From positions 1 to 38,161 of IMG/VR virus record IMGVR_UViG_3300035703_000209: a DNA stretch of 38,161 bases. One strand, given 5' to 3'. The stretch comes from a virus. The translations under genes and the position numbers were made by a program. Shown in pieces: positions 1 to 38,161 of this stretch (positions are counted from its first letter, which is position 1; each line of letters begins with the position of its first letter). The notes below the pieces were generated by a model, which saw only the letters and a list, made by a program, of their open reading frames with translations, was not told where the DNA came from and ran no database searches.

Positions 1-1
1 A

Positions 2-73
2 GTGATGATGAAACTGTCTAATAAACCGTGCTATAAAACTTTCTACACTTACGTTCACTATAACTTCTCATAG
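2..73 (+). CDS. possible 3' end of an upstream gene
   Basis: The frame is open from the left edge and ends at a TAG at 71-73. The visible residues are mostly polar and aromatic and end YVHYNFS. It may be the tail of a gene outside the window or a chance 22-codon frame from the ATG at 5. No family is recognisable. Confidence 0.25.
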   Translation: MMMKLSNKPCYKTFYTYVHYNFS

Positions 74-77
74 GACA

Positions 78-96
78 CTTGGGGAACTGTCCCAAG
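78..96 (+). terminator. hairpin upstream of the first promoter
   Basis: CTTGGG (78-83) pairs with CCCAAG (91-96) across a 7-nt loop. There is no U-run, so it may be a weak terminator or a hairpin of the stop-hairpin-promoter type seen later in the window. Confidence 0.4.
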
Positions 97-120
97 GGCA
101 CTCCCGTAAGAACTTGGACG

Positions 121-129
121 TGCTATAAT
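121..129 (+). promoter_or_regulatory. extended -10 promoter for the first small-gene operon
   Basis: TGCTATAAT is a perfect extended -10 (TGn-TATAAT), about 22 nt before the ATG at 152. No good -35 is visible. It is the only strong promoter seen before the overlapping run of genes to about 5.2 kb. Confidence 0.6.
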
Positions 130-151
130 ACTTTTATAAAAAAGAAACCCG

Positions 152-277
152 ATGAGCACTCTTGATGTAATCAAGTTCTTCATTCCATATGCAGAAAAAA
201 ATGATAAAGGGGAAGTAATTAGTATGACTTTCCCTTGGGGTTTTGTTATTATTCTAATCCTTGTTACTTTATCCTGA
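152..277 (+). CDS. small membrane protein
   Basis: A 41-residue protein starting MSTLDVIKFF. The last 15 residues (FPWGFVIILILVTLS) are a hydrophobic stretch that could span or dock on a membrane. It is the first gene after the extended -10 promoter, and its TGA overlaps the next ATG as ATGA-type coupling. No family is recognised; length and position fit a small early phage protein. Confidence 0.5.
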   Translation: MSTLDVIKFFIPYAEKNDKGEVISMTFPWGFVIILILVTLS

Positions 278-573
278 TGACTTATTCACTTAATCAAGAA
301 GCAACAGCATTCTCTTACACTCGTGAAGAACTCTTTGAGTGTATTACAAAGATTGTTGCACATCCACACAAAACCATCACAGAACACGACCAATCCCGTG
401 CTCTTGCCATTATGGTAGTATTTGATGATTACTTCACCAATTACACTGAAAGTGATAATAATGGTGGACACTGCGTTTATGAACAAGATGCCACAGACTT
501 TACTGATTTTGTAAGGTTCAAACTTGGTATTGATGATTATGATGCTGTTGATATTAATGAGGTACTAAAATGA
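277..573 (+). CDS. unknown small acidic protein
   Basis: 98 residues from the ATG at 277, which overlaps the preceding TGA and so is preferred over the in-frame start at 235 inside the upstream gene. It is helical in character with an acidic C-terminal half (GIDDYDAVDINEVLK). The next gene overlaps it by 4 nt. No family is recognised. Confidence 0.65.
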   Translation: MTYSLNQEATAFSYTREELFECITKIVAHPHKTITEHDQSRALAIMVVFDDYFTNYTESDNNGGHCVYEQDATDFTDFVRFKLGIDDYDAVDINEVLK

Positions 574-815
574 CACGATTTACGAAGAACCCAGATGAGA
601 TTGTTCTGGAAGATGTAAAAATGTTCCATTATGAGGTAATGGAAGAAGGACGTGCAGTGTGGATGGGAATTTATCTCAATAACGGTCAAATCTTTCACTT
701 AAACATTGGTGGTGATAATCTTTATGTAAACTATTCTGATGAGGGTATGGGAGCATGGGATGACCCTATTCCCGATGGTGTTGACCCATGGAACCTTGGA
801 GATAGGGGAGTATAA
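570..815 (+). CDS. unknown small protein
   Basis: 81 residues, acidic and aromatic, with a central segment suggestive of beta strands (AVWMGIYLNNGQIFHLNIGG). It starts in an ATGA overlap with the preceding stop and ends in TAATG with the next gene, so translational coupling is likely. No known domain is seen. Confidence 0.65.
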   Translation: MTRFTKNPDEIVLEDVKMFHYEVMEEGRAVWMGIYLNNGQIFHLNIGGDNLYVNYSDEGMGAWDDPIPDGVDPWNLGDRGV

Positions 816-1162
816 TGGACTTTCCAGTGCTCTTAAACAAGTGGATAATCGGATTTAAACCGATTTACTATACGCCATTCTGGTGGTGGTATAGGTTGAT
901 GTCTCATCAAGGTTTTCGCTTTGATGACTATCATGTATGGGGAGAGTTCTGGCATTCTCTTAACCACGGTTGGGAGCATATGGAATATGTAAATGAGTTT
1001 GAAAAGTATTGGGGTAAAGGTTCTTATCCACCTGAACAAATTGTCTTACCACAAAAAGACTTTGATGCCCTTGTAGAAAAACTCAACGAACCACCACAAT
1101 ACAACGAAAATATTGCTAGAGTATTAAGTCGTAAAGTACCATGGGAAACTAAAAATGATTGA
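815..1162 (+). CDS. small protein with DUF1778/TacA-like C-terminal tail
   Basis: 115 residues. The N-terminal half is rich in W, Y and H (PFWWWYRLM, HSLNHGWEHMEYV). The last ~38 residues (LPQKDFDALVEKLNEPP, then NIARVLSRKVPWE) resemble the C-terminal tail of DUF1778 (TacA-type) antitoxins, which in that family wraps round and neutralises a GNAT toxin. The ribbon-helix-helix DNA-binding half of those antitoxins is not visible. The resemblance is by eye; a chance helical match is possible. Confidence 0.65.
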   Translation: MDFPVLLNKWIIGFKPIYYTPFWWWYRLMSHQGFRFDDYHVWGEFWHSLNHGWEHMEYVNEFEKYWGKGSYPPEQIVLPQKDFDALVEKLNEPPQYNENIARVLSRKVPWETKND

Positions 1163-1382
1163 AGACGATAAAAAAGCACTTAGAGAGTTTATGCGTGGAT
1201 TTGCATTTATTATTTCTATTGTCGGTATTGCTATTCTTATCATATCTTTTATCTCATGGGGAGATAGTGTACCAGATACTAAACAGGACACCATGGTGGT
1301 TGGCACCTACAAGGGGTGTGATATAATTCAATGGCACTACGGTCCTCTTGCCGAATACAAATACTTTCTTTACTGCGAATGA
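1155..1382 (+). CDS. single-pass membrane protein
   Basis: 75 residues. A charged N-terminus (MIEDDKKALREFMR) is followed by one transmembrane helix at about residues 16-33 (FAFIISIVGIAILIISFI). The C-terminal domain carries two cysteines (KGCDIIQWHYG, YFLYC). The topology suggests a C-terminal domain on the far side of the inner membrane. It overlaps its neighbours by 8 and 4 nt. Confidence 0.65.
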   Translation: MIEDDKKALREFMRGFAFIISIVGIAILIISFISWGDSVPDTKQDTMVVGTYKGCDIIQWHYGPLAEYKYFLYCE

Positions 1383-1576
1383 CACAAACATTTCAACAAA
1401 CCTGTGACAAACCATATGACAGGCATCATTACAAGTTAGTGTATAGTAATGGTAAATCTGTTGTTCTAGATGACTATATGGATGTACAGGCACATTGGTT
1501 TCAAACTCCTCAACAATTTTTGAGTCATGTTGAGGTTCTTGACATTCCTCAAAAGAAAAAGAAGGGGTTCAAATGA
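1379..1576 (+). CDS. unknown small basic protein
   Basis: 65 residues from the ATG at 1379, chosen because it overlaps the previous TGA; an upstream in-frame ATG at 1331 lies inside the previous gene. It ends in a lysine run (QKKKKGFK). Its aromatic-rich middle (VVLDDYMDVQAHWF) is not recognisable. Confidence 0.6.
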   Translation: MTQTFQQTCDKPYDRHHYKLVYSNGKSVVLDDYMDVQAHWFQTPQQFLSHVEVLDIPQKKKKGFK

Positions 1577-1767
1577 TTTCTATCTTTGATATCATGCACG
1601 ATGAACGTCGTTATGGCTGGGTTGTAGATAAAAACTACGACTGGATTAATATGCTACACAGAATGCAAAAAAACAATCCTCGTCGTTTTAAAGAATTTCA
1701 GTATTCTCAAGAAACAATTTATCATTATCTAGATAGATTGCAACAGGAGCAAAATCTTTATGACTGA
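1573..1767 (+). CDS. unknown small protein
   Basis: 64 residues, aromatic and charged (FDIMHDERRYGWVVDKNYDW), with a probable C-terminal helix (TIYHYLDRLQQEQ). It is coupled by an ATGA overlap to the gene before and an 8-nt overlap with the gene after. No family is recognised. Confidence 0.6.
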   Translation: MISIFDIMHDERRYGWVVDKNYDWINMLHRMQKNNPRRFKEFQYSQETIYHYLDRLQQEQNLYD

Positions 1768-1948
1768 TAATAGATTTGATGAATGGTTTAATGAATTGGT
1801 GGGATTTTCTTTCCGTTCTGAATGGTTTTATGATGACTTTGACTATGCTGCCAAAACAAATGATTATAAAAAGGTGGTTGAATGGATGAAAACTGCCTAT
1901 GAGGTAGGATATGAGGAAGGGCAACGACTTTATGGAGGAACAGAATGA
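1760..1948 (+). CDS. unknown small acidic protein
   Basis: 62 residues with alternating acidic and aromatic residues (EWFYDDFDYAAK) and a helical second half (VVEWMKTAYEVGYEEGQRL). It starts 8 nt before the previous stop and overlaps the next start. No domain is recognised. Confidence 0.6.
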   Translation: MTDNRFDEWFNELVGFSFRSEWFYDDFDYAAKTNDYKKVVEWMKTAYEVGYEEGQRLYGGTE

Positions 1949-2106
1949 ACTTCACACCCGAACAATATAAACTCATTCACACTGCTGTTCGACGATATCA
2001 GATTGAGAAGACCGTTCTGAATAGTGATGAGTACCAACAGTGTAATGAGATACTTGACGAACTCTTCGATACCGTGTATACTCAACGTGTTGAACAACCG
2101 ACTTAA
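1945..2106 (+). CDS. unknown small helical protein
   Basis: 53 residues starting MNFTPEQYKLIHTAVRRYQ, predicted helical by composition, with one cysteine. The ATG shares bases with the preceding TGA (ATGA). The pattern 'EKTVLNSDEYQQCNEIL' is similar in layout to the product at 11597-11767 (IEGNEYQQFLYSHL), so the two may be distant paralogues. Confidence 0.6.
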   Translation: MNFTPEQYKLIHTAVRRYQIEKTVLNSDEYQQCNEILDELFDTVYTQRVEQPT

Positions 2107-2111
2107 ATATT

Positions 2112-2318
2112 ATGGGACGACCAAAAAAATCTGAAATTGTGGCTGTTCAAAATCGGGATGAAGAGTTTCCTTTTGATCAATTTCCTTGGAAGTTGGTTTA
2201 TAAGGACAGAAACGATATTCGTAAGTGTTACTTTGATAGTGAACACAATCGTCAAAAACATATTGACCGATACAAACTTAAAAAAAACGAAATTAAACTA
2301 AGTTACAAATATGACTGA
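2112..2318 (+). CDS. small basic protein with AT-hook-like start
   Basis: 68 residues. It begins MGRPKKSE, a GRPKK tract resembling an AT-hook minor-groove binder, and has a Lys/Arg-rich C-terminus. One AT-hook-like tract is weak evidence of DNA binding. It follows the previous gene after 5 nt and overlaps the next by 8 nt. Confidence 0.6.
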   Translation: MGRPKKSEIVAVQNRDEEFPFDQFPWKLVYKDRNDIRKCYFDSEHNRQKHIDRYKLKKNEIKLSYKYD

Positions 2319-2442
2319 ACGCACCTTTGTAGATAAAAACGGAAATTCTTGGTCTTGGGAAGAGACTTCGGAGACTATTGAGGCACTTAAACAACTACAC
2401 GAAGCAGTTAAAAAAGTAAATGAAAGAAAAGAAACTAATTGA
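2311..2442 (+). CDS. unknown 43-residue protein
   Basis: Starts MTERTFVDKNGNSWSWEETS and is then helical and charged. It overlaps the upstream gene by 8 nt and the downstream gene by 23 nt, as in the rest of this compressed operon. No family is recognised. Confidence 0.55.
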   Translation: MTERTFVDKNGNSWSWEETSETIEALKQLHEAVKKVNERKETN

Positions 2443-2629
2443 TGACTGTTTTTATATTCAAGAAAAAACATATGGACTCTGGGAATCAACCGATAAAGAT
2501 GGAAATGGATTGGTCACGTCTCTCACTGAAGAGCAATGTATATCAGCAACCCGTTACATTCTTAAAGGACGGCAGGAAGGTTTCCCTGAATCCAAAGTTC
2601 ATTCGGGAATTGTAGATGGAAAACTCTGA
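2420..2629 (+). CDS. unknown small protein
   Basis: 69 residues (MKEKKLIDDCFYIQEKTYGL). The overlap with the previous gene is 23 nt; no later in-frame ATG would shorten it. The middle is polar and probably beta-rich (YGLWESTDKDGNG), followed by a helix (TEEQCISATRYILKG). No domain is recognised. Confidence 0.6.
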   Translation: MKEKKLIDDCFYIQEKTYGLWESTDKDGNGLVTSLTEEQCISATRYILKGRQEGFPESKVHSGIVDGKL

Positions 2630-2780
2630 TTATCCTTACCATGTTCTAGATTCTACTACGCCTTGGTATGAGTGGTTATGCTACTGTGAGATTTGCCATC
2701 AGTTAGATGTTAAAGGGCAACCAAGTATGCGAAGATATATGGCATATCGAAACTATCTCAAATCTGTCGGTGTATTATGA
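2616..2780 (+). CDS. unknown small protein with a CxxC pair
   Basis: 54 residues. The middle carries LCYCEICHQL, three closely spaced cysteines and a histidine that could bind zinc. The C-terminus is basic (MRRYMAYRNYLKS). It resembles half a zinc-ribbon or knuckle; nucleic-acid binding is only a guess. Confidence 0.6.
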   Translation: MENSDYPYHVLDSTTPWYEWLCYCEICHQLDVKGQPSMRRYMAYRNYLKSVGVL

Positions 2781-3013
2781 TTAGACAATTAAGAATAATT
2801 TTATGGCAAATAGTTTCGGAATTAGAACAACGTCTGTATCCTTATGAAAAAGAGGATGCAGGCGATTACTATTATACGGTTAAAAATGATGAGACTGGTG
2901 AAAGTTATATGATTATTGAGTGGATTAAATCCTTTGATGAGCGTATTATAAGACTTCAAGATGAAATGATGTATGTTCAAAGTCAATTGAGAAATTTAAA
3001 AACAAATGATTAA
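2777..3013 (+). CDS. unknown protein with C-terminal coiled coil
   Basis: 78 residues. The C-terminal half (SFDERIIRLQDEMMYVQSQL) has heptad-like spacing of hydrophobic residues, suggesting a short coiled coil. ATGA overlap upstream and 8-nt overlap downstream. The next gene product is also coiled-coil, so they could pair; this is inference. Confidence 0.6.
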   Translation: MIRQLRIILWQIVSELEQRLYPYEKEDAGDYYYTVKNDETGESYMIIEWIKSFDERIIRLQDEMMYVQSQLRNLKTND

Positions 3014-3248
3014 AAAATTTATTAAATGGTTTTTCTCACCATCAATCAAACCTAATTTTAATGATTATGATGACATATATGAACGTATTATTGAACTGGA
3101 AGAAAAATATCAATGTCTTTTAGTGGATGTGAAACGTCTAGAAGAAGAAAACATTTCAACTACAAATGAACTCTATCGAATGGAGAACTCTCTTGATGCC
3201 CGTATAGATATTCTTGCTGAGCGTTGTAGGATTGATTACGATGTATGA
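3006..3248 (+). CDS. small coiled-coil protein
   Basis: 80 residues. The N-terminus is basic and aromatic (MIKKFIKWFFSP) and could be amphipathic and membrane-touching. Residues ~25-75 show regular heptads (IIELEEKYQCLLVDVKRLEE). Function unknown. Confidence 0.6.
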   Translation: MIKKFIKWFFSPSIKPNFNDYDDIYERIIELEEKYQCLLVDVKRLEEENISTTNELYRMENSLDARIDILAERCRIDYDV

Positions 3249-3420
3249 ATTAGATGACTTCGAAAAAGCACTTGCACACTTTGGAACAAGAGTTGATGTT
3301 ATCATAGCAATGGAAATGGGAGGCAAATTAGATGCTGACGCTGCTTACAAAAATATTAAATTGGAACTCAAAGAACTCAAGCGAATCCGAAAGTCCATCA
3401 AAAAAGACAAGGATTTGTGA
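3241..3420 (+). CDS. unknown helical protein, possible +1 frameshift partner
   Basis: 59 residues from the ATG at 3241, which overlaps the previous stop. It is helical and ends in a lysine-rich tail (KRIRKSIKKDKDL). The last codons run over an A6 tract (ATC AAA AAA GAC). Shifting to +1 there would join it to the cysteine-rich frame that ends at 3535, which has no good start of its own. Confidence 0.6.
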   Translation: MYELDDFEKALAHFGTRVDVIIAMEMGGKLDADAAYKNIKLELKELKRIRKSIKKDKDL

Positions 3421-3535
3421 TAGATGTGGAGTAGAAAAACCACTTGATAAAGACCATTATGATGTTGTAAAATACTTTCGTGATGGGTTCTCATATTACT
3501 GTCATGATTGTAGTAAACCAAAATCAAAAGACTGA
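3332..3535 (+). CDS. four-cysteine zinc-ribbon-like protein, start uncertain
   Basis: The meaningful part is ~40 residues: CDRCGVEKPLDKDHY, then YYCHDCSKPKS, a CxxC...CxxC pattern expected to bind one zinc. The only in-frame ATG is at 3332, 89 nt inside the previous gene, and its first ~27 residues look like out-of-frame noise. Either a non-ATG start (for example ATT at 3413) or a +1 frameshift from 3241-3420 would give a more sensible protein. Confidence 0.5.
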   Translation: MLTLLTKILNWNSKNSSESESPSKKTRICDRCGVEKPLDKDHYDVVKYFRDGFSYYCHDCSKPKSKD

Positions 3536-3693
3536 TGGAAGATACACTTAAAATAACAGAGAACGAGGACGGATCGTTCACCATGGACTGGGATCCAAAA
3601 GACCCAAGATGGGAATGGTTAAATGGGTTGACAAGCAAAGAGATTCAGGTTATAGTGGAGCAAGCAATTAAAGAACATCTTGATGGACTCTGA
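3535..3693 (+). CDS. conserved-type small cyanophage protein
   Basis: 52 residues beginning MEDTLKITENEDGSFTMDWD, then PKDPRWEWLNGLTSKE. This 'ENEDGSFTMDWDPKDPRW' layout is familiar from small cyanophage proteins of unknown function. One-base overlap with the upstream stop; the next gene starts inside its end. Confidence 0.7.
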   Translation: MEDTLKITENEDGSFTMDWDPKDPRWEWLNGLTSKEIQVIVEQAIKEHLDGL

Positions 3694-4438
3694 CTACAAG
3701 AAGTATTCTCTTGAACAACTTGATAACTGGATGCACGATGCGATGTCTTCTGGTGGAGCATCACCTCAAGAAATCTATGATGTGATTAAAGGTGTTGTTG
3801 AGGAAAACTACTACACTTACAAGTATCAAGCATCGCAGGCATATGAACTTCTTGCTCTTCTGAATGGTAATGGTAAGGGTCATATTGAAGAATATGACGA
3901 ATATAAAGGTTCTACAGTAAGCAGTGTGAGTGATACTATGCCTCCTTGGGGACACAGTGATATGGAAGCACTCAAATATACTGATGAAGAACTGAATGCG
4001 ATGTGCGACAAAGCAGCATCGGATCAGGAGAAAGAAAAGTGTCGTGAATATAATCTGCGTGAGGCAGAGTATTATGATAAGCGAGCAAAACTTGATGCAG
4101 AACACTCTAAGCATTACTATGATTACACTCGCAATGATTCAAATAGAAAAAATCCATTTTTAACATATGATGAAGCAATTGCTGCTGGTTATGAAATGAC
4201 TGATGATGGTTTTTGGATTTCTTCGGATAAAAAAGGTAAAGTAAAAAAGTGGATTCTACCTGTTGAAGAAGTAAAGGATACTGATACTGACGAAACAGAA
4301 TATTTTGTGTCTTTCCCTGATAATCTTTTAGAAGCAGCAAAACTGAAAGAGGGTGATGAAATTAAATGGGTTGATAATGGAGATGGATCTTATACTATTA
4401 CTAAAGTTACCAAACCACTTGAAATGGATGAGTGTTGA
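3683..4438 (+). CDS. 251-aa protein with C-terminal AbrB/MazE-like swapped-hairpin domain
   Basis: The N-terminal half is helical and acidic (YSLEQLDNWMHDAMSSGGAS; CDKAASDQEKEKC). The last ~45 residues (YFVSFPDNLLEAAKLKEGD, then EIKWVDNGDGSYTITKV) match the AbrB/SpoVT/MazE-type beta layout, a small DNA-binding dimer fold. The ATG at 3683 is preferred to the TTG at 3680. A stand-alone protein with a similar layout lies at 29015-29185. The N-terminal part is not recognised. Confidence 0.75.
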   Translation: MDSDYKKYSLEQLDNWMHDAMSSGGASPQEIYDVIKGVVEENYYTYKYQASQAYELLALLNGNGKGHIEEYDEYKGSTVSSVSDTMPPWGHSDMEALKYTDEELNAMCDKAASDQEKEKCREYNLREAEYYDKRAKLDAEHSKHYYDYTRNDSNRKNPFLTYDEAIAAGYEMTDDGFWISSDKKGKVKKWILPVEEVKDTDTDETEYFVSFPDNLLEAAKLKEGDEIKWVDNGDGSYTITKVTKPLEMDEC

Positions 4439-4608
4439 TGATTGAAACTCTTATCTGTGGTTATAATATATTCTGCCACTTGAAAAATGTGGTAGAATAT
4501 CCAAGGACACAAATACCTGCGATAAAATATTATGAACCAGGTAAATCCTGCTATGTTGATGGAATTTTTTATACAAAATGTGAGGACAGATTAAATGGCA
4601 TTAAGTGA
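4438..4608 (+). CDS. unknown small cysteine-containing protein
   Basis: 56 residues with four cysteines (LICGYNIFCHL, KSCYVDG, TKCED). The ATG overlaps the previous TGA by one base and the end overlaps the next gene by 14 nt. Function unknown. Confidence 0.55.
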   Translation: MIETLICGYNIFCHLKNVVEYPRTQIPAIKYYEPGKSCYVDGIFYTKCEDRLNGIK

Positions 4609-4825
4609 ATCGGTAGAACAAAGTTTAAAGGAAGCAGAAGCATCTTTGCGTAATGCACTTGCATATGCTGCACGTCAAGAACGTCCTATGGTATGTTCGG
4701 TCATTGCTGACCTCATCTCACGTATTGAGTCTGTAATGACTACAGATTCTCTTCTTGATAAACTAGAAAATCGTAAACCAGGTGATTCTGGATTCTTTGG
4801 AACTATTTTTGGAAAAGATGTCTGA
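4595..4825 (+). CDS. conserved-type small cyanophage protein
   Basis: 76 residues beginning MALSESVEQSLKEAEASLRN, a helical hairpin-like protein with a glycine-rich C-terminus (KPGDSGFFGTIFGKDV). The 'ESVxQSLxEAExSLRNALAxAAR' layout is one I associate with T4-like cyanophages; no function is known to me. Confidence 0.75.
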   Translation: MALSESVEQSLKEAEASLRNALAYAARQERPMVCSVIADLISRIESVMTTDSLLDKLENRKPGDSGFFGTIFGKDV

Positions 4826-5180
4826 ACAACAACCCAACGAACTCGGCAAAGCACTTCAAGAATGGTGGGATAGCAGTGCTTTCAAGGAAATGCAAAAAGC
4901 AAATGAAGAAGCAAAGCAACGGGCAGTAGGAAAGTATTTTATGCTTTCTGAATCTGATAAACTTGATATGGTTCAGGCAATCTGCTATATTATGTGTAAG
5001 GCAGAAAGCGAAGGAACCAGTCACAGAGGACTGCAAGATGCCCTGGGAATCTATCCTTCTGGTTTCTGGGTTGACCATCTTATGGAGGTTCATAATGCTC
5101 TGTGGTCTTATTTTCATGATAAGAAAGGAGAACAAGAACTGAAAGATGACCTTGATGCACTTGATGACTTTGTTAAATAG
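4818..5180 (+). CDS. conserved-type cyanophage protein
   Basis: 120 residues from the ATG at 4818, overlapping the previous stop by 8 nt. It contains FMLSESDKLDMVQAICYIMC and SHRGLQDALGIYPSGFWVDH, a layout I recall from cyanophage genomes. Mostly helical and soluble. Function unknown. It ends the long overlapping run: 84 nt follow before the next start. Confidence 0.75.
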   Translation: MSEQQPNELGKALQEWWDSSAFKEMQKANEEAKQRAVGKYFMLSESDKLDMVQAICYIMCKAESEGTSHRGLQDALGIYPSGFWVDHLMEVHNALWSYFHDKKGEQELKDDLDALDDFVK

Positions 5181-5264
5181 TGTAACACAATCCCAAAGAA
5201 AACATTAAGTTTCTAGATATTAGTGTATTGGAATGCTAACATTGGGACACATCGCAAGAAACTT

Positions 5265-5441
5265 ATGACTCTAGCAAAAACTGGACCCGAAATTCTTACA
5301 CAAGAAGAATGGGATGAACTTTTAGCACTTAAAGATGCTATAACTTGGTGCCCACAAACAGTTTCTGCTGAAAAAATGGAAAAGTTTACTGAACTTATGG
5401 TTCGTTCTCTTGAGGGAAAAGGTGACTGCACCCCCCGATAA
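5265..5441 (+). CDS. conserved-type small cyanophage protein
   Basis: 58 residues from the ATG at 5265: MTLAKTGPEILTQEEWDELL, then a helix (EKMEKFTELMVRSLEGKGD). An in-frame GTG at 5223 would add 14 residues (MYWNANIGTHRKKL); I prefer the ATG because the conserved-looking part begins there. Function unknown. Confidence 0.7.
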   Translation: MTLAKTGPEILTQEEWDELLALKDAITWCPQTVSAEKMEKFTELMVRSLEGKGDCTPR

Positions 5442-5442
5442 A

Positions 5443-5449
5443 ATAAATA
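5443..5449 (+). promoter_or_regulatory. T4-type late promoter before cp12
   Basis: ATAAATA matches the core of the T4 late -10 (TATAAATA), read by gp55-type sigma. It lies 21 nt before the cp12 ATG. Confidence 0.5.
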
Positions 5450-5470
5450 TTATCATCACGTTACAAAACT

Positions 5471-5683
5471 ATGGAAAACATCGACCAACATATTCAAAAG
5501 GATGAGGACCTTTTGAATGATCCTATGATTTCCCCACAGTCGCGGAGACATACGGAAGAAGAATTAGAAGCACTTAAAGCATATAAAGAACATCATCCAG
5601 AAGATACTCACGATCCTACACCACTGGAACTTTATTGTGATGCCAATCCTGGTGCAATCGAGTGTAGAGTTTACGAAGATTGA
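5471..5683 (+). CDS. cp12: CP12-like Calvin-cycle inhibitor
   Basis: 70 residues. The C-terminus PLELYCDANPGAIECRVYED is the CP12 signature: a cysteine pair (C56, C65) eight residues apart, then RVYED. The N-terminal half (SPQSRRHTEEELEALKAY) stands where CP12 has its AWDxVEEL helix. In cyanobacteria CP12 uses these cysteines to bind GAPDH and then phosphoribulokinase, shutting the Calvin cycle. Cyanophage copies are thought to push carbon into the pentose phosphate pathway for nucleotides and NADPH. A late-type promoter motif precedes it and a terminator follows it. Confidence 0.85.
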   Translation: MENIDQHIQKDEDLLNDPMISPQSRRHTEEELEALKAYKEHHPEDTHDPTPLELYCDANPGAIECRVYED

Positions 5684-5690
5684 ATCGAGT

Positions 5691-5716
5691 AGGGGGTTGA
5701 CAACCCTCTTTTTTTA
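5691..5716 (+). terminator. rho-independent terminator after cp12
   Basis: GGGTTG (5694-5699) and CAACCC (5701-5706) form the stem, with CTCTTTTTTT following. A classical terminator between cp12 and the methylase gene. Confidence 0.8.
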
Positions 5717-5731
5717 TTTTAAAATTATTTA

Positions 5732-6556
5732 ATGAACAAACCATTCTTAAAGTGGGCAGGAAACAAATATCGAGTTCTTCCCCATCTTATTCCTCATATT
5801 GGATATCCAAAGCGTTATTGTGAACCTTTTGGTGGTAGTCTTTCTGTGGCTTTGAATACATCAGCAGAACAATACATCTTAAACGATGTGAATAGGGATC
5901 TTGTGGCAATTTATCAGAATCTAGTTGACCCAACTGATGATAACTTTATCAATTATTGTGAAGAATTATTCAGACCAGAAAATAATACTAGAGAAGCATA
6001 TCTAGAGTTTCGTAAGCATTTTAATCAGATAACAGACCCTACAGAGAGGGCACGACTGTTTATTTACTTGAATCGTCATTGTTTCAACGGACTCTCAAGA
6101 TATAACAAAAAAGGTGAATTTAATGTTCCCTTTGGTAAGTATGATAAACCATCTTGCCCAGTGGAAGAAATGATGAATTTTAGGATGTTTTTCTTGACTA
6201 AACAACTGGTTCGATTCACATCACTTTCATTTGAAGATCCATCTTTGTATGATGACTTAGAATCAGGAGATACTGTATACTTTGACCCTCCATATATTCC
6301 AGTTTCCGACACTGCATCATTTACAGATTATGCAACCGAAGGATTTACACATCAACAACAGATAGAACTTGCAAATTTATGCGAATCTCTGGCAAATCGT
6401 GGAATTAAAGTGATACTTTCTAATCATGATGTACCTGTTGCAAGAGAACTTTATAAAAACGCTCAAATCTACCCGATTCAGGTCACCAGGACTATCTCTG
6501 CTAAAGGTGATAGCAGGAAAAAAGCAAATGAACTGATTGCCGTGTGGCAGTCCTGA
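5732..6556 (+). CDS. dam: Dam-type N6-adenine DNA methyltransferase (D12 class)
   Basis: 274 residues, about the size of E. coli Dam (278). Motifs in order: FLKWAGNK (5-12, the N-terminal Dam motif), EPFGGS (31-36, SAM-binding motif I), NDVN (51-54), and DPPY (185-188, catalytic motif IV). It transfers a methyl group from SAM to adenine N6; for this class the usual site is GATC. It follows a terminator by about 15 nt with no recognised promoter in between. Likely roles are protection against GATC-cutting enzymes, including the MutH-like protein at 23332-23919. GATC specificity is inferred. Confidence 0.92.
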   Translation: MNKPFLKWAGNKYRVLPHLIPHIGYPKRYCEPFGGSLSVALNTSAEQYILNDVNRDLVAIYQNLVDPTDDNFINYCEELFRPENNTREAYLEFRKHFNQITDPTERARLFIYLNRHCFNGLSRYNKKGEFNVPFGKYDKPSCPVEEMMNFRMFFLTKQLVRFTSLSFEDPSLYDDLESGDTVYFDPPYIPVSDTASFTDYATEGFTHQQQIELANLCESLANRGIKVILSNHDVPVARELYKNAQIYPIQVTRTISAKGDSRKKANELIAVWQS

Positions 6557-6559
6557 AAC

Positions 6560-6596
6560 TGGCACACATGGGGTTCTCAGGGCACTGGGGACCCCT
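6560..6596 (+). terminator. TGGCACA element and GC-rich hairpin after dam
   Basis: The TGGCACA heptamer (6560-6566) is followed by an 11-bp stem: GGGGTTCTCAG pairs with CTGGGGACCCC through two G-U pairs, loop GGCA. There is no U-run; a TATAAT begins at 6597, directly after the stem. Confidence 0.65.
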
Positions 6597-6602
6597 TATA
6601 AT
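6597..6602 (+). promoter_or_regulatory. -10 promoter, family A
   Basis: TATAAT followed by GTAATCAA and a GAAAC-type leader. The same block appears at 9028 and 10992. It abuts the hairpin above. Confidence 0.65.
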
Positions 6603-6627
6603 ATGTGGGTAATCAACGAAACGCCTC

Positions 6628-7044
6628 ATGGCAACTCGCTCACGCATCGGTATTGAACTAAAGAACGGTTCTGTGCTCTCTGTGTATCACCATTGGGATG
6701 GTTATCCTGAATGGTTGGGTCGTATCCTGAACACTCATTACAACACTCGCCAGAAAGTTGCCGAACTGATTGATGGTGGTGATATGAGTTCCTGCTGGAC
6801 TGAAGACCGCTGGAATAGTGAGACTAAAGCACAAGAATACGGTCCTCAGTATTACTCTCAGCGTGGTGATGATTGTCCTCCTCGCCTTGATGCTGACCTG
6901 TGTGAGTATCTGCTCCCTGAGAATGGTGAAGAGTACCACTATCTCTTCCGTAATGGTGAATGGGTGTGCTACAATATGAACTGCTATGTTGAGAGCAAAC
7001 TCCCTGAAATTGTTGAAATTCCCTCTGCTGCCCTTGCTGTTTGA
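6628..7044 (+). CDS. conserved-type phage protein of unknown function
   Basis: 138 residues. The start MATRSRIGIELKNGSVLSVY followed by HHWDGYPEWLG is a layout I recognise from many phage hypothetical proteins ('MATRSRIxIE...VYxHWDGYPxxxG'). The middle has GDMSSCW and the C-terminus FRNGEWVCYN. First gene of a four-gene operon driven by the TATAAT at 6597. Function unknown. Confidence 0.8.
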   Translation: MATRSRIGIELKNGSVLSVYHHWDGYPEWLGRILNTHYNTRQKVAELIDGGDMSSCWTEDRWNSETKAQEYGPQYYSQRGDDCPPRLDADLCEYLLPENGEEYHYLFRNGEWVCYNMNCYVESKLPEIVEIPSAALAV

Positions 7045-7047
7045 CCT

Positions 7048-7233
7048 ATGAAAACTTCTACTGCTCTTGGCATCGCATTTGGCGTCATTGTTCTTGCTGT
7101 TGCTGGTCTGTTTCTACAGGCATGGGTGCTAGGCATTATTTTGTCCTGGTTTAATGTGACTCTGACATTCTGGCAGAACTTCCTTATTATTCTGCTTGCT
7201 AACTCTTTCCGCACTAACGTGAGTTCAAAATGA
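7048..7233 (+). CDS. two-helix membrane protein
   Basis: 61 residues with two hydrophobic segments, about 5-27 (TALGIAFGVIVLAVAGLFLQ) and 30-55 (ILSWFNVTLTFWQNFLIILL). It begins 3 nt after the previous stop and overlaps the next gene by 4 nt. Probably inserted in the inner or thylakoid membrane. Function unknown. Confidence 0.7.
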   Translation: MKTSTALGIAFGVIVLAVAGLFLQAWVLGIILSWFNVTLTFWQNFLIILLANSFRTNVSSK

Positions 7234-7352
7234 TTACCACAATTATGGCAGGATTTGCCTTTGGATATTGTGTAATGGACATCATTCAGAACTATCGTGC
7301 TCGTCGCACTATGAATGAACTTCTGAAATCTACTTTGGAGAATGACAAATGA
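7230..7352 (+). CDS. unknown 40-residue protein
   Basis: Begins MITTIMAGFAFGYCVMDIIQ, a weakly hydrophobic N-terminal half, then a basic helix (NYRARRTMNELLKS). Coupled by ATGA overlaps on both sides between two membrane proteins, so a small membrane accessory role is plausible. Confidence 0.6.
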   Translation: MITTIMAGFAFGYCVMDIIQNYRARRTMNELLKSTLENDK

Positions 7353-7756
7353 AACAACAAAACGGATTTATTGACCCTGCTGTTGCTGCTATTGCTGTCG
7401 GTGTGGTTGTGATTGGTGGTCTCATCTTCATTGGTGGTCCACAATACAATGTGTGGCAACAATCTCTTGCTGGTAAAGCAGAACTGCAGAAGGCAGAATA
7501 TACTCGCCAGGTAGCAGTTCTGGAAGCACAAGCGAAGAAAGATTCTGCTCAACAACTTGCCGATGCTGAAATCATCCGTGCTACTGGTGTTGCTAAGGCA
7601 AACCAAATCATCGGTAATTCACTGAAAGATAACCGTGAGTATCTTCAGTATCTGTATATCACTGGCATTGAAGATGGTGCCAAGAATGGTAATGTGACCA
7701 TCTACGTTCCCACTGAAGGTGGGATGCCCGTGCCTACGCTCCAGATGAATAAGTGA
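7349..7756 (+). CDS. SPFH/prohibitin-like membrane-anchored protein
   Basis: 135 residues. One transmembrane helix lies at about 10-30 (AVAAIAVGVVVIGGLIFIGG), followed by an Ala/Lys/Glu-rich helix (AEYTRQVAVLEAQAKKDSAQ) and the segment AEIIRATGVAKANQIIGNSL. That resembles the C-terminal helical part of stomatin/prohibitin (SPFH) proteins, which oligomerise on membranes. The beta-rich SPFH head is missing, so this is a short relative. It closes the operon and is followed by a strong terminator. Confidence 0.7.
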   Translation: MKQQNGFIDPAVAAIAVGVVVIGGLIFIGGPQYNVWQQSLAGKAELQKAEYTRQVAVLEAQAKKDSAQQLADAEIIRATGVAKANQIIGNSLKDNREYLQYLYITGIEDGAKNGNVTIYVPTEGGMPVPTLQMNK

Positions 7757-7778
7757 TACTTACCTAACTGGCACATTA

Positions 7779-7804
7779 CCCCCTTGCGAAAGCAGGGGGT
7801 TTTT
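7779..7804 (+). terminator. rho-independent terminator
   Basis: CCCCC-TTGC, GAAA tetraloop, GCAGGGGG, then TTTTT. Preceded by TGGCACA at 7769-7775. It is one of the few copies of the intergenic element with a real U-run, which supports reading the others as terminators. Confidence 0.85.
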
Positions 7805-7815
7805 GCTATTATACT
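7804..7815 (+). promoter_or_regulatory. -10 promoter after terminator
   Basis: TGCTATTATACT contains an extended -10 (TGC-TATTAT) and an overlapping TATACT, directly after the terminator U-run and 21 nt before the ATG at 7836. Confidence 0.55.
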
Positions 7816-7835
7816 GAAGTGATTGAGGAACTTTC

Positions 7836-7961
7836 ATGGATCTGTCTGAACTTCTTGATGAATTGCGGGAGATTGCAATTTATGAAACTGACCCTCAAGA
7901 TTGGATGGGATACCTGGAGGACGATAGCACCTGGGTGCCAGATTACGAACTGGCATACTGA
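7836..7961 (+). CDS. unknown small acidic protein
   Basis: 41 residues (MDLSELLDELREIAIYETDP), strongly acidic, ending YELAY. It is a single-gene unit: promoter just upstream, and the next promoter 27 nt after its stop. A GAGGAA about 6 nt before the ATG is a plausible ribosome-binding site. Confidence 0.6.
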   Translation: MDLSELLDELREIAIYETDPQDWMGYLEDDSTWVPDYELAY

Positions 7962-7987
7962 CCTGCTCAACGGCGCTTCTTTGCCTC

Positions 7988-7993
7988 TATAAT
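7988..7993 (+). promoter_or_regulatory. -10 promoter
   Basis: TATAAT 22 nt before the ATG at 8015, followed by ACACTCA, similar to the ACTCTCA that follows -10 elements in the 24-28 kb array. Confidence 0.6.
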
Positions 7994-8014
7994 ACACTCA
8001 TACGCAACCAAGCA

Positions 8015-8491
8015 ATGACCACCACCTTCGCTGACTACTCCGCTCAAGCAGAGGCACGGAAGAACATCGCAGACGCAGTTCTGGGGCACACCTATGCCCT
8101 CTGTGAGGCGCTACGCCAGAACTTCATTCAGTACAGCATTCGTATGCACGAACGTTCTCTGGAGCGCCTGGAAGGCAACACTGAAACTGGTATCAAGTAT
8201 CATCGGGAGCAAATTGATAAACTGAAGCAAGGTATCTGTAATTATGAGTTCTATCCTGAAACTGGTCGCAAGTATCATAAGATTGTAATGCTAATTCATA
8301 ATACTGCTAGTCCTACTGGTACTAGTCGTTCTGTCCACGCTTTTGTGGATAAAAAGACTGGTGAAGTTTACAAGTCTGCTTCTTTCAAAGCACCTGCCAA
8401 AGGTGTTCGCTACGACCTTCGCATTATTGAGCAGCGTGAATGGTTACTTGAGAATGCTGATTGGGCAGGTGCTTATCTGTACGCTCGTTGA
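8015..8491 (+). CDS. conserved-type phage protein (KAPAKGVRYDL type)
   Basis: 158 residues. The N-terminal half is helical and charged (RMHERSLERLEGNTETGIKY). The C-terminal part HAFVDKKTGEVYKSASFKAP, then AKGVRYDLR is one I recognise from many phage hypothetical proteins. Function unknown. Transcribed from the TATAAT at 7988. Confidence 0.8.
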   Translation: MTTTFADYSAQAEARKNIADAVLGHTYALCEALRQNFIQYSIRMHERSLERLEGNTETGIKYHREQIDKLKQGICNYEFYPETGRKYHKIVMLIHNTASPTGTSRSVHAFVDKKTGEVYKSASFKAPAKGVRYDLRIIEQREWLLENADWAGAYLYAR

Positions 8492-8493
8492 TT

Positions 8494-8628
8494 ATGACTG
8501 CTAAAGAAAAACTCTTATTTGTTTCTTCGTTCATTTGGTTTTTGCACTGGGGTCAATGTCTTACATTACGCACACTGGATATGGTTATCGCAAACGGGTC
8601 TGTGAGGATGTTACCGCTTGGTTTCTGA
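8494..8628 (+). CDS. doubtful 44-residue ORF
   Basis: Starts 2 nt after the previous stop and has a hydrophobic stretch (LLFVSSFIWFLHWG), but its second half runs in another frame over the start of the SprT-like gene. A small membrane peptide that couples translation of the protease gene is possible, as is a chance ORF. Confidence 0.3.
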   Translation: MTAKEKLLFVSSFIWFLHWGQCLTLRTLDMVIANGSVRMLPLGF

Positions 8629-9032
8629 ATCGCTTCTTTCCCCGCCACAAGATTACGGTGGATATTGTTCATCGTGGATTAAGGCGTGAGCATGTTTATG
8701 GGTATTGTGATGTTGTGGGTGAAACCTATCGCCCACGTCATTTCCTGATTGAACTGAACACCCATATGGAGGAGGAGTTGTATATAAAAACTCTTTTACA
8801 TGAACTGACCCACCTGCGGCAGTGGGTAGTCGGTTCACTGCGGTTTCGAAGCGGAAAAATGTATTATGATAAAGAACCAGTCGAATTTTATGACTATTGT
8901 CATCAACCACACGAAATAGAAGCACGGGAGCAAGAAGAAACCTTATATCTAGAGTACCTATTTGATAAGAATGGGTGGACGGTCCCACAAGTGGCACAGT
9001 TCTTTGGCAACCGGCTGTGCTCTACCCTATAA
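8556..9032 (+). CDS. SprT-like zinc metalloprotease
   Basis: 158 residues from the ATG at 8556; a TTG/GTG-type start at 8535 would add seven residues. HELTH (82-86) is the HExxH zinc site, and QPHEIEAREQEE (about 117-128) sits where SprT-like proteins have the third ligand. The preceding strand HFLIELNTH is the usual beta strand before the zinc helix. SprT/Spartan proteins cut DNA-bound proteins; phage versions are of unknown target. The end of the gene carries part of the TGGCACA hairpin (8992-9020). Confidence 0.8.
   Translation: MSYITHTGYGYRKRVCEDVTAWFLNRFFPRHKITVDIVHRGLRREHVYGYCDVVGETYRPRHFLIELNTHMEEELYIKTLLHELTHLRQWVVGSLRFRSGKMYYDKEPVEFYDYCHQPHEIEAREQEETLYLEYLFDKNGWTVPQVAQFFGNRLCSTL
8992..9020 (+). 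terminator. TGGCACA hairpin inside the end of the protease gene
   Basis: GCACAG (8994-8999) pairs with CTGTGC (9015-9020) across 15 nt. The element lies within the last codons, with TATAAT beginning at 9028 and overlapping the stop codon. Confidence 0.5.
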
Positions 9033-9033
9033 T
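9028..9033 (+). promoter_or_regulatory. -10 promoter, family A
   Basis: TATAAT, then GGTAATCAAGGGAACC, almost the same block as at 10992. The TAA of the previous gene lies inside the hexamer, so one gene ends in the promoter of the next. Confidence 0.65.
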
Positions 9034-9057
9034 ACCTAGGTAATCAAGGGAACCGCA

Positions 9058-9216
9058 ATGGTCACTGACACCGCTCAGGATGCCCAGATTCGCCGCTCTA
9101 TCCTGAAGGCAGTTGAATCTATGGATTTGCGTCTGCTGCAGCGTATTGCCTACGAAGTTCGCTGTGAAGAAATGGGAATCTATCCCGATGGTTGGAAACT
9201 CTACCCCGAAAACTGA
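9058..9216 (+). CDS. unknown small protein
   Basis: 52 residues (MVTDTAQDAQIRRSILKAVE), helical with a Trp-containing C-terminus (IYPDGWKLYPEN). AAGGG about 8 nt upstream is a weak ribosome-binding site. First gene of an operon running to 10996. Confidence 0.6.
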   Translation: MVTDTAQDAQIRRSILKAVESMDLRLLQRIAYEVRCEEMGIYPDGWKLYPEN

Positions 9217-9218
9217 TT

Positions 9219-9422
9219 ATGCAACTCTCCACTCAATCTGTTTCCAAAATTGCTGATGCACTCAAACCAGCAGTAATTGAATACATTTATGCTGATGATA
9301 AATTCACTGAATATATGCAAACTGCCATAGTTGAAGGTATTCAGGATACGATGGGTGATATGGACCAAGATTTGCTTTTTGAGATAGGTATGCTAATTTT
9401 TGACCGCATTGAATTGAAGTGA
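9219..9422 (+). CDS. conserved-type small acidic cyanophage protein
   Basis: 67 residues from the ATG at 9219, 2 nt after the previous stop: MQLSTQSVSKIADALKPAVI, then an acidic helix (GDMDQDLLFEIGMLIFDRIE). The layout is familiar from cyanophages. Its TGA overlaps the next ATG. Function unknown. Confidence 0.65.
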   Translation: MQLSTQSVSKIADALKPAVIEYIYADDKFTEYMQTAIVEGIQDTMGDMDQDLLFEIGMLIFDRIELK

Positions 9423-9736
9423 TGGTAGGTACTTTAATCGCTGGTCTTGCCTGTGGTATTGCTACATACTACGGAGTAGGAGACGGATTTAATGGACAAG
9501 TTACGGCAAATGGTGAGCGGTTTGATGCTTATCGTTGGACTGCAGCTCATCCTTATTTACCTATGGGTTCACGCATACGGGTAACAAATCAAGACAACGG
9601 AAAACAAGTAATTGTTAGAGTCAATGATCGTGGTCCATATTCTCATGCCGACCTTGATTTGAGTTATGCCGCATTTGCTCACATCGAATCGACCAAAAAA
9701 GGAAACGCCACTGTTTGTTGGAGAGTTGTTGGATGA
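9422..9736 (+). CDS. RlpA-like double-psi beta-barrel protein
   Basis: 104 residues. ATYYGVGDGFNGQVTANGER, then AAHPYLPMGSRIRVTNQDNG and VIVRVNDRGPY are the RlpA-type barrel motifs, with the His (AAHP) and Asp (VNDRGPY) used by bacterial RlpA lytic transglycosylases on denuded peptidoglycan. The first ~13 residues (MVGTLIAGLACGI) are hydrophobic and could act as a short secretion or membrane segment, but no lipobox is convincing. Likely a cell-wall enzyme or expansin-like factor acting at entry or lysis; activity is inferred. Confidence 0.85.
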   Translation: MVGTLIAGLACGIATYYGVGDGFNGQVTANGERFDAYRWTAAHPYLPMGSRIRVTNQDNGKQVIVRVNDRGPYSHADLDLSYAAFAHIESTKKGNATVCWRVVG

Positions 9737-9873
9737 ATAAATCTGAGAAAGATACACTCTACGTTACTATTGCGTTAGTGGTGTTCTTTCTACTTGACAT
9801 ACTGATAATAGGTGGTATATTATACAAAGGACATGCAAATTTTCCAGAACTCATTAAACATTTGAAATCATGA
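9733..9873 (+). CDS. single-pass membrane protein
   Basis: 46 residues with one transmembrane helix at about 9-31 (LYVTIALVVFFLLDILIIGG) and a short C-terminal tail. It lies between the RlpA-like gene and a secreted-protein gene with 4-nt overlaps on both sides, so all three may act in the envelope. Confidence 0.65.
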   Translation: MNKSEKDTLYVTIALVVFFLLDILIIGGILYKGHANFPELIKHLKS

Positions 9874-10244
9874 AAAAACTGCTTGCTCTTGCCGCTTCTC
9901 TGATTGCCGCTGCTCCTGCCGTTGCACAAGAACAAAAAGTATATCGTCCATTCCGATATGAAACACCTTGTATTCTTGAAGTAGGCATTCAAACTTATCC
10001 AGACACTTGTGTTGTGATTGAAACCCGCGAAACTGGTGGAGCACTTCGTACTCGCAATATCTTTTCCAATAAACATGCTCTTACAATCAAAGGGCGTTTT
10101 GATAAAGAGAAAGGTTATATGACGTGGGATAGTCATAATAAGTTTGAGTACAAGTGGGAATATAAAGTTGGTGGAAATCAGGAACTTGGTGTATGGACTT
10201 ATGTGATGCCTGGTTTCCTACTTCAAAACGTTAGTTGGGATTGA
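9870..10244 (+). CDS. secreted or periplasmic protein of unknown function
   Basis: 124 residues with a clear signal peptide: MKK, hydrophobic core LLALAASLIAAAPAVA, and AVAQ as cleavage site. The mature part is beta-rich (PCILEVGIQTYPDTCVVIET) with two cysteines that could form a disulphide outside the cytoplasm. Envelope location fits the RlpA-like neighbour. Confidence 0.75.
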   Translation: MKKLLALAASLIAAAPAVAQEQKVYRPFRYETPCILEVGIQTYPDTCVVIETRETGGALRTRNIFSNKHALTIKGRFDKEKGYMTWDSHNKFEYKWEYKVGGNQELGVWTYVMPGFLLQNVSWD

Positions 10245-10399
10245 TGGCACAAACAATCAAGGAGTTCTTTACCGAACGTGAATGGGAAATTATTTTAGAT
10301 GCTGTTGAGCAAGAAGGTATCCTAGAAGAAGAAAACTATGCCGATGAGTGTGGCATTATTATTGACAAAATTCATTCAATTTTAAAAAACTATGTTTGA
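10244..10399 (+). CDS. unknown small acidic protein
   Basis: 51 residues (MAQTIKEFFTEREWEIILDA), acidic and helical. Overlaps its neighbours by 1 and 8 nt. No family is recognised. Confidence 0.6.
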   Translation: MAQTIKEFFTEREWEIILDAVEQEGILEEENYADECGIIIDKIHSILKNYV

Positions 10400-10595
10400 A
10401 ACAACTGTAAACCTAAACGTTCATGAGATTGGTGTGATTTTATCCGCACTCCAGAATCTTGAGAATGCTGATGAAAATAGAATCGCCAGAGAATATGGAA
10501 GCGTTCCAGCACTGTATGACAAACTATATTCTCTCTGGGAAGTGATGGATACTTCGGAAACTGGTCTGAGGTATGATGTAGTTCCTTCTTTCTGA
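10392..10595 (+). CDS. conserved-type small cyanophage protein
   Basis: 67 residues: MFETTVNLNVHEIGVILSAL, then REYGSVPALYDKLYSLWE and MDTSETGLRYDVVPSF. This layout recurs in cyanophages in my memory. Coupled by a TGATG overlap to the next gene. Function unknown. Confidence 0.7.
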   Translation: MFETTVNLNVHEIGVILSALQNLENADENRIAREYGSVPALYDKLYSLWEVMDTSETGLRYDVVPSF

Positions 10596-10996
10596 TGAAA
10601 TTTGATTATACTCAAAAAAATATTGAGTATGTAATAAAACTGATTCGGGAAAATCTAACTCCCGATTTACTTGCATCAAAGTTTAAAAAGATTAATGAAA
10701 CCAATTCGATGTATGGACATTGTAAACATGCAAGCCAGGCGTTGATTTTGTTGATGAATACAAATCGATTACAGTTAATGAAGAATTCATCTCATGTGTG
10801 GGTTCAAGACGAAGATAAAATTTATGATGTAACATCGGATCAATTCTATTTGCAAGGTTTAACACCGTGTTATGAAAATGCAACAGTTGCTAACTATGCA
10901 CACACGGTAAAAGCGGATATTTTGATTGAAAAAGTTCTAAGGACACATTTCAAACTGGCACAGGGTAGTTGCTCTGGGCAAAACTATGACCTATAA
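10595..10996 (+). CDS. papain/transglutaminase-like cysteine protein
   Basis: 133 residues. YGHCKHASQALILL (C43 at a helix start), SSHVWVQ (H67 at a strand start) and YDVTSDQF (D78 or D82) match the Cys-His-Asp order of papain-fold enzymes such as transglutaminase-like proteases. It could cut or cross-link a host protein; no substrate is suggested. Its last codons overlap the next promoter: the stop TAA lies inside TATAAT (10992-10997). Confidence 0.6.
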   Translation: MKFDYTQKNIEYVIKLIRENLTPDLLASKFKKINETNSMYGHCKHASQALILLMNTNRLQLMKNSSHVWVQDEDKIYDVTSDQFYLQGLTPCYENATVANYAHTVKADILIEKVLRTHFKLAQGSCSGQNYDL

Positions 10997-10997
10997 T
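10992..10997 (+). promoter_or_regulatory. -10 promoter, family A
   Basis: TATAAT then GGTAATCAAGGGAACC, as at 9028. Preceded by TGGCACA at 10956-10962; a clear hairpin is not seen here. Confidence 0.6.
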
Positions 10998-11023
10998 ACA
11001 GAGGTAATCAAGGGAACCACCCG

Positions 11024-11242
11024 ATGAAAGGTCCTATCACCCTCACATCTGGTCAACTTCTGGATATCATTTCTCTTCTTGAAGAGAAAGAGGATGCTCT
11101 TTATGATGCAGAAAATAAGGGACTTTCCATGTATTATATGCAAATGGGAGTTGTCTTTCAAAAAGCATTCGACCGCCTTCAGGATCTCCCTGGTGAGCAG
11201 CGTGTCGTTGAACTTGTAATCCCCACTGCCGAACAAAAATGA
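11024..11242 (+). CDS. unknown small helical protein
   Basis: 72 residues (MKGPITLTSGQLLDIISLLE), helical and acidic, C-terminus VVELVIPTAEQK. First gene after the family A promoter; its end overlaps the next ATG. No family is recognised. Confidence 0.65.
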   Translation: MKGPITLTSGQLLDIISLLEEKEDALYDAENKGLSMYYMQMGVVFQKAFDRLQDLPGEQRVVELVIPTAEQK

Positions 11243-11388
11243 AAACATCATATTGGTTCCTTACAATCATTGCTATTCTAATGTGGAATGGTGTGCTTGC
11301 CAAACGTGACCAAGAATTGTTTAAGGCATATGATAAAGTTTGTGCCGAACTTCCTCAATCTCACCCCGATTGTCGATACGCCAAATGA
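11239..11388 (+). CDS. small membrane or secreted protein
   Basis: 49 residues. SYWFLTIIAILMWNGVLA (4-21) is a membrane helix or an uncleaved signal. The remainder is soluble with two cysteines (KVCAELPQSHPDCRY) that may pair outside the membrane. Confidence 0.6.
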   Translation: MKTSYWFLTIIAILMWNGVLAKRDQELFKAYDKVCAELPQSHPDCRYAK

Positions 11389-11597
11389 ACAACGAAGACA
11401 TTAAACAATTCATGACTGCCTTTGAAGACTTTATGAAACACTCTGAAGAAAACATCAATTCTCACAATCGTTGGGAAGAAGCACGTGCTTATGTGTTAAA
11501 CGGTAATCACAGAATGAATCTTATTGAAAACTTTATTGAAAAGAAAGCAGCAGAATTGGAAGTGACCGTTGATTATTATATGGAAGAGTTTATGTGA
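11385..11597 (+). CDS. unknown small helical protein
   Basis: 70 residues from the ATG at 11385 (ATGA overlap with the gene before), MNNEDIKQFMTAFEDFMKHS, acidic and helical throughout, ending YYMEEFM. One-base TGATG overlap with the next gene. Function unknown. Confidence 0.65.
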   Translation: MNNEDIKQFMTAFEDFMKHSEENINSHNRWEEARAYVLNGNHRMNLIENFIEKKAAELEVTVDYYMEEFM

Positions 11598-11767
11598 TGA
11601 ATGAACAGACAAAACTAATTTTTGCCTTACAGCAAATTGACAACCTAACGTCATTGATTGAGGGCAATGAATACCAACAGTTTTTGTATTCTCATCTAAT
11701 TTCAATCAAAATTGAATTGCAAAGACAGTTGACAAATCTCACACACTATTCTAAAATTAAGGAGTAA
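11597..11767 (+). CDS. conserved-type small cyanophage protein
   Basis: 56 residues: MNEQTKLIFALQQIDNLTSL, then IEGNEYQQFLYSHL and a helix ending ELQRQLTNLTHYSKIKE. Two amphipathic helices suggest a small dimer. The layout is familiar from cyanophages. Similar in pattern to 1945-2106. Confidence 0.7.
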   Translation: MNEQTKLIFALQQIDNLTSLIEGNEYQQFLYSHLISIKIELQRQLTNLTHYSKIKE

Positions 11768-11780
11768 TTTACAAATAAAA

Positions 11781-12011
11781 ATGAAGTATCTTTACATTCT
11801 TGATTACTGGGTTCCATTTCCTTCAAGTGAATATGGTGGACTCATTAATCTCATTGCCGAAAGTGACACTGAAGCATTTGAAATTCTTTCCAACGAAGAC
11901 TCATTTGATGAGCGTTATGTTGATAAAATCATGGAAAAAGTTGTAAATGCACAAAAGTTTGCTTTGGTCGATGAATATGAATCAGGAATTCTGGAAGCAT
12001 TTACTACTTAA
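11781..12011 (+). CDS. unknown small acidic protein
   Basis: 76 residues (MKYLYILDYWVPFPSSEYGG), acidic, with a probable alpha/beta fold. It follows the previous gene after 13 nt that include AT-rich sequence. No family is recognised. Confidence 0.65.
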   Translation: MKYLYILDYWVPFPSSEYGGLINLIAESDTEAFEILSNEDSFDERYVDKIMEKVVNAQKFALVDEYESGILEAFTT

Positions 12012-12016
12012 CTTAT

Positions 12017-12172
12017 ATGGAAGAAAAACTTTATCGAATTGAAGAATTTTTTACAACTGGATGGGAAATTGTTGAAGAACACCTAACTCGTTCAGAAGCA
12101 TCAAGACGTCTTGAAAGTTTAATGAATGATGGAATCAGCCCAACTCGTCTCAGAGCAACTCGTGAAGATTGA
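12017..12172 (+). CDS. conserved-type small cyanophage protein
   Basis: 51 residues: MEEKLYRIEEFFTTGWEIVE, then TRSEASRRLESLMNDGISPT. This 'YRIEExxTTGWE' layout recurs in cyanophages in my memory, often in several paralogues. Function unknown. Confidence 0.7.
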   Translation: MEEKLYRIEEFFTTGWEIVEEHLTRSEASRRLESLMNDGISPTRLRATRED

Positions 12173-12443
12173 ATTTCCACATAAAGCACCTAAAGGTTAT
12201 TGTTATGAAATTGAACCCTTTCAACGTAATGTTATTGCAATCTGGATTCATCATCTTCGCAGGTTTGATTACAATAATGGTGGGAATGTTCGCTGCATCT
12301 GGGGATTCTACAACACAAAAACAAATTCCTATCATGCACCCATCAACTCATCCAAGTGTGGAAATAAAATAGATGTCCAAAAAACTTCTCCTTATTCCGC
12401 AATGATTATAAAACAAACTCCGCTTGAAGCGGCATATGTATGA
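12126..12443 (+). CDS. conserved-type cyanophage protein
   Basis: Up to 105 residues. The conserved-looking core is KAPKGYCYEIEPFQRNVIAI, RFDYNNGGNVRCIWGFYNTK and IKQTPLEAAYV. The ATG at 12126 overlaps the upstream gene by 47 nt; a GTG at 12162 (VKIEFPHKAPKG) would give 93 residues with an 11-nt overlap and is a good alternative. Function unknown. Confidence 0.7.
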   Translation: MMESAQLVSEQLVKIEFPHKAPKGYCYEIEPFQRNVIAIWIHHLRRFDYNNGGNVRCIWGFYNTKTNSYHAPINSSKCGNKIDVQKTSPYSAMIIKQTPLEAAYV

Positions 12444-12675
12444 ACCACAGGTAAACGATTATGTTGAGTGGGATAATCAACGTAAATTAGAGGGTTGGGT
12501 ATACTTTAAAGAAAAAGAATATCTAACTATTGAGATTTCTGTTCGTCCAAAGGATTGTGATAATTATCAGGCATGTTGCTTACATAGAAATGAAAGGGTT
12601 TTAGTTTTGTGTTATCGTAATCAATGGAAAGAACTTAAATATATAAAAAGTAGAAAATCTAGATATGAAGAATAA
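12436..12675 (+). CDS. conserved-type small cyanophage protein
   Basis: 79 residues from the ATG at 12436: MYEPQVNDYVEWDNQRKLEG, WVYFKEKEYLTIEISVRPK, HRNERVLVLCYRNQWKEL. It is beta-rich, possibly an OB- or SH3-like barrel. The layout recurs in cyanophages in my memory. The in-frame ATG at 12424 lies further inside the previous gene. Confidence 0.72.
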   Translation: MYEPQVNDYVEWDNQRKLEGWVYFKEKEYLTIEISVRPKDCDNYQACCLHRNERVLVLCYRNQWKELKYIKSRKSRYEE

Positions 12676-12874
12676 AAATATATGGCGCTGGTGGGCAAAA
12701 TCTTTAGGAGAAAAAGCTTCAAAATCAAATAAAGAGGCAGATACAATTGCCATGATACGTACATTTATTTTTACTACATATCTTATAACAAATTGCTTTA
12801 TTGTTGCTGGTGTCATAAGGCACTGGAATGATGTAGAATATGTAAGACCACAATCATCATATGAAATAAAATGA
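12665..12874 (+). CDS. conserved-type single-pass membrane protein
   Basis: 69 residues: MKNKNIWRWWAKSLGEKASK, then a transmembrane helix (MIRTFIFTTYLITNCFIVAG) and VIRHWNDVEYV. Basic, Trp-rich N-terminus, probably cytoplasmic. Overlaps the next gene by 4 nt. Confidence 0.72.
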   Translation: MKNKNIWRWWAKSLGEKASKSNKEADTIAMIRTFIFTTYLITNCFIVAGVIRHWNDVEYVRPQSSYEIK

Positions 12875-13506
12875 GTCGATATCGAAGAGAACTATTTCCA
12901 ATTTCTATATTTCATAGTTCTGTAGAAGACAATCAAAAGTTAAAAAATTTAATTCTTCCTTATATTGAAAGTTGTAAAGATAAATTATCATCTTCTTCTC
13001 CAGAAGGTTGGTTAACAACGAATATTATTACTTCATTTGAAAATGATCAATTAAATCGTATATTTTTTGATGATGGTGAAATTTCAAATGAGGTTAGAGG
13101 GCAATATATTAATGTACTAAAGACTTTTTTTGACCAGAATTGGGAAACGGATATTGATTCCATGTGGTTTAATTATTATGATAATGGTCAATATCAAGAG
13201 GCACATACGCATATGGGGGATTATAATAAACCTATACACTTTGCATGTGTTCATTTCCTTTCTTATGATTCATCAGTCCATTCTCCTTTAACATTTACCG
13301 ATCCACTTTCAAGAATTAGAACTACTTCTATTGAATTTAAATCATCAAAATATGGTGAAAAGTGTAGTGTAAAAGCAAAAGAAGGTGATTTAATTATGTT
13401 CCCATGTTATTTGGAGCACGAGGTTAAATCTGGACCACCAACTCCAAATAATCCAAGAGTTACAATTTCATTTAATGTTAGGGTTTTAAAATATGGGGAT
13501 GAATGA
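12871..13506 (+). CDS. 2OG-Fe(II) oxygenase (TIGR02466-like)
   Basis: 211 residues. MWFNYYDNGQYQEAHTHMGD places H112 and H114 in the iron-binding strand; DLIMFPCYLEHEV gives the distal H183; NPRVTISFN gives the Arg (196) that holds 2-oxoglutarate. This family hydroxylates unknown targets in phages. It is the first of four such genes around the adhesin at 14013-15170. Product and start are convincing; the substrate is not known. Confidence 0.8.
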   Translation: MSRYRRELFPISIFHSSVEDNQKLKNLILPYIESCKDKLSSSSPEGWLTTNIITSFENDQLNRIFFDDGEISNEVRGQYINVLKTFFDQNWETDIDSMWFNYYDNGQYQEAHTHMGDYNKPIHFACVHFLSYDSSVHSPLTFTDPLSRIRTTSIEFKSSKYGEKCSVKAKEGDLIMFPCYLEHEVKSGPPTPNNPRVTISFNVRVLKYGDE

Positions 13507-13990
13507 AGTTCAAATATGTGATAATTTTTTTTCGTCACATGAACAAAATAAAATACTAGAATATTGTAAAACATGTGATTATTATTATGGAGAACGTGAT
13601 AATGATGAAACTTCCCCGACTGGAATGGTTCATGATATTCCAGAAAGAGAAGAAATTTATTCACTAATACGAAAAAAAATTGAATCTACAATTCCAATGA
13701 TTAATCAGATGGAATTTGATAGAATGTATATCAATTGCTTTGCCGCAAGTGAAAATCCATATTTCCATGTTGATGGTAAAGATGTAATTACATTTCTTTA
13801 TTATCCCCAAGATGACTGGAGTTTAAATGATGGTGGTGAAACCCAGTTTTATATTGATGATAACATTTATGGTATTTTACCAAAACCAAATAGAATTGTA
13901 ATGTTCGATGGTGCCATTGTTCATAAGGCAACATCGTTTAGAGACAGGCATCGATTTACTGTCGCAATTAAGTATAGTGAGAATAAATAA
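13493..13990 (+). CDS. 2OG-Fe(II) oxygenase (prolyl-hydroxylase-like)
   Basis: 165 residues. FHVDG (H92-x-D94) and VHKATSFRDRHRFTVAIKY (H144, R154) are the iron and 2-oxoglutarate sites, with GGETQFY and the LPKPNRIVMFDG turn between them as in P4H-type enzymes. Starts inside the end of the previous oxygenase; the ATG at 13499 is an alternative. Immediately upstream of the adhesin and its late promoter. Confidence 0.82.
   Translation: MGMNEVQICDNFFSSHEQNKILEYCKTCDYYYGERDNDETSPTGMVHDIPEREEIYSLIRKKIESTIPMINQMEFDRMYINCFAASENPYFHVDGKDVITFLYYPQDDWSLNDGGETQFYIDDNIYGILPKPNRIVMFDGAIVHKATSFRDRHRFTVAIKYSENK
13983..13989 (+). promoter_or_regulatory. T4-type late promoter before the adhesin
   Basis: ATAAATA overlapping the previous stop codon, 23 nt before the ATG at 14013. 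Fits virion-protein timing. Confidence 0.6.
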
Positions 13991-14012
13991 AAAAAAGTCT
14001 ATGTAATTAGAA

Positions 14013-15170
14013 ATGTCTGTAAGTAATAATACCACCACTTATTTTAATGGAAATAGTTCAATAAGTTTCAGATCCCTTCAATCTGTATTTGGTGGAAACT
14101 TTAATACTGTAAAATTTTCTACTTATATAAGAGATGCTAGCGTAGACAGTACAAATCCAATTGTACCGAACGCAACAGAAAATGCAAATATTGTCACTAC
14201 TGCCAGCAACCTTAAGGCATCACAATTTAGAGGATCAATCAAGTATTATATACTTTCTCAGTCTGGAAATGATTCGACTCTAGACATTGATGCACAATCT
14301 TGGAATAGTAATCTTAACAAGAATGTCATTAAATATTTTAATGTCGGTGGGGTGATGGCGGCAACAAATACAACCAATACTGGAGGTAGTTTTTCTGCCG
14401 AAGCCTATAATATGAAATTTTCTGTAGGTGGATATATCTATGGATCTGGTGGTGCCGGTGGTAATGCAAATAGTGGAAATGGATCTAAAGGTGGCGATGC
14501 TCTTCAAGTAACTAATAATTCTAATAGAAGTGGGTCCAGTGCAAAGGTTGAAATTACAATTAATTCCACTGGAAGAATCTGGGCAGGTGGTGGTGGAGGA
14601 GGAGCAGGGAGTAAAGGTGGTGATGGACCTGGTCTGAGCTGTTTTTATAGTGCAGGTAGTACCCAAAGAGTTTATGATGGTGGGTCAACCAATCCTCAAA
14701 GAGCATGTAACAGAACCTGTCTAAGTGGAGCACAAGCAATTGGTGCTGGATGGAACCTCGCCAGTAATGGAAACTGTGATCCTGTGGGAGGAAATAGAAA
14801 AAGATGTCGAAAAAGGCAAGAAAGAGGATCGGCATGTGTAAATGCCTACAACCGAAATTGTAATTACAGATATTATTATACTGTTGCTGGCGGTACTGGT
14901 GGTAATGGTGGTAATGGTGGTGCCGGACAAGGGGCAAACACTAATCAAGGAACTGGTAATGGTGGTAATAATGGAAACACAAATAGTTGTGCCGCGAATG
15001 GAAATAATTCGACTGGTGCAGCAGGAAATAGTGGTGCCTCTGGCGGTTCCTGGGGCTCACCAGGAGGAAATTCTGCCGGTAATGGAGGTGGTGCCGGACG
15101 AGCCATATTCGGTTCCGGTTATAATGTAACTGGTGCCAATACAAATAACGTCAAAGGAGCTATAAGTTAA
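14013..15170 (+). CDS. glycine-rich tail adhesin or fibre protein
   Basis: 385 residues. The N-terminal ~130 residues are beta-rich (NTTTYFNGNSSISFRSLQSV) and probably attach to the tail. Then come Gly-rich blocks: GGYIYGSGGAGGNANSGNGS, RIWAGGGGGGAGSKGGDG, GGTGGNGGNGGAGQGANTNQ and GGSWGSPGGNSAGNGGGAG. Interrupting them is a cysteine- and Arg-rich segment (CNRTCLSG, KRCRKRQERGSAC). The pattern recalls T-even gp38 adhesins, whose polyglycine-II helices hold variable receptor-binding loops. Likely host-range determinant. The nearby oxygenases could modify it. Confidence 0.72.
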   Translation: MSVSNNTTTYFNGNSSISFRSLQSVFGGNFNTVKFSTYIRDASVDSTNPIVPNATENANIVTTASNLKASQFRGSIKYYILSQSGNDSTLDIDAQSWNSNLNKNVIKYFNVGGVMAATNTTNTGGSFSAEAYNMKFSVGGYIYGSGGAGGNANSGNGSKGGDALQVTNNSNRSGSSAKVEITINSTGRIWAGGGGGGAGSKGGDGPGLSCFYSAGSTQRVYDGGSTNPQRACNRTCLSGAQAIGAGWNLASNGNCDPVGGNRKRCRKRQERGSACVNAYNRNCNYRYYYTVAGGTGGNGGNGGAGQGANTNQGTGNGGNNGNTNSCAANGNNSTGAAGNSGASGGSWGSPGGNSAGNGGGAGRAIFGSGYNVTGANTNNVKGAIS

Positions 15171-15226
15171 AGACTTTACAATCTTGATAATAAATCTTAT
15201 AATATAAACTATACACTTTTACTGAT

Positions 15227-15586
15227 ATGAAATTTAATTTAAATAATCCAGAACTATTTTCTGAACAAATTAAAGAATACTGCTTTCAGTTTCTAAACTC
15301 ATTCATTAATCAGGATTACACCTATAAGGCATCCAGTGAGGTTTTTCAGGAACGATTTGATATTTGCAAGACTTGTGAATACTTTGATGCCGAAAAATTC
15401 AAGTGTCTTGAATGTGGGTGTAATTTAATCACAAAGATGTCGGATTCGCTTGAGTCTTGTCCCACCGATAAATGGGGTATTGATAGGAAAGGTTTTATGA
15501 GCAAACACTATTCTGAAATTGCCTCTTCAATGCCGGAAGGATACGGGTCATTTGAATTTATTTCAAGTGATGACCAAGATGAATGA
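15227..15586 (+). CDS. four-cysteine protein (DUF6171-like), first copy
   Basis: 119 residues. RFDICKTCEYFDAEKFKCLE, then CGCNLITKM and ESCPTDKWG give CxxC...CxxCxC...CPxxKW, the layout of a small metal-binding family often paired with phage oxygenases (I think DUF6171). The N-terminus is helical. The stop overlaps the next oxygenase start. Metal binding is inferred. Confidence 0.7.
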   Translation: MKFNLNNPELFSEQIKEYCFQFLNSFINQDYTYKASSEVFQERFDICKTCEYFDAEKFKCLECGCNLITKMSDSLESCPTDKWGIDRKGFMSKHYSEIASSMPEGYGSFEFISSDDQDE

Positions 15587-16193
15587 GGAAGAAACTCTTG
15601 GGGGTAATTATTCCGATTTTATAGGTGTCTATGACGGAGCACTTTCTCCAGGATTTTGTCGGGCAATTATTGATACTTTTGATTATCATCATAATACCAA
15701 TGCCGTCTGGGATGATGGGAGTCAGTTTCCGACCAAAACGGCAGGAAGATTTAATTGGTCCATGGACCTTCAGCACATGTGCAATAATATTCACTGGGAC
15801 CGTGCCGATCGTGAACTGAATGATGTTCTTTATGAGCACCTTGAGGACTATACAGATATTTTCGGACATCTGAAAGGAAGTAAGTTTTATACTCTGACTC
15901 AGAAAGTTCAGAAGACTCCTGCAGGTGGTGGTTATCATGTATGGCATGATGAGAACACGGACGGTGGAGAACATGCCTCAAGAAAATTAGTCTGGATGGT
16001 ATATTTAAATGATGAATTTGAGGGTGGAGAAACCGAGTTTTTATATTATAAAAGAAGAATTAAACCCAAAACTGGAACACTGTTGATTTGGCCTGCCGGA
16101 ATGACTCATGCTCATCGTGGTGGACTAGTTTTGTCTGGTTGTAAATATGTCGTTACTGGATGGTTCTATGTCGCACCCCGATTCGAAGAATGA
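15579..16193 (+). CDS. 2OG-Fe(II) oxygenase (P4H-like)
   Basis: 204 residues from the ATG at 15579 (overlapping the previous stop; 15570 is an alternative). GGGYHVWHDE carries the iron ligands (H123-x-E125, or H120), FEGGETEFLYYKRRIKPKTG is the P4H-type loop, and WPAGMTHAHRG gives the distal His, with K189 for 2-oxoglutarate. YHxWHxE is typical of cyanophage oxygenases. It alternates with the two cysteine proteins. Confidence 0.82.
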   Translation: MNEEETLGGNYSDFIGVYDGALSPGFCRAIIDTFDYHHNTNAVWDDGSQFPTKTAGRFNWSMDLQHMCNNIHWDRADRELNDVLYEHLEDYTDIFGHLKGSKFYTLTQKVQKTPAGGGYHVWHDENTDGGEHASRKLVWMVYLNDEFEGGETEFLYYKRRIKPKTGTLLIWPAGMTHAHRGGLVLSGCKYVVTGWFYVAPRFEE

Positions 16194-16437
16194 GAATAAG
16201 TTTCCTTCTCTAGGAGAGCAAGGAAAAAATCTGGCCGAGCTGGTACAAAAGATTATGAGTGATGTTGCCGAAGGGCAGGACTTGTTTGCATCAGAATTTG
16301 AACAACAACGACGATATGATATGTGTCAGGTATGTGAACACTTTGTCTCAAGTTCAAAGAGATGTACAAAGTGTGGATGTTTCATGAAGAATAAGGTTGT
16401 TTTTAATTCTTCTGAGTGTCCAATTGGTAAGTGGTGA
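16168..16437 (+). CDS. four-cysteine protein (DUF6171-like), second copy
   Basis: 89 residues from the ATG at 16168. MCQVCEHFVSSSKRCTKCGC, then SECPIGKW repeats the CxxC...CxxCxC...CPxxKW layout of the product at 15227-15586, so the two are probably paralogues. It overlaps the oxygenase before it by 26 nt and is followed after 2 nt by another oxygenase. Confidence 0.7.
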   Translation: MSHPDSKNENKFPSLGEQGKNLAELVQKIMSDVAEGQDLFASEFEQQRRYDMCQVCEHFVSSSKRCTKCGCFMKNKVVFNSSECPIGKW

Positions 16438-16439
16438 AC

Positions 16440-17162
16440 ATGAAATATCAAACCGTGAATATTTTTCCGACCACGATTTACATCGGAGAAATTGAGAATC
16501 ATGTAAAGTACAGGCAGATATTTTTGAATAAGATTTATGAACGATATCAATTTCCACATAAGTCCAGATATGATGGTATCAATACGGTGAGTGAAAATTG
16601 TGGAAAACCAATTCTACATTTAGAGGATGAATTGTCTGATTTGTTTCTGGATATCAGTGACCATATTTTAAATTATTGTCATCAGACTCTCATGATTCGG
16701 GATATTTTTGATGTTCAAATTATGAAAAGTTGGATTTCAAGAAGTTATTCGAATCAGGAGAACATACCAGAGCACTATCATGCGACAAGTCAGATTTCTT
16801 TTGTTTATTATTTGGATGTCGATGATGGTAGTAATGAATTGACATTTGTTAATCGACATAAACCAAATTTACTGTTCGATTCGATTGATTCCTTTGAGGA
16901 AGAAAATGATGAAGAATCAATGATTAATGGATTCAATTTTGAGACGACACCAGAATATAACTTTTTCCCGTGTGAAGGAACGGTGATGATTTTTCCGAGT
17001 CGAACACCTCACAAGACGAGTCCTTCTGTTTCTGAATTTCAGTCATTTCAAAGATTGGCAATCGTCGGAGATGCACTTTTGACACTTAAAAAGGAGCAAC
17101 CGATGATTTATTCACAGGGATTCATTTCGCCTCAATATTGGAAAACGTTCTCAAGAAAATAA
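16440..17162 (+). CDS. 2OG-Fe(II) oxygenase (TIGR02466-like)
   Basis: 240 residues from the ATG at 16440; GTGs at 16431 and 16434 are alternative starts. MKYQTVNIFPTTIYIGEI is the usual N-terminus of this family. PEHYHATSQISFVYYLDVDD gives the iron ligands (H112, H114), and VMIFPSRTPHKTSPS the distal His. The sequence is divergent from the first copy, so they are not recent duplicates. Followed by a late promoter motif. Confidence 0.78.
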   Translation: MKYQTVNIFPTTIYIGEIENHVKYRQIFLNKIYERYQFPHKSRYDGINTVSENCGKPILHLEDELSDLFLDISDHILNYCHQTLMIRDIFDVQIMKSWISRSYSNQENIPEHYHATSQISFVYYLDVDDGSNELTFVNRHKPNLLFDSIDSFEEENDEESMINGFNFETTPEYNFFPCEGTVMIFPSRTPHKTSPSVSEFQSFQRLAIVGDALLTLKKEQPMIYSQGFISPQYWKTFSRK

Positions 17163-17165
17163 ATA
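17159..17165 (+). promoter_or_regulatory. T4-type late promoter
   Basis: ATAAATA overlapping the stop of the oxygenase gene and 15 nt before the ATG at 17181. Confidence 0.5.
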
Positions 17166-17180
17166 AAAATAAAACTTCTC

Positions 17181-17399
17181 ATGAAAACATTCTCACAGTT
17201 TCAAGAAGATATTCGATATCGTGATATCAGTGCCCGAGGAGGATTCGACCCACGATATGATCGTCCAGGAAGACCAGATTTAGGACGTGGACCAAATCGT
17301 TGGCAAATTCCAGATCGCTCACCGACTCTTGGAATGGACAAGTATGAGAGAACAAGAGAGAATGCACTCAGAAAGAAATTCAAAGAGGCATCAGTTTAG
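17181..17399 (+). CDS. unknown small basic protein, possibly virion-associated
   Basis: 72 residues. It starts MKTFSQFQED, a start I associate with cyanophage structural proteins. The middle is Arg/Pro/Gly/Asp-rich and disordered (RGGFDPRYDRPGRPDLGRGP), the end a basic helix (ENALRKKFKEA). The late promoter motif supports late expression. It ends 29 nt from the convergent endonuclease gene. Confidence 0.6.
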   Translation: MKTFSQFQEDIRYRDISARGGFDPRYDRPGRPDLGRGPNRWQIPDRSPTLGMDKYERTRENALRKKFKEASV

Positions 17400-17428
17400 G
17401 GGGGAGTTCTTGCCTAATCGAGACTGTG

Positions 17429-18175
17429 CTAGCGACTATAAAACCACCAATAGCCTTTCCAACTATATCGCCCAGGGTTTTTCAGACTTTTGAGAATCCC
17501 GTTCTTATCGGTACACTCAAATGCCCGAATTGCAGATGCCATACTTTCATATCTAACTTCAATTTGTTCGGTCTTTTTATTCACACCAAAGACCGATTTT
17601 TTTGTTTCCTTGGATTCTAAAATCTGCCACTTGTGACCATAGGCAGTACGTCCAGTCTTGGCAGCAAGTAGTATGTTGGAATTGTTATTCGGATTGTTTG
17701 TGATATCTTTTGCCGCATCTCTTGCACTGTCATAGTCTTTACACAGACCAGTTTCTAGGTTCTTACCACGTATTTTGAATCCTAACTTCTTACCACTTCC
17801 ACGGGTATTTTCATTCCATGGTATTAGATGTGGTGATGATTTGTATGTTCTTTGTTTCTTTTCTATAATTGTATTTGTATCTTCGACAGGTTCTACCTTA
17901 GGAATGACTTTAATTTCATTGTATTCGGGTATGTATTTCTCTATCCAGTAAGACAGTTTCTTATCGAATTCATTCTCATCACATTCATCTATTTCTTTTA
18001 TCATGAAGTTATGAGTACCGTATTCTCTGAATGCCTTATGTAAGGGTTCTGAGGACATTCTCTTGGAACGTTCTATGTGGTGTACCCATTCTTTGTTCAT
18101 GGCAAGTGTGGTGTTTCCGACGAACTTGTGCCCATTTTGTTTGTTGAGAATGAGGTAAATGATTCCCCGTGCCAT
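17429..18175 (-). CDS. GIY-YIG homing endonuclease
   Basis: 248 residues, the only minus-strand gene. MARGIIYLILNKQNGHKFVG carries the GIY and YIG strands (IY at 6-7, VG at 19-20). HHIERSKR and YWIEKYIPEYNEI follow where the catalytic Arg and Glu helices are expected. The C-terminal half (TGLCKDYDSARDAAKDITNN; KTEQIEVRYESMASAIRAFE; WKGYWWFYS) looks like two NUMOD-type DNA-binding repeats. Free-standing enzymes of this kind (Seg proteins in T4) cut unoccupied alleles and spread their own gene. It sits between the late operon and the repeat-rich 18.2-18.7 kb region. Confidence 0.85.
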   Translation of the reverse strand: MARGIIYLILNKQNGHKFVGNTTLAMNKEWVHHIERSKRMSSEPLHKAFREYGTHNFMIKEIDECDENEFDKKLSYWIEKYIPEYNEIKVIPKVEPVEDTNTIIEKKQRTYKSSPHLIPWNENTRGSGKKLGFKIRGKNLETGLCKDYDSARDAAKDITNNPNNNSNILLAAKTGRTAYGHKWQILESKETKKSVFGVNKKTEQIEVRYESMASAIRAFECTDKNGILKSLKNPGRYSWKGYWWFYSR

Positions 18176-18337
18176 TATTATAGTAAAGTGTACTGATTCT
18201 ATGTATAATAAAGTGTTGTTTGATATAATGTAAGGTGTAGTATATTTTGATATTTTTGTATAGTCTGGTACTTTTAACCTAATGTTAAAGAAAATATATT
18301 TGAGACTTGTATTCTTTTATAAATATTTTTTCTTTTT

Positions 18338-18430
18338 AAGTTATTATAAGTTAGTGCTCTGTTCTTATAAGTTATTATAAGTTAATGCTCTGTTCTTATA
18401 AGTTATTATAAGTTAATGCTCCGTCCTTAT
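18338..18430 (+). repeat. three 31-bp tandem direct repeats
   Basis: Copies start at 18338, 18369 and 18400. Each begins AAGTTATTATAAGTTA and continues with TGCTCTGTTCTTAT. Copy 1 has one change (AGTG for AATG), copy 3 two (CTCCGTCC). Within each unit TTATAAGTTATTATAAGTTA is itself repetitive. Confidence 0.9.
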
Positions 18431-18486
18431 GTAAGCTAAGCACGTTAGCACAAGAACGCGCAGTTGTCAAGTACCAGGGGGCGCCG

Positions 18487-18686
18487 CGAGATTCTACGAG
18501 ACCTACGAGATGCACGAGATTGCTCGACGAGACTCATAACATATCATAATATCAGTATTTCTTAACAATCTCGACGAAAATACATATATATCATTATGAA
18601 TCTCGACGAGATCTGGGTGGGCGCAAGGCTTGCAATCTCGTCGAGAGCATGATACAATACACTAGAACTTAAACAATCTCGACGAG
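18487..18686 (+). repeat. left cluster of CGAGAT / CTCGACGAG motifs
   Basis: CGAGAT or its complement occurs at 18487, 18506, 18515, 18600 and 18607 (together the 13-bp palindrome ATCTCGACGAGAT), 18568, 18635 and 18676; CTCGACGAGAC is at 18523. One more partial copy is at 18735 and one CGAGAT at 18806, both inside the next gene. CATAATATCA is present near 18545. Confidence 0.8.
18650..18658 (+). promoter_or_regulatory. extended -10 promoter
   Basis: TGATACAAT, 31 nt before the ATG at 18689. Palindromic ATCTCG motifs lie on both sides (18635, 18676), so a protein bound there could control it. Confidence 0.6.
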
Positions 18687-18688
18687 TT

Positions 18689-18853
18689 ATGTACGACGAT
18701 TACGACATCGAATACACATATTCAAACGATTACACTCTCGACGCAGATTCGTACTACGAGCATTATAGTGCGGGTAGTGATAGTGATGTCGATGAGGACT
18801 ATGCACGAGATACGCAAGACTATGATGCGCTTGCGTACAGACACTATGCATGA
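18689..18853 (+). CDS. small Tyr/Asp-rich acidic protein
   Basis: 54 residues: 12 Tyr, 13 Asp, 3 Glu and only 2 Arg, no Lys (MYDDYDIEYTYSNDYTLDAD, then SDSDVDEDYARDTQDYD). Such composition suggests a DNA-mimicking or otherwise strongly acidic binding protein, or a disordered one. The first codons overlap a palindromic repeat and the stop lies in the next promoter. No family is recognised; an antirestriction ArdA gene lies 0.8 kb downstream. Confidence 0.6.
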   Translation: MYDDYDIEYTYSNDYTLDADSYYEHYSAGSDSDVDEDYARDTQDYDALAYRHYA

Positions 18854-18859
18854 TATAAT
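18851..18859 (+). promoter_or_regulatory. extended -10 promoter overlapping a stop codon
   Basis: TGATATAAT; the TGA of the preceding gene is the TGn of the promoter. ATG follows at 18885. Confidence 0.6.
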
Positions 18860-18884
18860 CGAGTAAACATCGCACGAGAATCAC

Positions 18885-19043
18885 ATGCCTGCCACGTATA
18901 CAAAACGCACGGTGCGCGTTACTTTAGATTTAAAGTGTTATGAAGATCTAGATCTAGACTCCATTAATTGGAGAGAAGTACTAGACCTAGAAGGTGACGA
19001 AGAAGTCGATGTTACCATAAAGGATATCCCAGATATCTTCTAG
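18885..19043 (+). CDS. conserved-type small acidic phage protein
   Basis: 52 residues: MPATYTKRTVRVTLDLKCYE, then DLDLDSINWREVLDLEGDEE, a layout I recall from cyanophages. Acidic C-terminal half (VDVTIKDIPDIF). A single-gene unit: promoter directly upstream and a TGTGCCA/TGGCACA hairpin directly after the stop. Confidence 0.65.
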   Translation: MPATYTKRTVRVTLDLKCYEDLDLDSINWREVLDLEGDEEVDVTIKDIPDIF

Positions 19044-19067
19044 TGTGCCAAATATCAAACTGGCACA
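19044..19067 (+). terminator. TGTGCCA...TGGCACA hairpin
   Basis: TGTGCCA (19044-19050) starts right after the stop and pairs with TGGCACA (19061-19067), loop AATATCAAAC. Another hairpin of the same design follows the next gene (19318-19341). Confidence 0.6.
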
Positions 19068-19097
19068 GTACCGCTTGAAGGCTGCCTAAATCTGGGT

Positions 19098-19103
19098 TAT
19101 ATT
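19098..19103 (+). promoter_or_regulatory. -10 promoter
   Basis: TATATT 25 nt before the ATG at 19128, following the hairpin. Weak by consensus. Confidence 0.4.
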
Positions 19104-19127
19104 GATTTTGTTGAACAGCAGAGCACC

Positions 19128-19331
19128 ATGGTTCTTTTTACTGCCACCAACTACGGTTGTGTGTTCACTCTTTCACAAGAAGATGGTGATGAACTCTATT
19201 ATGCTCCGATTTATGCCGATGGTACAGTAAATCTCAAAGAGTTTGCTCCTGTAGACTTAGATTCTGCAGATATGGATGAGGTGGAACTGTTCGATATTCG
19301 TAACAGATTGGTTGAAATGTGCCAAATCTGA
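19128..19331 (+). CDS. unknown small acidic protein
   Basis: 67 residues: MVLFTATNYGCVFTLSQEDG, DELYYAPIYADGTVNLKEFA, then acidic PVDLDSADMDEVELFDIRNR. Its last codons form the left arm of a TGTGCCA/TGGCACA hairpin (19318-19341). No family is recognised. Confidence 0.65.
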   Translation: MVLFTATNYGCVFTLSQEDGDELYYAPIYADGTVNLKEFAPVDLDSADMDEVELFDIRNRLVEMCQI

Positions 19332-19368
19332 AACTGGCACAAGGGCACTAGACTTCTGGATGGTGCCC
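19318..19368 (+). terminator. two consecutive hairpins ahead of a family B promoter
   Basis: TGTGCCA (19318-19324) pairs with TGGCACA (19335-19341) across the stop codon; then GGGCAC (19343-19348) pairs with GTGCCC (19363-19368). The -10 follows at 19372. No U-run. Confidence 0.6.
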
Positions 19369-19392
19369 TGTTACATTACATTCGTACCTGAG
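19369..19392 (+). promoter_or_regulatory. family B promoter
   Basis: TGTTACATTACATTCGTACC and TGAG. The TGn-TACATT is an extended -10. The same block recurs at 19621 and 21073 and, degraded, at 20641. Confidence 0.65.
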
Positions 19393-19403
19393 AAATCCAC
19401 CTC

Positions 19404-19574
19404 ATGAAAGACATTCGAATTCAGGTTGAAACTTGGGATGGTTGTATCACTATCTGGTACGAACGTTCTAAGTTAAAGAATGCCACTGATGTAATTTGTA
19501 AGCGTGTTAACAATCAACTCGCTGGTTTAAACCTTAAGCGTGTGGAAGTGTCTCTGATGCCTGGCACGGTGTGA
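19404..19574 (+). CDS. unknown small basic protein
   Basis: 56 residues: MKDIRIQVETWDGCITIWYE, then RSKLKNATDVICKRVNNQLA, ending VEVSLMPGTV. It looks like a small beta-alpha-beta fold. It has its own promoter (family B). The end overlaps GGTGTG, which could pair with CACACC after the stop. Confidence 0.6.
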   Translation: MKDIRIQVETWDGCITIWYERSKLKNATDVICKRVNNQLAGLNLKRVEVSLMPGTV

Positions 19575-19586
19575 CACTCCAGAATC

Positions 19587-19593
19587 TGGCACA
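19587..19593 (+). promoter_or_regulatory. TGGCACA element
   Basis: Heptamer 13 nt after the stop. GGTGTG at 19568-19573 can pair with CACACC following it. The family B promoter follows at 19621. Confidence 0.4.
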
Positions 19594-19620
19594 CACCCGC
19601 TAGACACTCCCCCCAACTCC

Positions 19621-19644
19621 TGCTACATTACATTCGTACCTGAG
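19621..19644 (+). promoter_or_regulatory. family B promoter for ardA
   Basis: TGCTACATTACATTCGTACC and TGAG; extended -10 TGC-TACATT. ATG follows at 19656. Confidence 0.65.
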
Positions 19645-19655
19645 GCAACCAACCC

Positions 19656-20090
19656 ATGGCAATCACCCTGACCGCTTCCTACAAAGAGACTCTCAACGCC
19701 GCAACTGTTGAGAAAATCGATGAGTTGCTGGATGAGCAATATTCTCTCGAAGACATTCTGGAATTCATCGATGAGCACAATGAAGAAGACTTCGTGTCTT
19801 TCTATGAGGAATATGTTCGTTGTGGTGAGGCAATTGGTTATGAGGCAGTGGATGCCCTGATTGAAGAAATGGGTTCGCTATGCTGTGTTGAGGACTGTGA
19901 CGAGCGTTATCAAGGTTGCTACAATGATGAGGCAGATTTTGCTGAGGAATTCTATTCTGATCTCTATGATCTGCCTTGTGCAATCGTAGTGGACTGGCAG
20001 GCAACATGGGACACTGCGCTGCGCTATGATTTCACTTCGTGTCGAGATAACACTTCCTATCGTCCTGTTCACATCTTCCGTGATTGCTGA
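19656..20090 (+). CDS. ardA: ArdA-type antirestriction protein
   Basis: 144 residues, very acidic. The domain order of ArdA is visible: a helical part (LEDILEFIDEHNEEDFVSFY), ERYQGCYNDEADFAEEFYSD (compare the 'YxGxYxxxxxFAxE' motif), and WQATWDTALRYDFTSCRDNT then VHIFRDC. ArdA dimers mimic bent B-DNA and block type I restriction enzymes. E. coli-plasmid ArdA is ~166 residues, so this is slightly short. It has its own promoter and is followed by 0.6 kb without genes. Confidence 0.8.
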   Translation: MAITLTASYKETLNAATVEKIDELLDEQYSLEDILEFIDEHNEEDFVSFYEEYVRCGEAIGYEAVDALIEEMGSLCCVEDCDERYQGCYNDEADFAEEFYSDLYDLPCAIVVDWQATWDTALRYDFTSCRDNTSYRPVHIFRDC

Positions 20091-20105
20091 TTCCGAATCT
20101 CAACA

Positions 20106-20342
20106 CGAGATGATGTGTGTATTTCATTACGAGATCATGCATCATCTCAACGAGATCACGTGATACATAATATCATATATCATATAACGAGATACATAAT
20201 ATCAAACTAAGAGGAATGGGTTTGCCTCTGCATTTGGAAAAAGTTACCCTGCGCGAGATAATCATATAATCATATATGGGTGTTATGGATGAGTGAGGCA
20301 GGGAGTGGTGACCCTGCCTTTTTTTTGTCTACGAGGCGAGAT
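20106..20342 (+). repeat. right cluster of CGAGAT motifs
   Basis: CGAGAT at 20106, 20130, 20151, 20188, 20254 and 20337 (and 20043 in ardA). ATCTCAACACGAGAT and CATCTCAACGAGATCA are imperfect palindromes. CATAATATCA occurs at 20166 and 20195, as in the left cluster near 18545. The two clusters therefore share two sequence words. Confidence 0.75.
20297..20326 (+). terminator. rho-independent terminator
   Basis: GGCAGGG (20297-20303) pairs with CCCTGCC (20312-20318) and is followed by eight T residues. A textbook terminator. Confidence 0.9.
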
Positions 20343-20640
20343 ATAACATAAGAGCCTACGCCTTATGTGCAAGAATATGTGCTTCACCCCACTCACCCCT
20401 TCCCACACCATTTAAATGTGCTTTATTATAATTCACTCTTTACCCCTTATATGTCACCTAAGGGTCTTAGAGTTTATATAATATTATATAAAGCTTATAT
20501 TCCTATCAACGACCACAAAGGTATTCTAATTAATATTTGATATCTTGTCAAGCCCCCCGAGCATCGGGAAACCTGATGAGTCTGATAAGATTCGTTGATG
20601 TTACGGAATGTTGCAACCCCTTGTGCTGGGGTCCTGGGGG

Positions 20641-20664
20641 TGTTATGGTAGGTTCGTGGTTGAG
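20641..20664 (+). promoter_or_regulatory. degraded family B promoter
   Basis: TGTTATGGTAGGTTCGTGGT and TGAG aligns with the family B block but has lost several bases, including in the -10. It precedes the gene at 20701 by 36 nt. Confidence 0.4.
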
Positions 20665-20700
20665 GAATTCTCTACACACACCTCCCACGCCATTACTACC

Positions 20701-21036
20701 ATGAACCTGACCAAATCCTTCCCCCCTGCCGATGACCTGTTCGTGCAACTGCAGCAGGTTGACTATCAGAAACTCTACAAGACTTCGAAGACCTTCGTGC
20801 TCACCGCTGCCGCAATTGTCTTCGTGGTTGCTAACATCCTCTGGGAGAAAATCCAAGTGATGAAATTTCGTACCCCTGACTTTCTCAGCGATTATGTATA
20901 CTTCAGCGTGAACCTGATTGGTGAACCTGGTGATGAGATTGTCGGACTGAGTGTCGGCAACCGTTACGTGGGTTTGTATGACAATGGTATCGCCTGGGGT
21001 GTGCTGAATGCCCAGGGTGCCCTGACCAATCAGTGA
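20701..21036 (+). CDS. single-pass membrane protein
   Basis: 111 residues from the ATG at 20701; upstream in-frame codons belong to leader DNA. A helix at about 29-48 (TFVLTAAAIVFVVANILWEK) is followed by a beta-rich tail (DYVYFSVNLIGEPGDEIVGL) ending in ALTNQ. Function unknown. Its stop is followed by TGGCACA and a hairpin. Confidence 0.65.
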   Translation: MNLTKSFPPADDLFVQLQQVDYQKLYKTSKTFVLTAAAIVFVVANILWEKIQVMKFRTPDFLSDYVYFSVNLIGEPGDEIVGLSVGNRYVGLYDNGIAWGVLNAQGALTNQ

Positions 21037-21038
21037 AC

Positions 21039-21066
21039 TGGCACACGGGGGGTTGCAATGCCCCCC
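21039..21066 (+). terminator. TGGCACA element and hairpin
   Basis: TGGCACA (21039-21045), then GGGGGG (21047-21052) pairs with CCCCCC (21061-21066) around TTGCAATG. Family B promoter follows at 21073. Confidence 0.65.
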
Positions 21067-21072
21067 ACCCCC

Positions 21073-21096
21073 TGTTACATTACATTCGTACCTGAG
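21073..21096 (+). promoter_or_regulatory. family B promoter
   Basis: TGTTACATTACATTCGTACC and TGAG, identical to the block at 19369. Drives a seven-gene run. Confidence 0.65.
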
Positions 21097-21106
21097 AGGC
21101 ACACCA

Positions 21107-21235
21107 ATGTTTGATGAGATGTGGCAAGAGATCCAGGACATGCCTGGTGAAATCTTTGACCTTGACATTCCTGAACTTCGTGATACTGAGAAGTTCGATG
21201 TCAATGAGTACCTGAACGCCAACTACGATTACTGA
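21107..21235 (+). CDS. small acidic protein
   Basis: 42 residues, 14 of them Asp or Glu and only two basic (MFDEMWQEIQDMPGEIFDLD, ending YLNANYDY). It begins 10 nt after the family B block; TGATG overlap with the next gene. No family is recognised. Confidence 0.6.
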   Translation: MFDEMWQEIQDMPGEIFDLDIPELRDTEKFDVNEYLNANYDY

Positions 21236-21348
21236 TGACTGTTCTTGTGAAGTTTCAGGGTCGTTGGGTGAAGATGAACTCCCGACTTTCTGTTCCGAAT
21301 GAGTGGCAAACCACCATCAACAAATCTTACATTCGTGCATCAAAATGA
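21235..21348 (+). CDS. unknown 37-residue basic protein
   Basis: MTVLVKFQGRWVKMNSRLSV, then PNEWQTTINKSYIRASK. Basic, unlike its acidic neighbours. One-base overlap upstream and 4-nt overlap downstream indicate coupling. Confidence 0.5.
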   Translation: MTVLVKFQGRWVKMNSRLSVPNEWQTTINKSYIRASK

Positions 21349-21494
21349 CACTCACTTCGTTGACATTTGAAGAACTGGATGCGCTGCTGGCGCTGATTGA
21401 GTTTCACGATGATTGGGATGAAGTGAGTGAAATCGTGGGGGCAGATGTTTCTGCCCTCTATGAGAAACTTTCCGAAATGCGTGATGAGGTCTGA
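21345..21494 (+). CDS. small acidic helical protein
   Basis: 49 residues from the ATG at 21345: MTLTSLTFEELDALLALIEF, then DDWDEVSEIVGADVSALYEK. Two amphipathic helices. One-base TGATG overlap with the next gene. Confidence 0.6.
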   Translation: MTLTSLTFEELDALLALIEFHDDWDEVSEIVGADVSALYEKLSEMRDEV

Positions 21495-21694
21495 TGCAAT
21501 TCCAAGTTACTGCAATCGAGTTTGATTTTGATGATGCTATTGATGACTTTCCCGAGCATCAGTTCAGTAACATTACCGATGAAACTATCGGTATGATTTG
21601 GGAGGCAGATGATGAAGATGACCTCGTAGAAGAAATCACTGCTGCTACAGGTTGGTGCATCAAATCTATTGACTACCGCCACGTTCTTTCGTGA
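21494..21694 (+). CDS. conserved-type small acidic cyanophage protein
   Basis: 66 residues: MQFQVTAIEFDFDDAIDDFP, then EADDEDDLVEEITAATGWCI and DYRHVLS. The 'F-VTAIEFDF ... A-EEDL---I---TGW-I-SIDY' layout is one I recall in several cyanophage paralogues. Strongly acidic. Function unknown. Confidence 0.65.
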   Translation: MQFQVTAIEFDFDDAIDDFPEHQFSNITDETIGMIWEADDEDDLVEEITAATGWCIKSIDYRHVLS

Positions 21695-21696
21695 TT

Positions 21697-21966
21697 ATGT
21701 ACCGCACACTTTCTGAACTTCGTGACTCTATCAACCAACTGATTGAGAGTCAAGGTGAGAACGCAGGATGTGCTGCGTTCGTGTTCACTCAGCACGATGT
21801 CTTTGAGTTCAATGAGGAAACCAATCAGGATGATTATTTCCCATCACTTTTCACTCAAGATGTGCTCGCTGATGTAGGTGGTTCTTCCTACATTTACGAA
21901 CAGGTTGGTGAGATGATTGATGATGCAATCCGTCTCCGTAAGAAACTCCCACTCTACGCCAACTGA
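21697..21966 (+). CDS. unknown acidic protein
   Basis: 89 residues from the ATG at 21697 (a GTG at 21691 is an alternative): MYRTLSELRDSINQLIESQG, CAAFVFTQHDVFEFNEETNQ, and a C-terminal helix. Overlaps the next start by one base. No family is recognised. Confidence 0.65.
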   Translation: MYRTLSELRDSINQLIESQGENAGCAAFVFTQHDVFEFNEETNQDDYFPSLFTQDVLADVGGSSYIYEQVGEMIDDAIRLRKKLPLYAN

Positions 21967-22121
21967 TGACTCAAACTGACATTATTTCAGTTCGTGAACA
22001 AATCCAAGAGGATCTGATCTGCCTGCTAGAATCACAGTTCGGTCAGGCGGACTACCTTTCTGAGGTTCAAGACCTTGCCTGCCAAATCGTCGTTGACAAC
22101 TTCACCCAACTTCTGAAATGA
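21966..22121 (+). CDS. unknown small acidic protein
   Basis: 51 residues: MTQTDIISVREQIQEDLICL, then LESQFGQADYLSEVQDLACQ, ending NFTQLLK. Helical. ATGA-type overlaps on both sides. Confidence 0.6.
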   Translation: MTQTDIISVREQIQEDLICLLESQFGQADYLSEVQDLACQIVVDNFTQLLK

Positions 22122-22300
22122 ACCGCAAAGACCTTCAAGATCAAATGGTTCAGCAAATGCTGGATGACATGGATCTCAAGACAATGACCTGCCTCTGTTA
22201 TGACTACCTCATGGAGGGTTACGATAAGTATTCGGATGAAGAATTGACTGAAGAGGTTAATCAATACTACCCCGAACTGCTAGAGGGTGTGACAGACTGA
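22118..22300 (+). CDS. unknown small acidic protein
   Basis: 60 residues: MNRKDLQDQMVQQMLDDMDL, then MEGYDKYSDEELTEEVNQYY. Helical and acidic. Last of the seven-gene run started by the promoter at 21073; a hairpin follows its stop by a few bases. Confidence 0.6.
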   Translation: MNRKDLQDQMVQQMLDDMDLKTMTCLCYDYLMEGYDKYSDEELTEEVNQYYPELLEGVTD

Positions 22301-22304
22301 CAAG

Positions 22305-22325
22305 TGGCACAAGACCCCCTTGTGC
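22305..22325 (+). terminator. TGGCACA element and hairpin
   Basis: GCACAAG (22307-22313) pairs with CTTGTGC (22319-22325), loop ACCCC; the heptamer (22305-22311) is part of the stem here. Confidence 0.6.
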
Positions 22326-22339
22326 TCCGCCTGATTCCG

Positions 22340-22348
22340 TGCCATACT
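22340..22348 (+). promoter_or_regulatory. extended -10 promoter
   Basis: TGCCATACT, seven bases before the ATG at 22355. Such a short leader would make a nearly leaderless message. Confidence 0.4.
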
Positions 22349-22354
22349 AACAGC

Positions 22355-23263
22355 ATGAAAAACACACACCTCGAACACGCCGAAGACACCATCCTGACGG
22401 GTGACCTTTCGGTTCTTGATTGGTTCACTGCCCGTGGACATCTGAGCGTGAAGATCGACGGAGCGCCTGCAATCGTGTGGGGTGTTGACCCTGCCTGCGG
22501 TGAGTTCTTTGTAGGAACCAAGGCAGTGTTCAACAAGAAAAAGATTCGTATTGCCCACAATCATGAAGAGATTGATCAATTCTATGATGGGCAAGTTGCA
22601 GAGATTCTTCACGCTTGTTTTAATTGGTTGCCTCGTACAGAGTCCATTTATCAAGGGGACTTTATTGGGTTTGGTGGATCTAATGAATACAAATCCAACC
22701 TCATCACTTACCAGTTCCCTGAAGTAATCGACCAGCAAGTTATCATTGCACCTCACACTCGTTATGAGGCAAATGATGACCTGCGTGACAGTTGGGCAAT
22801 CCCTCTCACGGTGAATCTGGAGTCGACTGATTCCGTGCTATTCGTGAAACCAGATGCCTACATTCTGCACGGTCAGACTTCTTTCGCTGATGTAGAAGAG
22901 GTGTGCAACTTTGCCCGCCAGATGGCACAAACGGTCACCTTCGTAGACAACAAAGGTGCCGCACATTTGAAGAAAGTGTTCAACACCTTCATCAAAGTCG
23001 GTGCCGTTCTTGATGATGAGGCACTGGCAATTGCTGGTAACTGTGACATCAACCTGATTCGTTTGTGGAAGTTGGTGAAGTCAATCAAGGAGGACTGCCT
23101 GTTCCTGTGCCGCAACAATGGTCCTGCCGCCTACATCGGCACCGACAGAATTGATGCCGAAGGTTATGTTCTCTCCAATGAGTTTGGTATGTTCAAACTC
23201 GTGAATCGTGAGGTATTCTCTAAGGCAAATTTCAACCACGGACGCTTCCAGTGTGCCGCCTGA
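22355..23263 (+). CDS. ligase-like nucleotidyltransferase (DUF6267-like)
   Basis: 302 residues from the ATG at 22355. VKIDGAPAIVWG (K33-x-D-G) is the adenylation motif I of DNA/RNA ligases. GEFFVGTKAVFNKKK follows as in phage proteins of the DUF6267 type, which start with HLEHxED as here. EGYVLSNEFGMFKLVN (269-284) fits motifs IV and V (EGxV, KL). It probably forms a lysine-AMP intermediate; whether it joins DNA, RNA or something else is unknown. The C-terminus CAA overlaps a hairpin. Confidence 0.72.
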   Translation: MKNTHLEHAEDTILTGDLSVLDWFTARGHLSVKIDGAPAIVWGVDPACGEFFVGTKAVFNKKKIRIAHNHEEIDQFYDGQVAEILHACFNWLPRTESIYQGDFIGFGGSNEYKSNLITYQFPEVIDQQVIIAPHTRYEANDDLRDSWAIPLTVNLESTDSVLFVKPDAYILHGQTSFADVEEVCNFARQMAQTVTFVDNKGAAHLKKVFNTFIKVGAVLDDEALAIAGNCDINLIRLWKLVKSIKEDCLFLCRNNGPAAYIGTDRIDAEGYVLSNEFGMFKLVNREVFSKANFNHGRFQCAA

Positions 23264-23275
23264 AAAGGTGGCACA
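23252..23275 (+). terminator. hairpin with the stop codon in its loop
   Basis: TGTGCCGCC (23252-23260) pairs with GGTGGCACA (23267-23275), nine pairs with one G-U; the loop TGAAAA begins with the stop codon. Confidence 0.65.
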
Positions 23276-23304
23276 CACCCCCTTGCGGGTCGCTGCTGAT
23301 GCCC

Positions 23305-23310
23305 TATACT
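23305..23310 (+). promoter_or_regulatory. -10 promoter
   Basis: TATACT 21 nt before the ATG at 23332. Preceded by CCCCCTTGCGGG. Confidence 0.5.
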
Positions 23311-23331
23311 GACAACAGTTGAGACAACCCC

Positions 23332-23919
23332 ATGAAACTCTCTACCGCTGATGTTCAGGAGCGCCTCTCTACATTCAACTTCGCCACACTTTCCAAACCT
23401 GGAAAGAACAAAGGTGAGCGTGGACAACTGTTAGAAACTGCCCTGGGTGTTGCTAACAGTTCCGACCTGAAAGATCTTACCGATGGTGAGATTAAGTCTT
23501 TCACCCAGGGTGAGTCAATTGCAGTCACTCAATTGAAGCACTGCCTCTCTGAAATCATCGAAGATAGTGTAACCTTCGCTGATAGTAAGGTTGCCGAAAA
23601 ACTTAATCAAACCATCTATGTTGGTTTCACCCGCTCCAACGATTACCTGGGTTCTGTTACTATCAATCAGGAAACTGATCCTGTTCATTATCAGCAACTG
23701 GCGGAGGATTACAACTTCATTTGTGACACCATCCGTGCTAAGTTTAACGCTGGTGAGCAACTGAGCACCACAACTGGTCCTAACGGACTGCTGCAGATTC
23801 GTACCAAAGACTCTAAAATCAAGGGCAAATACCATCCCATTGTGTTCGCTGGTTGCACCCTAAAAGACAAGGGCATGGCATTCTATCTGTGTGGCAAATT
23901 CGGTAAAGAGGTGCTATGA
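23332..23919 (+). CDS. MutH/Sau3AI-like GATC endonuclease
   Basis: 195 residues (E. coli MutH has 229). NKGERGQLLETALGVANSSD carries the MutH-type 'RGxLLExxLG' (Glu35), and DLKDLTDGEIKSFTQGESIA gives acidic residues and ExK (E53-x-K55), the PD-(D/E)xK catalytic core. The later part (TIYVGFTRSNDYLGSVTINQ; HPIVFAGC) is beta-rich as expected. MutH nicks unmethylated GATC. Together with the Dam methylase at 5732-6556 it could cut host DNA while methylated phage DNA is spared, or act in phage mismatch repair. Family by motif only. Confidence 0.75.
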   Translation: MKLSTADVQERLSTFNFATLSKPGKNKGERGQLLETALGVANSSDLKDLTDGEIKSFTQGESIAVTQLKHCLSEIIEDSVTFADSKVAEKLNQTIYVGFTRSNDYLGSVTINQETDPVHYQQLAEDYNFICDTIRAKFNAGEQLSTTTGPNGLLQIRTKDSKIKGKYHPIVFAGCTLKDKGMAFYLCGKFGKEVL

Positions 23920-24056
23920 TTCGGACCATCACTCATGACCCGATGCGGATTCTAATTGTTGTCCTGTTGCTTTGTATTTTATGGGAACCGATTCGCCCCA
24001 TTCGTACTGTGACAGCTGATGCACTGGACATGGTGGAGACCTGGATCCGCGACTGA
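23916..24056 (+). CDS. small membrane protein
   Basis: 46 residues with one hydrophobic helix (MRILIVVLLLCILWE, 10-24) and a basic flank (PIRPIR). ATGA overlap with the MutH-like gene. Function unknown. Confidence 0.6.
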   Translation: MIRTITHDPMRILIVVLLLCILWEPIRPIRTVTADALDMVETWIRD

Positions 24057-24060
24057 CCCT

Positions 24061-24088
24061 CTATACTGATTCCAGTTCACACGACACC
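24061..24088 (+). promoter_or_regulatory. array promoter 1
   Basis: CTATACTGATTCCAGTTCAC, then ACGACACC. The 28-bp block is identical at 24331. -10 is TATACT. ATG at 24090. Confidence 0.7.
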
Positions 24089-24089
24089 G

Positions 24090-24290
24090 ATGACCGCGAC
24101 CCTCCCTACCGCCACCATCCGCACGGCGCTTCTGTCCTGGAAGGGTGAGCTCCTGAGCCTGGCAGTCAACCACCCTGAGCACTTCACGCCCTCCATTGTG
24201 GAATCCCGCCTGGATGCCATCGACGCGGCGCTGCTGGCAATCGACGGTAGCGAAACCGTGACCCTGACCCCTGCTACATGTGCCGCCTGA
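24090..24290 (+). CDS. array cassette 1: small helical protein ending CAA
   Basis: 66 residues: MTATLPTATIRTALLSWKGE, then NHPEHFTPSIVESRLDAIDA and LLAIDGSETVTLTPATCAA. First of the GC-rich cassettes. The C-terminal CAA codons form half of a hairpin with the stop in the loop. No family is recognised. Confidence 0.65.
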   Translation: MTATLPTATIRTALLSWKGELLSLAVNHPEHFTPSIVESRLDAIDAALLAIDGSETVTLTPATCAA

Positions 24291-24321
24291 GGCACTGGCA
24301 CACGGGGGGCACAGAGCCCCC
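24280..24321 (+). terminator. stop-codon hairpin, TGGCACA and GC hairpin
   Basis: GTGCC (24280-24284) pairs with GGCAC (24291-24295), stop codon in the loop; TGGCACA at 24296-24302; then GGGGGC (24305-24310) pairs with GCCCCC (24316-24321), loop ACAGA. Confidence 0.7.
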
Positions 24322-24330
24322 TCTGACCCC

Positions 24331-24358
24331 CTATACTGATTCCAGTTCACACGACACC
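24331..24358 (+). promoter_or_regulatory. array promoter 2
   Basis: CTATACTGATTCCAGTTCAC then ACGACACC, identical to 24061-24088. ATG at 24362. Confidence 0.7.
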
Positions 24359-24361
24359 CCC

Positions 24362-24607
24362 ATGCTTGTTCAGCAAATCGGCAGCAACATGACTGAGGTG
24401 ATGCTGGCAGACGGGACCGAAGTCCTGATCTCCTACACGACTCCCGTTGCTGCCCGCATCCCTGGACGGGGATGGGTCCGCACCGCTCACAAGTGGAGCG
24501 CAACGACCACCAAGCACGTCAACCGCTGGTTGACCGACAAACTAGGACGCACCGACTGCGTCCCTGCCGTGGATCAGTGGGAGATCGACCGCCTGCTGGC
24601 ATTCTAG
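24362..24607 (+). CDS. array cassette 2: conserved-type cyanophage protein
   Basis: 81 residues from the ATG at 24362: MLVQQIGSNMTEVMLADGTE, VLISYTTPVAARIPGRGWVR, TTKHVNRWLTDKLGRTDCVP. The 'QIGSNxTxVxxxDGTxVLxSYxTPVAAxxPGRG' layout is one I recall from cyanophages with ordinary base composition, so the family is not confined to GC-rich DNA. Function unknown. Confidence 0.75.
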   Translation: MLVQQIGSNMTEVMLADGTEVLISYTTPVAARIPGRGWVRTAHKWSATTTKHVNRWLTDKLGRTDCVPAVDQWEIDRLLAF

Positions 24608-24617
24608 GACGGTTGAC

Positions 24618-24643
24618 GGGGTGGCACACTGAACCGCCACCCC
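24618..24643 (+). terminator. TGGCACA hairpin
   Basis: GGGGTGGC (24618-24625) pairs perfectly with GCCACCCC (24636-24643); the heptamer (24622-24628) is partly in the stem. Confidence 0.7.
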
Positions 24644-24653
24644 ACCCCCGACC

Positions 24654-24662
24654 TGCTACAAT
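24654..24662 (+). promoter_or_regulatory. array promoter 3
   Basis: Extended -10 TGCTACAAT, then ACACTCAGTTCACACGACACC. ATG at 24685. Confidence 0.7.
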
Positions 24663-24684
24663 ACACTCAGTTCACACGACACCG

Positions 24685-24912
24685 ATGAGCACCGCTACCT
24701 ACAACGGTTGGGCAAACTGGGAGACCTGGAACGTTGCCCTCTGGATTCAGAACGATGAGGCAACCTACAAGGTCGCCCGCCAGTACGACCGCTATGATGC
24801 CCTCATCCCCCGCCTGGAGCTGATGTGGGGGCAAATGACCCCTGACGGTGCCCGCTGGATGGACGGTAAGATCGACACCGCCGAACTGGATGAGATGCTG
24901 ACCGATCTCTGA
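24685..24912 (+). CDS. array cassette 3: YNGW-NxETWNVALW family protein
   Basis: 75 residues from the ATG at 24685: MSTATYNGWANWETWNVALW, then IQNDEATYKVARQYDRYDAL. This start is shared by a widespread phage and bacterial small-protein family (I think DUF7249). Function unknown. Confidence 0.8.
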   Translation: MSTATYNGWANWETWNVALWIQNDEATYKVARQYDRYDALIPRLELMWGQMTPDGARWMDGKIDTAELDEMLTDL

Positions 24913-24914
24913 AC

Positions 24915-24940
24915 TGGCACACGGGGGGCACAGACCCCCC
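24915..24940 (+). terminator. TGGCACA element and hairpin
   Basis: TGGCACA (24915-24921), then GGGGGG (24923-24928) pairs with CCCCCC (24935-24940), loop CACAGA. Confidence 0.7.
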
Positions 24941-24949
24941 ACCCTGACC

Positions 24950-24958
24950 CGCTACAAT
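24950..24958 (+). promoter_or_regulatory. array promoter 4
   Basis: CGCTACAAT followed by ACTCTCAGTTCACAAGCAACC. ATG at 24985. Confidence 0.65.
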
Positions 24959-24984
24959 ACTCTCAGTTCACAAGCAACCGACCA

Positions 24985-25170
24985 ATGCCCACCAAAGTGT
25001 ACGCCGTGATCGCTGGAATTGACTATGAGGGTGAGGTCTTTGAGACCCTCCGCCTGTTCGATTGCTTCTCTGCTGCTGACGCTTACCTGAAGCATCTTGG
25101 GGAAGAATACGACTACGCTAAGATGGACACCCGCGAAGTGTGCATGGAATCCGCCCTGTGTGCCGCCTGA
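24985..25170 (+). CDS. array cassette 4: small acidic protein ending CAA
   Basis: 61 residues: MPTKVYAVIAGIDYEGEVFE, TLRLFDCFSAADAYLKHLGE, then EYDYAKMDTREVCMESALCAA in parts. It has the look of a small phage family with a beta strand, a helix after 'D--SAA-AYL', and 'YD---MD-REV'. The end again codes CAA and forms a hairpin with the stop in the loop. Confidence 0.68.
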   Translation: MPTKVYAVIAGIDYEGEVFETLRLFDCFSAADAYLKHLGEEYDYAKMDTREVCMESALCAA

Positions 25171-25210
25171 GGCACTGGCACACTGAACCACACGGGGGCG
25201 CCCTGCCCCC
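25160..25210 (+). terminator. stop-codon hairpin, TGGCACA and GC hairpin
   Basis: GTGCC (25160-25164) pairs with GGCAC (25171-25175), stop in the loop; TGGCACA at 25176-25182; then GGGGGC (25194-25199) pairs with GCCCCC (25205-25210). Confidence 0.7.
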
Positions 25211-25219
25211 TGCTACAAT
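25211..25219 (+). promoter_or_regulatory. array promoter 5
   Basis: TGCTACAAT directly after the hairpin, then ACTCTCA. ATG at 25243. Confidence 0.7.
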
Positions 25220-25242
25220 ACTCTCACAACGCAAGACGCCCC

Positions 25243-25404
25243 ATGCGCTTCGAAGTTCGCTACCAGACCCCCTACGGTGAGTGTGAGTGGCGCTCCCAAT
25301 GGTTCCCCACCAAGGAGGAGGCAGACCGCATGGTAGACTTCTACCGCTCCTGTGGTTCCCCCTCTCACATCGCCCCCAGTTCTCTGGCACAACTGGAACG
25401 CTGA
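25243..25404 (+). CDS. array cassette 5: unknown small protein
   Basis: 53 residues: MRFEVRYQTPYGECEWRSQW, FPTKEEADRMVDFYRSCGSP. A beta hairpin then a helix is suggested. The stop TGA forms the TGn of the next extended -10 (25402-25410). Confidence 0.62.
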   Translation: MRFEVRYQTPYGECEWRSQWFPTKEEADRMVDFYRSCGSPSHIAPSSLAQLER

Positions 25405-25410
25405 TACAAT
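25402..25410 (+). promoter_or_regulatory. array promoter 6 overlapping a stop codon
   Basis: TGATACAAT; the TGA is the stop of cassette 5. The leader to the ATG at 25468 is unusually long (~55 nt) and differs from the other array leaders. Confidence 0.55.
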
Positions 25411-25467
25411 GGGAGCGGGTGCGCCCTTAAAGACGCCCAAATTCAAACCACAATTCTGAATTCTATC

Positions 25468-25602
25468 ATGACCCGCGACCTCGCCCTCTCCTTGCTCCGC
25501 TCTGGCAACGACGGCGCTGAGATTCTGCAGATCCTGGATACCATCGCCGCCGATGATATCATGCCGACCGCCGAACCGACTGCCGAAGAAATCCAGTTCT
25601 GA
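25468..25602 (+). CDS. array cassette 6: conserved-type small protein
   Basis: 44 residues: MTRDLALSLLRSGNDGAEIL, then QILDTIAADDIMPTAEPTAE. The 'ALSLLRxGNxGxxILQILDxI' layout is common in cyanophages and marine cyanobacteria in my memory. Function unknown. Confidence 0.72.
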   Translation: MTRDLALSLLRSGNDGAEILQILDTIAADDIMPTAEPTAEEIQF

Positions 25603-25605
25603 TAG

Positions 25606-25637
25606 TGGCACAACGGAGGGGGACGTCCCCTCCCTTT
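25606..25637 (+). terminator. TGGCACA element and rho-independent terminator
   Basis: TGGCACA (25606-25612), then GGAGGGG (25615-25621) pairs with CCCCTCC (25627-25633), followed by CTTTTG. Confidence 0.8.
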
Positions 25638-25643
25638 TGCCTC

Positions 25644-25649
25644 TATACT
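25644..25649 (+). promoter_or_regulatory. array promoter 7
   Basis: TATACT after the terminator; ATG at 25670. Confidence 0.6.
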
Positions 25650-25669
25650 GAGGGAACCGAAGCGAACCG

Positions 25670-25864
25670 ATGACCGAACACCGCCTGCTCTGCCTCTACG
25701 AAGACATGCTCTGCCTGGCAGCGGCAATTGCCAATGAGATGTATGGTTGCGACCTGGACCGCCTGGACCCTGAGGAACTGGAATGGTACGGTTCCCGCCT
25801 GACCGAAGACAACCTGGAGGAAGTGGCAAACGACCTGGCATCCGCCGCCTGGTTCGCCTACTGA
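25670..25864 (+). CDS. array cassette 7: small acidic helical protein
   Basis: 64 residues: MTEHRLLCLYEDMLCLAAAI, then DLDRLDPEELEWYGSRLTED. Helical and acidic. Single-gene unit. No family is recognised. Confidence 0.65.
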   Translation: MTEHRLLCLYEDMLCLAAAIANEMYGCDLDRLDPEELEWYGSRLTEDNLEEVANDLASAAWFAY

Positions 25865-25873
25865 CCCGCGACC

Positions 25874-25882
25874 TGCTACAAT
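25874..25882 (+). promoter_or_regulatory. array promoter 8
   Basis: TGCTACAAT, then ACTCTCA. ATG at 25903. The stop of cassette 7 is only 10 nt upstream; no hairpin fits between. Confidence 0.65.
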
Positions 25883-25902
25883 ACTCTCAAAGCAAACGAC
25901 TC

Positions 25903-26079
25903 ATGACCCTTCCTGGTTTCGAATACCCTCACCAACTGCAACCTGGATGCTGGCAGGCACGTGCCTGCCGCCGCGCCCTGGAGGACCTGGAGCATGACGA
26001 CCTGATGGACGCCGACGACTACGATCGCCGCCGCGCTCAGCGGGACGGTTGGATCAGTGACACACAGGGTCGCTACTGA
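25903..26079 (+). CDS. array cassette 8: small charged protein
   Basis: 58 residues from the ATG at 25903: MTLPGFEYPHQLQPGCWQAR, then DLEHDDLMDADDYDRRRAQR. Alternating acidic and basic blocks, two cysteines. Function unknown. Confidence 0.62.
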   Translation: MTLPGFEYPHQLQPGCWQARACRRALEDLEHDDLMDADDYDRRRAQRDGWISDTQGRY

Positions 26080-26094
26080 CCCCCGCCGACCCCC

Positions 26095-26100
26095 TACAAT
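26095..26100 (+). promoter_or_regulatory. array promoter 9
   Basis: TACAAT followed by ACTCTCAGTTCAGACAACC; no TGn. ATG at 26124. Confidence 0.6.
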
Positions 26101-26123
26101 ACTCTCAGTTCAGACAACCGCTC

Positions 26124-26288
26124 ATGACCCGCTACGACGTGATCTGCCCCTCCGCTCCCTGGGAGAACACTACCACCGACGCCGACCGCGCCTGGGACCT
26201 CTGCCTGAACCTCTCTGAGGAGTACGGTTACGCCCAGGTCCGCTGCAATGGGGTGATCATCGGAGACTACACTGACGGGCACGCCTGA
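26124..26288 (+). CDS. array cassette 9: unknown small protein
   Basis: 54 residues: MTRYDVICPSAPWENTTTDA, DRAWDLCLNLSEEYGYAQVR, ending YTDGHA. A small alpha/beta fold is suggested. No family is recognised. Confidence 0.62.
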   Translation: MTRYDVICPSAPWENTTTDADRAWDLCLNLSEEYGYAQVRCNGVIIGDYTDGHA

Positions 26289-26308
26289 GGGGTTGCCCCC
26301 CCCCGATC

Positions 26309-26317
26309 TGCTACAAT
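26309..26317 (+). promoter_or_regulatory. array promoter 10
   Basis: TGCTACAAT, then ACTCTCAACCGCAACGGACC. GGGG-TTG-CCCC lies just upstream. ATG at 26340. Confidence 0.65.
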
Positions 26318-26339
26318 ACTCTCAACCGCAACGGACCCG

Positions 26340-26549
26340 ATGACCTACCAAGAGTATCAGCGCCGCGAACTGCTCAAAACCGCCACCATCTGGGTGAGCA
26401 CCGGCGCCGTCATCATCCTGCTGGCAATCGGATACGGCACCCTGCTGAACCGCGCCAACGATCGGATCGAAGCACGGTGCGCCGCTCAGGGTGGACAGGC
26501 ACTTGTGACGCCTGGCGAAGTGACCCGCTGCCTGCAACCTGCCCGCTGA
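26340..26549 (+). CDS. array cassette 10: single-pass membrane protein
   Basis: 69 residues. A charged N-terminus (MTYQEYQRRELLKTATIW) precedes one transmembrane helix (VSTGAVIILLAIGYGTLL, about 19-36). The tail has two cysteines (EARCAAQGG, VTRCLQPAR) that may pair outside the cytoplasm. Confidence 0.65.
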   Translation: MTYQEYQRRELLKTATIWVSTGAVIILLAIGYGTLLNRANDRIEARCAAQGGQALVTPGEVTRCLQPAR

Positions 26550-26551
26550 CC

Positions 26552-26560
26552 TGCTACAAT
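26552..26560 (+). promoter_or_regulatory. array promoter 11
   Basis: TGCTACAAT, then ACTCTCAGTTCAACCGACACC. ATG at 26590. Only 2 nt lie between the previous stop and the element. Confidence 0.65.
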
Positions 26561-26589
26561 ACTCTCAGTTCAACCGACACCCCCGACCG

Positions 26590-26814
26590 ATGAACCTCTA
26601 CATCATCAGCGAAGTGCTCTACGACTACACTGACGGCATGGTGGTCATCGCTGCCGAATCCCTGGACCGCGCCCGCGCCCTGTTCCAGGACAAGTGGAGC
26701 AGCGCCCGCCTCCTGCAGGAGTTTGACGCCGCCATCGGCGGCGCCGCATACAAGGTCCTCCAGGTTCAGGATCAGGCGGAGGGCATTGTCTCCTATGTCT
26801 TCGGTGGGGGTTGA
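26590..26814 (+). CDS. array cassette 11: unknown small protein
   Basis: 74 residues: MNLYIISEVLYDYTDGMVVI, AAESLDRARALFQDKWSSAR, ending VSYVFGGG. The 'Y-ISE-LYDYTDGMVVIAAES---A---F' layout is common in phage small proteins in my memory. The TTGACC of the next promoter overlaps its stop. Confidence 0.68.
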   Translation: MNLYIISEVLYDYTDGMVVIAAESLDRARALFQDKWSSARLLQEFDAAIGGAAYKVLQVQDQAEGIVSYVFGGG

Positions 26815-26840
26815 CCTCCTGCCCTCTGACCCTGTAGAAT
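26811..26840 (+). promoter_or_regulatory. array promoter 12 with -35
   Basis: TTGACC (26811-26816), 18-nt spacer, TAGAAT (26835-26840), then TCTCTCA. The stop TGA of cassette 11 is inside the -35. Confidence 0.7.
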
Positions 26841-26865
26841 TCTCTCAACCACACCCCACCGACCG

Positions 26866-27012
26866 ATGACCGACTTTTTCGCAGACTACCTCTCAAACCT
26901 CTCCGCGCTGTCGGACGCTGATCTCTGCTGCCTGCTGATCGATGCCGTAGACTTCGATGACGATGCCGCCTTTAAGATTGTGAACGCTGAGATGGGTCGG
27001 CGCGGTATCTGA
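26866..27012 (+). CDS. array cassette 12: small acidic protein
   Basis: 48 residues: MTDFFADYLSNLSALSDADL, CCLLIDAVDFDDDAAFKIVN. Acidic, helical, two adjacent cysteines. No family is recognised. Confidence 0.62.
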   Translation: MTDFFADYLSNLSALSDADLCCLLIDAVDFDDDAAFKIVNAEMGRRGI

Positions 27013-27014
27013 CC

Positions 27015-27023
27015 TGCTACAAT
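27015..27023 (+). promoter_or_regulatory. array promoter 13
   Basis: TGCTACAAT, then ACTCTCAACCGCACCCC. ATG at 27046. Two bases after the previous stop. Confidence 0.65.
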
Positions 27024-27045
27024 ACTCTCAACCGCACCCCACCCC

Positions 27046-27264
27046 ATGCGCTACCCCATCAGCACCGCCGACAGCAGCGCCATCGACACCCTGAGCGTCA
27101 ACCCCGTCACGGGCACGGTGCGGGTGCGGTTTCAACGCTACTGGACTGAGCGCCCCTACACTTTCAAGGTCGACCGCTCTGCGATTCTCTCCCTGATTTG
27201 GGACAGCAACCGCTCACTGGGACAGTGGGTCAACCGTCACTGCCGCTCTATTGCCGACGTCTGA
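27046..27264 (+). CDS. array cassette 13: KTSC-like domain protein
   Basis: 72 residues: SSAIDTLSVNPVTGTVRVRF, QRYWTERPYTFKVDRSAILS, then SNRSLGQWVNRHCRS. It follows the KTSC pattern 'SSxIxxVxYxPxTxxLxVxFxxG...YxYxxV...SxGxxxNxxI'. KTSC domains occur beside RNA-related proteins, but no activity is known. Moderate match. Confidence 0.65.
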   Translation: MRYPISTADSSAIDTLSVNPVTGTVRVRFQRYWTERPYTFKVDRSAILSLIWDSNRSLGQWVNRHCRSIADV

Positions 27265-27266
27265 CC

Positions 27267-27275
27267 TGCTACAAT
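27267..27275 (+). promoter_or_regulatory. array promoter 14
   Basis: TGCTACAAT, then ACTCTCAGTTCAACCGACACC. ATG at 27302. Confidence 0.65.
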
Positions 27276-27301
27276 ACTCTCAGTTCAACCGACACCGACC
27301 G

Positions 27302-27499
27302 ATGACCGACCGTACCTTTCAAACCATCATCGCTGCCATGTGCTCTGGCATGGTTCTGACTGTGGCAGGCGCCTGGACTCTACAGGCAGCGCAGGCAACG
27401 GTCAATGCCTGGCAGGAGGCAGAGGCAATCGAATGGTGCCACCGTCAGGCAGGAGGCAGCCCTGAGGTCTGTGGACCCCTGCCAGGTGACGGTCACTGA
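27302..27499 (+). CDS. array cassette 14: small membrane-anchored protein
   Basis: 65 residues: MTDRTFQTIIAAMCSGMVLT, then VAGAWTLQAAQATVNAWQEA. A hydrophobic segment (about 8-27) is followed by a soluble tail with two cysteines (EWCHRQAGGSPEVCG). Layout matches cassette 10. Confidence 0.62.
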   Translation: MTDRTFQTIIAAMCSGMVLTVAGAWTLQAAQATVNAWQEAEAIEWCHRQAGGSPEVCGPLPGDGH

Positions 27500-27538
27500 A
27501 CCGTCCTTCACCCCCTGCTGCTGGCCGCGGCGACCGAC

Positions 27539-27544
27539 TAGAAT
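27539..27544 (+). promoter_or_regulatory. array promoter 15
   Basis: TAGAAT, then TCTCTCAGTTCAGACAACC. ATG at 27568. No clear -35. Confidence 0.55.
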
Positions 27545-27567
27545 TCTCTCAGTTCAGACAACCACTC

Positions 27568-27771
27568 ATGACCGAAGCATACGCCATCTTCACCACTGGC
27601 ACCGACTACTATGACCGCGCCGAACTGTTCGGACTGTACGCCTCCGCTGAGAAGGCAGAGGCAGAGGCAGCGGTCCTGCGTGAGCGCCTGGAGGATGAGG
27701 ACTGCGCTTCCTATCCTGGTGAGCGCCTCTACTCCCTGGTGAGCGTCTCCTACGTTCCCATCCGCTACTGA
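27568..27771 (+). CDS. array cassette 15: unknown small acidic protein
   Basis: 67 residues: MTEAYAIFTTGTDYYDRAEL, FGLYASAEKAEAEAAVLRER, ending LVSVSYVPIRY. The 'Y-IF--GTDY---ELFGLYAS-EKAEAE' pattern suggests the same beta-strand plus helix design as cassettes 4 and 11. Function unknown. Confidence 0.65.
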   Translation: MTEAYAIFTTGTDYYDRAELFGLYASAEKAEAEAAVLRERLEDEDCASYPGERLYSLVSVSYVPIRY

Positions 27772-27778
27772 CCTCTCT

Positions 27779-27805
27779 AGGGGGCGGGTTGACCGCCTGC
27801 CCCCT
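27779..27805 (+). terminator. hairpin carrying the next -35 in its loop
   Basis: AGGGGGCGGG (27779-27788) pairs with CCTGCCCCCT (27796-27805), ten pairs with one G-U; the loop contains TTGACC. Confidence 0.7.
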
Positions 27806-27817
27806 ATGGACTACAAT
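27789..27817 (+). promoter_or_regulatory. array promoter 16 with -35 in a hairpin loop
   Basis: TTGACC (27789-27794), 17-nt spacer, TACAAT (27812-27817), then TCTCTCAGTTCACAGGACACC. Near-consensus sigma70 spacing. Confidence 0.75.
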
Positions 27818-27843
27818 TCTCTCAGTTCACAGGACACCGCCTC

Positions 27844-28065
27844 ATGACCCGCCAGAACCTGGAAACCGAACTGCTGAACGACTGGAATCAAGTCATGGCA
27901 GACCTGACCCCCGCCGAACGTGAGGCACTGGCCGCGGCGACTCCTAAGGACTGGTTCGCTGCCATCGCTGAACTGATTGCCGACCCCACCTTCTGGCAGG
28001 GTCTGGGCATCGCCTTCCTGGAGGGCATCGCTAAGGGTCTGGAGGATTTCAACGCCGACCGCTGA
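27844..28065 (+). CDS. array cassette 16: unknown small acidic helical protein
   Basis: 73 residues: MTRQNLETELLNDWNQVMAD, LTPAEREALAAATPKDWFAA, then a C-terminal helix (GLGIAFLEGIAKGLEDF). Single-gene unit. No family is recognised. Confidence 0.65.
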   Translation: MTRQNLETELLNDWNQVMADLTPAEREALAAATPKDWFAAIAELIADPTFWQGLGIAFLEGIAKGLEDFNADR

Positions 28066-28067
28066 TC

Positions 28068-28076
28068 TGCTACAAT
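28068..28076 (+). promoter_or_regulatory. array promoter 17
   Basis: TGCTACAAT, then ACTCTCATCCGCAACGGACC. ATG at 28100. Confidence 0.65.
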
Positions 28077-28099
28077 ACTCTCATCCGCAACGGACCCCG

Positions 28100-28291
28100 A
28101 TGACCGACCTCTGCTTCCCCGCTCAGATCGCTGAAATCACCAACCCCGACAACGGGACCATCTACTGGATTGAAGCGGCATACGCTGCCAAGCTGCACGG
28201 TCTGTGGGATGACTTCCGCACCGACTACGGAACGACTGCTGCCTTCGGTGGGGTCGATGCTGGCGAATTCCTGGAGTGGTTGGGGTATTGA
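28100..28291 (+). CDS. array cassette 17: unknown small acidic protein
   Basis: 63 residues from the ATG at 28100: MTDLCFPAQIAEITNPDNGT, IYWIEAAYAAKLHGLWDDFR, ending FLEWLGY. The stop TGA overlaps the TTGACC of the next promoter. No family is recognised. Confidence 0.62.
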   Translation: MTDLCFPAQIAEITNPDNGTIYWIEAAYAAKLHGLWDDFRTDYGTTAAFGGVDAGEFLEWLGY

Positions 28292-28316
28292 CCCCTGCCC
28301 CCTGACCCTGTAGAAT
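28288..28316 (+). promoter_or_regulatory. array promoter 18 with -35
   Basis: TTGACC (28288-28293), 17-nt spacer, TAGAAT (28311-28316). GGGG and CCCC flank the -35 so that TTGA sits in a small loop. The following CTCTCA block is absent here (TCCAAAGCAAACGC instead). Confidence 0.65.
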
Positions 28317-28341
28317 TCCAAAGCAAACGCACCCCAGACCC

Positions 28342-28539
28342 ATGGCACTCTACAACTGCGCCTCTGACCTTGCCACCCGCCAGACCATCTGGGTCAGCAC
28401 CAACGTCGTGAAGGGGCGTCCTCAGTTGAACTCTCACCGTGCCGACCGTGCTGGCGCTTCCCTGGCATCCGCTGGCATCGACGGATTCTGTGCCGCCGAA
28501 CTGGCAGGACTCCACACCGACTACGTTGGGCGGGGTTGA
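28342..28539 (+). CDS. array cassette 18: unknown small protein
   Basis: 65 residues: MALYNCASDLATRQTIWVST, NVVKGRPQLNSHRADRAGAS, ending TDYVGRG. Mixed charge. The stop TGA overlaps the next TTGACG. No family is recognised. Confidence 0.58.
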   Translation: MALYNCASDLATRQTIWVSTNVVKGRPQLNSHRADRAGASLASAGIDGFCAAELAGLHTDYVGRG

Positions 28540-28565
28540 CGCCCTGCTCAACGACCGACTACAAT
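28536..28565 (+). promoter_or_regulatory. array promoter 19 with -35 in a hairpin loop
   Basis: TTGACG (28536-28541), 18-nt spacer, TACAAT (28560-28565), then TCTCTCAGTTCACACCC. GGGCG (28528-28532) and CGCCC (28540-28544) flank the -35. Confidence 0.7.
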
Positions 28566-28588
28566 TCTCTCAGTTCACACCCCCACCC

Positions 28589-28810
28589 ATGATGCAACCC
28601 GCTCCGATGACCGCCGCCGAACTGAACGCCGCCATCGCCTCAGGTGCCATGTCCTTCCGCCGCCTGCCCACTGCCCATGGCGCTGCTACCAACCGTTGGG
28701 CATCGCGTATCAAGGGCGGCAGCAGCAGGGTCCGCACCCATGGCGGCGCCGCTGGTTCCCATGGCACCCGCATGAGCACCGCTAACAGCGCCCTGGCAGA
28801 CGTGCGCTGA
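28589..28810 (+). CDS. array cassette 19: small basic Ala/Gly/Ser-rich protein
   Basis: 73 residues: MMQPAPMTAAELNAAIASGA, then MSFRRLPTAHGAATNRWASR and KGGSSRVRTHGGAAGSHGTR. Basic (about ten Arg/Lys) and probably disordered in its second half; nucleic-acid binding is possible. ATG at 28592 is an alternative start. Last cassette before a strong terminator. Confidence 0.58.
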   Translation: MMQPAPMTAAELNAAIASGAMSFRRLPTAHGAATNRWASRIKGGSSRVRTHGGAAGSHGTRMSTANSALADVR

Positions 28811-28817
28811 GGCAGCA

Positions 28818-28859
28818 GGGGCGGGGCACTCGTTCGTGAATCGGCAGTGCCCCCCGCCC
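28818..28859 (+). terminator. strong hairpin ending the cassette array
   Basis: GGGGCGGGGCACT (28818-28830) pairs with AGTGCCCC-(bulge)-CGCCC (28846-28859). No U-run. Base composition changes abruptly to AT-rich about 40 nt further on. Confidence 0.7.
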
Positions 28860-28886
28860 GCCGCCGTCCGTGGCGCGGGGGCGTTA

Positions 28887-28892
28887 TATAAT
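28887..28892 (+). promoter_or_regulatory. possible -10 element at the GC/AT boundary
   Basis: TATAAT; the nearest gene starts 122 nt downstream (29015), so either a long leader or no function. Confidence 0.35.
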
Positions 28893-29014
28893 GACCAACC
28901 TCCCCTAATCTATAAAGTGTTACGGAAACGAGCTCTTTATTTGTAAGAAAAATAAAAAAATCCGGAAAAATAAAAAAATGATATATAAGAAAAAGTAAAA
29001 AATAATACCCTGGT

Positions 29015-29185
29015 ATGCAAAAAAATTTCGGGAAAAATTTGGCAACTCTAGAGTCCGATCCATTAACTGGTCAATATCACATTATAATTCCAGAGTGGAT
29101 CATTAATGAATTCGAATGGTACGAAGGTACGGAAGTCAATATAGAAATTGATTCGAAATCACTGATTATTTCAGAATCTAATTAA
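29015..29185 (+). CDS. AbrB/MazE-like swapped-hairpin protein
   Basis: 56 residues: MQKNFGKNLATLESDPLTGQ, YHIIIPEWIINEFEWYEGTE, VNIEIDSKSLIISESN. 'G-Y-I-IPEWII-EF-W-EGTEV-IEID--SLII' fits the AbrB/SpoVT-type fold and resembles the C-terminal domain of the 251-residue protein at 3683-4438. Possible small transcription factor or antitoxin-like protein. The start is AT-rich with no clear ribosome-binding site. Confidence 0.65.
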   Translation: MQKNFGKNLATLESDPLTGQYHIIIPEWIINEFEWYEGTEVNIEIDSKSLIISESN

Positions 29186-29195
29186 AATAGAAATA

Positions 29196-29224
29196 TTGAC
29201 ATCCTCTATATAATACTGTATGAT
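29196..29224 (+). promoter_or_regulatory. consensus sigma70 promoter
   Basis: TTGACA (29196-29201), 17-nt spacer, TATGAT (29219-29224). A TATAAT-like run lies within the spacer. 22 nt before the ATG at 29247. Confidence 0.7.
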
Positions 29225-29246
29225 ACTGAAGTAATTACACATTCTT

Positions 29247-29999
29247 ATGGCTAAAGGATTTACTGTTAAAGCAAAGGCGCCTGTCGCATCGGAGCAAGAA
29301 TGGGACTATAATAAAGCAAGAGAAATGATTGCTGGAAAAACCATTGTATTTTGCCTTCCTGGACGAGGAGTCTCATATACATATTTGAAAAACTTTGTTC
29401 AACTCTGCTTTGATCTTGTGCAGAGTGGTGCAAGTATTCAAATTTCCCAAGACTACAGTTCAATGGTAAACTTTGCTCGTTGCAAATGTCTTGGTGCAAA
29501 TGTTCTCCGTGGTCCAGATCAAATTCCTTGGGACGGAAAACTAAACTACGACTATCAATTGTGGATTGATAGTGACATTGTCTTTAATACCGAAAAATTT
29601 TGGCAACTTATCCTGATGGATAAAGATATTGCAGCTGGGTGGTACTGTACAGAAGATGGCATGACCACATCTGTAGCACACTGGTTGGATGAAGAAGATT
29701 TTCGTGGAAATGGCGGTGTCATGAATCACGAAACTCTTGAAAGCATTTCAAAGCGTCGCAAACCATTTACAGTCGATTATACTGGGTTTGGATGGTTGCT
29801 AATTAAGCACGGTGTTTTTGAGCACTCTGAAATGAAATATCCCTGGTTTGCACCGAAAATGCAAGTCTTCGAATCCGGAGAAGTGCAAGATATGTGCGGT
29901 GAGGATGTTTCTTTCTGTCTCGATGCAAAAGAAGCAGGATTTGAGATTTGGTGCGATCCTCGCATCCGTGTCGGACATGAAAAAACCAGAATTATCTGA
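29247..29999 (+). CDS. GT-A-type glycosyltransferase
   Basis: 250 residues. YQLWIDSDIVFN (D108-S-D110) is the metal-binding DxD motif of GT-A glycosyltransferases, and CGEDVSFCLDAKEAGFEIWC, then DPRIRVGHEK is the usual C-terminal acceptor-side motif with ED. This type of gene is common before the baseplate genes in cyanomyoviruses in my memory. It probably adds sugar to phage DNA, a virion protein or a host surface molecule. Confidence 0.8.
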   Translation: MAKGFTVKAKAPVASEQEWDYNKAREMIAGKTIVFCLPGRGVSYTYLKNFVQLCFDLVQSGASIQISQDYSSMVNFARCKCLGANVLRGPDQIPWDGKLNYDYQLWIDSDIVFNTEKFWQLILMDKDIAAGWYCTEDGMTTSVAHWLDEEDFRGNGGVMNHETLESISKRRKPFTVDYTGFGWLLIKHGVFEHSEMKYPWFAPKMQVFESGEVQDMCGEDVSFCLDAKEAGFEIWCDPRIRVGHEKTRII

Positions 30000-30003
30000 T
30001 ATA

Positions 30004-30195
30004 ATGTCAACCAAACGTTATAACATTCTTTGTAAAGGGAGAAGGATATACTCTTCTCTCACAGAAGAAGAATATTTCGATGTTATGGAGGACCTGTCCA
30101 TAGAATTTTATCAGACAGGTTCTCCAAATCCTGAAGATATTGAAACTGAAATTTTATTGGAGAATAATGCATGGCAAAGTCAAAAGTCGGTTTGA
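30004..30195 (+). CDS. conserved-type small cyanophage protein
   Basis: 63 residues from the ATG at 30004: MSTKRYNILCKGRRIYSSLT, EEEYFDVMEDLSIEFYQTGS, then PNPEDIETEILLENNAW. I recall this next to the baseplate genes in T4-like cyanophages. It overlaps the next gene by 25 nt. Function unknown. Confidence 0.75.
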   Translation: MSTKRYNILCKGRRIYSSLTEEEYFDVMEDLSIEFYQTGSPNPEDIETEILLENNAWQSQKSV

Positions 30196-30320
30196 ATAAG
30201 AGCTCTTATATTCCTGGACCTCCCAAAAAAACTCGTCAAGGAGATGGTGACGGGACAAAATACTCTTCAACGTCTCGCAATAATGCCAGAAAAAAATATA
30301 GAGGGCAAGGAAAAGGATGA
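30171..30320 (+). CDS. conserved-type small basic cyanophage protein
   Basis: 49 residues: MAKSKVGLNKSSYIPGPPKK, TRQGDGDGTKYSSTSRNNAR, KKYRGQGKG. Very basic and disordered; the 'SSYIPGPPKKTRQG' layout recurs in cyanophages in my memory. May bind DNA or RNA or be packed in the virion. ATGA overlap with the next gene. Confidence 0.72.
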   Translation: MAKSKVGLNKSSYIPGPPKKTRQGDGDGTKYSSTSRNNARKKYRGQGKG

Positions 30321-30928
30321 GTTATTTCCTAGATGTCAATGAAGAATGGGACCAAATACACCCAAAGGACATCTGGGCATATAATAAATTATCTTTAAGT
30401 CGGAATTTGGGTTATGTTTGTGGTCCAGCTGGAACCACCGTACCCAAATCCGACTTTTATATTGTCCGCCCATGCATTAATTTACTTGGTATGGGGCGCT
30501 TTGCTCGTAAAGAATGGATTGATAAAGAAACAGAACACTTTCATCCTTCTGAATTTTGGTGTGAATTGTTTCAGGGACCTCATTTAAGTGTTGATTTTCA
30601 TGAAAAAAAGTCAAAACTTGTAGTAATGGGCGAAAAAGATGTAGATGATCCCTTGTACAAGTGGAAAAAATGGTCAAAAATTGATGTCGAAGTAAATTAT
30701 CCATCAATTTTGAATGATTTGGTAGGTCAATATGAATGGATTAACTGTGAATTTATTGGAAATCGTCTAATTGAGGTGCAATTTCGCCAAAATCCAGATT
30801 TTCGCTACGGAAATTCGGTTGCAATTCCAGTCTGGAATAAAAAAATAAATAAAAATAGTAAGAATTATCGATTTATAGAAGATAAAGAATATAATACTTA
30901 TCTAAGAAAAGGATTTTATGTCGATTAA
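30317..30928 (+). CDS. conserved-type cyanophage protein of unknown function
   Basis: 203 residues: MSYFLDVNEEWDQIHPKDIW, AYNKLSLSRNLGYVCGPAGT, FYIVRPCINLLGMGRFARKE, EFWCELFQGPHLSVDFHEKK. The part GRFARKEW..HFHPSEFWCE..F.G.HLSVDF suggests an ATP-grasp-like or other alpha/beta fold, but I cannot place it. A hairpin begins at the stop codon. Confidence 0.72.
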   Translation: MSYFLDVNEEWDQIHPKDIWAYNKLSLSRNLGYVCGPAGTTVPKSDFYIVRPCINLLGMGRFARKEWIDKETEHFHPSEFWCELFQGPHLSVDFHEKKSKLVVMGEKDVDDPLYKWKKWSKIDVEVNYPSILNDLVGQYEWINCEFIGNRLIEVQFRQNPDFRYGNSVAIPVWNKKINKNSKNYRFIEDKEYNTYLRKGFYVD

Positions 30929-30972
30929 GGGATAGAAACCCCTTAAAAAGTTCTAATTCAACCTTTTAGAAC
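30925..30972 (+). terminator. two AT-rich hairpins after the gene
   Basis: TTAAGGG (30925-30931) pairs with CCCTTAA (30940-30946), including the stop codon; GTTCTAA (30950-30956) pairs with TTAGAAC (30966-30972). No U-run. Confidence 0.5.
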
Positions 30973-30979
30973 AAAGACA

Positions 30980-31231
30980 ATGGCAATGCATCCAAATCCA
31001 GACAGAAATTCAAAATATATGTACCAAATGTGGGGTACAAATCAATTAGTCACAGATTATTCGTCTAATCTTGAGCAAAAAAAAGTACTTCAAGAGATTA
31101 TGCACGATGAAATTTCAAACTCAAAGCACAATTTGAAAGAGCAATCCGAATTGCATCAAAAAATTCGTAATGATGAAGATTATGATGACTGGGAATATGG
31201 CACGGAGCCTGTTTATGGAATTAAGCCATAA
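30980..31231 (+). CDS. unknown small charged protein, probably late
   Basis: 83 residues: MAMHPNPDRNSKYMYQMWGT, NQLVTDYSSNLEQKKVLQEI, then a charged helix and an acidic end (NDEDYDDWEYGTEPVYGIKP). Between the 203-residue gene and gp25; the next late promoter overlaps its stop. Function unknown. Confidence 0.68.
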   Translation: MAMHPNPDRNSKYMYQMWGTNQLVTDYSSNLEQKKVLQEIMHDEISNSKHNLKEQSELHQKIRNDEDYDDWEYGTEPVYGIKP

Positions 31232-31234
31232 ATA
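31228..31234 (+). promoter_or_regulatory. T4-type late promoter before gp25
   Basis: ATAAATA overlapping the preceding stop codon, 23 nt before the gp25 ATG. Confidence 0.7.
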
Positions 31235-31257
31235 AAAATACATATCTTTACTAAAAA

Positions 31258-31659
31258 ATGGCAACAGACAGAATGTCTAGGGGATTTAAGGATATAAGCC
31301 TGTCTTTCGATATGCACCCTATCACCAAAGACATTCTTGTTCTTAAGAACGAAGATGCGATTAAAAAATCTATTCGTAATATTATTCAAACATTACCATA
31401 TGAAAGATTTTTTAATCCTCTTTTTGGAACTGATGTAAGAACAAGCCTATTTGATTTTATCGATTTTGGTACGGCATCAATTCTTCAAGAACAACTTACA
31501 GTTTCTATTGAAAATTTTGAATCAAGAATTTCAAATTTAAGAATTGATGTTCTCCCTAAACCAGATGAATATGGATTTGAAATCACAGTCGATTATACAA
31601 TCATTGGGCAAGAATTACAACCACAGCAATTTACATATATTTTAGAGGCAACCAGGTAA
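31258..31659 (+). CDS. 25: baseplate wedge protein gp25
   Basis: 133 residues, close to T4 gp25 (132). RGFKDISLSFDMHPITKDIL, VLKNEDAIKKSIRNIIQTLP, YERFFNPLFGTDVRTSLFDF match the gp25/GPW family, with the EPR-like core replaced by the usual YERFFNP..G. In T4 it joins gp6 and gp53 in the wedge and the sheath initiator. Followed after 6 nt by gp6, the T4 order. Confidence 0.93.
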   Translation: MATDRMSRGFKDISLSFDMHPITKDILVLKNEDAIKKSIRNIIQTLPYERFFNPLFGTDVRTSLFDFIDFGTASILQEQLTVSIENFESRISNLRIDVLPKPDEYGFEITVDYTIIGQELQPQQFTYILEATR

Positions 31660-31665
31660 AATAAA

Positions 31666-33531
31666 ATGCCTTTTACAAAATTTACTAATTTAGATTTTGA
31701 TCAAATAAAAACATCGATCAAAGATTATCTAAGAGCCAACTCAACATTCACCGACTTTGATTTCGAAGGATCTAATTTTTCGGTACTAATTGATACGCTA
31801 GCATATAATACTTATATCACGGCATTTAATTCTAATATGATAGTAAATGAGTCTTTTCTAGACTCTGCAACTATAAGGGAAAATGTCGTTTCACTTGCTA
31901 GAAATATAGGATATGTACCAAAATCAAAAATTTGTGCAAAAGCAAATGTCTCTTTTGATATTTCTGTCCCAAATGGAAATATTCAACAACTTATTTTAAA
32001 AGCTGGATTAGTGTGTGTAGGTGCAATTGATAAAACCTCATATACTTTTTGTGTTCCGGAAGATATAACAGTAAATATCAACAATGGAATTGCATCTTTT
32101 CAAAATATTGAAGTATATCAGGGAATATATTTAACAAAAACTTTTACGGTTGATAATTCATACAATCAGAGATTTATTTTATCCAACCCAGATATTGATA
32201 CTTCGACTATTGTAGTTAAAGTAGGGACAAAGGAATATAAAAAAATAGATAATATTTTAAAAGTCGATAAAAATTCTGAAATATATTTACTGCAGGAAGT
32301 ACAGGACGAAAAATACGAACTACTTTTTGGGGATGGAATTATTGGTAAAAAATTGACAAGCGGTGAGACTGTAACCGTAAGTTATATTACTACTCTTGGT
32401 AAAGAAGGTAACGGAGCGTCTTTCTTTTCATACTCCGGAACAACAACTGATAATAATGGAATTTTTGTTAATCCATCAGGAACGGTTTCGGTAACAACTT
32501 TAAATCGAGCTTCTGATGGAGGTGATATAGAATCAATTGATTCGATAAAATACTTTGCTCCAAGACTTTACTCTTCACAATATCGTGCTGTTACTGCAAA
32601 AGATTATGAATCTATAATTCAACTAATATATCCAAATACAGAATCAGTGTCTGTTGTTGGTGGTGAAGAATTGGATCCTCCACAGTATGGAAGAGTTTTA
32701 ATTAGTATTAAACCAAAAAATGGTATTTCAATATCAGATTTTACAAAAACTCAGATATTAAATGATTTAAAAAAATACTCAATTTCTGGAATCAACCAAG
32801 AGTTAGTTGATGTTAAACTAATTTATGTTGAAGTTGAATCAGATGTTTTTTACGATTCATCTAAAGTTAGTAATATAACTGAGTTAAAAGGTAAGATAAT
32901 GTCATCATTGGAAACATATTCAAAATCTATAGATTTGAATAAATTTGGAGGAAGATTTAAATACAGTAAACTTCTTCAAATAATTGATAATGTTGATAGT
33001 TCTATCACCTCAAACATTACCAGAGTTGTAATGAGAAGAGATATGAAGTCTGTATTAAATACATACTCTCAATATGAAATTTGTTTCGGAAATCAATTCC
33101 ATAAAAGAACCGATAAACCTACTATAAAAAGCACTGGATTTAGATTGGAGGACGATCCGGAGATGGTGTATTTTAGTGATGTTTCCCAGGAAAATAGTGA
33201 AATTGGAACATTATCTATCATAAAACCATCTTCAGAACCCGATATTTACGAAATTGTTAAAAAGTCTATAGGAACAGTAAATTATAAAAAGGGTGAAATA
33301 ATTGTTAATACTGTTAATATAGTTGAAACAGAATTAGATGATGGAATTATTGAAATACAGGCTCTTCCAGAATCAAATGATATTATAGGTTTGCAGGATT
33401 TGTATTTAATTTTCGATACTGGTAAAAGCACTATAAATATGGTTAAAGATACAATATCTTCTGGAGAACAGATTTCTGGTACAAATTTCCCAGTAAGATC
33501 TAGTTATTCAAACGGAAAATTAACGAGGTAG
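31666..33531 (+). CDS. 6: baseplate wedge protein gp6
   Basis: 621 residues (T4 gp6 has 660). The N-terminus MPFTKFTNLDFDQIKTSIKD, YLRANSTFTDFDFEGSNFSV, YNTYITAFNSNMIVNESFLD is characteristic of gp6. The centre (YFAPRLYSSQYRAVTAKDYE) carries the baseplate-J-type domain. It forms the hexameric wedge scaffold of the baseplate with gp25 and gp53. Late expression from the promoter before gp25. Confidence 0.93.
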   Translation: MPFTKFTNLDFDQIKTSIKDYLRANSTFTDFDFEGSNFSVLIDTLAYNTYITAFNSNMIVNESFLDSATIRENVVSLARNIGYVPKSKICAKANVSFDISVPNGNIQQLILKAGLVCVGAIDKTSYTFCVPEDITVNINNGIASFQNIEVYQGIYLTKTFTVDNSYNQRFILSNPDIDTSTIVVKVGTKEYKKIDNILKVDKNSEIYLLQEVQDEKYELLFGDGIIGKKLTSGETVTVSYITTLGKEGNGASFFSYSGTTTDNNGIFVNPSGTVSVTTLNRASDGGDIESIDSIKYFAPRLYSSQYRAVTAKDYESIIQLIYPNTESVSVVGGEELDPPQYGRVLISIKPKNGISISDFTKTQILNDLKKYSISGINQELVDVKLIYVEVESDVFYDSSKVSNITELKGKIMSSLETYSKSIDLNKFGGRFKYSKLLQIIDNVDSSITSNITRVVMRRDMKSVLNTYSQYEICFGNQFHKRTDKPTIKSTGFRLEDDPEMVYFSDVSQENSEIGTLSIIKPSSEPDIYEIVKKSIGTVNYKKGEIIVNTVNIVETELDDGIIEIQALPESNDIIGLQDLYLIFDTGKSTINMVKDTISSGEQISGTNFPVRSSYSNGKLTR

Positions 33532-33541
33532 TGTTAGAAAT

Positions 33542-36500
33542 ATGATTACAACTGGTTTTGACTCTAGAGTCAAGGTACAACAAATTATCAAAAATCAGTT
33601 ACCAGAATTCTTATTATCAGAATCACCGAAAACTGTTGAATTTCTAAAACAATATTACATTTCTCAAGAATATCAAGGTGGTCCAATTGACATTGTTGAG
33701 AATTTAGATCAATATTTAAATTTTAATAATTTAACTCCAGAAGTAATAAATGGAAAAACCACCTTAAATGGTGATATAACTGATACTAGTGAAACTATTT
33801 TTGTAAATTCTACTAAGGGATTTCCAAAAAGTTATGGATTATTAAAAATTGATGATGAAATAATAACATATACCGGTATTACTACTAATAGTTTTATAGG
33901 ATGTATTAGATCTTTCAGTGGAATTGTATCATATAAACATCAAAATAATCCAGAAGAATTAGTTTTTTCAAAATCTTCTGCAAAATCTCATAGTTCAGGA
34001 TCTATTGTCAGTAATTTGAGTGTTGAATTTTTAAAAGAATTTTACAAAAAACTTAAGTATTTGTTTGCTCCTGGATTTGAAGATGTTAATTTTGTAAGTG
34101 ATTTAAATGTAAATAATTTTATAAAACAAATTCGTAATTTTTATGAAGGAAAAGGGACTGATGATTCATTTAGAATTTTATTTAACGTTCTTTATGGAGT
34201 AGATCCTAAAGTTGTTAATTTAGAAAATTTTCTTTTTAAATCATCAAATGCAATTTTTATAAGAAGAGAAATATTAATTACAGAAAGAATTAGTGGAAAT
34301 CCTAATAATCTAGTTGGTCAAACAATTAGAAATAAATCAAATACTGCATCTGGTCCAGTTTCAGAAGTTGAGATTATATCTAGAAAATCTAAAACTCTTT
34401 ACAAAATACAATTATTTGCTGGGTACAGTGAAAAAAGTCTTATAGAAGGTACATTTGAAATTACACCTAAAACGAAAGTTTCTGATTTTGTTCCATCAGG
34501 TTCTTCTTCAATTACAGTTGACAGTACAATTGGATTCCCTAAATCTGGTATTTTAATTTGTGGAGAAAATGATAACATTAGATACACCGATAAAACAGTA
34601 AATCAATTTTTTGGATGTACTAATATACTACATGATATTAGTGTTGCTTCTGATATTAGATCGGATAATACTATCTATGGTTATGAAAATGGCGATACCT
34701 CTAAACTTGTCGAATTGAGAGTTACTGGAGTACTTTCTGACATCTCAAATAAGGATAAGTTTAATTTATTAATAGATAATGAATCTATTAAAGTTAGGAA
34801 TATAGGGGAAAAAATATTTAACAATAATGAAACTTATAAAGAATTTTTCTTTAATACTTGGATTTATAATGTCAGAACAAGATATGACATTGAAAATTTC
34901 ATAAACAATCAAATTACACTTTATGAAACTCCGGATAAATCAAGTTTAAAGAGATTTGATATCGTAGATATTTTAGATATTAATTCCGAAAATATAGTTT
35001 TATCTGATGCTAAAGTTATTAGTATATCTTCGAAGATAATAACTTTAAATAAAAATATAACAGGTGTAAATCCCAATAGAAGATTAACTGTAAGGAGAAA
35101 ATATAATTATTCTAGCACTTATAATTCTTCAAATATTAATTTAAGTTCAAATAAAATTCTATCTAATGTTCAAAATACATATAACGAATTTAATGAATAT
35201 GCTTATGTTGCTTCAAATTCACTACCAGACTATCCAATAAGTAAATCAATATATTCAAATACTATATCAATAACAGAATCTACAGATTTTAATCTAGTTT
35301 ATGGTGGATATAACAAACTTACTGATTTATATTCTATTTTAATTTTTGATAATGATATTCCTTTTGTGACCGGAGATGCCGTTGTCTATACTGGAACGGG
35401 AACAGAAATAGAAGGTCTTACTTTTGGAACAGTTTATTATGTTGAACTTATAAAAGAAGGTACTAGAAAAAATAAAATAAGATTATATAATTCTAGATCT
35501 TTTATTAATACTGATAGTTATATTGAATTTGGTATTAATAAAAATGTATCAAAACATACTTTTACATTAAATCAACATTATAATAGAAAAATATTCCCTA
35601 AAAAATCATTACATAAAATACCATTAAGTGTTAATAACCAGTCAGGAAATAATAAAAAAACTAAATCAGGACCTATAGGTGTTTTGATTAATGGTGTAGA
35701 GATTATTAATTATAAAAGTGATGATAGGATTTACTATGGTCCTATTGAATCTGTTAAAGTTTATAATGGAGGTATTGACTATGATGTCGTTAATCCACCA
35801 ACAATAGAAGTATCAAAAGTTGGAATTGGAACTACAGCACTAGTTCAAGCAGTTGTCAACGGTTCAGTCAAAGAAGTTATTGTCGATCCACAGCAATTTA
35901 ATATAAGTAAAATTCTCTCAGCATCTATTATAGGTGGTAATGGATTTGGTGCGAAAATACAACCAATTTTATCTAAAAAATATAGAGAAATAGAATTTAA
36001 TGGAACACAACTAACGTTTGGTTTGCCAAATGGTGGGGTTGATATTGCCAATGAGACGATAACTTTTAAAAAAGAACATAATCTAGTTGATGGTGAAAAG
36101 ATAGTATATGATAGGAATGGTAATCAACCCTTAGGTATAGGTAATTTTGGAGGTTCGAACACAAATCAAGAAAAATATCTTATTAGTGGATCTATATATT
36201 ATCCTAAAGTTATTAACCCTAGAACAATATTATTATACAATAGCGAAAATGATTATATTTCTGGAATTAATACTATTGGATTTACGACTTCAAACCTAGG
36301 TGGAGTGCATAAATTTAGATTGTATGAGGAATCAAATACAATATCAGAAATAAAAGTTGTAGATTCTGGATATGATTATGAAAATAGAAAACTAAGAGTT
36401 CTGCCAATTGGAATATCAACCTTTTCCAGTATAATAACATATGAAAATCATGGATTTAGAGATGGAGCAGTTGTTAGATATTCATACGAAAAGAGTAAAA

Positions 36501-38161
36501 TATCTGGTCTATCAACATCTAATCAATATCATGTTATAAAAATTAGCGATTCGGAGTTCCAGTTAGCTGATGGTGGACCAGTTTCTGTTTCACCATCACT
36601 TGATAATTTTAATAAAAAGAATTTTGTAAAGATAAAATCTTCAGGTGAAGGTTATCAAATATTCGAATATCCAAAAATTGAAGTTATTATTAATGCTGAG
36701 ATAATAGGTTCTGGAAATACAATAATAGCTACTCCTATTGTTCGAGGTAAAATTGTTGATGCATATTTGTATGAGAAGGGAACAAATTATGGTTCTAAGA
36801 TTTTAAATTTCCACAAAAAACCATTTCTATTCATCAAGAATGGTCAAGAATCTCAATTAAAACCTATAATTTCTGATGGAAAAATAGTAAATGTTGAGGT
36901 CCAAAATGGAGGAAAATTTTATAATGCTCCCCCAGATTTAATAATTACTGGTGATGGACAGGGTGCGAAATTAAGATCGATTGTTGAAAATGGAAAAATA
37001 GTCGATGTTGTGGTAATTAATTCGGGAACAAATTACACAATTAACAAGACAAAAATTAGAGCACAGTCTCCCGGAAGAAATTGTGTCTTAGATTCATCTG
37101 TTAGATTTTTAACTGTTAATAATTATTCTCGTTTTTCTGATGAAATTCTTTATAATTATGAAAATGACTTTTCTTATGGTGTAGTTGGATATTCAACAGA
37201 TAGAGAAGGTCAATCATTCTTAGATCCAGATAGTCCAGGATTACATTCAAAAGTAATTGGATGGTGTTATGATGGAAATCCAATTTATGGTCCTTTTGCA
37301 TTTGAAAATCCAGAAGATTTGAATTCCCAAATTGTCACATTAAAATCTGGTTATAGTGCATCTTTTGATAATGTAGTAGATCGTCCAATTGATGATTCTT
37401 TCCCATTAGGATTTTTTGTTGAGGATTATAAGTTTGATTCTAAGGGCGGATTAGATATCCATAATGGAAGATTTTCAAAAACCCCAGAATTTCCAAATGG
37501 AATATATGCTTACTATGTTGGTCTCTCTACCGACAGTTCAACTTCAAAATTAATTCCACAATTTCCATATTTTATAGGCGATACTTACAGAGCTAGTTTT
37601 GATGAAAGTAGTTTAGACCAATATTTTGATTTTAATAATTCAAATTTAATTAGAAATACTTTTCCATATAGAGTTAATCAAGAATATTCTAATAATGATT
37701 TTATAGTAGAGTCTTCAAAAGAATCATTACAATTATCTGTTGTTGAATCTGTATCTAGAGGTGATATTGATTCTTTCAATATTGTAAATCCGGGAGATAA
37801 CTATAAAGTTGGAAATTCTATCATTTTTAATAATGATGGCAGCGGAGGAAGTGGAGCATCTGCAGAGGTTTCTGAGATAGTTGGTAAAAAAGTTTTAAAT
37901 ATTCAAACTTCGTATGAAAAATTTGAAAATTCTATTGTCACTAAAGAGTCTAACAATTTAGTTAGAATTTATACGAATAATTATCACCAATTTAAAGATC
38001 AAGATTTTATTAAGATATCTGGAGTGACAACATACATTGATGGATTAGAGAAATCTCACATTATAGGAGTTTCTTCAGAAAACACATTTCTTGTCGATAA
38101 AATTTTACCAAATACAGGAATTGTAACTGATATTTACGTTTCTTCTATTAGTCCTTTACTT
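33542..38161 (+). CDS. giant virion protein with YHYH-like domain, partial
   Basis: More than 1540 residues, open to the right edge with no stop seen. The N-terminus (MITTGFDSRVKVQQIIKNQL) is helical; residues ~70-130 and ~310-365 hold a repeated beta motif (GFPKSYGLLKIDDEIITYTG and GFPKSGILICGENDNIRYTD). At least six later 'G-x-Y-PP' beta repeats occur (for example VKVYNGGIDYDVVNPPTIEV; VEVQNGGKFYNAPPDLIITG). Around 1238-1330 GWCYDGNPIYGPF and FPNGIYAYYVG resemble a YHYH-type domain. Being next to gp6, it may be the wedge protein corresponding to T4 gp7 or a cyanophage-specific tail protein; neither is shown by sequence. Confidence 0.8.
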   Translation, partial: MITTGFDSRVKVQQIIKNQLPEFLLSESPKTVEFLKQYYISQEYQGGPIDIVENLDQYLNFNNLTPEVINGKTTLNGDITDTSETIFVNSTKGFPKSYGLLKIDDEIITYTGITTNSFIGCIRSFSGIVSYKHQNNPEELVFSKSSAKSHSSGSIVSNLSVEFLKEFYKKLKYLFAPGFEDVNFVSDLNVNNFIKQIRNFYEGKGTDDSFRILFNVLYGVDPKVVNLENFLFKSSNAIFIRREILITERISGNPNNLVGQTIRNKSNTASGPVSEVEIISRKSKTLYKIQLFAGYSEKSLIEGTFEITPKTKVSDFVPSGSSSITVDSTIGFPKSGILICGENDNIRYTDKTVNQFFGCTNILHDISVASDIRSDNTIYGYENGDTSKLVELRVTGVLSDISNKDKFNLLIDNESIKVRNIGEKIFNNNETYKEFFFNTWIYNVRTRYDIENFINNQITLYETPDKSSLKRFDIVDILDINSENIVLSDAKVISISSKIITLNKNITGVNPNRRLTVRRKYNYSSTYNSSNINLSSNKILSNVQNTYNEFNEYAYVASNSLPDYPISKSIYSNTISITESTDFNLVYGGYNKLTDLYSILIFDNDIPFVTGDAVVYTGTGTEIEGLTFGTVYYVELIKEGTRKNKIRLYNSRSFINTDSYIEFGINKNVSKHTFTLNQHYNRKIFPKKSLHKIPLSVNNQSGNNKKTKSGPIGVLINGVEIINYKSDDRIYYGPIESVKVYNGGIDYDVVNPPTIEVSKVGIGTTALVQAVVNGSVKEVIVDPQQFNISKILSASIIGGNGFGAKIQPILSKKYREIEFNGTQLTFGLPNGGVDIANETITFKKEHNLVDGEKIVYDRNGNQPLGIGNFGGSNTNQEKYLISGSIYYPKVINPRTILLYNSENDYISGINTIGFTTSNLGGVHKFRLYEESNTISEIKVVDSGYDYENRKLRVLPIGISTFSSIITYENHGFRDGAVVRYSYEKSKISGLSTSNQYHVIKISDSEFQLADGGPVSVSPSLDNFNKKNFVKIKSSGEGYQIFEYPKIEVIINAEIIGSGNTIIATPIVRGKIVDAYLYEKGTNYGSKILNFHKKPFLFIKNGQESQLKPIISDGKIVNVEVQNGGKFYNAPPDLIITGDGQGAKLRSIVENGKIVDVVVINSGTNYTINKTKIRAQSPGRNCVLDSSVRFLTVNNYSRFSDEILYNYENDFSYGVVGYSTDREGQSFLDPDSPGLHSKVIGWCYDGNPIYGPFAFENPEDLNSQIVTLKSGYSASFDNVVDRPIDDSFPLGFFVEDYKFDSKGGLDIHNGRFSKTPEFPNGIYAYYVGLSTDSSTSKLIPQFPYFIGDTYRASFDESSLDQYFDFNNSNLIRNTFPYRVNQEYSNNDFIVESSKESLQLSVVESVSRGDIDSFNIVNPGDNYKVGNSIIFNNDGSGGSGASAEVSEIVGKKVLNIQTSYEKFENSIVTKESNNLVRIYTNNYHQFKDQDFIKISGVTTYIDGLEKSHIIGVSSENTFLVDKILPNTGIVTDIYVSSISPLL

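Follow-up and report, generated by a model that had tools for sequence, protein, structure and literature searches.

An array of small promoter-gene cassettes apparently traded at a fixed locus among T4-type cyanophages

We analysed a stretch of viral DNA of 38,161 nucleotides (IMG/VR record IMGVR_UViG_3300035703_000209, positions 1 to 38,161), hereafter the window, in which a preliminary description had singled out an array of small genes. As that description held, the + strand carries a head-to-tail series of 19 ORFs of 44-81 codons at 24090-28810, all in a single orientation and separated by gaps of 33-77 nt. The contrast in base composition that it had estimated by eye, about 60% GC in the array and 30% on its right, was borne out by measurement: GC per kb is 0.585-0.616 in the array, against 0.44-0.48 in the left flank and 0.26-0.39 in the right flank. 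The individual ORFs have a GC content of 0.55-0.68 and a GC3 of 0.62-0.87; G/C-ending codons had been noted earlier. The features of the array and its surroundings are the following.

19656-20090, + strand: ArdA-like anti-restriction gene, phrog_36653, left of the array
23332-23919, + strand: left flanking gene, phrog_15364, conserved boundary of the locus
24057-28810, + strand: whole array, 19 one-gene units, GC about 0.60; homologous arrays in 88 locus-strands
24090-24290, + strand: gene 1, 66 aa; -10 TATACT at 24062-24067; 3 homologues, dN/dS 0.24
24362-24607, + strand: gene 2, 81 aa, family f2, phrog_5643; -10 TATACT at 24332-24337; hairpin upstream
24685-24912, + strand: gene 3, 75 aa, family f5, DUF7249 (PF23907), phrog_871; -10 TACAAT at 24657-24662; hairpin upstream
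24985-25170, + strand: gene 4, 61 aa, family f8, phrog_17343; -10 TACAAT at 24953-24958; hairpin upstream
25243-25404, + strand: gene 5, 53 aa, family f6; -10 TACAAT at 25214-25219; hairpin upstream
25468-25602, + strand: gene 6, 44 aa; TGATACAAT at 25402-25410 as an atypical promoter that overlaps the gene 5 stop; 134 homologues
25615-25633, + strand: stem-loop with T-rich tail, the sole canonical terminator-like hairpin between cassettes
25670-25864, + strand: gene 7, 64 aa; -10 TATACT at 25644-25649
25903-26079, + strand: gene 8, 58 aa, family f61; -10 TGC-TACAAT at 25877-25882
26124-26288, + strand: gene 9, 54 aa, family f4, phrog_17176; -10 TACAAT at 26095-26100
26340-26549, + strand: gene 10, 69 aa, family f25, one hydrophobic segment; -10 TGC-TACAAT at 26312-26317
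26590-26814, + strand: gene 11, 74 aa, family f28; -10 TGC-TACAAT at 26555-26560
26866-27012, + strand: gene 12, 48 aa, family f39; -35 TTGACC at 26811, spacer 18, -10 TAGAAT at 26835-26840
27046-27264, + strand: gene 13, 72 aa, family f11, phrog_7365; -10 TGC-TACAAT at 27018-27023
27302-27499, + strand: gene 14, 65 aa; -10 TGC-TACAAT at 27270-27275; one homologous locus at 60% coverage
27568-27771, + strand: gene 15, 67 aa, family f13; -10 TAGAAT at 27539-27544; 85% identical to an S-PM2 gene
27844-28065, + strand: gene 16, 73 aa, family f17; -35 TTGACC at 27789, spacer 17, -10 TACAAT at 27812-27817
28100-28291, + strand: gene 17, 63 aa, family f1, found in 50 loci; -10 TGC-TACAAT at 28071-28076
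28342-28539, + strand: gene 18, 65 aa; -35 TTGACC at 28288, spacer 17, -10 TAGAAT at 28311-28316
28589-28810, + strand: gene 19, 73 aa, basic, family f16; -35 TTGACG at 28536, spacer 18, -10 TACAAT at 28560-28565
29247-29999, + strand: right flanking gene, phrog_1574, conserved boundary, no more than 3.5 kb from 49 of the 51 testable arrays
31258-31659, + strand: gp25 baseplate wedge, a T4-type core gene that places the locus

Because every ORF of the array has homologues in other loci and median dN/dS is 0.18-0.57 across the 19, all of them are regarded as real genes, and they evolve under purifying selection. Scanning the window for Rfam families and tRNAs returned no hits. Three products had been said to resemble known families of ordinary composition; those at 24362 and 24685 do match library families (phrog_5643 and DUF7249/phrog_871, respectively), while the one at 25468 has no library match, its 134 homologues including some at GC 0.47.

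The array holds many small single genes under one common promoter sequence. The claim that each gene has its own -10 stands for 18 of the 19, in which a -10-like hexamer lies 20-29 nt 5' of the ATG; base-shuffled leaders averaged 1.67, with at most 6. The exception is gene 25468, with TGATACAAT placed 57 nt upstream. The array contains 11 copies of TACAATNCTCTCA, which is absent from the rest of the window on both strands. Genes of the window have either a TTGAC at 17-18 bp or a TGC preceding the -10, never both, and in relatives (552 unique promoter sites) the TTGAC box stands at 17-18 bp in 44 of 53. Judged from its sequence, the repeated element would be a sigma70-like early promoter, and separate expression of every gene fits this arrangement of TTGAC boxes or TGn extended -10s. 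The hairpins announced for the left part do precede genes 2-5 and 7, but one also precedes gene 16 on the right, and most other gaps are without one; in all, hairpins occupy about 6 of the window's 18 gaps and 100 of the 244 in relatives. A T-rich tail follows a single window hairpin (25615-25633), and no hairpin common to all junctions was found in the array gaps of the window.

More than 100 viral contigs, as well as phage S-PM2, carry homologous arrays; of the 51 that were testable, 49 occupy a single locus, upstream of gp25. The array therefore seems to be a hyperplastic region set among the core genes of a T4-type phage, a Kyanoviridae-like cyanophage whose hosts are marine or freshwater cyanobacteria. 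Far from being invariant, the locus ranges from 0 to 14 promoter sites while its two flanking genes stay the same, and in three contigs (L445-L447) it is empty, at about 450 bp. The arrays together hold roughly 65 multi-member cassette families. In AT-richer relatives, homologous genes with a GC of about 0.34-0.47 lie at the same locus under a different repeated promoter.

Comparison of these arrays supports the earlier idea of a cassette collection that gains and loses genes: whole promoter-gene units appear to be gained, lost and exchanged among relatives at this fixed locus. Relatives differ by indels and swaps that end in the promoter element. From the gene 16 -10 (27812-27817) to the right, contig L129 matches the window at ∼99% identity, and left of that point the two are unrelated; contigs L376 and L377 share 704 identical bp, then diverge from inside the -10. 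Breakpoints are concentrated at the -10 and leader, with 205 of 305 junction types lying within -40 to +45 of a -10 (null 25%), although stop-to--10 gaps are so short (median 19 nt) that breakpoints at the promoter and anywhere between genes are hard to separate, and part of the clustering could come from selection against disrupted genes. All 16 junction types at ≥98% identity fall outside called cassette genes. Shared segments bounded by -10s contained exactly one cassette in 103 cases and two cassettes in 2; since the contigs are partly redundant, event counts are upper bounds. Leader similarity is higher among members of one gene family in different arrays (0.815) than among the cassettes of a single array (0.763), which indicates that promoter and gene mostly move together; strong homogenisation of promoters inside an array was rejected, the effect being only slight. 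Relative cassette order is conserved at 0.87, and at 0.83 where no adjacency is kept, against 0.50 when shuffled, a pattern that points to arrays exchanging cassettes with one another rather than to insertion in the manner of an integron.

The closest precedent, by analogy closer than the integron, would be an already known one, the shuffling of promoter-early stem-loop (PeSL) regulatory cassettes in T4-type phages, reportedly described by Arbiol and colleagues in 2010 and by Comeau and colleagues in 2014. PeSLs are sigma70-like early promoters, often with a stem-loop, placed between nonessential genes of the hyperplastic region, and relatives differ there by indels and swaps with ends inside the elements. 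The array shares the repeated sigma70-like promoters, the hyperplastic location and the indels and swaps ending in the elements. It differs in having a promoter for nearly every gene (19 in 4.75 kb), no terminator-like hairpin in most gaps, a host-like GC inside an AT-rich phage, and a conserved relative order. PeSLs are said by Puxty and colleagues (2015) to be too sparse to explain another region of S-PM2, the 'ORFanage'; dense promoter-bounded shuffling would thus occur in a phage group where it was judged unlikely for another region. PeSL cassettes are cited in PMC4177764, PMC5348500 and PMC4503421. In S-PM2 itself, the same genome position holds homologues of window genes 3, 10, 13 and 15, with CAGTTCA leaders and a GC of 0.47-0.61, but with about eight cassettes in another order, promoter variants such as TAGGATAACTTCAGTTCA, and an ArdA-like gene as one of the cassettes; the parts consulted of the S-PM2 literature (PMC3037559) contain no description of this cassette structure. 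Repeated intergenic elements carrying promoters are also known from halovirus HF2, where the repeats were shown to be promoters; this is an archaeal virus with longer, often overlapping transcripts, and cassette exchange is not described in the sections available (PMC8707807).

We consider it probable that the array is a PeSL-type shuffling region with one gene per promoter, in which exchange takes place at the promoter repeats and the cargo serves host takeover or anti-defence. Each cassette would be a single small protein gene with a short leader and its own sigma70-type promoter, transcribed separately by host RNA polymerase early in infection. The near-identical promoter and leader repeats, which the comparisons point to as the sites of segment exchange, would allow single cassettes to be swapped, added, duplicated or lost at the fixed site upstream of gp25. 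Exchange may proceed by homologous or microhomology recombination between repeats, performed by the phage's own T4-type machinery, and mostly between roughly aligned arrays, which would keep the relative order. T4 amplifies and deletes genes at homologies of 2-10 bp, including the dmd-tifA counter-defence locus (PMC9391042). On a broader proposition our judgement is evenly balanced: the cyanophage group may share a population-wide library of ∼65 families of single-gene early units in a common order, with lineage-specific promoter 'dialects' for homologous families at the same locus; the promoter would double as crossover site, so that one ready-to-express gene is traded at a time.

An ordinary hypervariable early region, in which illegitimate recombination strikes anywhere, only junctions between genes survive and promoters serve expression alone, is a less likely but serious competitor. 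With short intergenic gaps its survivors would look promoter-bounded; leaders do travel with genes, and homologous genes are found in AT-richer relatives and in phage S-CREM1 with a different repeat or none. Exchange at the repeats is favoured over it by the L376/L377 junction inside the -10 itself, by the identity of L129 that begins at a -10, by the concentration of breakpoints at -10 and leader and by the large excess of one-cassette over two-cassette shared segments. It is improbable that the repeats are kept only as recombination or binding sites while one long transcript serves the array: clear terminators between cassettes are few, so read-through is likely, but the conserved TTGAC spacing of 17-18 bp, or TGn in its place, is consistent with working sigma70 promoters.

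The integron analogy drawn in the preliminary description holds only loosely, for modular one-gene cassettes with gain and loss, and high turnover and hairpins in some gaps would also suit a site-specific system inserting cassettes at attachment sites. We nevertheless rejected such a system as extremely improbable. No integrase-like protein, recombinase, attI or attC-like element was seen among the array and flank proteins and DNA scanned, the phage record being a fragment; no conserved hairpin marks all junctions; the cassettes carry their own promoters instead of sharing a common one; and order is conserved, unlike with insertion at one end. Recent import of the block from a high-GC host genome or plasmid, which would account for a GC of 0.60 in an AT-rich phage, is also very improbable. 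The comparison with the host proposed earlier does show similarity, the array (GC 0.59, GC3 0.73) being close to Synechococcus WH7803 (GC 0.60, GC3 about 0.7), whereas core genes of the window have a GC3 of only 0.17-0.21. However, the promoter and family f1 are both absent from 200 genomes of the host order, two of which hold DUF7249; high GC is common to all 88 arrays (0.51-0.64) and is therefore old; and the AT-richer relatives have homologues at the same locus. We rejected recent host import on the absence of the promoter from host-order genomes and on the high GC common to all arrays, and the promoter appears to be phage-specific. A simple match of array GC to host GC was rejected as well: the Synechococcus CB0101 genome is high in GC, and S-CREM1, recorded on that strain, holds cassette homologues at about 0.42-0.49. 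The high GC of the array is unexplained by these comparisons, AT-richer relatives holding homologous genes.

Small early phage genes are a main source of anti-defence and host-takeover proteins and are hard to find; a fixed locus, a recognisable promoter and about 65 multi-member families offer a search handle for such genes in cyanophages. Natural cassette combinations are a record of genes being traded, and the sharp breakpoints suit tests of whether a phage's own promoters act as its recombination sites. Matches assigned no function to most array gene families, and scanning 71 representative array proteins with PADLOC and NCBIfam yielded no reliable hit. No PDB entry matched the predicted structure of family f1 (pLDDT 80). 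Family f4 (gene 9) has a predicted beta-alpha-beta-beta fold (pLDDT 83.5) whose top three PDB matches are the antitoxin Dmd of RB69/T4, at non-significant E values of 0.34-0.89; the sequence profile of the family did not recover Dmd, and Dmd-likeness is a lead rather than a result. The cassette products would be early host-takeover or anti-defence proteins, nonessential and in a combination tuned to the hosts met, and the array is probably a rack of small genes for disarming the host. Archaeal viruses have early anti-defence regulons in which one strong early promoter sequence recurs before many small, unrelated single genes of the same genome, as in the array, and anti-defence function was tested there for some genes, whereas we infer it for the array; these are archaeal viruses and promoters, and exchange at the promoter is not described in the part of that source available (PMC11065993). 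Such a regulon trait, the presence of ArdA-like members, is found outside the window's own array, where the ArdA-like gene lies to the left: in S-PM2 and in contigs L267 and L410, genes of phrog_36653 are array cassettes under the same promoter.

The window, a virus record of 38,161 bases, derives from a T4-type cyanophage, and a large gene adjoining gp25 is read as gp6. The locus is laid out as follows (window coordinates):

23332–23919, left flanking gene (phrog_15364)
24090–28810, + strand, 19 ORFs of the array
29247–29999, right flanking gene (phrog_1574)
31258, gp25

The 19 ORFs span 44–81 codons, all lie on the + strand and are separated by intergenic gaps of 33–77 nt, in agreement with the preliminary description, which had claimed a GC-rich run of 19 head-to-tail genes; GC content is about 0.60 in the array, 0.44–0.48 on its left side and 0.26–0.39 on its right side. 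Homologues of every ORF exist at other loci (at 60% coverage, between 1 and 153 hits each), and median dN/dS against them is 0.18–0.57; these are real genes.

Each gene had been proposed to possess its own -10; a -10-like hexamer is located 20–29 nt 5′ of the ATG in 18 of the 19 genes (mean of 1.7 in shuffled leaders). The exact core TACAATNCTCTCA is present in 11 copies, all inside the array and none elsewhere in the window. Two promoter forms are found, one with TTGACC/G 17–18 bp upstream and lacking TG (genes 12, 16, 18 and 19, numbered from the left), the other with TGC immediately 5′ of the -10 and lacking the TTGACC/G box (genes 3, 5, 8, 10, 11, 13, 14 and 17). Over 552 unique sites in relatives, 44 of 53 TTGAC boxes lie at 17–18 bp. 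Judged by sequence, these elements look like working sigma70 promoters. The leaders of the window and its relatives are about 16–25 nt long and C/A-rich, with no clear Shine-Dalgarno by eye. The hairpins described before the left-part genes are indeed present in the left gaps, and also before gene 16; most remaining gaps lack them, and a T-rich tail follows a single one.

Scanning viral contigs for TACAATNCTCTCAGTTCA gave at least 119 stretches. Defining an array as at least three contiguous cassettes (promoter, leader and one small gene), we called, among the matches listed, 88 arrays and 564 cassettes. The proteins of all cassettes called sort into 128 families, of which 65 have several members. 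In 49 of the 51 arrays with enough right-side sequence, a homologue of the gene at 29247 lies no more than 3.5 kb away, and one further array has gp25. Array GC over the relatives is 0.59 ± 0.025, that of right flanks 0.37. At the corresponding position S-PM2 carries a homologous but shorter array, in which the shared genes follow a different order. The array is not invariant but gains and loses members: between homologues of the window's two flanking genes, 0, 1, 3, 5, 6, 7, 9 or 14 promoter sites are recognisable in relatives. The empty locus (L445–L447, about 450 bp) shows that the site can be devoid of cassettes; because these relatives are fairly distant (left gene 66% identical), we do not take it as a sign of recent excision.

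The junctions cluster at promoters. Starting at the -10 of gene 16 (27844–28065) and going downstream, contig L129 matches the window at about 99% identity, whereas upstream of this point the two are unrelated; identity across the full 1.5 kb block is 96.7%. L376 and L377 share 704 identical bp ending in the first bases of a -10, followed by different cassettes. Of the 305 distinct junction types in the full set of arrays, 205 fall within -40 to +45 of a -10 (25% expected); at ≥98% identity, 16 of 16 lie outside called cassette genes. Shared segments of ≥90% identity with a -10 at both ends contain exactly one cassette in 103 cases versus two cassettes in 2, counts that include redundant contigs; 245 further shared segments fall outside this one/two-cassette rule, partly since some array genes were not called as cassettes.

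Between array pairs, adjacency is kept in only 54% and relative order in 87% (83% in pairs without shared adjacency, 50% after shuffling). Such conservation is predicted neither by cassette insertion at one fixed end nor by free insertion of circles. It is predicted by exchange at the repeated promoters between roughly aligned arrays, which would keep the order; shared ancestry also contributes. A family is duplicated within an array in 3 of 59 non-redundant arrays, as unequal crossing over would produce. Exchange of this kind would need no special enzyme, because T4 amplifies and deletes genes, including the counter-defence pair dmd-tifA, by recombination at 2–10 bp homologies (PMC9391042).

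In further relatives that share both flanking genes, homologous families have a GC of about 0.34–0.47 and are accompanied by a different repeat, TTGGATCCTCTAAAGTGTCCTAGTAGTAT or a variant. In AT-richer relatives (L408, L444, L425, L411 and about 120 stretches), TTGGATCCTCTAAAGTGTCCTAGTAGTAT or TTACTC...AAAGTGTCCTAGTAGTAT precedes homologous small genes, readable as a -35, a 17–18 bp spacer and a TAGTAT -10. In S-CREM1 (L288:6990–11800), homologues are closely packed at GC about 0.42–0.49 and lack such a repeat. High GC is thus required neither by the cassette genes nor by the locus, and one repeated promoter can be replaced by another. Leader similarity is 0.815 within a gene family across arrays, 0.763 within an array and 0.747 between arrays. 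High GC is therefore an old property of this array lineage. Array GC resembles marine Synechococcus composition (WH7803, 0.60); S-CREM1, however, speaks against a simple dependence on the host.

The closest known kind, as portrayed in citing papers, is the promoter-early stem-loops (PeSLs) of T4-type phages. These were considered too sparse to explain the other ORFanage of S-PM2 (Puxty et al. 2015, PMC4503421). The present array is best read as a dense variant, with one gene per promoter.

Profile and library scans gave no known function for most cassette families. Genes of recognisable type are:

Window 19656–20090, ArdA-like gene, outside the array
L035:2865–3086, - strand, HicA-like toxin called as a cassette (phrog_18430, E 1e-19)
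L036:10007–10345, - strand, and L267:1449–1784, metallopeptidase-like cassette (family f14, HELIHCRQ motif)

In S-PM2, L267 and L410, the cassettes with the same leader include ArdA-like anti-restriction genes (phrog_36653); in L091 such a gene adjoins the array. Upstream of the window copy lie TGCTACATTACATTC, apparently a diverged form of the array promoter, and CTGGCACA, an element seen in array gaps. Family f4 (gene 9, 26124–26288) is predicted to fold as a small beta-alpha-beta-beta protein; its three best PDB matches, none of them significant, are to the phage antitoxin Dmd. In archaeal viruses, anti-defence genes are likewise marked by a shared early promoter (PMC11065993). For the cassette products, we hold a host-takeover or anti-defence role to be an evenly balanced prospect.

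Compared with the family f14 cassettes, the window has a longer ORF with HELTHLRQ at 8535, outside the array. A 248-aa ORF on the - strand (17429–18175), opposite to the general gene direction, has no Pfam match and, by eye, a GIY-YIG-like start. The last cassettes (families f16 and f12: window 28589–28810, L245:1788–2126) encode strongly basic proteins (+7 and +11); most other cassette products are acidic.
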